Assembly (NCBI RefSeq): GCF_027012695.1
Contig: NZ_JALUYR010000088.1
Span: forward strand, 1-43,331
DNA from: Thermococcus sp.
GTDB taxonomy: Archaea > Methanobacteriota_B > Thermococci > Thermococcales > Thermococcaceae
Length of the DNA: 43,331 bases
Direction of reading: 5' to 3'
Shown: positions 1 to 43,331 of the stretch, piece after piece
Numbering within the stretch: the stretch's first letter is position 1
How the letters are laid out: each line of letters opens with the position of its first letter
The notes under the pieces: model-generated
Told to the model about the DNA's origin: nothing
Databases searched by the model: none
Seen by the model: the letters and a program-made list of their open reading frames with translations, nothing else
Made by a program: the position numbers and the translations under genes

Positions 1-1061
1 TAGGTGAAGACGAAGCTTATGCCCGCGCTGAGCAGGATGACGCCTATCGCCGCTAAGTATTCCGCGTAGCTCTTGGGGGTGTATATCGAGCTGACGAGCC
101 ACGCTGCAGCGCCCCTCGTGAGCCTGAGCTGGGGCAGGAAGAGGAGCGTAAAGGCTCCAACGTAGTAGATGACCCTGTTGACGCCCTGACTGATGATGAA
201 GGCATCGTCACCGCGCTGGCTCGTCATGTGGCCCGCTATCAAAGCACCCATTCCACCGGTGATTATTGGATAAACTGCCGCTATCGTTCCCCCGAGTGCA
301 CCTCCGAAGCTGGCCTTCGCCATGTTGTAGACGCTGCTCTCGACCCTGTCGTCGGGAACCTGCTCGAGCATCGGCGGATTGGAGAGGATGTTGAGTATGA
401 CCCACGACATTCCGAAGAAACCGATGAACATCGGAGTTAAGCGGGTGTAGGCGCTCGTTGTTGGCAGGAGGTTCGTGTTCATGACGACGAAGCCGAGGAT
501 CCCTGAGAGGAAGAACACCAGTATTCCGCCGAGTATCTGCCTCCAAGCTAACCAGAGCCTCTCAGCTGGAGTTTTGCCCCTATCTCCTTCCTTGGGCCAC
601 TCGCTCATGAACATGAAGAGCACTATCGCCACGAGGAAGTAGGTGATGTACGGGCTTGTGGCTTGATAGATTGGCGGCAGGACGCGCGGGAAGATGAAGA
701 GCGCGCCCAGGACGAGTATTAGCGTTCCTGCAACGGCCCCGATGAGGTACAGCAAAACCGCTTCGTGTCCCCTGCCGAGGAGTAGATAGCGCTGAGTCGG
801 GAAGAGGAGGAAGACGGCGCTCTCATCGGCAACGCTGAAGTATACGCTGGAGATCGCGCTGACGTAGGCGTAAGCCACAATCGCCCCAATGGCGAAGAAC
901 GGGAAGACCTGGACGGGCATGAGCTCGCCCACGCCGAAGACCGCCACCAGTAGGGCCATGATGTTGAATATGTGGAACCCCGGAATCCAGGATATCAGCG
1001 AACCGAAGAGCACCCCCGCGAGCGACCAGAGCAAAATCGTGGAAAAGGGGAGCATGGCCAT
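1..1061 (-). CDS. TctA-like tripartite tricarboxylate transporter permease family protein (partial, C-terminus outside window)
   Basis: I translated this strand by hand; the frame is open from the ATG at 1061 to the left edge (353 codons, no stop). The product is a polytopic membrane protein. Its N-terminus contains the segment GSLISWIPGFH, which resembles the glycine/proline-rich first helix of TctA/DUF112 permeases (PF01970), and a second GG-rich stretch (GGALGGTIAAVYPIITGG) lies near residue 270. TctA proteins are the large membrane subunit of solute-binding-protein-dependent secondary transporters; the archaeal members often stand alone and their substrate is unknown. The start codon shares one base with the stop of the upstream OB-fold gene (TGATG), so the two are probably translationally coupled. 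An ATG two codons further in (1055) has better spacing from the GAGGTG ribosome binding site. The family call is moderately sure, the substrate unknown. Confidence 0.7.
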   Translation of the reverse strand, partial: MAMLPFSTILLWSLAGVLFGSLISWIPGFHIFNIMALLVAVFGVGELMPVQVFPFFAIGAIVAYAYVSAISSVYFSVADESAVFLLFPTQRYLLLGRGHEAVLLYLIGAVAGTLILVLGALFIFPRVLPPIYQATSPYITYFLVAIVLFMFMSEWPKEGDRGKTPAERLWLAWRQILGGILVFFLSGILGFVVMNTNLLPTTSAYTRLTPMFIGFFGMSWVILNILSNPPMLEQVPDDRVESSVYNMAKASFGGALGGTIAAVYPIITGGMGALIAGHMTSQRGDDAFIISQGVNRVIYYVGAFTLLFLPQLRLTRGAAAWLVSSIYTPKSYAEYLAAIGVILLSAGISFVFT

Positions 1062-4030
1062 CACCTCACCTCGATGCAGTCCGGCCTGTAGGGGATGACC
1101 TCGACGGTCCCCCTGTATTCTGTCACGTAGCCGGCTATCCTGACGCTCTGGCCCTTCTCGAAGGTCGTGTCCCCTGCGACGCTCTTTGGAATGAAAACCA
1201 CAAGCTCGCCGCTGCCGTCGTCAATGGTGAGCTTGACGAAGCTCTTCCCCGTGTAGACATCCGTGATGGTTCCCTCGACGACAACGGTCTTTCCAATGAG
1301 GTCCAGGGTGACATCGCCGGTTCTCAGCTCCTCGGACGGGACGGCCTTCAGGACGGTTATCGAGACGATCTCGCCATTGTCCGCGTCGTAGGCTATTTTC
1401 AGCTCGCTTCCGGTTCCCGCTTCCCTCGGATCCGGAAGGAGATCCCTGGTCACCTTGAGCTTTGCACTTCCGGTGGAGTCGTGGACGGCCATGTAGTAGG
1501 CGCCGTTTTCGTAGCTCAGCGCGTCCCAGGTGACGGTGAGGTTAACTTTACCGGATGCGTTCGGCAGCTCGGAGACCGTTATCTCCTCCACACCTCCAGA
1601 GGGTTTCTCGTAAACCCTGACGGCATCGAGGGTGTATACCACTATCTCCGGCTCTCCCCTGTACTCGTCCACGTAGCCGGCCAGGTAGATGGTCTGGCCC
1701 CCGCTCACACTTAGGTTGGACCCTTCGGGGATGAAGACGGCCACTTTACCGCTTCCATCGTCCACCGTGAGTTTCAGGTTCCTGCCGATGACTCCAATGT
1801 CCACAACGCTTCCGTTGACCGCTACCGTCTTTCCTGTCATTTCGAGGCTTACCGAGCCGGTCTTGAGGAGCTTCGCCGGAACCGCCTTCGTGACGTTCAG
1901 GGAGGTTATCGAACCGCTCAGCGGATCGGCAACGACCTTCAGTTCGCTTCCGGTTCCTGCTTTGAGCGGGTTCGGGAGGAGCGAGCGGTCAACGGTGAGG
2001 GTGGCGCTTCCCGTGTGGTCGTGCACCGTGATGAGGTAGTCGGGCTTCTGGTAGTCCAGCGAGTCCCATGTGACCGTCAGGAGGAGCGGCTCCGTGGCGG
2101 TTTCGAGGTCGCTGATCGTTCCTTTGACCGGCCCGCTGACTTCCATCTTCTTTATTGCCTCCGGATTGAATAGAACGAGCTCCGGCGCGTTCCGGTACAG
2201 CTCAACGTAGCCGGCTATCTCGACGATGTCGCCCTTCTCCGGGACGTAGGTCATCTCACTGGCCGTTGAGCGGGGCACGAAGACGGGGAAGTCGCCAAGG
2301 CTTATCTTGAGGTTGCCGCTGAGGTTTGCGACATCGGTGACCTTTCCGACAACGAGGACTATCTCTCCTTCCATCTCAGGCGTTATCTCTTCCGGTCTGA
2401 GCGGGATCGGGGAGACGGGAACTTCAACGGTGAGGTTCCAGCCCTTGACGAGGTTCGAGCTTTCCACAATCCCCCTTACCGTCACCTGACTTCCGGTGCC
2501 GGCTTCAAGTGGGTTGAGGTTCATGAGAACGCTCCTCGGAACGGACGCTTTAACGCCGTCCACGAGCAGGTAGTAGGTGTGGTTCTCGTAGGTCAGCCCC
2601 TCGAGCGAGCCGGTGAAATCCACCAGCTGGCCGATGTAATCCTTGAGCTCGTCCGCGGTGACCTTCGGGAGGACTATCTCGCCCGGCGGAACCGGTTCTC
2701 CGAGGGCCTTGAGGCCATCGCCGGTGTAGACGACGAGTTCAATGCTCCCTCGGTACTCCTCGAGGTAGCCAGCCACCTCGACGCCGAGGCCCGGCTTGAG
2801 CTTTGCCATCGTCTCGTTCGAGAGCTCCATCAGCGTCGCGGATGGTATGAAAACGTCGAGTTTTCCTGTGGTGTCGTCTACGACGAGCTTGAGGTTCGAG
2901 CCGACCCTCTCAACCTCGGCGATGTTGCCCTTTACTGCAACTATCGAGCCGCGCATGTCCGTGGTCAGGACTCCTATGGGCCTGAACTCCGTCTTAATCG
3001 GCTCCAGAACTTCGAGGTAAGCTCCAACGAGCCTTCCGTCGTTGCCCATCTTCCCGGCGACCCTGAGCAGGCTTCCGTCCGAGACGTTGAACGGGTTGAG
3101 CTCCGCCAGAACGTCCCTCGGCATCAGCGCCGTGAGGTAGTTCGAGCCATCTGTCAGGAGGAGCGCGTAGCGGCCGTTCTCGTAGCTTATTCCCACTAAC
3201 TTACCCTTAACCGACATCACCATTCCGGGGTAGTTCTTGGCCTCTCCGAGGGGCACCTCCGGGGCTTCCTCTATCGGGGTTATCGAGAGCTGGTTCAGGT
3301 CCCTCACGACAATCTCCGGTGAGGTGCCCTTGTAGAGGTAAACGATACCCGGAGCGTAGACGGTATCGCCAACCTTGACCGAGACGTTGTTGAAGAGGAG
3401 GAGAACCTTCGGGATGAGGACCGTCACGAGAGACTCCCCTGTGTCGAGGGTGAGCAGGTAACCGGAGCTGACGTTGGAGAACCCGTCCACTATCCCCTCA
3501 ACCGCGACGTAGGTTCCGCTCATGTTCTCGGTGAGGTATTTGACCGTCTCCGGTTTCTCGGAGTACAGAATCGAGTTGAACCTCAGCCCATCGAGGTAGT
3601 TGAGTATCGCGTAGGTGTAGGTCTCCCTCACGCGCAGCTGAACTTCAGCGGTTACATTATCGCCGGGGAAGGGGATGATGCCCTTCTTTATCATCTCCTC
3701 CGCGAGTGGCGAGTACACCCTGACATCTATACCCCCGGTCCCGTCGTTGACGCTGAAGCTCAGTCCCAGTCTTCCTCCGCTCTCGGAGACGTAGGGGACA
3801 GTCGTTACGGTGCCGTTTATCCTGACGACGGCGTAGTTCATCAGATAGTTGCCGTAAACGTCGCCCACCTTAACGAGGGGGGCCTGGGCGCTCTGAGCCG
3901 CCACGAGAAGAACGGCCACCCCGATTACAGAGATTATCAGTGAGAGGTATTTGAGCCTTGAGACGTCGAGCTTCTTCTGCTCCGTTAGTCCGTGATAGTA
4001 GAGCTTCTTCTCACCTTTTTTCCCGTCCAT
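1061..4030 (-). CDS. Membrane-anchored extracellular protein of about ten tandem OB-fold-like modules
   Basis: The 989-residue product has a short basic N-terminus, one hydrophobic segment at about residues 27-46 (signal anchor or signal peptide ending near AQSAQA), and then about 940 residues of repeats. Two repeat types can be seen. Type A carries NLKLxVDDGSGKxxVFIP and ends GYVxEYRGxxExVVY. Type B carries YENxxYYxxVHDxTGSAxLxV followed by LLPxPxxAGTGSELK. In the C-terminal half they alternate. Both look like the five-stranded OB folds used in nucleic-acid or polysaccharide binding. Many NxS/T sequons fit an exported, N-glycosylated protein. A strong ribosome binding site (GGAGGT) precedes the ATG by six bases. 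The next gene is a TctA-like permease overlapping by one base, so this protein may bind substrate outside the cell for it; that is inference. No catalytic motif was seen. Confidence 0.75.
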   Translation of the reverse strand: MDGKKGEKKLYYHGLTEQKKLDVSRLKYLSLIISVIGVAVLLVAAQSAQAPLVKVGDVYGNYLMNYAVVRINGTVTTVPYVSESGGRLGLSFSVNDGTGGIDVRVYSPLAEEMIKKGIIPFPGDNVTAEVQLRVRETYTYAILNYLDGLRFNSILYSEKPETVKYLTENMSGTYVAVEGIVDGFSNVSSGYLLTLDTGESLVTVLIPKVLLLFNNVSVKVGDTVYAPGIVYLYKGTSPEIVVRDLNQLSITPIEEAPEVPLGEAKNYPGMVMSVKGKLVGISYENGRYALLLTDGSNYLTALMPRDVLAELNPFNVSDGSLLRVAGKMGNDGRLVGAYLEVLEPIKTEFRPIGVLTTDMRGSIVAVKGNIAEVERVGSNLKLVVDDTTGKLDVFIPSATLMELSNETMAKLKPGLGVEVAGYLEEYRGSIELVVYTGDGLKALGEPVPPGEIVLPKVTADELKDYIGQLVDFTGSLEGLTYENHTYYLLVDGVKASVPRSVLMNLNPLEAGTGSQVTVRGIVESSNLVKGWNLTVEVPVSPIPLRPEEITPEMEGEIVLVVGKVTDVANLSGNLKISLGDFPVFVPRSTASEMTYVPEKGDIVEIAGYVELYRNAPELVLFNPEAIKKMEVSGPVKGTISDLETATEPLLLTVTWDSLDYQKPDYLITVHDHTGSATLTVDRSLLPNPLKAGTGSELKVVADPLSGSITSLNVTKAVPAKLLKTGSVSLEMTGKTVAVNGSVVDIGVIGRNLKLTVDDGSGKVAVFIPEGSNLSVSGGQTIYLAGYVDEYRGEPEIVVYTLDAVRVYEKPSGGVEEITVSELPNASGKVNLTVTWDALSYENGAYYMAVHDSTGSAKLKVTRDLLPDPREAGTGSELKIAYDADNGEIVSITVLKAVPSEELRTGDVTLDLIGKTVVVEGTITDVYTGKSFVKLTIDDGSGELVVFIPKSVAGDTTFEKGQSVRIAGYVTEYRGTVEVIPYRPDCIEVR

Positions 4031-4046
4031 AAACAGACCTCCGGTT

Positions 4047-4103
4047 TATTTGACGTAGCAAGGGGGTTGATGGGTGGATTTTTTAACACTTTCGCGTCAA
4101 ATA
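4047..4103. promoter_or_regulatory. Paired inverted half-sites around the OB-fold gene promoter
   Basis: TATTTGACG (4047-4055) and its exact complement CGTCAAATA (4095-4103) lie 39 bases apart. Between them, on the minus strand, is a TATA-like GTTAAAAAAT (about 4087-4078), which would start transcription near 4056-4060. The half-sites therefore bracket the core promoter, one upstream of TATA and one near the start point. This suits a repressor or a looping regulator, but the regulator is unknown. Confidence 0.4.
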
Positions 4104-4185
4104 GTGGTAGAACTGGGCAGGTCTGAGTAGGGACGAGCTTTACTCCGGGAGAAAATAATTTAACCCCTTGATAGAGCCCTAAGCT

Positions 4186-4884
4186 ATGCACGTCGTGATG
4201 GTAACGGACAAAAAGAGGCATGTCTTCCATCCTCTCCTCGTCATCAAAGCCAGCAGGGCGCTTGTGGATGGAAACCGGTGGGAGTTTGAAGCAATCCTGA
4301 GGGAGTTCGAGGGGAACTACCTGATGGAGGGGCTGGTGAGATACCACGGGGAGTCCTTCCTCGAATTCCTGGGGAAGTACGTTCTCTTAGGTGTCATGGC
4401 GGGGTTCAACAGGGCGGAAGAGCTAATTGAGAAAGCAAAAATGGGTGGAATACGCATCATCGAGGTTGGCGACCCCTACGTTCCGTTCTATCTCGCGGGA
4501 ATCCTGTTCCTGGAGGGAAAACCCATTCCGAAGGAAATCCTGCGGAAGTTGCCGGATCCCGTCTACGACCTGGATGACGAGGACTACATAGCCTTCCTCC
4601 TCAGGCTCTTCGAGCACAACCACCGCTTTGGAATCGTAAGCTGCGCCCTTGAGTTCCGGACGATGGGGAAGGCGCTTTACGGGGGGTTTTTAAGGCCAGA
4701 GAAGCCCGAAATCTGGAGGGACAAAGGATGCTTCGTTGGAGTGGTTCGGGGAGAAGGTGACATCAGCGATGTGAGGGGCGAATTCAAAATCGCCTGCAGG
4801 AACGGCTGGTGCGTTTTCTACTTCAGGGGGAGCAGGAAAAAGTTAGAAGAAAGGCTCAGGGAGCTGAGGCTGAGTCTCCCTTGA
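4186..4884 (+). CDS. Conserved-looking hypothetical protein, 232 residues
   Basis: I do not recognise the family. The product has no signal peptide and no membrane segment and looks like a soluble alpha/beta protein. It has several cysteines (VSCALEF, DKGCFVG, IACRNGWC) and a charged, leucine-rich C-terminal helix. A TATA-like AATAATTTAA lies about 25-30 bases before the ATG and no ribosome binding site is visible, so the mRNA is probably leaderless; an in-frame ATG at 4198 is an alternative start. The 3' end overlaps the 3' end of the convergent peptidase gene by 29 bases. The frame is intact with ordinary codon use, so I think it is a real gene, probably restricted to Thermococcales. Confidence 0.7.
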   Translation: MHVVMVTDKKRHVFHPLLVIKASRALVDGNRWEFEAILREFEGNYLMEGLVRYHGESFLEFLGKYVLLGVMAGFNRAEELIEKAKMGGIRIIEVGDPYVPFYLAGILFLEGKPIPKEILRKLPDPVYDLDDEDYIAFLLRLFEHNHRFGIVSCALEFRTMGKALYGGFLRPEKPEIWRDKGCFVGVVRGEGDISDVRGEFKIACRNGWCVFYFRGSRKKLEERLRELRLSLP

Positions 4885-6736
4885 GTATCTTCTCGACGTC
4901 AAAGCCCTCTTCATACTTCTTCAGTTTCCTCTCGAAGAACTCGACGAAGAGCTTGTAGCGCTTTGAGCGGTGTTTTGGACTTCCCCTTATGCTGTGTCCG
5001 TGCGGACCGCGCTTGAACACCGCTATATAGGCCTCCTTTCCAAGGTCCTTGAGCACGTTGTAGAACATCAGGCTCTGATCGAGGGGACAGCGGTAGTCCT
5101 CCAGCGAGTGAATCAGCAGGAGCGGTGCCTTCACGTTCTTCGCGTAGAAGAGCGGGCTCAGCTTCCTGTAGTTATCGTTCTCGAGCGGGTTGGGGCCTAT
5201 CACTTCCACGTCGTACCAGAGGCCTATATCCGAGAAGGCGTAGCTCGTCAGCCAGTAGCTTATGCCGTTTTCACTGATGCCTGCCTTGAAGAGATCGCTC
5301 TGCGTTAAGGCCCAGTTGGTCATGAAGCCGCCGTAGCTTATTCCGGTTATTCCAACGCGCTCCCTGTCGGCGTTGGGTTCGAGCTTGAAGAACTCCTCGA
5401 TGCCGTTGAGAATATCCTCGAAGTCCTCCAGACCGGTTCTCTCGAGGACTCTTAGGGCAAAGTCCTCATCGTAGCCGTCGCTTCCCCGGGGGTTGACAAA
5501 AACCACGTAATAGCCTTTACTCGCCATCAGCTGCATCTCGTAGACAAAGCGGTGGCCGTACATCCCCTTCGGCCCGCCGTGGACGAAAACGATGACGGGA
5601 GCTTTCTCCCCTTCCTCCAGCTCCGGTTTGAGGTACCAGCCGTCTATCTCGAGGTCGAGGCTCTTAAACCTGAAGTGTCTCGGCTCGAAAGTTTTGAGCC
5701 TCTCGAATATCGGCCCGTTGTAGTCGGTTATCTGCTTCAGCTCGCCGTCGTAGAGGTAGAGCTCGCCCGTTCTCGTTGCGGTCATCAGCAGGAGCAGGGC
5801 CCTCCCGTTGCTCGCGTCAAGGCCGTAAATCCAGTGGTTTCCAACGACGACCCTCTCGGCTTTACCGTCCCAGAGCCAGAGGTGAACGCTACCGGCATCG
5901 GGAGTTAGGAAGTAAACCTTCCCATCGGTCAGCTTCGCCTGTCCTGTGTTGAGCGGGCCTTCATAGATGGGCTTTAGCTCACCGTCCCAGAGGTAGAGCC
6001 AGTCGTGTTCGCTTATGAACCGCTTCTCCCTCTTGCCCCTGAGAAGGATTGTCTTCCCATCGGAGTCAACAGCCCTGAAGGAGACCCTCTCAAAGAGTCT
6101 CTCCTCCCCACCGTTCTTCCAGAGGTAAATGTCGTAGAACTTGAAGAGTGCCGGCTTTGAACCCTCCCTGTGGGGGACGTTGATGATTATACCATCGCCG
6201 TGCCATAGACCGCTGGAAAAGCGGGGTTTTTCGAACTCTTCGATTATCTCCTCGGCCTCCGTGTCCAGGATCCAGAAGGTCGTTTTTTCGCCGTCGAGAA
6301 AGCCCATGCCGTCGAACCAGAAGGGAACCTCGCTGTCGAAGACGAAATCCTCATCATCGTGTCTCTTGAAGCCAACGACCAGAAGGCGTCTCGAATCAGT
6401 ATTCCACTGGATTGAGCGGATGTTCCGGGCCCTTAAAACCCTCTTTGCGCTCATCGTTTCGAGCTCCGCGGTCCATACCTCCGTTTCCTTCTTGTCCTCG
6501 TTGAAGCGAATAAAGGCGAGTTTTTTGCCGTCCGGCGAAATCCTGGGCATCGAGGCGTTCTCGACGAAGCGCCTGGCTCCGGTTTCAAGATCCTCCACAA
6601 CGATCGTGCTCTCGTACCTGTTGTCCTTCATGTTCACCTTGGTGAGGGTGTAGGCAACCCTGTTCCCCTCAATCCTTGGGTCGTTTGGGTACGCAAACCT
6701 GGAGAAGGTCTTCTCATTCCATTCGATGGCACTCAT
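4856..6736 (-). CDS. S9 family peptidase, acylaminoacyl-peptidase type
   Basis: The 626-residue protein has the two-part build of prolyl-oligopeptidase-family enzymes: an N-terminal beta-propeller (about 1-350, with WD40-like phrases such as PRISPDGKKLAFIRF) and a C-terminal alpha/beta hydrolase. The nucleophile is Ser467 in GISYGGF, the acid is Asp547 in HSLEDYRCP, and the histidine is 579 or 581 in GPHGHS. The oxyanion region HGGP and the motif VNPRGSDGY are also present. Such enzymes are cytosolic and release N-acylated or unblocked amino acids from short peptides, fitting a peptide-fermenting organism. There is no signal peptide. The ATG at 6736 has GGTGAT six bases before it, and a TATA (CTTATATAT, about 6778-6770) lies upstream. 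Members of this clade also show esterase activity, so exact substrate preference is open. Confidence 0.93.
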   Translation of the reverse strand: MSAIEWNEKTFSRFAYPNDPRIEGNRVAYTLTKVNMKDNRYESTIVVEDLETGARRFVENASMPRISPDGKKLAFIRFNEDKKETEVWTAELETMSAKRVLRARNIRSIQWNTDSRRLLVVGFKRHDDEDFVFDSEVPFWFDGMGFLDGEKTTFWILDTEAEEIIEEFEKPRFSSGLWHGDGIIINVPHREGSKPALFKFYDIYLWKNGGEERLFERVSFRAVDSDGKTILLRGKREKRFISEHDWLYLWDGELKPIYEGPLNTGQAKLTDGKVYFLTPDAGSVHLWLWDGKAERVVVGNHWIYGLDASNGRALLLLMTATRTGELYLYDGELKQITDYNGPIFERLKTFEPRHFRFKSLDLEIDGWYLKPELEEGEKAPVIVFVHGGPKGMYGHRFVYEMQLMASKGYYVVFVNPRGSDGYDEDFALRVLERTGLEDFEDILNGIEEFFKLEPNADRERVGITGISYGGFMTNWALTQSDLFKAGISENGISYWLTSYAFSDIGLWYDVEVIGPNPLENDNYRKLSPLFYAKNVKAPLLLIHSLEDYRCPLDQSLMFYNVLKDLGKEAYIAVFKRGPHGHSIRGSPKHRSKRYKLFVEFFERKLKKYEEGFDVEKILKGDSASAP

Positions 6737-6767
6737 AACGGTATCACCGGGTTATAATGGATACTCG

Positions 6768-6822
6768 GATATATAAGCTTAATTCTTGGAGGGGGTAACC
6801 CCTGGGGAATCTTTAAAAGGGT
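6768..6822. promoter_or_regulatory. Divergent promoter region between peptidase and small membrane protein
   Basis: On the minus strand CTTATATAT (about 6778-6770) serves the peptidase gene. On the plus strand ATCTTTAAAAG (about 6811-6821) serves the gene at 6852. An 11-bp inverted repeat, GGGGT-A-ACCCC (6792-6802), sits between the two TATA elements and could be an operator for either gene. The TATA elements are convincing; the operator idea is weak. Confidence 0.45.
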
Positions 6823-6851
6823 CGGAATAATAGGCCGGTGGGGGCGAAGAG

Positions 6852-7178
6852 ATGAGGGAGGAAACGGCCGTTTTGACGATCCTGGCGGCGGGAATACTCA
6901 CGGCAATGATCTTCAAGACGTACCTGGGCATAGTTATAGCGGCCCTCGGGATACCGCTCTACCTGTCGTACATCTCACGGGATCAGAACATACTCGCGAA
7001 GTCGAGGCTCTACGACCGCGATCTGTTCCTCATGATAGCCATAGCGGTTGTGGTCATCCTCGTCTTCAATTACCTCTGGGACCCAAGGATGGGGCTCATA
7101 GCGATGGCGGTAGTCATACCCCTTCTCGCGCTCTACGCTGACAGGCTAAAGGCGGGAAAGAAGGGCCAGAATGCCTGA
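6852..7178 (+). CDS. Small integral membrane protein, 108 residues
   Basis: The product is almost entirely hydrophobic, with probably four membrane helices (about residues 5-20, 22-38, 55-72 and 78-95), a short charged loop (SRDQNILAKSRLYDRD) in the middle, and a basic tail that should be cytosolic by the positive-inside rule. I do not recognise a family. A TATA element (ATCTTTAAAAG) lies about 30 bases upstream, and a purine-rich GGTGGGGGCGAAGAG precedes the ATG. The last 33 bases overlap the 3' end of the convergent kinase gene. The intact frame and the promoter make it a likely real gene. Confidence 0.7.
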   Translation: MREETAVLTILAAGILTAMIFKTYLGIVIAALGIPLYLSYISRDQNILAKSRLYDRDLFLMIAIAVVVILVFNYLWDPRMGLIAMAVVIPLLALYADRLKAGKKGQNA

Positions 7179-7793
7179 GAACTTTCCCGTCCTCTTGTAT
7201 TCCGCGAGTTTCCTTTTCATCCCCTCCAGAAAAGTGTCGTCGATTCCGAACTTCCCGCGAACGCGCCTTGAGATGCGGTTGTCGTTCAGGAAGAGCATCG
7301 CCATCGCGGAGGTTAGGTTCTTTGGCTTTCTCCAGTTGGCCTTCTCGAAATCAATAATCCACACCCGTTCTCCGATTATTATGTGCTTTCCACCCTGTAT
7401 CTGGCCGTGATCGAGGCCGAGCCTGTCGAGTAAGGCCGTTTTTTCCACTATCTCAAATAGGTGGCGTTTCTCAAGATCGGCGTGGAGGATCGGCTCTCCC
7501 ACCGCGAACTCCCTGACAATGTAGGGGAGACCCTCGAAGGTCCCGGTGAAGAGCAGGGGAGGCGTGATTTTGAAAGGCTCCAGGATCTTCACTATGGCAG
7601 CTTCCCTCTCAAGGTTACTCCTTGGCGAGTCGGGTCTCAGGAGTTTGACGATCACCCTCTTTCCGCCGAATTCCCCGAGGAACACCAGACTCGTTGTTCC
7701 CTTGGAGTATGGCTTTATTCCCGTGAGTCCTAGGGATTCCATGTGGAAGAAGAAGCGCTCCAGTCGGTTAGAGTCAATTAGATGGCCGAGCAT
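7146..7793 (-). CDS. Predicted serine/threonine protein kinase, COG2112-like
   Basis: The 215-residue product resembles the small archaeal RIO/lipopolysaccharide-kinase-like proteins of COG2112. Visible kinase elements are a nucleotide-binding stretch (SKGTTSLVFLGEFGGKRVIVKLLRPD, with the invariant lysine in VIVKLL), a hinge-like GLPYIVREFAVGEP, a catalytic-loop LGLDHGQIQGGKH, and the metal-binding IIDFEKANWRKPKN in the DFG position. I chose the ATG at 7793 because conserved sequence starts there and a TATA (TATTTAAG) lies about 20 bases upstream; the longer frame to 7931 runs over the divergent gene and has no homology-like features. The substrate is unknown. The 3' end overlaps the convergent small membrane protein gene. 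Confidence 0.8.
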   Translation of the reverse strand: MLGHLIDSNRLERFFFHMESLGLTGIKPYSKGTTSLVFLGEFGGKRVIVKLLRPDSPRSNLEREAAIVKILEPFKITPPLLFTGTFEGLPYIVREFAVGEPILHADLEKRHLFEIVEKTALLDRLGLDHGQIQGGKHIIIGERVWIIDFEKANWRKPKNLTSAMAMLFLNDNRISRRVRGKFGIDDTFLEGMKRKLAEYKRTGKFSGILALLSRL

Positions 7794-7804
7794 GTTCCTC
7801 GATA

Positions 7805-7816
7805 GACTTAAATACC
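7805..7816. promoter_or_regulatory. TATA element shared by two divergent genes
   Basis: ACTTAAATACCC on the plus strand reads as TATTTAAG on the minus strand, so one near-palindromic A/T element can act as TATA box for both the kinase gene (ATG at 7793, minus) and the RAM-domain gene (ATG at 7846, plus). A second A/T stretch (GATAAAATAC, about 7822-7831) is also present. The distance to each start is about 15-30 bases, consistent with very short leaders. Confidence 0.4.
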
Positions 7817-7845
7817 CCCAAGATAAAATACTTTTGGTGATAGCC

Positions 7846-8073
7846 ATGGTGACGGCTTTTATTTTGATGGTTACGGCCGCTGGAAAGGAAAGGGAAGTTA
7901 TGGAGAAGCTACTCGCCATGCCCGAGGTCAAGGAGGCCTACGTGGTCTACGGAGAATACGACCTCGTCGTTAAGGTAGAGACGGAAACGCTGAAGGACCT
8001 CGACCGGTTCATAACTGAAAAGATAAGGCGCATGCCCGAGATTCAGATGACCTCGACCATGATAGCCATCTAA
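7846..8073 (+). CDS. Stand-alone RAM (Lrp/AsnC effector-binding) domain protein, 75 residues
   Basis: The product corresponds to only the C-terminal ligand-binding RAM domain of Lrp/AsnC regulators and has no helix-turn-helix. The hallmark order is visible: beta strand MVTAFILMVTAAG, helix KEREVMEKLLAMPEV, strand KEAYVVYGEYDLVVKVE, helix TLKDLDRFITEKIRRMPEI, and the end strand QMTSTMIAI. Stand-alone RAM proteins form dimers and higher oligomers and bind amino acids; they may modulate full-length Lrp proteins. The ATG at 7846 is preceded by GGTGA with five bases of spacing, which rules out the longer upstream frame. Function beyond effector sensing is not known here. Confidence 0.9.
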   Translation: MVTAFILMVTAAGKEREVMEKLLAMPEVKEAYVVYGEYDLVVKVETETLKDLDRFITEKIRRMPEIQMTSTMIAI

Positions 8074-8102
8074 TTCTCTCGTTCTTACCGTTCTTCGAGC
8101 CC

Positions 8103-8777
8103 TCACCGGTTCATCATGAGCCTTATCCTCTCGGCCGCGTCTTTGGCCTTGTCCGAGATGTTGCTCAGCGTTCTGGCGACGTTGAGAATGTAGAAGCCAT
8201 CTCCCCAGCTCAGCTCGTCGGCCATCTCAAAGACCCTCTGCATCAGCTCGGTATCGAGGCCGTCTATCTCGTTCTCGACACCCTCGATCTCGTGGATTAT
8301 CTCGTATTCCTTCTCTATCTCTTTCTCAGAAAAGCCGCTCTCTATAACGCGGTCCATCTGAACTATGGCCTCATGGACGAGCTTTGCAGCCTTTATGCTC
8401 TCCACACCCATCTGGATGATGAGTTCCCTGACCTCCTTTGGAACGGTTCCGGGCTTCTTTACCAGGAGCCACTTGGCGGTGTCTTCAGCGGCATCTGCAA
8501 CCTTGTCCTGCATGTGGAGGTAGATGAGAACGTCTTCCCTCGCGACTGCCATCATGAGCTTCGAGCTGAGGGAATCCCTTATCTCCGCCTTTATCCTGTC
8601 GGCAACGTCCTCCAGACGGTCAACTTCTATGGCGAGCCTCCTCATCTCCTCGTAGTCACCCCTCTCCCAGGCGCGCAGGGCCTTCTCAAGGGTCTCAACC
8701 GTCTCAAGAACCACCTCTGAATGCTTTATGAGGGGCTTGAAGGGGCTCTTGGCGAAGAGCTTCGTCCAGACCTGCAT
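8103..8777 (-). CDS. DUF47 (PhoU-like) family phosphate transport regulator
   Basis: The 224-residue all-helical protein matches the DUF47/PhoU-like family (COG1392), which typically sits next to a low-affinity phosphate permease. Signature pieces are EVDRLEDVADRIKAEIRDSL, MQDKVADAAEDTAKWL, and the C-terminal LSNISDKAKDAAERIRLMM, which supply the acidic Asp/Glu metal-cluster residues seen in PhoU proteins. It is soluble and probably binds the cytosolic face of the PiT transporter encoded just upstream. The start lies five bases beyond the pit stop, so the two form one transcription unit. A second DUF47 gene occurs at 39910-40557 away from any permease. Confidence 0.9.
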   Translation of the reverse strand: MQVWTKLFAKSPFKPLIKHSEVVLETVETLEKALRAWERGDYEEMRRLAIEVDRLEDVADRIKAEIRDSLSSKLMMAVAREDVLIYLHMQDKVADAAEDTAKWLLVKKPGTVPKEVRELIIQMGVESIKAAKLVHEAIVQMDRVIESGFSEKEIEKEYEIIHEIEGVENEIDGLDTELMQRVFEMADELSWGDGFYILNVARTLSNISDKAKDAAERIRLMMNR

Positions 8778-8781
8778 TGTT

Positions 8782-9993
8782 TCACCCCACCATCATCAGG
8801 ATTTTGAATATGGCCGCGCTTATCAAACCCGCCACCGGAACGGTGATGAACCAGGAGATCACTATATCCCTCACGATGTCCCTGTTTATTGCCTTTACTC
8901 CCCTGGCCAGGCCTATGCCCATGACCGCTCCGACGACCACGTGGGTGGTTGAGACTGGAAGACCGAGCCAGCTCGCTGCCAGAACGACCGTTGCCGCCGA
9001 GAAATCTATGGTGAAACCCCTTGTATTGGTGAGTTCTGTTATCTTCTTTCCGACGGTTTCCATGACCTTGTAACCGTAGGTAGCAACTCCGACCGCTATT
9101 CCGAGACCGCCGAGGGCGAGTATCCACCTTGGCACCGGGACCTTCATCCCCGTCAGACCCATCGTCGCCACGGCGTAAACCGCCGCGACCGGGCCTATCG
9201 CGTTTGCCACGTCGTTGGCACCGTGGGCGAGAGCCACGTAGCCCGAGGTAACCACCTGCGCCTTTCTGAAGATAGTCTCGACTCCTATGAAGGGATCGCT
9301 TATCGGGAAGCGGAGTCTGATCAGGAGGTACGTGATGAGGAAGACCGCCACCCCGGCCGGGATCCCGTACATCAGGACGCCGGTTCCGAGGTTCTTCCCG
9401 TGGAGAACCTTGATGTAGAACATCGTTCCGATGACCACGAAGGCCAGCCCTATCCAGAAGGGCGACCAGAGGCGGGCGCTCCTCACGGGATTTTTTCTCT
9501 CGAAAATGCTCTTCGTGAGGGCCTTGAAGATGAGGTAGGCCATTATGCCCCCGATTACCGGTGAGAGGATCCAGCTCAGGACGACCTGGCCCATCTTACC
9601 CCAGTTGACTATCGCGGTGCCCGCGTAAACAATTCCGTAGCCCGCTATTCCACCGATTATTGAATGGGTGGTCGAGACGGGCATGCCAAACTTCGTGGCT
9701 ATGAGGAGCCAGAGCGTTGCCGCCAAAAGCGCCGCTATGGAGCCGTAGACCAGCACGTTGGGATCGGTTATCTTTGTTGGATCGAGGATTCCCTTCCTTA
9801 TGGTCTCGGTGACGCTCTTTCCGAAGAAGTAGGCACCGGTGAACTCAAGTATTCCGGCTATTATAACGGCCTGCTTTGGAGTTATCGCCCCTGCACCGAC
9901 GGCGGTGCTCATCGAGTTGGCGGCATCGTTGGCACCGATGGCCCACGCCATGGCAAAACCGAGGATTATTGTCACCAGCAGCCACGGATCCAT
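8782..9993 (-). CDS. Inorganic phosphate transporter, PiT family
   Basis: The 403-residue membrane protein shows the internally duplicated PiT signature: GANDAANSMSTAVGAGAI near the N-terminus, HGANDVANAIGPVAAV in the second half, and GMPVSTTHS and GLPVSTTHV one in each half. PiT proteins carry phosphate or metal phosphate with H+ or Na+. I placed the start at the ATG at 9993 (MDPWLLVTIIL) because GGTGA lies five bases before it and a TATA element sits about 35 bases upstream; the longer frame to 10068 reads through that promoter. The DUF47 gene follows directly. The upstream lipoprotein phosphoesterase could feed it phosphate, though it has its own promoter. Confidence 0.95.
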   Translation of the reverse strand: MDPWLLVTIILGFAMAWAIGANDAANSMSTAVGAGAITPKQAVIIAGILEFTGAYFFGKSVTETIRKGILDPTKITDPNVLVYGSIAALLAATLWLLIATKFGMPVSTTHSIIGGIAGYGIVYAGTAIVNWGKMGQVVLSWILSPVIGGIMAYLIFKALTKSIFERKNPVRSARLWSPFWIGLAFVVIGTMFYIKVLHGKNLGTGVLMYGIPAGVAVFLITYLLIRLRFPISDPFIGVETIFRKAQVVTSGYVALAHGANDVANAIGPVAAVYAVATMGLTGMKVPVPRWILALGGLGIAVGVATYGYKVMETVGKKITELTNTRGFTIDFSAATVVLAASWLGLPVSTTHVVVGAVMGIGLARGVKAINRDIVRDIVISWFITVPVAGLISAAIFKILMMVG

Positions 9994-10020
9994 CCCGTTC
10001 ACCGGAAGTGGGTAATTGAG

Positions 10021-10076
10021 TTTGTATAAATATCTTGCCGCAGTAGAATATAGCTGGATGGGCATCACTATATAGG
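10021..10076 (-). promoter_or_regulatory. Promoter region of the pit-DUF47 operon with two TATA elements
   Basis: On the minus strand GATATTTATAC (about 10033-10023) lies some 30 bases before the chosen ATG and gives a short leader containing GGTGA. A second TATA-like CCTATATAG lies near 10075-10066. Two start sites are therefore possible, which would allow phosphate-dependent switching. No clear palindromic operator was found between them. Confidence 0.5.
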
Positions 10077-10093
10077 GCTAAATAGAAAGGGAG

Positions 10094-11716
10094 TCAGGGC
10101 TCCACCCTGACGGGCTCGACCGAGACGGTTCCGTTCGCGGCCATGTAAAGCCTCACGTAGTGGTAGAAGCCACCCTGGTCGGGCGGGGCATAGAGCGGAG
10201 CGCCACCTCCTCCCGTTATGAGCATCTGGACGCCGTCTTCTTCACCGTACCAGTAGATGTGGATGTGGCTGAAGATTCCGAAGGCGTTGTAGGCTTTCAT
10301 CATGGCGAGAAGCCTCTTTCCATCCTCCGGGTTCATCGCGTGGTCGTCGTTGGGCCTCGGATCTATCGGCGGGGCGTGGAGAACTAAGACAGGCCTCTGG
10401 CCCTTATCGGCAGCGGCCTTCATCTCGTTCTCGAGCCACTGGAAGACCTCGTCGCTGAGGCCGTAGTTGTCCTCGACGTCGTTGATTATTATGTAGCGGT
10501 ATTTCCCAAGGGAGAAGGCGTAGTTATCTGGACCAAAGATCCTGTGGAAGATGTTTATCCCCTCACCGCGGTACTCGTGGTTGCCCGGCGCGACGAAGAT
10601 CGGCTTGTCCCACTTCCACTCCTTGAGAAGGGCCGCCCACTCGTCGGCCTTGCCTGTGTATACGAGGTCACCTCCATCGAGGATGAAGATACCATCGTCC
10701 CTGTTTATCTCGTCGCGTATCTTGAGGAATACCTCCGGAGGCTTAACGCCGCCGTCGGGCCTGTGGTCGCCGAAGGCTATTATCCTGTAATCGCCAAGGG
10801 GCTTGGCCTCTACCCTGAAGGAGCTCTCAGCTGTGCTGAACTTCACCCAGGTATCACCGGTCTCTGCTTTATCCGGAAGGTTCAGTATCGAGGGGTTCGT
10901 GTTCTCGATGACGTAGGTCAGCTCGACGTTCTTTGGATCCCTTACCTCGACGCTCACGTTGAAGCCGAGGGAGTGTATGTAGACAGTAGATCCGTTGACG
11001 AGCCTTATGAAGCCTCCCTTAACGGTGACGTTCTCCCCCTCAACGACGCGCCAGTGGTAGAGGAAGGGCTCCATAGTCCTGACCGTGGTGAGGTACCAGC
11101 TCTCGCCGTTCTCCTGAATGCCGTCCCAATTGTTGTCGCCGATGACCTTCAGGAGAACCCCCTCGAACTGGCCGCTTCTCAGGACGTCCTTTGTGTTGAT
11201 GGAAGAACCTTCCTTAAGTTCCATCGCGTACTCAAGGGCAGCGCCAGCTCCGGCCCTGCTCGTGCCTGTGAAGACGAAGTGGGCCTTTCCTTTGGAGTTG
11301 AAGGCCGCGAAGACCCCCTTGTCCGGACCGACAAACTTTATCCCGAGCTTGTAGGCAACGTAGCCGAAGTAATCATTCACGGTTATGAGGATTGGCTTGC
11401 CCCTCAGAATCTTCCTGGCGTCCTTTGGGGAGAGTACCGCTATACCTCCATCGTACTGGCTGGCCGGGAGGATCTTTGCGTCCGGAAAATAGTGCTTTGC
11501 CATCTCCTCGTAGCCCTCGCTGACGTAGACCTTGGACGTATCGGCGAGCTCCCACCACTTCGCCAGAATCTGCCCCTTTCCGTAGGAGTCGAAGTCAATG
11601 CCCCCTGAGGGAGAGGATGTTGGGGCAGCCGTTCCCGTTTGGGAGTTCCCACCGCCTATGCACCCCGCGGCGAGAACGAGCAGAACCAGGAGAACCGCGG
11701 AAACAATCTTTCTCAT
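10094..11716 (-). CDS. Secreted lipoprotein metallophosphoesterase (calcineurin-like)
   Basis: The 540-residue protein starts with a lipoprotein signal peptide: a basic MRK, a hydrophobic core, and the lipobox LAAGC with the lipidated Cys at residue 18, followed by a Thr/Ser/Gly linker. The C-terminal half (from about residue 330) has the calcineurin-like motif series: FGDHRPDGG, FILDGGDLVYTG, FVAPGNHEY, VLVLHAPP and FSHIHIYW. The first motif is GDHR in place of the usual DxH, and the last has SHIH where GHxH is common. The middle (about 200-320) looks like a beta-sandwich domain. The ATG at 11716 is preceded by GGTGA at five bases. It should act outside the membrane, releasing phosphate or processing an extracellular substrate; proximity to pit suggests phosphate scavenging. 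Confidence 0.85.
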   Translation of the reverse strand: MRKIVSAVLLVLLVLAAGCIGGGNSQTGTAAPTSSPSGGIDFDSYGKGQILAKWWELADTSKVYVSEGYEEMAKHYFPDAKILPASQYDGGIAVLSPKDARKILRGKPILITVNDYFGYVAYKLGIKFVGPDKGVFAAFNSKGKAHFVFTGTSRAGAGAALEYAMELKEGSSINTKDVLRSGQFEGVLLKVIGDNNWDGIQENGESWYLTTVRTMEPFLYHWRVVEGENVTVKGGFIRLVNGSTVYIHSLGFNVSVEVRDPKNVELTYVIENTNPSILNLPDKAETGDTWVKFSTAESSFRVEAKPLGDYRIIAFGDHRPDGGVKPPEVFLKIRDEINRDDGIFILDGGDLVYTGKADEWAALLKEWKWDKPIFVAPGNHEYRGEGINIFHRIFGPDNYAFSLGKYRYIIINDVEDNYGLSDEVFQWLENEMKAAADKGQRPVLVLHAPPIDPRPNDDHAMNPEDGKRLLAMMKAYNAFGIFSHIHIYWYGEEDGVQMLITGGGGAPLYAPPDQGGFYHYVRLYMAANGTVSVEPVRVEP

Positions 11717-11817
11717 TGGGTTCACCTGAAAAACGTTGGAGTATGTGCTTAAAGCCCTTTTGATTCTGTTTCCACCAAGCTTAAATATCCATTCGCCCAA
11801 GTGGTTCCGGTGGTACC

Positions 11818-12174
11818 ATGTTCGTCGGACACTACAGGGACGTTCCGGAGAAGGAAACAGGTTTTGATGGGGTAACCATCCGCTGGCTCGTTTCTCCGAA
11901 ACTGGGGGCGAAGAACTTCGCCATGCGCTACTTCACCATGAGGAAGGGATCGGAGATCCCGATACACAGCCACGACTGGGAGCACGAGATATTCATAGTG
12001 AGGGGCGAGGGAATAATCACCAACGGAAAGGAGGAGTACCACGTTAAAGAGGGGAACTTCCTCTACGTCCCGCCCAACGAGCCCCACGGCTACAAAGCAA
12101 CGGGGGACACTCTGGAGTTCCTCTGCATAATCCCGGCCAAGAAGGAGGCCATCCCCGAGGACGAGTGGGCCTAG
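11818..12174 (+). CDS. Small cupin-domain protein
   Basis: The 118-residue product is a single-domain cupin. Motif 1 is seen as HSHDWEHEIFIVRGEG (His, His, Glu metal ligands) and motif 2 as EGNFLYVPPNEPHGY (His ligand). A metal ion, usually Fe, Mn or Zn, would sit in the barrel. Small cupins range from isomerases and dioxygenases to sugar-binding sensors, so the reaction cannot be told. A TATA-like CTTAAATATCC lies about 30 bases upstream and GGTGGT just before the ATG, giving a very short leader. The last four bases overlap the 3' end of the convergent signal peptidase gene. Confidence 0.85.
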   Translation: MFVGHYRDVPEKETGFDGVTIRWLVSPKLGAKNFAMRYFTMRKGSEIPIHSHDWEHEIFIVRGEGIITNGKEEYHVKEGNFLYVPPNEPHGYKATGDTLEFLCIIPAKKEAIPEDEWA

Positions 12175-12740
12175 CGCCGGTGGTGGTGAAACTTTATCTT
12201 CTTCCTTCTAATCGCCAGCAGGTCAGCCTTCCTTGACTTGGGCCTTATCGGTTTGTCCTCCAGGAGCAGAAGGGCCATGTCGTAGGCGAGGGAACCTATA
12301 ACGATGAGGAAGAGGAGCAGAACCAGGAGCGGTGTGTAGTACCAGACCATCCCCACCTTAGGGATCACCAGGATTACCTTTCCAATCACCTGCTCCGGGT
12401 AAACCTTCCAGGGGTCGGGGTGCTTCCTGTTGTCGCCCTTGGTGATGAAATAGATCCTCCCCGAGGGATCCCTCTCGATTGCTATTATGCGGTGGGTTAT
12501 TCTGTACGTCGTGTTGTCGAGCGTTATCTCGTAGAGGATTACGTCCCCGGGGCGGAGCTCGCCGGGATCAACGGGCATCGTGATGACGAGGTCGCTGGGG
12601 TTGATGTTCGGCTCCATAGAGTCCGTGAGGATTACGACGTACTGAAAGCCGAAGACGAAGTGGAGAACAACCACTACCAGCGTGAAGATCAGGGTGGCGT
12701 AGGTGAGCAGTGAGACCAGATCCACGCGGCGCTTTAACAT
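12171..12740 (-). CDS. Signal peptidase I, archaeal/ER (SipW-like) type
   Basis: The 189-residue membrane protein is a family S26B signal peptidase. The nucleophile is Ser41 in TDSMEPNI, and His83 in ITHRII replaces the lysine of bacterial enzymes. Aspartates 103 and 109 lie in the KGDNRKHPDP box. One membrane helix precedes the catalytic part (about 8-30) and a second follows it (about 130-150), and the tail is very basic (RRKKIKFHHHRR). The gene is directly downstream, on the same strand, of a small secreted beta-rich protein, an arrangement reminiscent of sipW-tasA. It may be a dedicated processing enzyme and not the housekeeping peptidase; this is inference from position. Confidence 0.92.
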   Translation of the reverse strand: MLKRRVDLVSLLTYATLIFTLVVVVLHFVFGFQYVVILTDSMEPNINPSDLVITMPVDPGELRPGDVILYEITLDNTTYRITHRIIAIERDPSGRIYFITKGDNRKHPDPWKVYPEQVIGKVILVIPKVGMVWYYTPLLVLLLFLIVIGSLAYDMALLLLEDKPIRPKSRKADLLAIRRKKIKFHHHRR

Positions 12741-12867
12741 CCGGACACCCCTGGAACAGGTTCTTGACGGGAGGACTGTTGGGTGATAAAAAACCTTCAG
12801 GCTAAAAGGGTGACGGTGACATCTCCTTCAATCAAAGAGAAGAAACGGGAAGGGACAAGGAGAAGAA

Positions 12868-12876
12868 ACAAAAACT
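12868..12876 (-). terminator. U-rich terminator after the secreted beta protein
   Basis: Eighteen bases beyond the stop of the secreted protein gene the minus strand reads AAGTTTTTGTTTCTTC, a U-rich tract typical of archaeal intrinsic termination. A further TTTTTTAT lies near 12793-12787. Termination is probably partial, leaving some read-through into the signal peptidase gene, which has no TATA of its own that I can see. Confidence 0.45.
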
Positions 12877-12893
12877 TAGGAACATCAGCTAGG

Positions 12894-13385
12894 TTATGAC
12901 TCCACGTAAACTACTGCTACCTTGTAAAAGTGGGCTAAGTCTTCCAGTTTAACCGTCCCCGCTGTAAAGTCAATAGCTGGAGTTCCACCATTATCGGCAT
13001 CGTTGGCGTTGGTGTAGAGCTTGTCAATATCAAAGGTTATATGGCCACTGGTAACCTGTGTGTTGTCTATATTTTTGCTGTAGATGTAGACTAAGTTGTT
13101 CGAATTGTCCAGGAACTTGATGTACACTTTGCCCGAAAAAGTTGCTACAGTTGAGTTAATTGTTAGATCAACGTGGATACCTGAGATAACGTCTGGGTCG
13201 GTGGTAGTGTCCAGGTTCCAGGAGACATCTGCCTGCTGGATTGGGTTTTCAATACGGGTGGGACCTCCCGCGCCAACTCCCTTAACGTGCACTGTAATGC
13301 TCGGCACAGCCAGCGCGGCCCCAACCATGGCCAGCGCGAGGGCAAGCGCCAGCGGGATTAACCTCTTCTTGGTTGACCTCCTCAT
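12894..13385 (-). CDS. Secreted beta-rich protein, possible TasA/AbpA-like filament subunit
   Basis: The 163-residue precursor has a classic signal peptide: MRRSTKKR, a leucine/alanine core, and an ALA-VP cleavage site near residue 26-27. The mature part (about 136 residues) is rich in Thr, Asn, Asp, Val and Ile in alternating strand-like patterns (SITVHVKGV, HVDLTINST, TFSGKVYIKFL, GHITFDIDKL, YKVAVVYVES), with no cysteine and no C-terminal membrane anchor. This is the size and style of TasA/camelysin and archaeal bundling-pilus (AbpA) proteins, in which the new N-terminal strand completes the neighbouring subunit. A signal peptidase gene follows. The gene has a very strong promoter and GGAGGTGAA ribosome binding site. 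Its base composition is lower in GC than its neighbours. The fold assignment is inference. Confidence 0.6.
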   Translation of the reverse strand: MRRSTKKRLIPLALALALAMVGAALAVPSITVHVKGVGAGGPTRIENPIQQADVSWNLDTTTDPDVISGIHVDLTINSTVATFSGKVYIKFLDNSNNLVYIYSKNIDNTQVTSGHITFDIDKLYTNANDADNGGTPAIDFTAGTVKLEDLAHFYKVAVVYVES

Positions 13386-13445
13386 GACAGTTCACCTCCA
13401 TGCTTAAGGTATCTGAGGGTTTTAGCGGATCCTATTTATAAATAG
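13386..13445 (-). promoter_or_regulatory. Strong promoter and ribosome binding site of the secreted beta protein gene
   Basis: CTATTTATAAATAG (13432-13445) is a perfect 14-bp palindrome containing a consensus TATA box; the predicted start point is near 13412. The leader of about 27 bases carries TGGAGGTGAA (13400-13391), a near-perfect anti-16S match. The TAG stop of the upstream methylthiotransferase gene forms one end of the palindrome, so the promoter is embedded in that gene's 3' end. Signals of this quality suggest high expression. Confidence 0.7.
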
Positions 13446-14751
13446 TTTTCTGCTCAGAACTGTGGGGCAATCCCCCGAATGTGGGGGTACCCCTCAGGTA
13501 GGTGGATCCTGTCCGGTCCACCCTGGCTTTGACCAGCTCACCGGCCTTTCCTGAGTCGAGGATTATCTCCTTGTAGTTGAACGTCCTGCCCTCGATCCCG
13601 CCTTTTTCGGCCGGCCCGTGCACGAGAACCTCTATCTCCCTGCCCACGTAGGACCGGTTTATCTCGTAGGCTATCGCAAGGCGGAGCCGGTGCAGAACCC
13701 TGGAGCGCTCCTTTACGAGCCAGCCGGGCAGCTGCTTCCACTTCGCCGCTATCGTGCCCGGTCGTGGAGAATAGCGGGAGACGTTTATCTTGTCAGGCCT
13801 TACCCGCTTCACCAGCTCAACGGTGTTTTGGAACGCTTCATCACTCTCCCCGGGGAAGCCGACTATTATGTCCGTGTTGAGGTTCAGGCCCGGAACCCTT
13901 CGCCTGAACTCCTTAACAATCTCCTCGAACTCCTCAACGGTGTAGTTCCTTCCCATTCTCCTCAGGATTTCGTTGTCGCCGCTCTGGACAGGCAGGTGGA
14001 GGAATTTATAGACCTTTTCACTCCGGTAAGCGTCGATCAGCTCGTCGAGTATCTTTATCGCGTGGTTGGGGTTCATCATGCCAACCCTTATGCGGAAGTC
14101 GCCCTCGATGGCCGTTATCTCGTCGAGAAGCTTAGCTAAGTTAGTCCCTATGTCGAAGCCGTAGCAACCGGTGTCCTCGCTGGAGAGCTGTATCTCCCTA
14201 TAGCCCCTCGCCAGCGCCTCCTTAACCCACTTGATAACCAGTTCGGGCCTGTAGCTCTTGAGAACGCCCCTCGCGAAGCGCGTTGCGCAGTATGTGCATG
14301 CATTCAGACAGCCCTCGCTTATTGGAACCACAAAAGCTACACCAGATTTCCACAGCCTGGGAAGTTCGAGCTTGTCAATGCTCCTCTCGCGCCAGTCCTC
14401 AACGCTGACGAGCTTTCCACCGCGCTCCGCTATGCTCACCGCCTCGGCAATCCTGTCTATGCTCTTAACTCCAAGGATTCCAGAGACGCGCCTGTCTATA
14501 ACCCCAGGATTAACGTGGACCAGACAGCCGGTAGCGATGACCTTCTTCCCGGAATCTATAAGCTCCCGTATTCTGCGGGCCATTTTGTGCTCCGTTGGAT
14601 CCTTGACGGCGCAGGTGTTGACAACAACGTAGTCCGCGTTTTCAGGGGTCTCAGCAAGTTCATGGCCCGCCCTAAGCAGAATAGCTTCCATTATCTCGCC
14701 GTCTGCCCTGTTGCGCGTGCACCCGTAGTTCTCAACGTACACCCTGGCCAT
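13432..14751 (-). CDS. tRNA N6-threonylcarbamoyladenosine methylthiotransferase, archaeal MtaB/CDKAL1 type
   Basis: The 439-residue radical-SAM enzyme converts t6A37 of ANN-decoding tRNAs to ms2t6A. The N-terminal MTTase domain has Cys11, Cys47 (VNTCAVKDP) and Cys76 (ATGCLV) for one 4Fe-4S cluster. The radical-SAM domain has Cys148, Cys152 and Cys155 in EGCLNACTYCATRFARG, and a C-terminal TRAM domain (about 375-425) binds the tRNA. The length fits the archaeal subfamily. TATA-like TTTTTAAA lies about 22 bases before the ATG with no ribosome binding site, so the mRNA is probably leaderless. The next gene upstream encodes a stand-alone TRAM protein, but it has its own promoter. Confidence 0.93.
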   Translation of the reverse strand: MARVYVENYGCTRNRADGEIMEAILLRAGHELAETPENADYVVVNTCAVKDPTEHKMARRIRELIDSGKKVIATGCLVHVNPGVIDRRVSGILGVKSIDRIAEAVSIAERGGKLVSVEDWRERSIDKLELPRLWKSGVAFVVPISEGCLNACTYCATRFARGVLKSYRPELVIKWVKEALARGYREIQLSSEDTGCYGFDIGTNLAKLLDEITAIEGDFRIRVGMMNPNHAIKILDELIDAYRSEKVYKFLHLPVQSGDNEILRRMGRNYTVEEFEEIVKEFRRRVPGLNLNTDIIVGFPGESDEAFQNTVELVKRVRPDKINVSRYSPRPGTIAAKWKQLPGWLVKERSRVLHRLRLAIAYEINRSYVGREIEVLVHGPAEKGGIEGRTFNYKEIILDSGKAGELVKARVDRTGSTYLRGTPTFGGLPHSSEQKTIYK

Positions 14752-14865
14752 CTGAGGGGGCTAATGGGAGGGGTTTAAAAATGGTGCGGTGCAGTTCTGG
14801 GAACTACAGAGAAGCAAGAAGAACGTGCAAATCAGAAGTATAAGAACAGAGGAAAGGGAAGGAAA

Positions 14866-15081
14866 TCAGATGACTTCCGCGAAAGCGAACTTCCTCTTGA
14901 CCGAGTTGATAACGATCTCGACCTCGTCTCCAACCTGAGTGTTCGGGACGAAGATAACGAAGCCCTTTATCTTGGCGATGCCGTCACCGCCCTTTCCAAG
15001 GCTCTCTATCCTGACCCTGTATCTCTCCCCAACCTTGACCGGGGCTTCGCTTTCGTATCCACCAAATCTATCTCCATACAT
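14866..15081 (-). CDS. Stand-alone TRAM domain RNA-binding protein, 71 residues
   Basis: The product is essentially one TRAM domain: [33 protein letters not shown] followed by [22 protein letters not shown]. The GxGGDGIAKxxGFVIFVP core is diagnostic. Small archaeal TRAM proteins act as RNA chaperones and are regarded as archaeal counterparts of bacterial cold-shock proteins. I set the start at the ATG at 15081, with GGTG six bases upstream; the longer frame to 15180 runs through the promoter. The leader of roughly 57 bases contains a strong hairpin (15108-15137). The N-terminal extension [13 protein letters not shown] is glycine- and tyrosine-rich, as in other Thermococcales members. Confidence 0.92.
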
Positions 15082-15107
15082 ACCTAACACCAACTTTCCA
15101 ACTTTCA

Positions 15108-15137
15108 GGACTTCTCGAAAGACTCCGAGAAGAGTCC
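15108..15137 (-). promoter_or_regulatory. Hairpin in the 5' leader of the TRAM protein mRNA
   Basis: On the minus strand GGAC-TC-TTCTCG (15137-15126) pairs with CGAGAA-GTCC (15117-15108): ten base pairs with a two-base bulge and an eight-base loop. The predicted transcription start, 26 bases from the TATA centre, falls at about 15138, so the hairpin would be the very 5' end of the mRNA. It ends 26 bases before the ATG and leaves the GGTG ribosome binding site outside the stem. It could act as a stabiliser or thermosensor. Confidence 0.55.
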
Positions 15138-15159
15138 CGCTGGGGAGTCGGTCAGAGGG

Positions 15160-15167
15160 TATATAAA
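15160..15167 (-). promoter_or_regulatory. TATA box of the TRAM protein gene
   Basis: TTTATATA on the minus strand is a consensus archaeal TATA box. It sits ten bases beyond the stop of the hydrogenase protease gene, so the TRAM gene is separately transcribed although it follows closely. Confidence 0.65.
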
Positions 15168-15176
15168 GGTTTGCAT

Positions 15177-15632
15177 TCACTGACCGGAAGCGGCCAGTTT
15201 TTCAGCCAGCTCAACAACCTTTGGAATCGCCCTCCTAACCTCCCCGCTCAGCTCCATACCAAGGTCTATCTCCTTCGCAACGATGCCGATGAAGTGCATC
15301 TCAGCCTTCGCCAGCCTCTCATCGAGGGCCATTAGGAGATTAAGGCCATCTATTGCCCCCATGAAGTGGGCGCTCCTTATCTCGGCCTTCAGTTTATCAA
15401 AGACCTCCTCGCCCCGAAGGTGGATTATCTCCCCCGGTCTAAGCTTATCGCTCAAGATAGCGTCGATAATGATGAGCCTCTCCTCGCCGCTGTAGTGGTT
15501 GGCCAAGAGGAAGATGTCGGTTCCGACCTCAAGGACGTTGTAGCCTTCCTCAGCGAGAAGTCTGCTGACCTTGAGGCCAGCTCCATCGTCCTTCATGAGG
15601 TCATTGCCGAGAGCGAGGATTAGGGTTCTCAA
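15177..15632 (-). CDS. Hydrogenase maturation protease, HycI/FrxA family
   Basis: The 151-residue product is a nickel-dependent endopeptidase of the HyaD/HycI family that trims the C-terminus of NiFe-hydrogenase large subunits after metal insertion. The N-terminal [22 protein letters not shown] holds the GNDxxxDDG motif, and Asp residues at EVGTD and IIDA fit the second and third metal ligands. The start is a TTG at 15632, preceded by GGTGAG; the family-typical N-terminus begins there. TTG shares three bases with the TGA stop of vapC (TTGA). HydA, encoded about 1 kb upstream, ends with a four-residue tail (VARL) after DPCxxCxxH, the sort of extension such proteases remove, so HydA is the likely substrate. 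Confidence 0.88.
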
Positions 15633-16066
15633 GCTCTCACCCCAATGAGTGGAACCCCTTCCTTCCCGGCGGGAAGTTTAAAGTCATCATCTAGGGTCGC
15701 CAGGGAAAAGCTGTGCTCCATGCAGGTCGCCAGGATAAGGGCATCATTGGGGAGCATGGCGTACTTCTGGATGATGGTCATCGCCTTAAAAACGGTGCTC
15801 TGCTCTACAGGAATGAATCCAAAGCTCCTGAGAACCTTAAAGACCTCCTCGATTTCTGAAGGAAGTTTATTCGGATTTCCTTTCATTGTTCTAGGAGAGC
15901 TCCCAAGGTAGTGGCCGAGGAGTATGTAAACAACCTCGCTGAACACCACGTCGTTGATGTAGAGCACCACGTCAGCATTTTCAAAGGACTCCAGCAACTT
16001 CACAGCCCGCTCGTTGCCTTTAAAATACTCGATGAGCACGGAGCTGTCAACGAGTAAGTCCCTCAT
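15629..16066 (-). CDS. vapC: PIN-domain toxin, VapC family
   Basis: The 145-residue protein is a PIN-domain ribonuclease. The acidic active-site residues are Asp7 in LLVDSSVLIEYF, a Glu in VVFSEVVYILL, Asp in LPNDALILATCMEH, and Asp in LATLDDDF. VapC toxins cut tRNA or rRNA and are held inactive by VapB. The start overlaps the antitoxin gene by 20 bases, and the stop overlaps the TTG start of the hydrogenase protease gene. This places a toxin between the hydrogenase structural genes and their protease. Confidence 0.88.
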   Translation of the reverse strand: MRDLLVDSSVLIEYFKGNERAVKLLESFENADVVLYINDVVFSEVVYILLGHYLGSSPRTMKGNPNKLPSEIEEVFKVLRSFGFIPVEQSTVFKAMTIIQKYAMLPNDALILATCMEHSFSLATLDDDFKLPAGKEGVPLIGVRA

Positions 16067-16256
16067 AGTACTCCTCCTTAAGCTCCTTCCACGATTTTTC
16101 GGTTTTTAGAACGCCTTTGAGCTTTTTCAGGTTCTTAAACAGCTCCTCCTTGTGGGAAAGGTACCATGCCCTTGCTTCCACGTCTTTTTTAAACTCCTCA
16201 GCGTACTCCCTGGGAACCTTGACGTGAATCGTAACATCAACAAGCTCTTCCGCCAC
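16047..16256 (-). CDS. vapB: Antitoxin partner of VapC, VapB-like
   Basis: The 69-residue product has a short strand at the N-terminus (VDVTIHVKVP) and long charged helices (REYAEEFKKDVEARAW, LFKNLKKLKGVLKTEKSWKELKEEYYEG), matching the archaeal VapB/DUF-type antitoxins that wrap around VapC. The start is a GTG at 16256 after GGGAGTG. It overlaps vapC by 20 bases, the usual arrangement. Strand-helix N-terminal regions in such proteins bind the operator as dimers. Confidence 0.75.
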   Translation of the reverse strand: MAEELVDVTIHVKVPREYAEEFKKDVEARAWYLSHKEELFKNLKKLKGVLKTEKSWKELKEEYYEGLTR

Positions 16257-16289
16257 TTTGACACTCCCCTAAACTCTCTCGTCACGAAA

Positions 16290-16300
16290 CCTTAAAAAAG
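16290..16300 (-). terminator. U-rich tract after hydA, possibly also the vapBC promoter
   Basis: On the minus strand CTTTTTTAAGG (16300-16290) follows the hydA stop by nine bases and could terminate the hydrogenase transcript. The same A/T run lies about 38 bases before the vapB GTG and may double as a weak TATA. If termination is incomplete, vapBC and the protease gene would be co-transcribed with hydBGDA. Confidence 0.4.
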
Positions 16301-16308
16301 TTGAGAGG

Positions 16309-17595
16309 TCAGAGCCTCGCCACGTGCACCGAACAGGAGATGCACGGGTCGTAAGCTCTAACAACCATCTCTGCTAAAAGCTTCAGCCTCTCCGGGTCGT
16401 CGTTGTAGTGCTTCTCCGCCATCATCCTGACGTGCTCCTCCATCATCGCCAGGTTGAAGGCCGTCGGCGTTATTATGTCGGCGTAAGAAACCCTCCCCTT
16501 CTCGACTTTGAGAGCATAGATAAGAACCCCGCGCGGTGCCTCGGTTGTGGAAACGCCTAAGCCGTCCCTTATCTCCACCTCGTCCCTCGGCTTCACCGGC
16601 CACTTCGCGAGGGCTTCCTCGATTAGGTCGATGGCCCTCTCCGTGAAGTACACCAGCTCCAGCGCCTGGGCGGGGTTGTTGGCGAAGGGGTTCGTTGGCC
16701 TCAGCAGGTCTCTGTGGCCCTCGTAGAGTTCCTTTGCTTTTCCATAGAGGAGCGAAGCGTTGTTGACGAGGCGCGATATGGCACCGACCATGAAGGGCCT
16801 CCCGTGATAGTGGCTGTGCTTCGCAAAGCTGTGTTCAACGACGAACTCCCTTATGTGCTCCCTATACTCTTCACTCGGGAACTCGTTACCATCGCTGGCC
16901 TTTATGTAGTCGCCGTAGATTCCGTAGGCGTTGCCCCCCGGCTTAACCGCCAAGTGGGTTATCGGGCCTTCCACCTCGCTGTACTGTTCGAGTTTCGTGA
17001 ACAGCTCGAAGGTGTATTCCGCCTTGGGTAAGGCTTCCTTCAGCTTTCTCTTCATCTCCTCCAGCGTAGCTTTGTCCGGGAGCTTCCCGAAGCCGCCGAG
17101 GATGGCGTTCTCCTGGTGTATGGCCCTTGAGCCGAGAACGTCCATGATCCAGCTCCCGAGGTTTTTAAGCTCTAAAGCTATTCCTATTTCCTTCCTGTAT
17201 TCCTCAACCATGTGGAGCGGCCCGGAGTAGCCGAGGTAGTCGGGAAGTACCAAAAGGTAGAGGTGGAGGGCGTGGCTCTCTATCATGTCCCCTATGTAGA
17301 GGACCTCTCTGAGAGCCTGAATCTCCTCGCGCGGGGTGAATCCTACTGCTTTCTCGGCCGCCTCCACCGCGGTCAGTTTGTGGGCGGCGGAACAGAAGGA
17401 GCATATCCTCGGATAGACCGCTAGAGCCTCGTCGAGTTTTTTGCCCACGGTTATCGCCTCGAAAAACCTCGGTCCCTCGATGATGTTGAGTTTGACTTCC
17501 TTGACGCCATCGTCGCCAACTACAATCTCAACACCGCCCTTGCCCTCCACCCTCGCTATGTGGTCAACTGTGATTGGGAGGTAAACTCTGCTCAT
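16309..17595 (-). CDS. hydA: Cytosolic sulfhydrogenase alpha subunit (NiFe large subunit)
   Basis: The 428-residue catalytic subunit carries the NiFe active site: Cys65 and Cys68 in [10 protein letters not shown], and Cys418 and Cys421 in [13 protein letters not shown]. The four residues after His424 are probably cleaved during maturation. It is a group 3b hydrogenase subunit of the Pyrococcus sulfhydrogenase I type, which reversibly links H2 with NADP(H) and can reduce sulfur compounds. GGAGGTGA precedes the ATG. The start overlaps the hydD stop by four bases; order hydB-hydG-hydD-hydA is the standard operon. Confidence 0.96.
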
Positions 17596-18386
17596 TCTTT
17601 CACCTCCTCGAAAACCCTGCTAACCATTTCCTCAAGCTTTGGATTGTGGGCGTTGAACATCTTCATTCTCTCCAGGATTTCCTCCTTCGTGAGGCCCTCC
17701 TCCCTGAAAACTCTCGCGAGGGAGTCGAACCAGGCAACGTCGTAGCCTATCGCGCCCCTGCAACCGATGCACGCTATGCCGTAAGCAGGACAGCGGGCGT
17801 TACACCCGGCCCTCGTTATCGGACCGAGGCAAGGCTCTCCCCTCTCAAGGAGCACGCACGGATTTCCGTTCAGCCTGCACTCAAGGCAGACGGGGTAATC
17901 TATGTCCTCCGGCCAGGAACCTATCAGAAACGTCCCGAGGGCGTAGAGGAAGTCCCTCTTCTCCGGTGGACAGCCGTAGATGTTGTAGTCCACCCTGATG
18001 TACTTCGAGACCGGCTCGGCCATCTTGGGCTGGAACTTGACCTTGGCATCGCCGTAAACCGTCTTCCAGAGCTCCTCAAGTGGCTTATCCCTTTCCCAGC
18101 TCTGGACACCACCCTGAACGGCACAGGAACCGACGGCCACCACTATCTTCGCATTCTCGCGGATTTTTTTCACCAGCTCGGCCTCTTCCTCGGTTGAAAC
18201 GCTCCCCTCGATGAAGGCTATGTCGACCGGCTCGACCTCACTGCTATCCCTCTCCAGCATATACCAGCACTTCACCTCGACGTTGGGGATTAGCTGAAGA
18301 AGCTCGTCCATCATAGCTAACTGGAGCTGACAGCCGTAGCATGAGGTTAGAGCGTAAAACCCGATGCGGATTTTTTTCTCTTTCAT
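17592..18386 (-). CDS. hydD: Cytosolic sulfhydrogenase delta subunit (NiFe small subunit)
   Basis: The roughly 264-residue small subunit holds three Fe-S clusters that pass electrons from the NiFe site. The proximal-cluster ligands are in [10 protein letters not shown], with VGSCAVQGG and NIYGCPPEK, and further cysteines lie in [49 protein letters not shown]. Sequence is very close to what I recall of the P. furiosus sulfhydrogenase I delta subunit. I chose the ATG at 18386 ([11 protein letters not shown]); GTG at 18395 and ATG at 18392 are in frame and possible, since GAGGTGAT overlaps them. It follows hydG directly. Confidence 0.95.
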
Positions 18387-18396
18387 CGCCATCACC

Positions 18397-19278
18397 TCAG
18401 TCGAGCAAGCCGGGTGTTGATATTATGTCGAAGTAGCCGAAAACCGGCCCGTCTTTGCAAATGTACTTCCAGCTTGTGCTCGTTCCGGCAACGCAGTGGC
18501 CACATTTTCCGATTCCGCACTTCATCTTCCTCTCCAGGGTTACGTAGATGTTCTCTGGCTTGTAACCGTATTCTATGAGGGCCTCGAAGACCGACTTGTA
18601 CATCCTCGGAGGACCGCAGATGGCTATGGCCGTCTTCCTGGGGTCGGTGTTTGCCTCTGGGATAAACTTCTGGGGCCTGCCGTGTCTCCCGGGCCAGTCC
18701 GGGTCTCTGGTTACGCTCTGAATTATTTTGACGTTCTCAGCTTCCGCCAGGTCCTTCATCGCCTCAAGCTCCCTGTAAAAGAGCAGGTCCTTTCCATAGC
18801 GGGCCGTGTTGATGAAGGTTACCTTCCCGTACTTCCAGCGGTTGTCCATAGCGTAGAGGAAGACGCTCCTCAGCGGTGCCGTTCCAAGGCCTGCAGCAAT
18901 GAGGAGTAAATCCATGCCCTCCCACTCGTCTACGGGGAAGCCGTTGCCGTAGGGACCGCGAACGAGAACCGTATCGCCCGGTTTCAGTCTGTGAACGACC
19001 GTTGTCACCCTTCCGGCCTTCCTTATGCACAGCTCGAAGAAGCCCCTCCTTATCGGAGAGGAGCAGATGCTTATCGGCACCTCTCCAACGCCGGGAATGG
19101 TCAGCTGGACGAACTGTCCCGGCCTGAATGTCCACTTCTCCGCTAACCCGGGATCCTCAAAGCGGAACAGGAAGAGCTTTTCCTTTTCCGTGAGCTGGTA
19201 GACCTTCAGAACCTTAACCCTGTGGAGGGCGTACGGGTTATCGTTGGGCATCATAATATCTTTGGGTAATTCGCTCAT
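18397..19278 (-). CDS. hydG: Cytosolic sulfhydrogenase gamma subunit (FAD/NAD(P)H-binding)
   Basis: The 293-residue subunit belongs to the ferredoxin-NADP reductase/dihydroorotate dehydrogenase electron-transfer family. The FAD site is seen in [13 protein letters not shown] and PISICSSP, the NAD(P) site in [14 protein letters not shown], and a C-terminal 2Fe-2S site in [11 protein letters not shown] with a further Cys in [11 protein letters not shown]. It passes electrons between the Fe-S subunits and NAD(P)H. The start overlaps the hydB stop by four bases (ATGA). Confidence 0.95.
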
Positions 19279-20378
19279 ACGTCCTCACCCCTGATGTTCT
19301 CAGCATAGGCAAAACCTTTCTTTGGAATCTCCTCGGCTATTTTCCCGGGGCAAGAGCGCTCCTCGAGGCCGAGGATGACGCGCAGGTTCCTCACAAAGCT
19401 AATTCCTGCAGGACAGAATGCTGTACAGCGACCACAGCCGACGCAGAAGCTTAGGCCCAGCTTTTCATTGTAGGAGTTTTTGCAGAGGTAACGGTTTCTA
19501 AAGCGGTCCTTTTTGGTTGGTCTGAAATTGTGGTTTCCAGCAACTAAACCGTGACTTCTAAACTGGCATGAGTCCCAGCGCCTTTCCCTATAGCCCGTAA
19601 CTCCGTCGAGGTTGATTATATCTTGCACTTCATAACACCGACAGGTGGGGCAGGTCGTGTTGCATATCCCGCATGCCAGGCATTTCTCGCTCTCCCCGTC
19701 CCACATGGGGTGCTCCATTTCAAGCTCGAGGAGATACCTCAGGTCACTCCAGTCCTCGTGGTACTTGAAGGCCTCGCTCCTCTTCCTCTCGAACTCGCGG
19801 AAGGCACAGATGTCCTCGGTGGTAACCTCCTCGAAGAGCTTGATGTTCTTGTCCACTATTCTGTGGCCGGTGGGGGTTCCAACGCGGACGAGCCATCCAT
19901 CGGGAAGCTCGTGGAGGAAGAGGTCGAAGCCGTCGTCCGCGAAGTCCGTCTCGCGGAGGTTGCAGAAGCAGTATTCATCTGGCATGCAGCTTATGCCTAT
20001 GATGATGCCCTTCTCTCGCCTGACCTTGTAGTACTTGTCGGGAAGCTCGTCGAGGTATATCGTGTCGAGTATTTTCAGGCCAAAGATGTCGCAGGTGTGG
20101 ACGCCGAAGAGCACGAAGGGTTCAACGTCTTCAATCGTTTCCCTGTATTGGGGCTTTCTCAGGTCGAACTCGAAGAGCTTCTCCCTCGGCCTGAAGAAGA
20201 ACTTCTTCGGCGGCATTATCGTTCTGTTGTAGTGAAATTCCACCTTTCTGACGTCGTCAACTTCGCGGAAATCGTAGAACTTCTCCGAAATCTTCACCGG
20301 GGCGTAGAGCTTACCCCATCCCTTCAGCCTCTCGAGGAACTCGTAGGTGTTTTCCTCCGGAAGCTTAACGTACCTCAA
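19275..20378 (-). CDS. hydB: Cytosolic sulfhydrogenase beta subunit (4Fe-4S)
   Basis: The 367-residue subunit carries two ferredoxin-type cluster motifs near the C-terminus, [16 protein letters not shown] and [14 protein letters not shown], plus further cysteines in [16 protein letters not shown]. It is the additional electron-transfer subunit of sulfhydrogenase and the first gene of the operon. I set the start at TTG 20378, read as [14 protein letters not shown], which agrees with the P. furiosus N-terminus as I remember it; GGAGGTG lies six bases before it. The longer frame from TTG 20393 would put the ribosome binding site inside the gene. Confidence 0.95.
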
Positions 20379-20398
20379 TCCAACCACCTCCAATGAAC

Positions 20399-20470
20399 AT
20401 AAAGGTGCACGTACTCATTCCCGTCCCCCCGGTTTGGGGTTGGTTCGAACGTAAAAAAGCGTTTTTAAAC
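20399..20470 (-). promoter_or_regulatory. Promoter region of hydBGDA
   Basis: The minus strand has GTTTAAAAAC (20470-20461), a TATA-like element that would start transcription near 20440 and give a leader of about 60 bases. The same element, GTT-n4-AAC, is one base off the GTTn3AAC SurR half. A palindromic GTTCGAAC follows at 20443-20450, and a second A/T element, CCTTTATG, lies near 20405. Which TATA is used cannot be decided by eye. Confidence 0.45.
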
Positions 20471-20564
20471 CCGAAAATTCAAAACCAAAGGTTGAAAAGC
20501 CCTCTCAGGCCGAGATGTTGGCGGATAACACTTTTTAGGGTCCCCTAACTTCCCCCAACCCCCG

Positions 20565-20581
20565 GTTTAAAACAATGCGTT
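20565..20581 (+). promoter_or_regulatory. Extended SurR-binding site upstream of mbh
   Basis: GTTTAAAACAATGCGTT matches the extended SurR consensus GTTn3AACn5GTT at every specified base. SurR is the redox-switch regulator of Thermococcales: without sulfur it activates hydrogenase genes, and with sulfur its CxxC disulfide stops DNA binding. The site lies just upstream of the mbh TATA (about 20588-20597), the position expected for activation, and about 185 bases upstream of hydB. The SurR gene itself is not in the window. Confidence 0.8.
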
Positions 20582-20585
20582 TCCT

Positions 20586-20680
20586 ACCTTTTTATGCCAA
20601 ACAAAGCTTTAAAAAAGCGTTTTAAGAGGATTGGAGAATCCTGGATTGAGAGAGGGCTTAAAAGCCCCAGGGGGTGATGA
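20586..20680 (+). promoter_or_regulatory. mbh promoter and leader with a small palindrome
   Basis: CCTTTTTATGCC (about 20587-20598) is the nearest TATA to the SurR site; another A/T element, CTTTAAAAAAG, lies at about 20608-20618. The leader contains the perfect inverted repeat GGGCTT-AA-AAGCCC (20654-20667), immediately followed by GGGGGTGAT, the ribosome binding site of mbhA. A hairpin there would touch the ribosome binding site. Part of the leader is an open frame from ATG 20631, but conserved MbhA sequence starts only at TTG 20682. Confidence 0.5.
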
Positions 20681-20681
20681 T

Positions 20682-21185
20682 TTGAGGTTCATCGCTTCAT
20701 TCGTCTGGAGCTACCTGCTGTGGCTCGTCTTAACCGCCGGAACGAACGGCCTGCTCTGGAGCACGCAGGAACTCATGGCTGGACTGATGTTCGCCCTGAT
20801 AGTTGGCTACGCTACGAGGGACGTGATCGGTGAAAGGGCCGTTCGTTTCCTGAACCCGATGAAGTGGCTCGGCTTCATAGCCTACTCGCCGGTTCTCTTC
20901 TGGGGAATGGTCAAGGCCAACCTCCACGTTGCTTATCTCGTCATAACCGGGAAGATACGGCCCGGAATTGTCAGGGTTCCCGTTGACCTCGAAAACGACG
21001 CCCAGTATACTATTCTGGCAAACTCAATAACGCTCACCCCGGGAACGCTGACGGTAGATGCGTGCCCGGAGGAAAGGGCACTCTACGTCCACTGGATAAA
21101 GATACCCGAGGGGATGGAAAGGCCGGAAAGCTCCGAACCGGTTGCGGGACCCTTTGAAAAGTGGGCGGGGAGGCTGGGAAGATGA
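20682..21185 (+). CDS. mbhA: Mbh subunit A, MnhE-like Na+/H+ antiporter subunit
   Basis: The product (167 residues from TTG 20682) has two N-terminal membrane helices (SFVWSYLLWLVLTAG, LMAGLMFALIVGYATRDV) and the soluble MnhE-type domain ending LANSITLTPGTLTVDACPEERALYVHWI. It is one of the Mrp-antiporter-like subunits that let Mbh couple H2 evolution to Na+/H+ movement. The TTG start follows GGGGGTGAT and begins the conserved LRFIASFVW; the frame from ATG 20631 would add 17 residues with no family likeness. Confidence 0.92.
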   Translation: MRFIASFVWSYLLWLVLTAGTNGLLWSTQELMAGLMFALIVGYATRDVIGERAVRFLNPMKWLGFIAYSPVLFWGMVKANLHVAYLVITGKIRPGIVRVPVDLENDAQYTILANSITLTPGTLTVDACPEERALYVHWIKIPEGMERPESSEPVAGPFEKWAGRLGR

Positions 21186-21445
21186 TGGAGCCGGTTTTCT
21201 TCTATGCGTCGCTCATAGTGGTGATAGCGGGCTTCATCTCCGTGCTCAGGGTGATGCTCGGGCCGAGCGTCCCGGACAGGGTTGTTGGCGTTGACACGCT
21301 GAACACCCTTGTGGTTGCCGCGATGGTTCTCCTCGGTGCAGCCTACGACAGGACGATCTACATCGACATCGCCATCGTTTACGCCCTGCTGAGCTACATC
21401 GGAACCCTCGCCATAGCGCGCTACCTCCAGGGGGGATTGCAATGA
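21182..21445 (+). CDS. mbhB: Mbh subunit B, MnhF-like
   Basis: The 87-residue protein has three membrane helices and the MnhF/MrpF signature RVMLGPSVPDRVVGVDTLNTLVVA. It belongs to the ion-translocating half of the complex. Its ATG overlaps the mbhA stop (ATGA); the ORF to 21161 would only extend it backward into mbhA. Confidence 0.93.
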   Translation: MMEPVFFYASLIVVIAGFISVLRVMLGPSVPDRVVGVDTLNTLVVAAMVLLGAAYDRTIYIDIAIVYALLSYIGTLAIARYLQGGLQ

Positions 21446-21807
21446 TTGATTACCTCGTTTACGCCTTCTTAGCGATAGCTATAACCTTCAACGCCCTCGG
21501 AAGCATCGCTTTGCACCGCTTCCCAGACGTCTACACGAGGCTCCACGGCGCGACCAAGTGCACAACCTTCGGAACGATATTCGCGGTCCTGGCGGTGGTT
21601 ACCCACGCCCTTTACAGGATTCACGCCACAGGCGATCCAAAATACCTCGGGATGACCCTTCACAGCCTCGTGGCCCTGGTGGCTCTCCTCTTAACCAACC
21701 CCGTCGGCGCGCACGCGATAGCCAAAGCCTCTCACCTGAGCGGCTACAAGCCGGTCAAGGCAGTGGTTGACGCCTACGAGGAGAAGCTCGGGGGTGAAGG
21801 CAAATGA
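21442..21807 (+). CDS. mbhC: Mbh subunit C, MnhG-like
   Basis: The 121-residue, three-helix protein shows the MnhG/MrpG motif ALHRFPDVYTRLHGATKCTTFGT, with HPDxYTRLHAatKa-type spacing, and SLVALVALLLTNPVGAHAIAKA. It is an Mrp-like antiporter subunit of Mbh. Start and stop each overlap the neighbouring gene by four bases (ATGA). Confidence 0.94.
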   Translation: MIDYLVYAFLAIAITFNALGSIALHRFPDVYTRLHGATKCTTFGTIFAVLAVVTHALYRIHATGDPKYLGMTLHSLVALVALLLTNPVGAHAIAKASHLSGYKPVKAVVDAYEEKLGGEGK

Positions 21808-22067
21808 ACGCCTTCACGATAGACATGGGGATTCAGGCCATCGTCCTGCTCGGCGTTCTAATAACCGCTTATCTGACCATTCGCTTCAGGGATCTGCTTG
21901 CCGCGGCTTTGATGTTCGCGGGAATGAGCCTGCTCCTGAGCCTCGAGTTTTACAGCCTTCACGCTCCTGATGTGGCTATAGCAGAGGCGGCCGTTGGAGC
22001 GGGAGTTGTTACAGCCGTTGTGGTCTACGGAATAGCGAAGACCGAGAGGTGGGAGGTGGAAGGATGA
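21804..22067 (+). CDS. mbhD: Mbh subunit D, DUF4040/MnhA C-terminal-like
   Basis: The 87-residue three-helix protein corresponds to the DUF4040 part of MrpA/MnhB-type subunits: DLLAAALMFAGMSLLLSLEFYSLHAPDVAIAEAAVGAG. The conserved PDVAxxEAxVGxG is clear. It is part of the membrane ion path. ATGA overlaps join it to mbhC and mbhE. Confidence 0.93.
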   Translation: MNAFTIDMGIQAIVLLGVLITAYLTIRFRDLLAAALMFAGMSLLLSLEFYSLHAPDVAIAEAAVGAGVVTAVVVYGIAKTERWEVEG

Positions 22068-22360
22068 AGAGAACGCTTGCTTACCTCTCACTGCTCTTCA
22101 TCCTCGGTGTGCTCCTCTATGTGGCGAACCCGGATTACGGCCTCAAGTTCGGGCCTGGGGGGAAGGAGTGGCTCTCGCTCCGCTACACGGACGACTACTA
22201 CATCCAGCACGGCGTCCAGGAGGTAGGGGGGACGAACATAGTTACCGACATCGTCTTCGACTACCGCGGCTACGATACCCTCGGTGAGGCTACCGTTCTC
22301 TTCACTGCCATCGCCGGAGCCGTAGCGCTTCTCAGGCCCTGGAGGAGGGATGAGCGGTGA
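22064..22360 (+). CDS. mbhE: Mbh subunit E, MrpA/MbhE-like small membrane subunit
   Basis: The 98-residue protein has two membrane helices and the periplasmic-type loop DDYYIQHGVQEVGGTNIVTDIVFDYRGYDTLGEATVLFTAIAGAVALL. The phrase NIVTDIVFDYRGYDTLGE is the standard signature at the end of MrpA. The ATG at 22064 overlaps the mbhD stop; the frame from 22049 lies inside mbhD. Confidence 0.93.
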   Translation: MKRTLAYLSLLFILGVLLYVANPDYGLKFGPGGKEWLSLRYTDDYYIQHGVQEVGGTNIVTDIVFDYRGYDTLGEATVLFTAIAGAVALLRPWRRDER

Positions 22361-22377
22361 ACTGCAGGGGAGACGAC

Positions 22378-22812
22378 ATGGGAGTGATAGTGAGAACCGC
22401 CGCTAGGGCCACGATACCGCTCATAGGAATCTTCGGGGCCTATATAGTGGCCCACGGTCACCTGACGCCCGGAGGCGGCTTCCAGGGTGGGGCGACGATA
22501 GCCGGAGCTGGAATACTCTTCCTGCTGGCGTTCGGCCTCGAGGAGATGAAAAAGCGCTACAACAAGAGCCTCTACTCGGTCCTGGAGGGCATAGGAGGCT
22601 TAACCTTCCTCGGCGCCGCCATGCTCGGAATCGGCGTTGCCTTCTTCTACAACACGCTCTGGCATAATGGCCCGTTCTTCAACGGAAAACCGGGAACGCT
22701 CCTTTCAGCGGGGTTCCTGCCGATAATGAACTTAGCGGTTGGTCTGAAGGTCTTCATCGGTCTCGTCAGCGCCTTGACTTGGATAGCGCTATACCGGAGG
22801 TGGAGGGAATGA
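22378..22812 (+). CDS. mbhF: Mbh subunit F, MnhB-like
   Basis: The product (144 residues from ATG 22378) has four membrane helices and the MnhB/MrpB motif GAYIVAHGHLTPGGGFQGGATIAGA. It is an antiporter-type subunit of Mbh. The start is uncertain: GTG 22357 would overlap the mbhE stop by four bases (GTGA) and follow GGAGGGATGAGCG, while ATG 22378 follows AGGGGAG. The first strongly conserved residues (VRTAARATIP) appear just after the ATG. Confidence 0.92.
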   Translation: MGVIVRTAARATIPLIGIFGAYIVAHGHLTPGGGFQGGATIAGAGILFLLAFGLEEMKKRYNKSLYSVLEGIGGLTFLGAAMLGIGVAFFYNTLWHNGPFFNGKPGTLLSAGFLPIMNLAVGLKVFIGLVSALTWIALYRRWRE

Positions 22813-23168
22813 TACAGTTCCAGTTCATAACCGCTTTCCTGCTCATCGCCCTCGGAATCTACGCCTTCCTCGCAAAAAACAACCTGCTCAAGCTGATTTT
22901 AGCGCTCAACATCATAGACTCGGGAATACACCTGCTCCTCATAAGCCTCGGCTACCGGGTAGAGCTGAACGAAATCCCGACGGCGCCAATCTACACCGGC
23001 TACGAGACGCTGAAAAGCCCGATGGTCGGGCCTCTGCCCCAGGCCCTGGTTCTAACGAGCATAGTCATCGGCGTCTGTGTTTTAGCCCTCGCAATAGCCC
23101 TGACGATAAACGCCTACCGCCACTACGGGACCCTTGACGTGAGGGCTTTAAGGAGGTTGAGGGGATGA
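22809..23168 (+). CDS. mbhG: Mbh subunit G, MnhC/NuoK-like
   Basis: The 119-residue three-helix protein is NuoK/MrpC-like: GIYAFLAKNNLLKLILALNIIDSGIHLLLISLGYR, then PLPQALVLTSIVIGVCVLALAIALTI. The conserved PLPQALVLTxIVI is plain. ATGA overlaps on both sides. Confidence 0.94.
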   Translation: MIQFQFITAFLLIALGIYAFLAKNNLLKLILALNIIDSGIHLLLISLGYRVELNEIPTAPIYTGYETLKSPMVGPLPQALVLTSIVIGVCVLALAIALTINAYRHYGTLDVRALRRLRG

Positions 23169-24697
23169 TGGCCCTTCCATACCTCATGATCATCCCGCTC
23201 TTCGGAGCGTTCTCGATGCCGATGGTGAGCCTGGCCGGAAGGAAAGCGAGGGAAGCCTGGGCCGTCCTGATAAGCGGTGCAACGCTCGCGGTAGGCTCGT
23301 GGGTCTTCTACCGGGTCTACGAGAAGGGGACGGTCCTTTACACGCTCGGTGCAAAAAGCCCGCTCGGTCAAGCAAACTTCCCGATAAGGATAGTCTGGGA
23401 GGTAGACCTCTTCGGCGCGCTCATGGTGCTTATGGTGGCCTTCGTCTCCTTCATGGCCGTTCTCTACTCCCTCGGCTACATGAGGCACGACACCGGGCTG
23501 GACAAGTACTACACGCTCATTCTAATCCTCGAACTCGGAATGCTCGGCATAGCGATAACCGGCGACCTCTTCAACTTCTACGTCTTCCTCGAGATAATGA
23601 GCATCGCCAGCTACGCCCTGGTTGCCTTCAGGAACGACACTCAGGAGGGCATTGAAGCGGGCATAAAGTACATGCTCGTCGGCTCGATGGCGAGTTCCCT
23701 GATTCTGCTCGGCATAGCGCTCCTCTACGGCCAGTACGGGACGCTGACGATGGGTTATCTTGCCTTAAAGCTCTCCCAGAACGCAACCGTCGTTGGAAAG
23801 GTCGCATTAGCGCTCCTCACCTCGGGACTTCTCTTCAAGAGCGGTGCTTCGCCGGTTCATATGTGGCTTGCCGATGCACATCCAGCTGCCCCAAGCTCGA
23901 TTTCGGCCATGCTCTCCGGTCTGGTCATCAAGATAGGGGGAATCTACGCTTTAGCGAGGATAGCCTTCAGCGTCTATGGGATAAGCATAAGCGTGAAGAC
24001 CGTCGGCTGGCTCATAATACTCTTCGCCTGCATAACCCTTATCGTCGGCAACGCGATGGCGGTAATCCAGACCGACATGAAGAGACTTTTAGCTTACTCC
24101 TCGGTCGGGCAGATAGGCTACATCCTCCTCGGGATTGGTATCGGCTTAGCGGCCTACGGAAGCCGGACAGGAGAGATAGCCTTAGCGGGAGCGATCTACC
24201 ACACCTTTAACCATGCCCTCATGAAGGGCCTGCTCTTCCTCATTGCTGGAGCGGTGATTCACCAGCTCGGAACGAGGGATTTGAACGACCTGAGCGGTTT
24301 AGCGAAGACGATGCCGAAAACAACCTTTGCCTTCCTCATTGGAGCGGCCGCGATAGTAGGAATGCCACCGCTGAACGGCTTCGCGAGCAAGTGGCTCATC
24401 TACGAAAGCTCGGCCCTCTTCAATCCAGTTCTGGGCGCGATAGCGATAATAGGGACGGCCTTCTGTACAGCAGCATACGTCAGGGTTCTCTACACCTTCT
24501 TCGGAAGGCCGAGCGAAAAGGTCATGGAGGCGAAAGACCCGGAAAAGAGCATGCTCTGGCCGATGGTGATCCTCACGATAGCGATAATCGTCATGGGGCT
24601 CTTCCCGTGGGGAATAAGCGACAAGGTCATGATTCCTGCGGCGAGGGCACTCGAAAATCAGCTGGCTTACGTAGCCACTCTAATGGGGGGTGGTTGA
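23165..24697 (+). CDS. mbhH: Mbh subunit H, MnhD/NuoN-like proton-pumping subunit
   Basis: The 510-residue protein has about 14 membrane helices and is homologous to the antiporter-like pump subunits of complex I. Visible landmarks are the glutamate helix GDLFNFYVFLEIMSIASYAL, the lysine helix LLTSGLLFKSGASPVHMWLADAHPAAPSSISAMLSG, DMKRLLAYSSVGQIGYILLGIG, and AIYHTFNHALMKGLLFLIAGAV. These Glu and Lys/His residues make the ion path. ATG overlaps the mbhG stop. Confidence 0.96.
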   Translation: MMALPYLMIIPLFGAFSMPMVSLAGRKAREAWAVLISGATLAVGSWVFYRVYEKGTVLYTLGAKSPLGQANFPIRIVWEVDLFGALMVLMVAFVSFMAVLYSLGYMRHDTGLDKYYTLILILELGMLGIAITGDLFNFYVFLEIMSIASYALVAFRNDTQEGIEAGIKYMLVGSMASSLILLGIALLYGQYGTLTMGYLALKLSQNATVVGKVALALLTSGLLFKSGASPVHMWLADAHPAAPSSISAMLSGLVIKIGGIYALARIAFSVYGISISVKTVGWLIILFACITLIVGNAMAVIQTDMKRLLAYSSVGQIGYILLGIGIGLAAYGSRTGEIALAGAIYHTFNHALMKGLLFLIAGAVIHQLGTRDLNDLSGLAKTMPKTTFAFLIGAAAIVGMPPLNGFASKWLIYESSALFNPVLGAIAIIGTAFCTAAYVRVLYTFFGRPSEKVMEAKDPEKSMLWPMVILTIAIIVMGLFPWGISDKVMIPAARALENQLAYVATLMGGG

Positions 24698-24698
24698 T

Positions 24699-25046
24699 GT
24701 GTTCGGGTACTGGGACGCGCTCTACTTCCTCTTCGTCTTCATCATCGGGCTGATCCTCGCTTACCTCCTCGACCGGTGGGCGAAGAGGAGCGGCATGGGG
24801 ACGAGAAAAACCGGGCCGGGGGCGAAGATATTCATCAGCGGTGAGGACCCGGATAGGGTTATTCCGGGCTTCGAGCACTTAGAAGGCCACTACACGGGAA
24901 GAAACGTCATGTGGGGCCTGACCTACGCGCTCAAGCGCTTCTTCACCGTCCTTAGGGCCGATCATACCGGCCTCCTCACCGACTACGCGAGCTATCTGGT
25001 CATTGTTACTGCCTTCGTCATGGGGGTTCTCCTAATCTGGGGGTGA
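24699..25046 (+). CDS. mbhI: Mbh subunit I, membrane linker subunit
   Basis: The product (115 residues from GTG 24699) has a helix at each end (WDALYFLFVFIIGLILAYLLDRWA and YLVIVTAFVMGVLLIWG) and a soluble middle (GPGAKIFISGEDPDRVIPGFEHLEGHYTGRNVMWGLTYALKRFFTVLRADHTG). It resembles the last segment of NuoL-type subunits that connects the antiporter and hydrogenase modules. GTG 24699 has GGGGTGG five bases upstream; GTG 24690 is an alternative. In other Thermococcales mbhJ should follow directly; here about 220 extra bases come first. Confidence 0.9.
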   Translation: MFGYWDALYFLFVFIIGLILAYLLDRWAKRSGMGTRKTGPGAKIFISGEDPDRVIPGFEHLEGHYTGRNVMWGLTYALKRFFTVLRADHTGLLTDYASYLVIVTAFVMGVLLIWG

Positions 25047-25052
25047 ACATGG

Positions 25053-25274
25053 ATGGAGCAGGCCTATGAAGTTCGCTATCACTTCCCGCCCGAAGGGCGG
25101 ACCAAACGCGCGAACAGTGAAAACAGAGCCAGTAGAAGTTACCCCAACTGGGAAATAGGCCGTTTTATGCATGGAGATGCTTTTCCGCGATCCGTCAAGG
25201 ACGTTCGAACGATAGTGAGAACGGCGCTTGCGCAAGCAAGGGCTCATATGGGGCTGAGGAGGTGTTGGGAGTGA
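25053..25274 (+). CDS. Extra small ORF between mbhI and mbhJ (73 residues), carrying repeat copy A
   Basis: This ORF is not one of the 14 known mbh genes. It starts at ATG 25053, six bases after GGGGGTGA, and its TGA stop overlaps the mbhJ start (GTGA), so it would be translated within the operon. The peptide is basic and has no membrane segment. Its C-terminal part, PRSVKDVRTxVRTALAxxRA, also occurs in the extra ORF at 26351-26482, and both share EVRxH near the N-terminus. Because the shared part is nearly identical at the nucleotide level, it may be an inserted repeat that happens to keep frame and not a selected protein. The middle contains a perfect hairpin, CCGCCC-GAA-GGGCGG (25086-25100). 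Function unknown. Confidence 0.5.
   Translation: MEQAYEVRYHFPPEGRTKRANSENRASRSYPNWEIGRFMHGDAFPRSVKDVRTIVRTALAQARAHMGLRRCWE
25183..25245 (+). repeat. mbh intra-operon repeat, copy A
   Basis: A 50-base block at 25183-25232 equals 26400-26449 except for one base (T here, C there at the 31st position). A 13-base tail ending AAGGGCTC extends the match at lower identity (9 of 13). The block contains the palindrome GTTCGAAC and ends here in the perfect palindrome GCTTGCGCAAGC (25226-25237). The 5' edges of the two inserts also look alike (GGCCTATGAA..GTTCGC at 25061 against GGCCCATGAACGAGGTTCGC at 26356). No third copy was found in the window. Confidence 0.85.
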
Positions 25275-25795
25275 GCATCAAAGTTCCCGCTAACGGAGGT
25301 TCAAACTCACCGGAGCGCGAGAGGCTTGAGAAGAGAATAGCCCAGCTCTGCAGGTTCATCGGGAGGTCGCCGTGGGTATTCCACATCAACAGCGGTTCCT
25401 GCAACGGCTGCGACATAGAGATAATAGCGGCTCTAACCCCGAGATACGACGCCGAGCGCTTCGGTGTAAAGCTCGTCGGCAGTCCAAGGCACGCTGATAT
25501 ACTCCTCGTCACCGGGCCGGTAACCAACCAGAGCCTTGAGAGGGTTAAGCTCGTCTACGAGCAAACGCCCGAGCCGAAGATGGTTATAGCCGTTGGGGCG
25601 TGCCCTACCGGTGGAAGCGTCTTCTACGAGAGTCCATTCACCAACGCACCGCTCGATAACGTCATTCCGGTAGACGTTTACGTCCCGGGCTGTCCGCCGA
25701 GGCCCGAGGCGATACTCCACGGGGTCGTTTTGGCGCTGGAGAAGCTTGCTAAAATCCTGAAAGGAGAGACGCCAGGAGGGGATGGGTATGAATGA
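25271..25795 (+). CDS. mbhJ: Mbh subunit J, NiFe hydrogenase small subunit (NuoB-like)
   Basis: The product (174 residues) carries one 4Fe-4S cluster near the NiFe site, with ligands in SGSCNGCDIEI, GACPTGGS and VPGCPPRPEAI, as in NuoB. It accepts electrons from MbhN. I chose GTG 25271: GGAGGTG lies six bases upstream, and it overlaps the stop of the preceding small ORF. The N-terminus SIKVPANGGSNSPERERLEKRIA is somewhat longer than I expect before the conserved RLEKRIAQLC. Confidence 0.95.
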   Translation: MSIKVPANGGSNSPERERLEKRIAQLCRFIGRSPWVFHINSGSCNGCDIEIIAALTPRYDAERFGVKLVGSPRHADILLVTGPVTNQSLERVKLVYEQTPEPKMVIAVGACPTGGSVFYESPFTNAPLDNVIPVDVYVPGCPPRPEAILHGVVLALEKLAKILKGETPGGDGYE

Positions 25796-26354
25796 TAATC
25801 CCGCTAACGAGGTAACCGGAGTTAAAGAACCCACCAAGGCCGAGAAGGTTGCGGAGGCCATAGCGGAGCGCTTTCCAGAGGCGGAAGTTCAGGTGAAAAC
25901 CAACAGGTGGGGGCGCGAGAGAGTCTGGGTTAGAGTTCCGAGGGAGAAGTACAGGGAGCTGATGAGATTCATCAAAGAACTCGACGGCGAGGCTCACTAC
26001 TCGATAGGCATCGAGCAGGACTGGGGGGATGAATTGGACTTCCTCAGTCACGTTGTGATACACTACGGCGATGCTCCGGCCGTTTCCCTGCTCGTTGATG
26101 TACACGCGCCGAAGGACGACCCGGTGATTCCGGACATCAGCGAGGTCTTTCCGATAGCCCTCCAGTTCGAGAGGGAGGGCATGGAGATGGTCGGGCTGGA
26201 CTTTGAGGGCGCTCCCGACAAGAGGAGGCTCTTTTTACCGGACGACTTCCCGGAGGGAATCTATCCTCTTCGCTTAGACGACAAAGGTGTTCCAGAGGAG
26301 ATGGTTCACAACGCGGGACACCCTTACTATCTGAAAGGAGGTGCGAAGAAATGA
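25788..26354 (+). CDS. mbhK: Mbh subunit K, NuoC-like 30-kDa subunit
   Basis: The 188-residue soluble protein matches the NuoC/30-kDa family: an N-terminal alpha-beta domain (AEKVAEAIAERFPEAEVQVKTNRWGRERVWVRVPREKYRELMRFIKEL) and the C-terminal signature FPIALQFEREGMEMVGLDFEGAPDKRRLFLPDDFPEGIYPLRLDD. ATG 25788 has GGAGGGG six bases before it. In the expected operon the stop would overlap the mbhL start (ATGA); here the ATGA at its end starts an extra 43-codon ORF. Confidence 0.93.
   Translation: MNDNPANEVTGVKEPTKAEKVAEAIAERFPEAEVQVKTNRWGRERVWVRVPREKYRELMRFIKELDGEAHYSIGIEQDWGDELDFLSHVVIHYGDAPAVSLLVDVHAPKDDPVIPDISEVFPIALQFEREGMEMVGLDFEGAPDKRRLFLPDDFPEGIYPLRLDDKGVPEEMVHNAGHPYYLKGGAKK
26337..26354 (+). 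repeat. Left copy of an 18-bp direct repeat flanking the mbhK/mbhL insert
   Basis: GGAGGTGCGAAGAAATGA occurs here, ending with the mbhK stop, and again exactly at 26465-26482, covering the mbhL ribosome binding site and start. The distance between copies is 128 bases. The arrangement looks like a duplication made when about 110 bases entered the mbhK/mbhL junction, leaving a working ribosome binding site and start on each side. Confidence 0.85.
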
Positions 26355-26482
26355 GGCCCATGAACGAGGTTCGCGCTCATCCAAATAGAGGTGATAGACT
26401 TCCGCGATCCGTCAAGGACGTTCGAACGACAGTGAGAACGGCGCTTGCGGAGCAAAGGGCTCCGGGAGGTGCGAAGAAATGA
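26351..26482 (+). CDS. Extra small ORF between mbhK and mbhL (43 residues), carrying repeat copy B
   Basis: Reading ATG 26351 to TGA 26482 gives MRPMNEVRAHPNRGDRLPRS and on through VKDVRTTVRTALAEQRAPGGAKK. The start overlaps the mbhK stop (ATGA) and the stop overlaps the mbhL start (ATGA), so it is a perfectly coupled cistron. It has GGAGGTG before its ATG. It is related to the small ORF at 25053-25274: EVRxH near the N-terminus and PRSVKDVRT plus VRTALA in the C-terminal half. It looks like that ORF with about 25 central residues missing. Whether it is a made and useful peptide or a tolerated insertion is not decidable here. Confidence 0.5.
   Translation: MRPMNEVRAHPNRGDRLPRSVKDVRTTVRTALAEQRAPGGAKK
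26400..26462 (+). repeat. mbh intra-operon repeat, copy B
   Basis: This is the partner of the block at 25183-25245; the first 50 bases match with one difference. After it the two copies diverge into different short inverted repeats: here GGAGC-AAAGG-GCTCC (26449-26463), in copy A GCTTGCGCAAGC. Retention of a hairpin with changed sequence hints at an RNA or DNA structure role. Confidence 0.85.
26465..26482 (+). repeat. Right copy of the 18-bp direct repeat at the mbhL start
   Basis: GGAGGTGCGAAGAAATGA here provides the mbhL ribosome binding site and ATG and is identical to 26337-26354. Confidence 0.85.
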
Positions 26483-27756
26483 CCAAAGTCGAGTACTGGG
26501 TGAAGATGCCATTCGGTCCAATTCACCCCGGTTTGGAGGAGCCTGAGAAGTTCATACTCACCTTAGACGGCGAGAGGATAGTCGACGTTGATGTCAAGCT
26601 CGGCTACAACCTGCGCGGAATCCAGTGGATAGCCTTCAGGAGGAACTACATCCAGATAATGTATCTGGCAGAGAGAATGTGTGGAATCTGCTCCTTTTCG
26701 CACAACCACACCTACACGAGGGCCGTTGAAGAGGCGGGGGGAATAGAGGTCCCGGAGAGGGCCGAGTATATTCGAGTCATCATCGGCGAGCTTGAGAGGA
26801 TTCACTCGCACCTCCTCAACCTCGGTGTTCTGGCTCATGACATAGGCTACGACACACTGCTCCACCTTACATGGCTGGCCAGAGAAAAGGTAATGGACAC
26901 GCTTGAAGCTATAGCGGGAAACCGCGTCAACTACTCGATGGTGACCATTGGAGGCGTCAGGAGGGACATAGACGGGAAGAAGAGGCGGATAATCCTCGAC
27001 ATGATAAAATACTACCGCGAGGTCTTTCCGGGGATTGAGGATGCCTTCCTCCACGACCCGACTATAGAAGCACGTTTCAGGGATACCGCAATAATAAGCA
27101 AGCGCGTCGCGATGGAGCAGGGAGCAGTGGGTCCAACGGGAAGGGGAAGCGGAATCAGGGACGACGCGAGATGGAGCGAAAGGCTCGGCGTTTATCCTGA
27201 CCTCGGAATAAAGCCGGTTATGCCCCAGGACGTTACAGGAGAAAGGCCGAGGGGCGATGTGTTCGACAGAATGGCAGTTAGGATAGGCGAGCTGTGGGGG
27301 AGCTTAGAACTCATTGAGAATGCCCTCGATGCCATGCCGGATGGGAAGATAAAGACATTTCCCAAGGACAACATACTCGTTGCCAAGCTGAAGCTCCTCG
27401 TTGATGGCGAGGGAATAGGCAGGTATGAAGCCCCAAGGGGAGAGCTAGTCCACTACGTTCGCGGAAAGAAGGGGAGCGACAAGCCACTTCGCTGGAAACC
27501 GAGGGAGCCGACCTTCCCCAACCTCTTCGCGGTGGCTGAAGGAGTTAAAGGCGACCAGGTAGCTGACTTCGTCGTTGCTGTTGCGTCAATAGACCCGTGC
27601 CTGAGCTGTACCGACAGGGTCGCGGTGGTACAGGACGGCAAGAAGAAGATACTGACCGAGAAAGACCTCCTCAGGGAATCCATCAGGAAGACGCGCGAGA
27701 TAAACTCCAATATCAAAGGCGACCCGACTCCAGTAGGGTCGAGCTGTTCGAGGTGA
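26479..27756 (+). CDS. mbhL: Mbh subunit L, NiFe hydrogenase large subunit
   Basis: The 425-residue catalytic subunit binds the NiFe centre through Cys68 and Cys71 (RMCGICSFSHNH) and Cys374 and Cys377 (DPCLSCTDR). It is the group 4 membrane-bound hydrogenase large subunit that reduces protons with electrons from ferredoxin. Unlike HydA it continues about 48 residues past the second CxxC pair. The ATG overlaps the stop of the extra small ORF; its ribosome binding site lies in the right 18-bp repeat. Confidence 0.97.
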   Translation: MTKVEYWVKMPFGPIHPGLEEPEKFILTLDGERIVDVDVKLGYNLRGIQWIAFRRNYIQIMYLAERMCGICSFSHNHTYTRAVEEAGGIEVPERAEYIRVIIGELERIHSHLLNLGVLAHDIGYDTLLHLTWLAREKVMDTLEAIAGNRVNYSMVTIGGVRRDIDGKKRRIILDMIKYYREVFPGIEDAFLHDPTIEARFRDTAIISKRVAMEQGAVGPTGRGSGIRDDARWSERLGVYPDLGIKPVMPQDVTGERPRGDVFDRMAVRIGELWGSLELIENALDAMPDGKIKTFPKDNILVAKLKLLVDGEGIGRYEAPRGELVHYVRGKKGSDKPLRWKPREPTFPNLFAVAEGVKGDQVADFVVAVASIDPCLSCTDRVAVVQDGKKKILTEKDLLRESIRKTREINSNIKGDPTPVGSSCSR

Positions 27757-27761
27757 TGGCG

Positions 27762-28754
27762 ATGGACGTTGTCGGAGAACTCGTTTACCCCACTGTTGGA
27801 CTGCTCGGCCTCTACGCCTTCGTCTCACTCGCCTCGCTGGTCTGGGAGGGGGTAGACAGAAAATTAGTTGCAAGAATGCAGAGGCGTATCGGGCCACCCA
27901 TACTGCAGCCGCTCTACGACTTCCTCAAGCTTTCCAGTAAGGAGACGATAATCCCTAGCACGGCGAACTTCATGTTCACAGCCGCTCCGGGTTTAGCTTT
28001 AGCCACCGCCATAGCGCTCCTAGCTTACACGCCGGTGGGCTTCACGCCAATCCTGGCGAGCAAGGGCGACGTGATGGTCTTCATATACCTGCTCACGCTG
28101 ATCGGTTTCTTCAAGATTCTTGGAGCGATAAGCTCCGGCAACCCCTACGCGAAGATAGGAGCGGCTAGAGAAGCGACGATAATGGTGTCGAGGGAACCGG
28201 CCATGATGCTGGGGATTTTTGCCATAATGTGGCGCCTCGGGAAGCTTGGCGTTGACAAGCCCTTCAGCATGGGGGTCTTTTACGTCCACAACATCTGGGA
28301 GATAGGGACTCCGATGAGCTTCGTTGGAGCAGTCATACTCCTCTACGTCTTCACCGTCTGGCTGGCGAGCGAGATAGAGGTGGGATTCTTCAACATACCC
28401 GATGCAGAGGAGGAGATAGCGGGGGGGCTTTTGGTTGAGTACAGCGGGAGGTATTTAGCTTTACTCAAGCTGACGAACGCCATGAAGGCCTTCATCTCGG
28501 CCTCGCTCGTCGTGGCTATATTCTTCCCATGGGGGATTTCAGGCTACTTAAACCTCACCGGTCTCTCGGCAAACGTTGTGGACCTGCTCTTCCACACGCT
28601 GAAGGTCTTCGCCCTGCTCTTCTTTGTTGAAAGCGTCTTTAGAGCAGTTACCGGAAGGCTGAAGATAACTCAAGCTGTGGACTTCCTCTGGAAGAACGTC
28701 TTTCTTGCTTCGCTCGTTGGCTCGCTCCTCATAGCGATGGAGGTGATAATGTGA
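27762..28754 (+). CDS. mbhM: Mbh subunit M, NuoH-like membrane subunit
   Basis: The 330-residue protein has eight or so membrane helices and the NuoH signature DRKLVARMQRRIGPPILQPLYDFLKLSSKE, plus the acidic loop ASEIEVGFFNIPDAEEEIAGGLLVEYSGRYLALLKL. It anchors the hydrogenase module to the membrane and forms the first part of the ion path. I chose ATG 27762 after GAGGTGAT; ATG 27756 overlaps the mbhL stop and is possible. Confidence 0.95.
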   Translation: MDVVGELVYPTVGLLGLYAFVSLASLVWEGVDRKLVARMQRRIGPPILQPLYDFLKLSSKETIIPSTANFMFTAAPGLALATAIALLAYTPVGFTPILASKGDVMVFIYLLTLIGFFKILGAISSGNPYAKIGAAREATIMVSREPAMMLGIFAIMWRLGKLGVDKPFSMGVFYVHNIWEIGTPMSFVGAVILLYVFTVWLASEIEVGFFNIPDAEEEIAGGLLVEYSGRYLALLKLTNAMKAFISASLVVAIFFPWGISGYLNLTGLSANVVDLLFHTLKVFALLFFVESVFRAVTGRLKITQAVDFLWKNVFLASLVGSLLIAMEVIM

Positions 28755-29194
28755 GGGCGCCTCCGCTTGTTCCAACGGTCCTCAGGAACCTCCTCAGGAA
28801 GCCAGCGACCAACCCGTTTCCCAAGACGGAGCCGGTCCCTATTCCGGAGGATTTCAGGGGAGTTATCTCCTACAACGTGGAGGAGTGCGTCGGCTGTAGA
28901 ATGTGCGTCAACGTCTGTCCCGCCGGAGTCTTCGTCTATCTACCTGAGATAAGGAAAGTGGCCCTCTGGACTGCTCGCTGCGTTTACTGCGGGCAATGCG
29001 TTGACGTCTGTCCCACTGGAGCGCTACAGATGAGCAGGGAATTTCTCCTGGCGAGCTACGACAACAGGGAGGGGCGCTTTATACCTCTGAAACCTGATAA
29101 AGTCGAGGAGCTGAGAAAGAAGGCGGAGGAGGCGAAGGAAAAGGCCAGGGAGCAAGTGAAAACCATAAGAAACACTCCCAAAAAGGAGTCTTAG
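28751..29194 (+). CDS. mbhN: Mbh subunit N, NuoI-like 2x[4Fe-4S] subunit
   Basis: The 147-residue protein has two ferredoxin-type motifs, CVGCRMCVNVCPAG and CVYCGQCVDVCPTG, and a charged helical tail (KVEELRKKAEEAKEKAREQVK). It should receive electrons from ferredoxin and pass them to MbhJ. The start is GTG 28751, overlapping the mbhM stop (GTGA). It is the last gene of the operon. Confidence 0.96.
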   Translation: MRAPPLVPTVLRNLLRKPATNPFPKTEPVPIPEDFRGVISYNVEECVGCRMCVNVCPAGVFVYLPEIRKVALWTARCVYCGQCVDVCPTGALQMSREFLLASYDNREGRFIPLKPDKVEELRKKAEEAKEKAREQVKTIRNTPKKES

Positions 29195-29197
29195 GTT

Positions 29198-29207
29198 CTC
29201 TTTTTTA
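29198..29207 (+). terminator. U-rich terminator of the mbh operon
   Basis: GTTCTCTTTTTTATTCC starts two bases after the mbhN stop; the run of six T at 29201-29206 is a typical archaeal terminator. It also covers the stop codon of the convergent small gene ending at 29205. Confidence 0.6.
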
Positions 29208-29381
29208 TTCCAAACTAATTGTTCCCCTTCCTAGGATTTTGCCAGTTCTTTCCGAGAATGCTATAATCTCATTGCCTCCTGCTTGAGTGAAAACGATAAC
29301 GCACTCACCGTACTTAAGAAGCTCTCCAGTTACGAGTTCATCGTCGATAAAAAGGACAAGGGTTAAGGAGAAGAAGTTCAT
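29205..29381 (-). CDS. Small hypothetical protein, 58 residues
   Basis: I found this frame by hand. It reads MNFFSLTLVLFIDDELVTG through IVFTQAGGNEIIAFSERTGKILGRGTISLE and stops at TAA 29205. Its ATG overlaps the stop of the preceding 66-residue gene (ATGA), which argues that the two are co-translated. The peptide alternates hydrophobic and polar residues like a small beta domain. No family is recognised. The two small genes fill the space between the mbh terminator and the winged-helix regulator. Confidence 0.55.
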   Translation of the reverse strand: MNFFSLTLVLFIDDELVTGELLKYGECVIVFTQAGGNEIIAFSERTGKILGRGTISLE

Positions 29382-29578
29382 TCCCCTCCCCCACTTCCAC
29401 CGACCACGACGTTGTCCTCGGCGGGTGTAGCCTTTATGACTAATTTTCCGCCAACGTCCTTTATTTCCATGACAACCTCTGATATGCCCTTCCCAGCGCC
29501 GCCTCCAAAGGCCTCGGCCATCTTCCCAAGAACCTCGTCTGCCATCTCAACCGTCATGTTTGCAACGAGCTTCGCCAT
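29378..29578 (-). CDS. Small hypothetical protein, 66 residues, glycine-rich tail
   Basis: The product begins MAKLVANMTVEMADEVLGKMAEAFGGGAGKG and ends NVVVGGSGGGE. A helix is followed by a two-strand element (ISEVVMEIKDVGGKLVIKATPAED). No cysteines and no membrane segment are present. GGGGGTGAG precedes the ATG and a TATA (ATTTAAATATT, about 29635-29625) lies upstream, next to a 22-bp palindrome. Probably real; function unknown, likely regulated by the divergent winged-helix protein. Confidence 0.65.
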   Translation of the reverse strand: MAKLVANMTVEMADEVLGKMAEAFGGGAGKGISEVVMEIKDVGGKLVIKATPAEDNVVVGGSGGGE

Positions 29579-29623
29579 AATCTCACCCCCTCAAGATTTT
29601 TTCAATGTTCATATGGCGGCCAT

Positions 29624-29635
29624 AATATTTAAATT
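29624..29635 (-). promoter_or_regulatory. TATA box for the small-gene pair
   Basis: AATTTAAATATT on the minus strand lies about 50 bases before the 66-residue gene and 17 bases downstream, in the direction of transcription, from the 22-bp palindrome. The palindrome is thus just upstream of the core promoter, a position that often means activation in archaea. Confidence 0.55.
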
Positions 29636-29651
29636 TTTTGGTAAGTACCGT

Positions 29652-29673
29652 TTGTTCAGTTTAAACTGAACAA
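29652..29673. promoter_or_regulatory. Perfect 22-bp palindromic operator
   Basis: TTGTTCAGTTT is followed without a gap by its exact reverse complement AAACTGAACAA. Such a perfect, odd-length-free palindrome in a 142-base divergent intergenic region is a strong candidate binding site for the dimeric winged-helix protein encoded at 29721. It lies upstream of the small-gene TATA on one side and about 20 bases upstream of the regulator's own TATA-like GATTAAAAC (29690-29698) on the other, so autoregulation is possible. Confidence 0.75.
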
Positions 29674-29720
29674 TATGTCCAACCGAAAAGATTAAAACGA
29701 TTGGAACGGTAATTGAAGCC

Positions 29721-30152
29721 ATGGAGAGCGAAGAAAGTCCGGAGTTCTACGTTGAAAAGATCCTCGAAAGCTTTGGTTATCCCCCCGCTCCCGCCCGGAT
29801 ATATGCCCAGTTGCTCTTTTCAGAAAAGCCGAAGACGATAACAGAGCTGGCGAGAGAAACAGGCCTCGGAAAATCAACCGTTTCCACTGCATTAAGATTG
29901 CTCGAACATGATGGGCTAGTTTATTCGACGAAGATGGGGAAGAAGAAGCTCTACCACGCACGGAGTGCTTTTAACAGACTCCTAATGTTCCCCGAGAGAA
30001 TCCTAAAGGAGTATGTAGTCCCGCTAAGGAAACTCCTTGAGCAGAATCCCAATGAAAACGAAAAGATACTCAAAGACGTTAGAGAGTTTGAAGAACTTGC
30101 TAAGGCCATACTCAAACTGCTCGATGAATTCTCAAAAACAAACACTTCATAG
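29721..30152 (+). CDS. Winged-helix transcriptional regulator
   Basis: The 143-residue protein has an N-terminal winged helix-turn-helix: PPAPARIYAQLLFSEKPKTITELARETGLGKSTVSTALRLLEHDGLVYSTKMGKKKLYHA, with the recognition helix at GKSTVSTALRLLEHDGLV and the wing at TKMGKKKLYHA. A C-terminal helical region (about 85-140) should make the dimer. The layout is that of MarR/GbsR/TrmB-like regulators. TATA-like GATTAAAAC lies about 25 bases before the ATG, so a leaderless mRNA is likely. The effector is unknown; the adjacent palindrome is the likely target. Confidence 0.85.
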   Translation: MESEESPEFYVEKILESFGYPPAPARIYAQLLFSEKPKTITELARETGLGKSTVSTALRLLEHDGLVYSTKMGKKKLYHARSAFNRLLMFPERILKEYVVPLRKLLEQNPNENEKILKDVREFEELAKAILKLLDEFSKTNTS

Positions 30153-30202
30153 GTCACTACCCATACAAGAGTGTTGCCCACAAAAAGCAGGAGAAAAAGG
30201 AC

Positions 30203-30691
30203 TCAGATTAGCCCCTTCTCTTTTCTCCACTCGTAAAGGGCTTTAAGGGAGCTGTAGTGGCCGCTCTCTATGTTCGCCAGGCGGAGGTAAGTTTCCTTAA
30301 GTTTGGGATTTTCAGTCTCCTCCGCGAGCTTTCTGTAAATAGTCTCAGCGAGCTTCTCGCTCTCCATCGCTATTCTGAGCACGTCCTCGAGGTCCTCAAC
30401 CTTCCAGAACTTGCCGAGGACGTCGAGGGATTCCACGTTCGGAATGCTGACATCAAGCAGCTTCTCCCCGTATTTCTCCCGGTAGATCCTCAGAAGTTCG
30501 TCTCCGTGTCTTTTGGATTCGTCGCCGAGTCTCCTGAAGGTCTCAACGACGTTCTCGGGGAGTCCGAGTTCCCTGGCGCGCTCCGCGAGTTTCCAGTAGG
30601 TTTCCGCCTCCTCGTATTCCCCCCTGATCCAGTAGCTCATCAGTTCGCGCTCGTTCAGCTTTTTAATCTCCTCGATAACCTCAACCGTCAT
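30203..30691 (-). CDS. Ferritin-like (rubrerythrin-family) protein, second of a tandem pair
   Basis: The 162-residue four-helix protein shows helix pairs with possible iron ligands: EEAETYWKLAERA, DESKRHGDELL, ESEKLAETIYRKLAE and LANIESGHYSSL. The second half has a standard ExxH (ESGH); in the first half the His is preceded by Glu four positions back in place of three. Such proteins in Thermococcales take part in peroxide or iron handling. ATG 30691 was chosen because it lies one base after the stop of its paralog upstream (TGAGATG) with GGTGG before it; the longer ORF runs into that gene. Confidence 0.8.
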   Translation of the reverse strand: MTVEVIEEIKKLNERELMSYWIRGEYEEAETYWKLAERARELGLPENVVETFRRLGDESKRHGDELLRIYREKYGEKLLDVSIPNVESLDVLGKFWKVEDLEDVLRIAMESEKLAETIYRKLAEETENPKLKETYLRLANIESGHYSSLKALYEWRKEKGLI

Positions 30692-30692
30692 C

Positions 30693-31178
30693 TCAACCAC
30701 CCAGCCTTTCGTACTCCTTTTTGAGGGCCTCGTAGTGGGTCTTCTCAACGTTCGCCAGCTTGAGGTAAAGCTCCCTGAGCTTCGGGTCGCTAACCTTCTC
30801 AGCCAGGGTTCTGTAGGCGTTCATGGCTATAAGCTCACTCTTCATCGCCGCCTCGAGAACCTCCTCTGCCTGGTCGGCCCTCTCGAACCTTTCAAGGACC
30901 GGCATGACCTCAAGCGGAGGGATATCGCTCTCAGGCTCGCGCGAGTAGGTCTCACGGAATATCCTCGTGAGTTCCAGGGAGTGTCTCTCCGAATCCTGGG
31001 AGAGCTTCTCAAAGGTCCTGACAAGGCTCTCGGGGAGGCCGAGGTTCCTGGCGCGCTCGGCAAGCTGGCGGTAGAATTGGGCTTCTTCCCTCTCGCTCTT
31101 CACCCAGTAGGCCAGGGCCTCTTCATAGCCCAGCTTTGAGAGGCGCTCGATGATTTCTTCAACGTCAATCATTTTCAT
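30693..31178 (-). CDS. Ferritin-like (rubrerythrin-family) protein, first of a tandem pair
   Basis: The 161-residue protein is clearly paralogous to the next gene along its full length (LAERARxLGLPExxVxTFxxLxxxSxRH; LAExxxxPKLxExYLxLANxExxHYxxLKxxYE). The putative ligands lie in EEAQFYRQLAERA, DSERH, KSELIAMNAYRTLAE and NVEKTHYEAL. No rubredoxin-type Cys domain is attached. TATA-like GCTTATTTA lies about 25-30 bases before the ATG, giving little or no leader. The two genes probably arose by tandem duplication and may form a heteromer. Confidence 0.8.
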   Translation of the reverse strand: MKMIDVEEIIERLSKLGYEEALAYWVKSEREEAQFYRQLAERARNLGLPESLVRTFEKLSQDSERHSLELTRIFRETYSREPESDIPPLEVMPVLERFERADQAEEVLEAAMKSELIAMNAYRTLAEKVSDPKLRELYLKLANVEKTHYEALKKEYERLGG

Positions 31179-31217
31179 CCCTGCCCATTTAGGACGGGGG
31201 AGTAAATAAGCTTTGGG

Positions 31218-31703
31218 TTAGTCCTTTACCTCGAAGCGCAGGACTTCCCCTCTCCTCACGAGGCCTACTCCCGCCCTCTTCCCCAGGACTTCAACGACAA
31301 CCGTCCAGTCCGGGTCAGAGAGGTTGACTTTAAGGCGGTACCGCTCCACGATGAGGGAGCCAAGCTTGACTTCAAGCTCCCTCTGGGAGAGTCTTTTGTT
31401 GCCCCTGATCCTGGCGCGGACTGCGAAGGTTCCGCTGATTTCCCCGGCCAGCTCAAGAACGGCCCTCTCTATTTCCTCCCACCTTGCTGGAACGAATCTA
31501 TCGAGCGGAACGACCCTCTGTATCGCCTGGGTCTCGAACTCCCTGAGCCTCCGGAGGACTTCTTTCCTTGAGAGTGGGGTTTCCGCCAAGAGAACGCCCC
31601 CCCAGTCGGTTCCTTTAACACGAACCTTCTCCAAAGCCCACTCGAGTTCGAGTATCGCATCCCCCTCGCGCCCCTGCCGGGAAGTAACGAGCAAAACCGT
31701 CAT
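31218..31703 (-). CDS. THUMP-domain RNA-binding protein, COG1818-like
   Basis: The 161-residue product is a stand-alone THUMP-type domain: an N-terminal ferredoxin-like part (MTVLLVTSRQGREGDAILELEWAL, LRRLREFETQAIQRVVPLDRFVP) and the THUMP core FAVRARIRGNKRLSQRELEVKLGSLIVERYRLKVNLSDPDWTVVVEVLGKRAGVGLVRRGEVLRF. THUMP domains bind tRNA and usually bring modification enzymes to it; this one has no catalytic domain. It is divergent from the AAA+ gene with only about 60 bases between the starts. Confidence 0.87.
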   Translation of the reverse strand: MTVLLVTSRQGREGDAILELEWALEKVRVKGTDWGGVLLAETPLSRKEVLRRLREFETQAIQRVVPLDRFVPARWEEIERAVLELAGEISGTFAVRARIRGNKRLSQRELEVKLGSLIVERYRLKVNLSDPDWTVVVEVLGKRAGVGLVRRGEVLRFEVKD

Positions 31704-31763
31704 TTCCGCTCACCGATGGACAGGTTTTTATATTCCAAACGCGAAACACCCCCGGTGGTTAAA

Positions 31764-32969
31764 ATGGAAAGCGGTGGCCTTAAACTTTACCCGTACCGGT
31801 CATACGAGGTTTACGGCCTTTCTCGAAATCCCTTTGAACAGCTCGCGAGCGAGGGGATAAGCGACGTCGAGAGCATTCACGTTTACCAGGAGGTGGACAT
31901 GCGCCTTCAGATGATAGTCTCAGAGGTTATTGGGAACAAAAGCTCGATAGCGATGAGCATCGTGGGACCCCTTGGTATGGGAAAGACCCAGAGACTCAAG
32001 AGCCTCGCGAAGGCTGTAGAGGAAAACCGGGGCAAGGCGATATACGTGAAGGTGGACACCAACGACATCCTCAAGCTCACAAGAGATATCTTCTACGCCC
32101 TCAAGCCACCGAAGAGCAGAACCAATATATTCCTCGAAAACCTATCGAGAAAGCTCGGTTTCATCGACAGGCTTGAGAAGATGCTGACCGACAGCAAGGA
32201 GTACAAGAGCAGGGACATAGCGGAGCTTCTCGTTGAGCAGATGAGCAAATACCCCTACTGCGCCCTTCTCCTTGACGAGCTTGAGAACATGCAGAGCGCG
32301 AGGGAGCACGAGAAGATCCAGTTCTTCGAGATGCTGAGGCACTTCATAAGCACGATGCCGAAGGGCTGTGTGGTTGCCTTCGCGAGCGTTCCAGAGGCTT
32401 ACGAGGAATACACCAAGATTTTCCCGGCCTTCTTCATGCGCCTCCACTACGAGTTCAAATTGAGGCCGATGAGTTTAGATGAGACCTTTGAGCTCGTTAA
32501 GAAGAGGCTAAACCGCGTTCGCATAAGGGACACCGACGACCCGCTGTACCCGTTCACCGAGGAGGCAATCAAACTCATCCACCGGCTCGGGAAGGGGAAC
32601 CCGAGGCAGATTCTAAGGCTGCTCCACTACGTCCTGAGCGAGTCGGCGAAACACAAGTTCGATCCGATTGACGACTATGTCGTGACCACAATCCTCGAGG
32701 AGCCCAAGAGCCTTGAGGAGTATCTCACGAGGATTCCCGGGGAGTACAGGGATCTGGTAGAGGCGATAGTCTTCCAGTTCAACGGCGGGCCTATCAGCTA
32801 CATCCAGGTGGCCAAAGCCGTCAAGAAACCCGGGATGCAGGTTTACGAGAGTTTGAACGAACTTATACGCCTCGGCTTTCTGGTCGGCGACCCCAAGGGT
32901 AACTACAAGGTTCCTGACTACGTGAGGAAGTTTTTAGAGGAGGGTCAGGCCGAGAGGGAAGAGGAGTGA
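31764..32969 (+). CDS. AAA+ ATPase with C-terminal winged helix
   Basis: The 401-residue protein has Walker A GPLGMGKT (68-75), Walker B LLLDELEN (about 168-175), a sensor-1-like AFASVPEAYE, and sensor-2 region KGNPRQILRLLHYVLS. An N-terminal YGLSRNPFEQLA resembles the NPF entry motif of ExeA/Orc1-like ATPases. A winged helix (GGPISYIQVAKAVKKPGMQVYESLNELIRLGFLVGDPKGNYKV) follows. It looks Orc1/Cdc6-like but is not the canonical initiator. I set the start at ATG 31764, with GGTGGTT before it and a TATA (TTTTTATATT) about 35 bases upstream; the ORF to 31716 covers that TATA. Confidence 0.8.
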   Translation: MESGGLKLYPYRSYEVYGLSRNPFEQLASEGISDVESIHVYQEVDMRLQMIVSEVIGNKSSIAMSIVGPLGMGKTQRLKSLAKAVEENRGKAIYVKVDTNDILKLTRDIFYALKPPKSRTNIFLENLSRKLGFIDRLEKMLTDSKEYKSRDIAELLVEQMSKYPYCALLLDELENMQSAREHEKIQFFEMLRHFISTMPKGCVVAFASVPEAYEEYTKIFPAFFMRLHYEFKLRPMSLDETFELVKKRLNRVRIRDTDDPLYPFTEEAIKLIHRLGKGNPRQILRLLHYVLSESAKHKFDPIDDYVVTTILEEPKSLEEYLTRIPGEYRDLVEAIVFQFNGGPISYIQVAKAVKKPGMQVYESLNELIRLGFLVGDPKGNYKVPDYVRKFLEEGQAEREEE

Positions 32970-32973
32970 TACC

Positions 32974-33504
32974 ATGCCGAACTACGATACCCACGTGCTC
33001 AGCGGGATAGTCAGCTATCCGATAGCTGTGGCGGTTGCCGGTTACCTCTCAACCATCGGCGTTCCATTCAGGCTGACCGCGATGGCGCTTGTGCTGGGTT
33101 ACGCCCTCTACGTCCTAGGAAGCGATTTACCGGACATGGATCATCCGGACGCGCTCATCCACCGCGGCACAAAACCAATAGTGAGCGTCGCCGTCGGGAG
33201 CGCGGTCTTCCTGTGGATCAACGGGCTCATAAGCCTCGGCCCGAAGTGGCTCGACCCGGCCCTCTCCTGGACCGCCGGTGTCATCGCTGGTGTCATCGCC
33301 TGGTACCTCTTCACCGCGATAATGCCCCGGCACAGGGGCATAGTCCATTCCCTGTTTTTCGCGCTCATCTATGGGGCCCTTGCATTTCTCCTCGCGGAGT
33401 ACGGACTCGCGATGAGCACCGGGGAGGGCCTCTACGTCGGCTTCGCGGCCTTCAGCGGCTACACCCTCCACCTGCTCCTCGATCGGGAGTTTTCACTCGT
33501 CTGA
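32974..33504 (+). CDS. DUF457/YdjM-like membrane-bound metal-dependent hydrolase
   Basis: The 176-residue protein has about four membrane helices with histidine/aspartate motifs on one face: NYDTHVLSG near the start, GSDLPDMDHPDALIHRGTKP, MPRHRGIVHSLFF, and SGYTLHLLLDREFSLV at the end. This HxxxD...DxD...HR..H pattern marks the YdjM/DUF457 family of predicted membrane hydrolases (phospholipase C-like metal site). The substrate is unknown. It starts five bases after the AAA+ stop with GGGAAGAGGAGTG upstream, so the two are probably co-transcribed. Confidence 0.85.
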   Translation: MPNYDTHVLSGIVSYPIAVAVAGYLSTIGVPFRLTAMALVLGYALYVLGSDLPDMDHPDALIHRGTKPIVSVAVGSAVFLWINGLISLGPKWLDPALSWTAGVIAGVIAWYLFTAIMPRHRGIVHSLFFALIYGALAFLLAEYGLAMSTGEGLYVGFAAFSGYTLHLLLDREFSLV

Positions 33505-33551
33505 GGGAAAACCCTTTTATCCTCTCTGCAGGTAGTTAGGTTGGTGATCCT

Positions 33552-34403
33552 GTGAGCCAGGGGGCAGCGATGTTCCTTCTCTTCGTCGCGGTGATTGCCG
33601 GTACGATCCTGCTGGGCATTGAGAGGGAGAAATCCGCCAGGGAGAGATGCCGGCGGTTTGCAGCGGCTATAACCGTTGAGGACAGGGTCCTGAAACTTCC
33701 TGGGGAAACCAAACTGGGAAGGGGGAGGTTCGTCCTGAGGGGTGAGTGGAGGGGAACCCGGAAAAGGCACTACGCCATCGAGAGGACCTTCACGGCCACT
33801 GATGAGATCATCTCGGACGGGATAGAGCTCGCTCCGGAGCGGTTCTCTGTCGAGGTGAAGGAAAACGACGATGCCCTGGTGGAGCTGCCCGCGTACCTCA
33901 TCGAGGATGGAAAGTTCAGGGGCACGGTTGTGGTCCCGATAATCCCCTCGTACTCTGTTGAGGTCGAGAGAGGGCCCCTTGAGGCGTCCAGGGACATGGA
34001 GTTTGCCCACTTAAGGCTGGACACCCTGGAAAACGGGTTTTATGGAAAACTCTATGTGAACGTGAACAGATGCCGGGGCGCGAGAGTCGAGCTCGAGAAG
34101 AGCGGCCTCCGCACCAAGGAAAAACTGGCCGAGCTGAAGGGCAGCGGCGAGGCAGAGCTAAGGAGGGAGTTCTGGATAGAGCCCATTATCCTGATAATGG
34201 ACAGGAAATACAGCGATCCGAGGAAGCTCAGGGACGTTTTCGGAAGGAGGTTGATACTGGAGGGACACGGTGATTACGTCCTCCGGCTGATCCTCGACGT
34301 TCCGTTCTCGAAGGACGTGCACGACGCGGCGATGGTTACCGTCAGGCCAGGAGAAGATGTTCCGAAGGAAAGGGAGGAACCCGAGGTAAGGGTCGTGGTC
34401 TGA
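33552..34403 (+). CDS. Membrane-anchored hypothetical protein, 283 residues
   Basis: I do not recognise this family. A single N-terminal membrane segment (AAMFLLFVAVIAGTILLGI) precedes a soluble region that is mostly beta-rich (FSVEVKENDDALVELPAYLI, GTVVVPIIPSYSVEVERGPLE, GFYGKLYVNVNRC). The start is GTG 33552, with GGTGAT just upstream; an ATG at 33570 is possible. A TATA-like CTTTTATCC lies about 40 bases upstream, so the gene has its own promoter. The soluble part carries several charged strands and ends in an acidic/basic tail (REEPEVRVVV). Probably Thermococcales-specific. Confidence 0.65.
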   Translation: MSQGAAMFLLFVAVIAGTILLGIEREKSARERCRRFAAAITVEDRVLKLPGETKLGRGRFVLRGEWRGTRKRHYAIERTFTATDEIISDGIELAPERFSVEVKENDDALVELPAYLIEDGKFRGTVVVPIIPSYSVEVERGPLEASRDMEFAHLRLDTLENGFYGKLYVNVNRCRGARVELEKSGLRTKEKLAELKGSGEAELRREFWIEPIILIMDRKYSDPRKLRDVFGRRLILEGHGDYVLRLILDVPFSKDVHDAAMVTVRPGEDVPKEREEPEVRVVV

Positions 34404-34468
34404 GTACCGGATGGGGAGCAACAACGCTTTTAAGCAAACCGGGTTAGAAAACCCCGGAGGTGGGAGAG

Positions 34469-35461
34469 ATGTTCAGTCTCGGAGGATTCTCACGCGGGGG
34501 AGAGTACGAGAAGAAGCTCTGGGACGTGCTCATCATAGGGGCCGGTCCGGCAGGCTTTACGGCGGCGATATACTCGGCGCGCTTCGGCCTCGAAACGCTG
34601 ATCATCAGCAAGGACCTGGGCGGAAACATGGCGCTAACGGATCTCATCGAGAACTATCCCGGCTTTCCGGAGGGCATAAGCGGCTCCGAACTTACCAACA
34701 GGATGCACGAGCACGTCAAAAAGCTGGGCGTTGACATAATCTTCGACGAAGTCATCAGGATTGACCCGGCGGAGTGCGCCTACTATGAGGGCCCGTGCAA
34801 GTTCACCGTGAAGACCCGGAATGGTAAGGAATACCGTGGAAAGACGATTATCATAGCGGTCGGAGCCTCCCCGCGGAAGCTCAAGGTTCCCGGCGAGGAA
34901 AGGCTCACCGGAAAGGGCGTCTCCTACTGCGCCACCTGCGACGGCCCGCTCTTCAAGGGCAAGAAAGTCATAGTGGTTGGCGGCGGAAACACAGCCCTCC
35001 AGGAGGCCCTTTACCTCAAGAGCATAGGGGTCGATGTGACCCTCGTCCACAGGAGGGACAAGTTCAGGGCCGACAAGATACTGCAGGATCGCTTTAAGGA
35101 GAGCGGGATTAAGGCCATACTCGACACGGTGGTTACGGAGATAATCGGAAAGGACAAGGTTGAAGCAGTCAAATTGAAGAACGTCAAGACCGGCGAGGAA
35201 AAGGAAGAGAAGGTTGATGGAGTCTTCATATTCATCGGCTACGAGCCGAAGACGGACTTCGTTAAACACCTAGGCATAACAGACGAGTACGGCTACATTC
35301 CCGTTGATATGCACATGCGCACCAAGATTCCGGGAATCTTTGCCGCCGGAGACATAACCAACGTCTTCAAGCAGATAGCAGTTGCTGTAGGTCAGGGCGC
35401 AATAGCGGCCAACTCAGCCAGGGAATTCCTCGAAAAGTGGGCGGAGAAGAACGTGGAGTGA
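34469..35461 (+). CDS. trxB: Thioredoxin reductase
   Basis: The 330-residue FAD enzyme has GAGPAGFTAAIYSARFG for FAD binding, the redox-active Cys154-Ala-Thr-Cys157 in SYCATCDGP, a nucleotide-binding VVVGGGNTALQEALYL with HRRDKFRA, and the C-terminal FAD motif FAAGDITN. It passes electrons from NAD(P)H to thioredoxin-like/glutaredoxin-like proteins. I chose ATG 34469 because GGAGGTG lies six bases upstream; the start at GTG 34460 would overlap that site. A hairpin-like CCGGGTT-AGAA-AACCCCGG runs into the ribosome binding site (34439-34457). Confidence 0.96.
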   Translation: MFSLGGFSRGGEYEKKLWDVLIIGAGPAGFTAAIYSARFGLETLIISKDLGGNMALTDLIENYPGFPEGISGSELTNRMHEHVKKLGVDIIFDEVIRIDPAECAYYEGPCKFTVKTRNGKEYRGKTIIIAVGASPRKLKVPGEERLTGKGVSYCATCDGPLFKGKKVIVVGGGNTALQEALYLKSIGVDVTLVHRRDKFRADKILQDRFKESGIKAILDTVVTEIIGKDKVEAVKLKNVKTGEEKEEKVDGVFIFIGYEPKTDFVKHLGITDEYGYIPVDMHMRTKIPGIFAAGDITNVFKQIAVAVGQGAIAANSAREFLEKWAEKNVE

Positions 35462-35548
35462 AGGCCCCTTCTTGCTTTCCTTTTCAACCGGATCGCCGGC
35501 CGGGTTCGGATTCAGGGGGCAGTCCCAGAAAAATCTTCGGCCAAAGAT

Positions 35549-35578
35549 GTTCATCAATGAACGCAGGCTTATATAGGG
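35549..35578 (+). promoter_or_regulatory. Palindrome plus TATA upstream of the aminotransferase gene
   Basis: GTTCAT-CA-ATGAAC (35549-35562) is an inverted repeat immediately upstream of the TATA box CTTATATAGG (about 35568-35577). The predicted start point is near 35598, at or just before the start codon. The palindrome sits where an archaeal activator or a repressor blocking TFB would bind. The rest of the 139-base gap after trxB shows GC-rich sequence with no gene. Confidence 0.5.
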
Positions 35579-35600
35579 AAAGGCCAACGGTGGGACGGTG

Positions 35601-36944
35601 ATGCACATGGTGATAAAGCCGAGCGTTAAGGAACTCCCGGGACCGAAGGCCAGGGAGATAATAGAGAAGAACTTCAAGTATCTGGCAACCACAACCCAGG
35701 ACCCTGAGAACCTGCCCATAGTCATCGAGCGCGGTGAAGGCATAAGGGTCTACGACGTTGACGGGAACGTCTTCTACGACTTCGCGAGCGGAGTTGGCGT
35801 TCTCAACGTCGGCCACGCCCACCCGCGCGTGGTTGAGGCGATAAAGAGGCAGGCCGAGAAGTTCACCCACTACTCGCTGACCGACTTCTTCTATGAGAAC
35901 GCCGTCGTTTTAGCCGAGAAGCTCATCGAGCTTGCCCCCGGTGACTTCGAGAAGAAAGTGGTTTACGGCAACAGCGGTGCCGAGGCAAATGAAGCGGCAA
36001 TGAAGCTCGTCAAGTACGGAACCGGAAGGAAGCAGTTCTTGGCTTTCTACCATGCATTCCACGGAAGAACGCAGGCAGTTCTTAGCCTCACAGCGAGCAA
36101 GTGGGTCCAGCAGGACAGGTTCTTCCCGACGATGCCCGGCGTTACCCACATACCCTACCCGAACCCCTACAGGAACACTTGGGGAATCGACGGTTATGAA
36201 GAACCCGACGAGCTGACCAACCGCGTTCTGGACTTCATCGAGGAGTACGTCTTCAGGCACGTTCCTCCGCACGAGATTGGCGCGATATTCTTTGAGCCGA
36301 TACAGGGTGAAGGAGGTTACGTTGTTCCGCCGAAGGGCTTCTTCAAGGCCCTCAAGAAGTTCGCCGACGAGTACGGCATTCTCTTAGCTGACGACGAGGT
36401 TCAGATGGGCGTCGGAAGGACCGGAAGGTTCTGGGCCATCGAGCACTTTGGCGTTGAGCCTGACCTCATCCAGTTCGGAAAGGCCATCGGCGGCGGAATA
36501 CCCCTAGCGGGTGTCGTCCACAGGAAGGAGATAAGCTTCGACAAGCCCGGAAGGCACGCGACCACCTTCGGTGGCAATCCAGTTGCCATAGCCGCTGGAA
36601 TAGAGGTCGTCGAGATAGTTAAGGAACTACTCCCGCACGTCCAGGAGGTTGGAGACTACCTCCGCAGGTACCTCGAGGAGTTCAAGGAAAGCTATGAAGT
36701 CATCGGCGATGCCCGCGGCTTAGGACTGGCCCAGGCTGTCGAGATAGTCAAGACCAAGAAAGGAAAGGAGAAGTATCCGGAGTTAAGGGACAGGATCGTC
36801 AGGGAAGCGGCAAGGCGCGGTCTCGTTCTTCTCGGCTGCGGCGACAACAGCATTCGCTTCATCCCGCCGCTCACCGTCACGAAGGAGGAAATCGACGTCG
36901 CGATGGAGATCTTCGAGGAGGCCCTCAAGGCCTCCCTCGGCTGA
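35601..36944 (+). CDS. Class III aminotransferase, ornithine omega-aminotransferase-like
   Basis: The 447-residue PLP enzyme has the family landmarks [14 protein letters not shown] (phosphate loop), [35 protein letters not shown], and Lys294 in [11 protein letters not shown] as the Schiff-base residue. Class III enzymes in Thermococcales include ornithine omega-aminotransferase and broad-specificity amino-acid racemases. Position next to trxB, as I recall for the characterised T. kodakarensis ornithine aminotransferase, favours that reaction (ornithine plus 2-oxoglutarate to glutamate semialdehyde, toward proline). ATG 35601 was chosen; GTG 35598 and ATG 35607 are alternatives. Racemase activity cannot be excluded. 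Confidence 0.9.
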
Positions 36945-36971
36945 TCCCTTTAATTTAAGCGGGGTGATCGA

Positions 36972-37571
36972 ATGTCCTCCCTGACGGAGGTGCTCGGGCC
37001 CTACGGTCCCTACGTGCTCGCGGGAGTCACGGTACTCTACGTTGTCTACGTCTACGTCAACAGGAAGAAGTTCAGGAGCGCCAGCATGCTGGCCGTTTCG
37101 GCGATAATGGCGGCCCTCGTTGCCGTGGCAACCACCATAATCAGGATCCCCACCCCCGCCACAAACGGTTACATCAACCTGGGCGACACGATGGTCATGT
37201 TCGCGGCGATGGTCTTCGGCCCAGTGGTCGGCTTCTTTGCGGGGGGAGTCGGCTCGGCCCTTGGTGACATCATCGGCGGTTATCCCGGCTGGGCGCCAAT
37301 AACGCTCGTCGTCAAGGGGCTGGAGGGCCTCGTCGTCGGCTACCTCGCGAGGAGGAGCGACAGCACAGGGAACCTGGTGGTGGCGGGTGTCGTCGGTGGG
37401 GCGATAATGGTGCTCGGCTACTTCCTCTTCGAGGTCTATATGTACGGCCTTCCTGCGGCCCTCACGGAGGTCCCGGGCAACACCCTTCAGGCAGTAACGG
37501 GTATCCTCGTTGGCACCGCCCTGGCCAAGGCCATAAAGAAAAGGTATCCGGAGATCGAGGACCTCATCTAG
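36972..37571 (+). CDS. ECF transporter S component (substrate-binding membrane subunit)
   Basis: The 199-residue protein has about six membrane helices. The stretch ATNGYINLGDTMVMFAAMVFGPVVGFFAGGVGSALGDIIGGYPGWAPITLVVKGLEGLVVGYLAR is the signature of ECF-type vitamin transporter S components (PF07155/DUF1393 group). Such subunits bind a vitamin and share an energizing T/A module encoded elsewhere. The substrate is not evident. GGGGTGATCGA precedes the ATG. The last four bases overlap the 3' end of the convergent encapsulin gene. Confidence 0.85.
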   Translation: MSSLTEVLGPYGPYVLAGVTVLYVVYVYVNRKKFRSASMLAVSAIMAALVAVATTIIRIPTPATNGYINLGDTMVMFAAMVFGPVVGFFAGGVGSALGDIIGGYPGWAPITLVVKGLEGLVVGYLARRSDSTGNLVVAGVVGGAIMVLGYFLFEVYMYGLPAALTEVPGNTLQAVTGILVGTALAKAIKKRYPEIEDLI

Positions 37572-37852
37572 ACCTCGAGTCTCTTCAATTCTTCCCACAC
37601 TTCTACCTCTAGGAGGAATGGCTCCAGGGATATCCTTCTGGAAGCCTTCTTCATCTGGCCCAGGAACTTTGAATCCGCTACGACGGCGTCGTAGTCCAGC
37701 TCCTCTATTCTGTAAACCCTGATCCCACAGCGGCGGAGGACGTCGAAGGCGTGCTCGATGAAGCCCGGACCCGCGAGCAGGATGTCCGGGTTGAGGCCCT
37801 CTTCCCTGAGCTCCTCCATAGCCTTCTCAAGGAGCTCCCGAATCTCGTCCAT
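37568..37852 (-). CDS. Family 4 encapsulin-like protein (DUF1884, HK97 A-domain)
   Basis: The 94-residue product matches the DUF1884/PF08967 group: an N-terminal helix ([18 protein letters not shown]), [20 protein letters not shown], and the conserved core [35 protein letters not shown]. The Pyrococcus representative has the fold of the A-domain of HK97-type capsid proteins, and genome mining placed the group as family 4 encapsulins next to metabolic enzymes, DeoC among them. Here deoC is directly upstream and overlaps by 26 bases. ATG 37852 was chosen because AGGTG lies six bases before it; GTG 37861 is in frame. Whether it forms a shell or coats DeoC is untested. Confidence 0.8.
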
Positions 37853-38522
37853 TCCGGGCACCTTCCACGATCTTTACGCCGCTCGACGTCCCAATCCTGT
37901 TCGCCCCGGCCTCAATCATCGCTAAGGCCTGCTCGTATGTCCTTATGCCCCCGGCCGCTTTGACACCCATCTCCGGGCCGACGACCTTCCTCATCAGTTT
38001 AACGTCTTCCACCGTTGCCCCTCCGGTTCCGAAGCCGGTAGAGGTCTTCACGAAGTCGGCTCCGGCTTCCTTAGCTAGCTCGCAGGCCTTCACCTTCTCC
38101 TCGTTGGTTAGATAGCAGGTCTCGATGATGACCTTGACCTTCGCTCCCTTCTCGTGGGCGACCTTAACCACTTCCGCTATGTCGTTCTTAACGTACTCGT
38201 AATCCCTGTCCTTCAGTGCGCCGATGTTGATGACCATGTCGAGTTCATCGGCGCCGTCTTCAAGGGCTTTCTTCGCCTCGGCGACCTTTATCTCGGTCGG
38301 CGTTGCCCCGAGCGGAAAACCGATAACGCTCGCGACCTTGACGTCCGCTTTTCTCTCGCGCAGGTAGTCCTTGGCGAGCTTGACGCGGTAGGGGTTGACG
38401 CAGACGGCGTAGAACCCGTACTCGATGGCCTCTTTGCAGAGCTTGACTATGTCCTCCCTGGTGGCGTAGGGCTTCAGGTTCGTGTGGTCTATGTACCTGG
38501 CTATATCGATGTGAGCATCCAT
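37827..38522 (-). CDS. deoC: Deoxyribose-phosphate aldolase
   Basis: The 231-residue class I aldolase splits 2-deoxyribose 5-phosphate into glyceraldehyde 3-phosphate and acetaldehyde. The catalytic residues are Asp95 (ELDMVINIG), the Schiff-base Lys159 ([15 protein letters not shown]) and Lys188 ([10 protein letters not shown]), with HTNLKPYAT at the N-terminus. The phosphate site [11 protein letters not shown] is near the end. The start could be GTG 38531, ATG 38528 or ATG 38522. The C-terminal tail [12 protein letters not shown] runs over the start of the encapsulin gene and could serve as a docking tail, which is speculation. Confidence 0.95.
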
Positions 38523-38600
38523 CACCATCACCGGATAAGAGTAGATCCAAACGGTTTAGAAGTTTTCTCCTCAAAAATACTTAATGGGTGAGCAAATTCA

Positions 38601-38924
38601 CTAACCACCGGCAAGGGACCTCAAAGCCCTGGCGAACCTCACGGCCACCCCCTCGTCTCCGAAGATCGGCTTCTCCTCACCGCGGGCTATTCTCTCCAGA
38701 ACTTCGATTGCGTTGTCCCAGTTCTCCTCGAGCGTTTTTCCCTTTGGAATAGGATTCCTGAGAACGTGCCAGCGGCCGGTTTCCCCGTCGTAGAATATAA
38801 CCCTGGGTATGTAGTCAAGGTCCATGAAGGTGTTGTCAAGCGTCAGCTCTATCCTGAAGTCTCCAACCTCAAGGTAGCCCTCATCCCTGAGGCGTTCCTT
38901 CCAGCGCGGGTGGTGGGTCGTCAT
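38601..38924 (-). CDS. Hypothetical protein, 107 residues
   Basis: No family is recognised. The product is soluble, with a strand-rich middle (YLEVGDFRIELTLDNTFMDLDYIPRVIFYDGETGRWHVLRNPIPKGKTLEENWDNAIEVLERIARGEE). A TATA-like TTTTAAAC lies about 24 bases before the ATG, and there is no ribosome binding site, so the mRNA is likely leaderless. It lies upstream of deoC on the same strand, separated by about 78 bases; a link to the encapsulin/DeoC pair is possible but unproven. Confidence 0.65.
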   Translation of the reverse strand: MTTHHPRWKERLRDEGYLEVGDFRIELTLDNTFMDLDYIPRVIFYDGETGRWHVLRNPIPKGKTLEENWDNAIEVLERIARGEEKPIFGDEGVAVRFARALRSLAGG

Positions 38925-38988
38925 GGGGGGAGGTAGGGGTGGGAGTTTAAAAGGTTTCCAGCTGGGATAGGAGTGAAAATAAAAGGGC

Positions 38989-39906
38989 TCATCCCCTGAG
39001 GATCTTCACGATCTGCTCCGCGACCTGAACGCCCGCCCTCATCTGGGCCTCCTCGGTTGAGGCCCCTATGTGGGGCGTCAGGACAACGTTGTCGAGTTTC
39101 GTCAGCGGGTGGTCCTTCGGCAGGGGCTCCTCCTCAAAGACATCCAGTCCAGCGCCGTAAATCCAGCCCTCCCCCAGCGCCTTCACGAGGGCATTGGTGT
39201 CAACCACCGCACCCCTCGCAGCGTTTATGAGGATAGCCCTGGGTTTCATCAGCCTGAGCCTGTCCTCGTTGACCAGGTGGTATGTGGACTCGACCAGTGG
39301 AACGTGAAGCGTAACGACGTCGCTCTCCTTGAAGAGGTCCTCCAGTGATACGAAGGTTCCCCCAACTTCCATGGCCCTCTTCTCGTCCGGGTAAGGGTCG
39401 TAGAGGAGAACCTTCATCCCGAAGGCGTTCGCGATCTTCGCCACCTGGTAGCCGATCCTGCCGAAGCCAACGACACCGATCGTCTTGCCCTCAAGCTCGA
39501 TGCCCATGCACTGCTTCTTGGCCCACACTCCCTCGCGCATCTTTCTGTCGGCGAAGGCTATCTTCCTGGCAACGGCGAAGAGCAGTCCGAAGACGAGTTC
39601 CGCGACGCTTCTTGAGCTTGCACCGGGGCTGTTAACTACTTTAATGCCCCTCTCCTTGGCGGCCTCGAGATCTATGTTGTCGAGACCGACACCGGCCCTT
39701 CCGATGACCTTGAGCTTCGGGGCGGCCTCTATTACCCGTCTGGTGATCTTCGGCTTGCTCCGGACGATTATGGCATCAACGTCCCTCACGAGTTCCACAA
39801 GCCTGTCCTCGTCAGGGTACTCCTCGTAAACGACTTCAAAACCGGCTTTCTTCAGGATCTCTATTGCCTTCTCGTGCAGCGGCGCAGCAACAAGAACCTT
39901 CACCAT
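38989..39906 (-). CDS. serA: D-3-phosphoglycerate dehydrogenase (short form, no ACT domain)
   Basis: The 305-residue 2-hydroxyacid dehydrogenase has the NAD motif GVVGFGRIGYQVAK and the catalytic Arg in NAARGAVVD, Glu in DVFEEEP and His in TPHIGAST. GRAGVGLDNID and SPGASSRSVAE are typical of SerA. It converts 3-phosphoglycerate to phosphohydroxypyruvate, the first step of serine synthesis. It is short and has no C-terminal regulatory domain, as in other Thermococcales. It starts three bases after the DUF47 stop. Confidence 0.9.
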   Translation of the reverse strand: MVKVLVAAPLHEKAIEILKKAGFEVVYEEYPDEDRLVELVRDVDAIIVRSKPKITRRVIEAAPKLKVIGRAGVGLDNIDLEAAKERGIKVVNSPGASSRSVAELVFGLLFAVARKIAFADRKMREGVWAKKQCMGIELEGKTIGVVGFGRIGYQVAKIANAFGMKVLLYDPYPDEKRAMEVGGTFVSLEDLFKESDVVTLHVPLVESTYHLVNEDRLRLMKPRAILINAARGAVVDTNALVKALGEGWIYGAGLDVFEEEPLPKDHPLTKLDNVVLTPHIGASTEEAQMRAGVQVAEQIVKILRG

Positions 39907-39909
39907 GCA

Positions 39910-40557
39910 TCATCCCCTCCTCTTTATCGCCATGAGCATGACCTGGTCGGAGGCATCCTCCGCCCTATCCGCTATATCACCGATCTTCGTGAGGATCTGG
40001 TTCCAGATCAGCTTGGCGTAGGTTGAAATAGTCTCGCTTTCAAAAACCTTACCCTTGACGGTGTACTCAACCCTATCGGCACTCTCCTCCGCGTCCTCCA
40101 CCGCCTTCGTCAGCTCTATAGCCTTGTCAACGTTTGAGTTGAGGGCCCTTACGGCGTCAATCAGCAGTTCATAGGTCCCTATCGCAGAATCCACAAGACG
40201 CATTATCTCTCCCTTCAGTTCAATCGGGACCCTCGGTCTCGCCAGGATTAGCGTGTGGGCAGCGCTTTCGGCAGCATCTGCCACCTGGTCAACCTGCTCG
40301 CTGAGATGGACGTAGTCGCCCCGGTTGGCCGGCAGGAAAGCACCCTCGTAGAGCATGGTCTCTATGCTCCTCCGCAGTTTGTCGGCCTCGCTCTCCAGCT
40401 CGCTCACCCTCTCTTCAAAGGATTTTGCCCTCTCAAAGTCCTCCTCAAGGTAGGCAGCGACGAGCTCCCTGAAGGCCTCGAGAACCCCCTCCACAGCCTT
40501 CAGGTGTTCCTCTATGGCATCAAAAACGTTGCTTTCCTTTCCCCCGAATATGGGCAT
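39910..40557 (-). CDS. DUF47 (PhoU-like) family protein, second copy
   Basis: The 215-residue helical protein has the DUF47 pattern SFEERVSELESEADKLRRSIETMLY, HLSEQVDQVADAAESAAHTLI, VEDAEESADRVEYTVKGKVFE and KIGDIADRAEDASDQVMLMAIKRRG. The conserved acidic sites are intact. Unlike the copy at 8103 it has no phosphate permease nearby; it lies between panE and serA. I set the start at ATG 40557 (MPIFGGKESNVF), with GGAGGGAT before it; the stop of panE is two bases upstream (TGAGGATG). An in-frame ATG at 40563 overlaps the panE stop. Confidence 0.88.
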   Translation of the reverse strand: MPIFGGKESNVFDAIEEHLKAVEGVLEAFRELVAAYLEEDFERAKSFEERVSELESEADKLRRSIETMLYEGAFLPANRGDYVHLSEQVDQVADAAESAAHTLILARPRVPIELKGEIMRLVDSAIGTYELLIDAVRALNSNVDKAIELTKAVEDAEESADRVEYTVKGKVFESETISTYAKLIWNQILTKIGDIADRAEDASDQVMLMAIKRRG

Positions 40558-40559
40558 CC

Positions 40560-41486
40560 TCATCCCTCCGTCCAAACTTCACCCTCCCGCTTATTTAGGT
40601 TTTCCCTCGCCTTTATGAGTGCCCAGAGGAGTTCATTCCGGGGGGCTTCGAGACCAACGGAGCGGGCGTACTCGACGATCTTGCCGTGAATGTAGTCCAC
40701 CTCCGTTCTCTTGCCCCGCAGGATGTCCTGGAGGGTTGAGTTGTAGTTGTCCCGGGTTTTTTCTATGGTTTCCCAGAGGAGCTCGAGGGGATGAACCTCG
40801 AACTCTATGCCGAGCTGCTGGGCGACGAGGCAGCCCTCCCTCGCTATGTCCACCGAGATTCCCTCGAGGTTTGGGTCCTCCATCAGAAAGCCGTTTTTGA
40901 CGCCTAAAACCGTTCCCAGGCCGTTGATAACGGAGTTGACTATCGCCTTCGCCCACTTCCAGCCGACGATGTTCTCGCTGACGCGGGTTTCTATGCCGGC
41001 CCTGCTGAAAACCTCCGCAACCTTCTCCGCGAATTCCTCCCTTCCAGTGGGATACTTTCCGATGACTGTTATGCCCCTGCCCGTCCACTTCACGCGGCCC
41101 CATTCAACGAGCATCGCCCCGTTCGTGGTTATTCCCCCCAGAACCCGGAGCGTTATCTTCAGGGCCAGCTCCTCGTTGCCCAGGCCGTTCTGTATGCTGA
41201 GCACCCAGGTCTCCGGCCCTATGCAGTTTCTCGCGCACTCAAGTGCCACTTTCGTTGAGTAGGACTTCGTGGCCAGCAGGAGTAGATCGGGCGGCTCGTC
41301 CGGCGCGTAGAGGCTCGCCTTGGGGTAAACCCTGAACTCTTCGACACCGAACACTTCGAGACCGTTCTCGTTAACCGCCTCAACCTGCTCCGCCCTGCCG
41401 ATGAGAGTAACGTCGTTGCCCGCCCTCGCCAGCAGGCCCCCGAAGAGTGAGCCTATGCTCCCCGCACCGAGCACGTAGATCCTCAT
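40560..41486 (-). CDS. panE: 2-Dehydropantoate 2-reductase (ketopantoate reductase)
   Basis: The 308-residue enzyme has the N-terminal NAD(P) motif [25 protein letters not shown], the conserved [10 protein letters not shown], the catalytic Lys/Asn helix [18 protein letters not shown], and the C-terminal [29 protein letters not shown]. It reduces ketopantoate to pantoate for coenzyme A synthesis; the T. kodakarensis enzyme is feedback-inhibited by CoA. It is the first gene of a three-gene unit (panE, DUF47, serA). Confidence 0.95.
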
Positions 41487-41531
41487 TTTACCACCGAAAG
41501 CGTTTAAAGTCCTCCCCTTAAAGCCTTAGCG

Positions 41532-42056
41532 ATGCTGAGCGTCAAGGCCTTTGAGCTGGGCGGAAGGACTGTCTGGATAGCCGTCCTCTGGGAAGAAAGG
41601 ATCCTCGGGATAACCTTTTCCCTGAAGGAGAAGCACCTCTCGGGAAACGTTGAGAGACTCGTGCGCTTTCTCGGAAGAAGGGGCGTGAAGGGTGACACAA
41701 CACCCGGGAAATCCCCCTATCCCGACCTCGTGAGGGACGTCATCCTCGGAAGGCTCGACAACGCCGACCTCCTCCCGGAGCTGTCCTTCGAGGGAGTTAC
41801 CCCCTTCGAGAGGCGCGTTTACGAATGGCTCATAAAAAACGTTAAAAGAGGGAGCGTTATAACCTACGGTGGCCTCGCGAGGGCCCTCGGTACCTCCCCA
41901 AGGGCCATCGGAGGAGCCATGAGGCGAAATCCCTACCCGGTAGTGGTTCCCTGTCACAGGGTGGTGGCTAAAGACGGGATCGGCTACTACACCCCGCGAC
42001 TGGACGAAAAAATCTTCCTGCTGGAAATGGAGGGGGTGGAAGTGTGGACAGGCTGA
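41532..42056 (+). CDS. ogt: Methylated-DNA-protein cysteine methyltransferase
   Basis: The 174-residue repair protein transfers alkyl groups from O6-alkylguanine to its active-site Cys141 in PVVVPCHRVVAKDGIG. The helix-turn-helix KRGSVITYGGLARALGTSPRAIGGAMRRNP binds DNA. The cysteine position equals that of the T. kodakarensis Tk-MGMT as I recall it. A TATA-like CGTTTAAAG lies about 30 bases upstream. The 3' end overlaps the next gene by 13 bases. Confidence 0.95.
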   Translation: MLSVKAFELGGRTVWIAVLWEERILGITFSLKEKHLSGNVERLVRFLGRRGVKGDTTPGKSPYPDLVRDVILGRLDNADLLPELSFEGVTPFERRVYEWLIKNVKRGSVITYGGLARALGTSPRAIGGAMRRNPYPVVVPCHRVVAKDGIGYYTPRLDEKIFLLEMEGVEVWTG

Positions 42057-43087
42057 AAGCGTATCTGGTGGGCTTCCTCCTGGCGGTCGTTTTAATAGCC
42101 GCCGGAATAGTGTGGTACGGCGGCTGGACGCTGCTCCTCAAGGTGATCCTCGTCCTCGGTTTCCTCGGCGTCACCCTGATGCTCCTCTTCTTCACGGGGC
42201 TGACCCTCTACGCCGAGAGCTGGAAGTACGGGATGATACTCGCTATCTTCACGGCCATAAGCGGCTACGGCCTCTACCGGGCCATCACCTGGGACCGTTC
42301 CAACTGGTCGTACCTCACCCCGGTGTGGGCGATAATAGTCTTCTTTATCGCGGTGGTTGCCTTCGGCATCTGGTACATCAGCGAGCCCGACCTCGGCCTC
42401 GTTGACCGCTTCAAGAGCGCCGAGAGTCTCGAAAAGGCCGGCAAGTACAAGCAGGCGGCGAGAAAATACGAGAAGAAGGGAGACTACCTGAAGGCCGCTG
42501 AAATGTACGAGAAGCTCGGCTGGATGGAGAGCGCGGCGTGGGCCTACGAGAAGGCCGGCAAGTACGAGAGGGCAGCGGAGATCTACGAACAGCTTTACGA
42601 GAAGGAGAAGGACACCTACTATCTCAAGGAGGCCCACGAGTACTGGAAGAAAGCTGGAAACATGGAGAGGGCAGCCAAGGCTCTGGAGCGCTACGCCGAG
42701 GAAGAACCCTGGTTCTGGGAAGACGTTGCCAAGCTTTACGAGGAACTCGGAAACGAGGAGAAAGCTAAGGAGGCATGGCTTAAAGCCCTCGAGTACTACA
42801 GGAAGGAGGCTCAGGAAGAGGGAGTTTTCTGGGAGGACGTCGGTAACATAGCGAGGAAGCTCGGCATGGAAGACCTCGCGAGGGAAGCTTATCAGAAGTT
42901 CCTCGAGTACTGCCTTAAGGAAGCCGAAAAGGACCCGATGTGGTGGAAGCACGTGGCGGAGGCATACGAGTACCTCGGCGAGAAGGAGAAGGCCGAGGAG
43001 GCGAGGAAGAAGTACGAGGAGTACAGGAAAAGCATTATGAGGGCCAATGAAGAAACGTCGAAGTTCCCCGAGGAGAAAAAGGAGTGA
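42044..43087 (+). CDS. Membrane protein with C-terminal TPR-like repeats
   Basis: The 347-residue protein has about four N-terminal membrane helices (to about residue 118), then a cytosolic array of helical repeats with TPR/SNAP-like character: AESLEKAGKYKQAARKYEKKGDYLKAAEMYEKLGWMESAAWAYEKAGKYERAAEIYEQL and further units to about residue 330. Such arrays hold protein partners at the membrane; the partner is unknown. The start is GTG 42044 after GGAGGGGGTGG, inside the 3' end of the alkyltransferase gene, so the two are coupled. Confidence 0.85.
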   Translation: MDRLKAYLVGFLLAVVLIAAGIVWYGGWTLLLKVILVLGFLGVTLMLLFFTGLTLYAESWKYGMILAIFTAISGYGLYRAITWDRSNWSYLTPVWAIIVFFIAVVAFGIWYISEPDLGLVDRFKSAESLEKAGKYKQAARKYEKKGDYLKAAEMYEKLGWMESAAWAYEKAGKYERAAEIYEQLYEKEKDTYYLKEAHEYWKKAGNMERAAKALERYAEEEPWFWEDVAKLYEELGNEEKAKEAWLKALEYYRKEAQEEGVFWEDVGNIARKLGMEDLAREAYQKFLEYCLKEAEKDPMWWKHVAEAYEYLGEKEKAEEARKKYEEYRKSIMRANEETSKFPEEKKE

Positions 43088-43094
43088 GCTAAAA

Positions 43095-43110
43095 GATCCT
43101 TTTTATCTCC
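43095..43110 (+). terminator. U-rich terminator after the TPR protein gene
   Basis: Eight bases past the stop the plus strand reads AGATCCTTTTTATCTCC, a short U-rich tract that probably ends the alkyltransferase/TPR transcript before the convergent PIN gene. Confidence 0.4.
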
Positions 43111-43331
43111 TTAATTTTGTAATTTGTCAAAATCTCGGTCGTTTGAGAGGATTACGCCTATCTTGTGGGCTTTCATGGTCGCGTAGTGGATGGCATCGTC
43201 AAAATCAAGCTTTTCACACATCTCCGCTTTGGAGAGAATCTCAGGCATTAGGGGAACGACTTTTATTCCTAACTCTGGGAGCATGGCCATCAACTTTGGT
43301 CTCTTACTGCTATTCCTTCGAAGGAGAATGT
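43111..43331 (-). CDS. PIN-domain protein, VapC-like (partial, N-terminus outside window)
   Basis: On the minus strand the frame is open from the right window edge to TAA at 43111. It encodes the C-terminal 70 or so residues of a PIN domain: LRRNSSKRPKLMAMLPELGIKVVPLMPEILSKAEMCEKLDFDDAIHYATMKAHKIGVILSNDRDFDKLQN. The acidic residues of LDFDDAIHYATM and LSNDRDFD are two of the active-site clusters. The frame continues upstream of the first in-window start-like codon without a stop, so it is a cut gene and not a short one. Its antitoxin, if any, lies outside. Confidence 0.75.
   Translation of the reverse strand, partial: ILLRRNSSKRPKLMAMLPELGIKVVPLMPEILSKAEMCEKLDFDDAIHYATMKAHKIGVILSNDRDFDKLQN

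Follow-up and report, generated by a model that had tools for sequence, protein, structure and literature searches.

The archaeal bundling pili of Pyrobaculum calidifontis are reportedly built from AbpA, a TasA-related, short secreted beta subunit of a hyperthermophilic archaeon. TasA itself (PF12389) forms donor-strand fibres in Bacillus subtilis, where TapA donates a strand and cannot accept one (PMC9674648, PMC10151520). The archaeal threads Saci_0406/0405 possess a class I signal peptide, an N-terminal donor strand and a putative cap protein nearby, and thread subunits have in common a YYY motif and an Asp at the mature N-terminus (PMC9715654). In addition, DUF2341 proteins have been proposed as tip adhesins at the clade-1 type IV pilus loci of Thermococci (PMC4858521). 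A literature search, with the AbpA paper outside its scope, found no description of the module presented here, which consists of a secreted protein (P1), a signal peptidase (P2) and DUF2341 partners.

The window, that is, the whole analysed stretch of 43,331 nucleotides from Thermococcus sp., contains the following features of the P1-P2 locus.

12894..13385, minus strand: P1, putative secreted subunit precursor of 163 residues, read as an open reading frame with homologs intact in 40 of 61 Thermococcus genomes
13308..13385, minus strand: signal peptide of P1, residues 1-26, class I, with the end VGAALA followed by VPSITV, assigned from the sequence; leader identity co-varies with the peptidase
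13266..13307, minus strand: candidate donor strand VPSITVHVKGVGAG, P1 residues 27-40, the mature N-terminal motif, conserved in 40 homologs and modelled at pLDDT <50
12897..13265, minus strand: variable, beta-rich core of P1, residues 41-163, with a median identity of 28% and modelled strands
12171..12740, minus strand: P2, SipW/Sec11-type archaeal signal peptidase I of 189 residues, assigned by TIGR02228 score and Ser41/His83/Asp103
12741..12893, minus strand: gap of 153 bases between P1 and P2, which holds an intact DUF2341 gene in 8 relatives and remnants in 5
13433-13442, minus strand: TATA-like element TTTATAAATA of P1, assigned from the sequence
13392-13399, minus strand: ribosome-binding site GGAGGTGA of P1, just 5' of the ATG, likewise assigned from the sequence

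The initial annotation had described a 163-residue precursor with an ALA cleavage site and a mature part free of cysteine, and a SipW-like peptidase gene with Ser41 and His83; both descriptions are borne out on the frames 12894-13385 (-), whose mature product begins with VPSITVHVKGVGAGG, and 12171-12740 (-), to which Asp103 can be added. A TATA-like element, as a candidate for the promoter that it placed 5' of P1, and the ribosome-binding site are also present. The MiaB-type methylthiotransferase encoded by the adjoining gene (window 13432-14751, -) exceeds most of its relatives by 14 residues, and the stop of this gene overlaps the TATA-like element at its edge. The lower GC content of P1, taken earlier as a hint of different origin or fast change, is real in the window genome (mature P1 0.46, P2 0.55, MiaB 0.56), but P1 lies below P2 in just 26 of 40 loci, with means of 0.49 and 0.50. 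Low GC is therefore a weak sign, and it was rejected as a general mark of foreign origin.

P2 exceeds the cut-off of the archaeal signal peptidase I model TIGR02228 (81.7 bits against 51.85) and stays below that of the Bacillus SipW equivalog NF046067 (57.6 bits against 190). Ser41, His83 and Asp103 are invariant in 40/40 loci. Intact homologs of P1 were identified in 40 of the 61 Thermococcus genomes, the window included, with fragments in others; two further genera of the same family contribute another seven genomes. A close relative of P2 lies downstream of the intact P1 on the same strand in all 39 fetched Thermococcus loci and in the window (40/40). In the two further genera, every locus that does not run off its contig keeps the pair intact (6/6), at different genome positions. 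Since the two genes are adjacent wherever both sides are readable, their pairing is more than chance. P1 homologs lacking a neighbouring peptidase, which the initial annotation regarded as evidence against its reading, were thus not encountered, and P1 shares with TasA-type systems the trait of an adjacent SipW-type peptidase. Each Thermococcus genome has two to five peptidases of the TIGR02228 model, of which the class of ~190 residues goes with P1. Leaving contig breaks aside, this peptidase occurs without P1 in one genome, G003; G039 and G040 are contig-edge cases.

Across the 40 loci, the most conserved stretch of P1 is formed by mature residues 1-14, VPxIxVxVQxxGxG. Every locus has hydrophobic residues at positions 4, 6, 8 and 11 with mostly polar ones between them, Q or K at position 9, and G at position 14. 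This alternation is typical of an amphipathic beta strand; the remainder of the mature part has the low median identity given above. The AlphaFold2 model of mature P1, computed from a six-row alignment, has a mean pLDDT of 61 and a pTM of 0.61, with a beta-rich core over mature residues 22-97 (pLDDT about 70-81) and a C-terminal strand of lower confidence. Foldseek of this model against PDB returned no significant fold match, only unspecific beta sandwiches, with no TasA or AbpA among the top 50. Mature residues 1-21, which hold the most conserved stretch, fall below 50. A motif that is conserved yet outside the confident fold is what would be expected of a donor strand, although a shallow alignment could also cause it: the structure-prediction alignments had six and four rows, three contig-scan loci and the window being the admissible rows. 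An internally paired N-terminal strand, which the initial annotation regarded as evidence against its reading, was not seen in this low-confidence model, where the strand lies outside the confident core.

The assignment of P1 to the TasA/AbpA type must be divided into two parts. The architecture of a secreted beta protein with its own peptidase and an N-terminal connector strand gains support from the above results; the family label does not. Family searches of P1 against Pfam, NCBIfam and PDB gave no match, hmmscan found no PF12389, hhalign against 15 Thermococcus PF12389 proteins reached 1.6%, and neither an AbpA nor a TasA chain was listed when the whole of the PDB was searched by profile to E 10. 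Genuine PF12389 proteins, which start AYFSDTETSxGN..AGTLDL, are present in 46 of the 61 Thermococcus genomes at loci other than that of P1, and some of their genes adjoin a different peptidase of 308-332 residues. A PF12389 identity of P1 is not supported: the genuine genes form separate loci in sister genomes, and mature P1 starts with VPxIxVxVQxxGxG instead of FSDTETSxGNxIxxGTLDL. The genome of the window, about 91% complete, gave no PF12389 hit. Thermococcus operons (L145-L150) contain one or two PF12389 genes near a SipW-like peptidase of the 308-332-residue class, and these are likely the true TasA/AbpA-type systems of the genus. The pairing with a SipW-type peptidase, the similar size, the beta-rich nature and an N-terminal strand outside the core would also be expected if P1 were a true TasA/camelysin/AbpA homolog diverged past sequence recognition; the negative profile and PDB searches and the dissimilar N-terminal motif make such descent distinctly unlikely. 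Working like TasA and being TasA are separate claims, and support was obtained for the first only. The best reading is a filament built like those of TasA and AbpA from a subunit family that is unrelated or very remote.

The initial annotation was silent on the DUF2341 partners of P1. In eight Thermococcus loci (L039, L050, L055, L057, L058, L064, L069, and L070), an intact gene for a DUF2341-type secreted protein of 364-376 residues is located between P1 and P2, and remnants of this middle gene exist in five more (L032, L035, L048, L060, and L061); no remnant was detected in the gap of the window. Within the L061 remnant, between P1 and the peptidase, lies a TnpB-type gene (L061:5470-6768, -). 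The two middle proteins tested against PF10102 scored 27.4 and 30.0 bits (gathering cut-off 23.4). The mature N-terminus of these proteins, VPSIxLxVQxIG, is P1-like, and the P1 profile matches the middle protein in its N-terminal part only (hhalign 94%). In the g4 genomes, the P1-P2 pair is flanked by a divergent gene for a secreted protein of ~155 residues, whose N-terminus is similar to that of P1 and whose core appears DUF2341-like by eye.

Larger strand-motif proteins of 280-790 residues are encoded elsewhere in Thermococcus, between prefoldin and sugar epimerase genes; the window's own genome has one, of 785 residues (L081). They begin with a signal peptide and the strand motif, continue with a P1-like domain and a second copy of the strand, and in most cases also have DUF2341. 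Four of them scored 52.9-72.8 bits against PF10102, and that of L080 stayed below the cut-off at 20.9. The P1 profile covers their whole N-terminal domain (hhalign 98.6%, E 9e-16), and on this profile evidence P1 and the domain are homologous over the full length of the latter. Scanning with a matrix built from P1 alone and with shuffled sequence as control, the next-best strand copy was found directly after the P1-like domain in 14 of the 18 large proteins (p<=0.03 in 11); because the 18 are mutually related, these are not independent tests. If the modules are strung by strand complementation, this is the site where the donor strand of the preceding domain should stand. In the AlphaFold2 model of the natural tandem (four rows, pLDDT 55), only the P1-like domain was folded and both strand copies had low confidence. 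The model was left out of the evidence for strand insertion, which it neither shows nor excludes, since neither copy was placed with confidence.

That several otherwise different secreted proteins have only the N-terminal strand in common would also suit a non-polymerising P1, secreted or attached to the S-layer, whose strand docks it and the DUF2341 proteins on a shared surface receptor. However, a terminal docking tag leaves the internal strand copy, placed exactly after the P1-like domain in the large proteins, unexplained, and we consider the docking explanation rather unlikely.

The three components P1, P2 and DUF2341 proteins are also found grouped at different sites in the genomes of other genera. 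The P1-P2 pair occupies the site between prefoldin and epimerase in genome G082, which also has a 421-residue frame (L136:3864-5129, -) in which a SipW-type peptidase is in frame with a strand-motif secreted protein, signal peptide included; if genuine, a single chain would hold the enzyme ahead of its own substrate, and a sequencing error is possible. The prefoldin-epimerase site together with this frame without a stop argues that P1, P2 and the DUF2341 class are one system. Genome G030 (L143) has neither an intact P1 nor a P2-class peptidase, and all that its prefoldin-epimerase locus retains of the large strand-motif protein is a wrecked copy, which suggests that the whole system was lost together. 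A search of plasmids gave no match, and in viral contigs DUF2341 matches were obtained with one query only and none with the P1 queries.

The earlier proposal of DUF2341 proteins as tip adhesins in Thermococci clade-1 loci (PMC4858521) would allow P1 and its partners to be accessory or tip parts of type IV pili. Against this, P1 has a class I signal peptide, not a class III pilin signal, and a dedicated signal peptidase I, and no type IV pilus genes were recognised beside the loci read; this explanation is regarded as highly improbable. P1 was also rejected as a type IV pilin, since its leader ends in ALA before a beta-type mature N-terminus, and as an archaeal thread subunit, since mature P1 starts with VP and has neither the N-terminal Asp nor the YYY motif (PMC9715654).

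On the strength of its secretion signal, dedicated peptidase, shared and repeated strand and linked DUF2341 partners, all read from the sequences, P1 is somewhat more probably than otherwise the principal building block of a surface filament in Thermococcaceae that is assembled by donor-strand complementation. The resident peptidase P2 would cut the leader of P1 and free the strand VPxIxVxVQxxGxG, which would fill the open groove of the next P1, and so onward from head to tail. The DUF2341 proteins that have the strand and no P1-like acceptor domain could presumably only donate, and would thus stand at the start or end of the filament in a TapA-like role as tip or initiator, with DUF2341 as a possible adhesive head. 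Proteins that combine a P1-like domain with DUF2341 would be adaptor, anchor or tip subunits in which one joint is already within the chain. P1-type proteins might instead be secreted monomers, and their extended N-terminal strand might be bound to the S-layer.

The mature part of P1 does not follow the genome, a second point absent from the initial annotation. Over the 40 loci, Mantel tests showed no correlation of P1 core identity with the MiaB-type neighbour (rho 0.02, p 0.40), with P2 (-0.04) or with the P1 leader (-0.05), whereas leader and peptidase correlated with one another (0.56, p 0.0005) and with MiaB (0.28 and 0.37). The downstream cupin, used as a control, gave 0.36 against MiaB and -0.04 against the P1 core. 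Thus L055 and L070 have mature parts that are 86% identical and peptidases that are 50% identical, and L039 and L064 have peptidases that are 88% identical and mature parts that are 28% identical. Four larger groups and three two-member groups of mature P1 types can be distinguished across the genus. A core uncoupled from its genome while leader and peptidase follow MiaB implies exchange of subunit types, and the simplest reading of these comparisons is that the mature segment has been exchanged and the resident leader and peptidase retained. DNA-level identities of the exchanged pairs are weakly discriminating, and old balanced P1 types are the alternative to exchange. The exposed part of P1 would then exist in several types that do not track the relationships of the genomes. 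Selection by viruses or partner cells would fit this picture and may be the force behind these types. The fuller proposal, a new archaeal filament family independent of TasA/AbpA, with genome-bound leader and peptidase and subunit types swapped among species as a switchable surface under such selection, is plausible but somewhat short of an even chance.

If the filament reading holds, filaments of the donor-strand type that have their own signal peptidase originated or diverged on more than one occasion, and there are two such systems in Thermococcaceae. The large paralogs would be natural covalent tandems of a P1-like domain and the next strand, which should crystallise as closed units and make the assembly mechanism directly testable. 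With the mature part uncoupled from the leader, the peptidase and the neighbouring genes, types of filament subunit would be passing from species to species, which is seldom seen in archaea.

Compared with the known systems, P1 resembles TasA/TapA/SipW as a small secreted beta subunit with a SipW-type peptidase in its operon. The minor DUF2341 protein, like TapA, has the N-terminal strand of the subunit and probably cannot accept one. Unlike TasA, P1 lacks sequence or profile similarity, has the donor strand VPxIxVxVQxxGxG and appears to have its mature part exchanged among genomes; unlike TapA, the minor protein here is DUF2341. With AbpA, P1 shares the nature of a short secreted beta subunit of a hyperthermophilic archaeon, donor-strand polymerisation being only predicted for P1, but it is not detectably TasA-related and the Thermococcus PF12389 loci lie elsewhere. 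The archaeal threads are similar in their class I signal peptide, (candidate) N-terminal donor strand and neighbouring putative cap protein, and differ in that P1 is linked to its own peptidase and has neither the mature N-terminal Asp nor the YYY motif. Finally, the DUF2341 domain on secreted partner proteins recalls the tip adhesins of clade-1 type IV pili (PMC4858521), whereas the partners described here have the strand motif of P1 and are associated with a signal peptidase I, not with type IV pilus genes.
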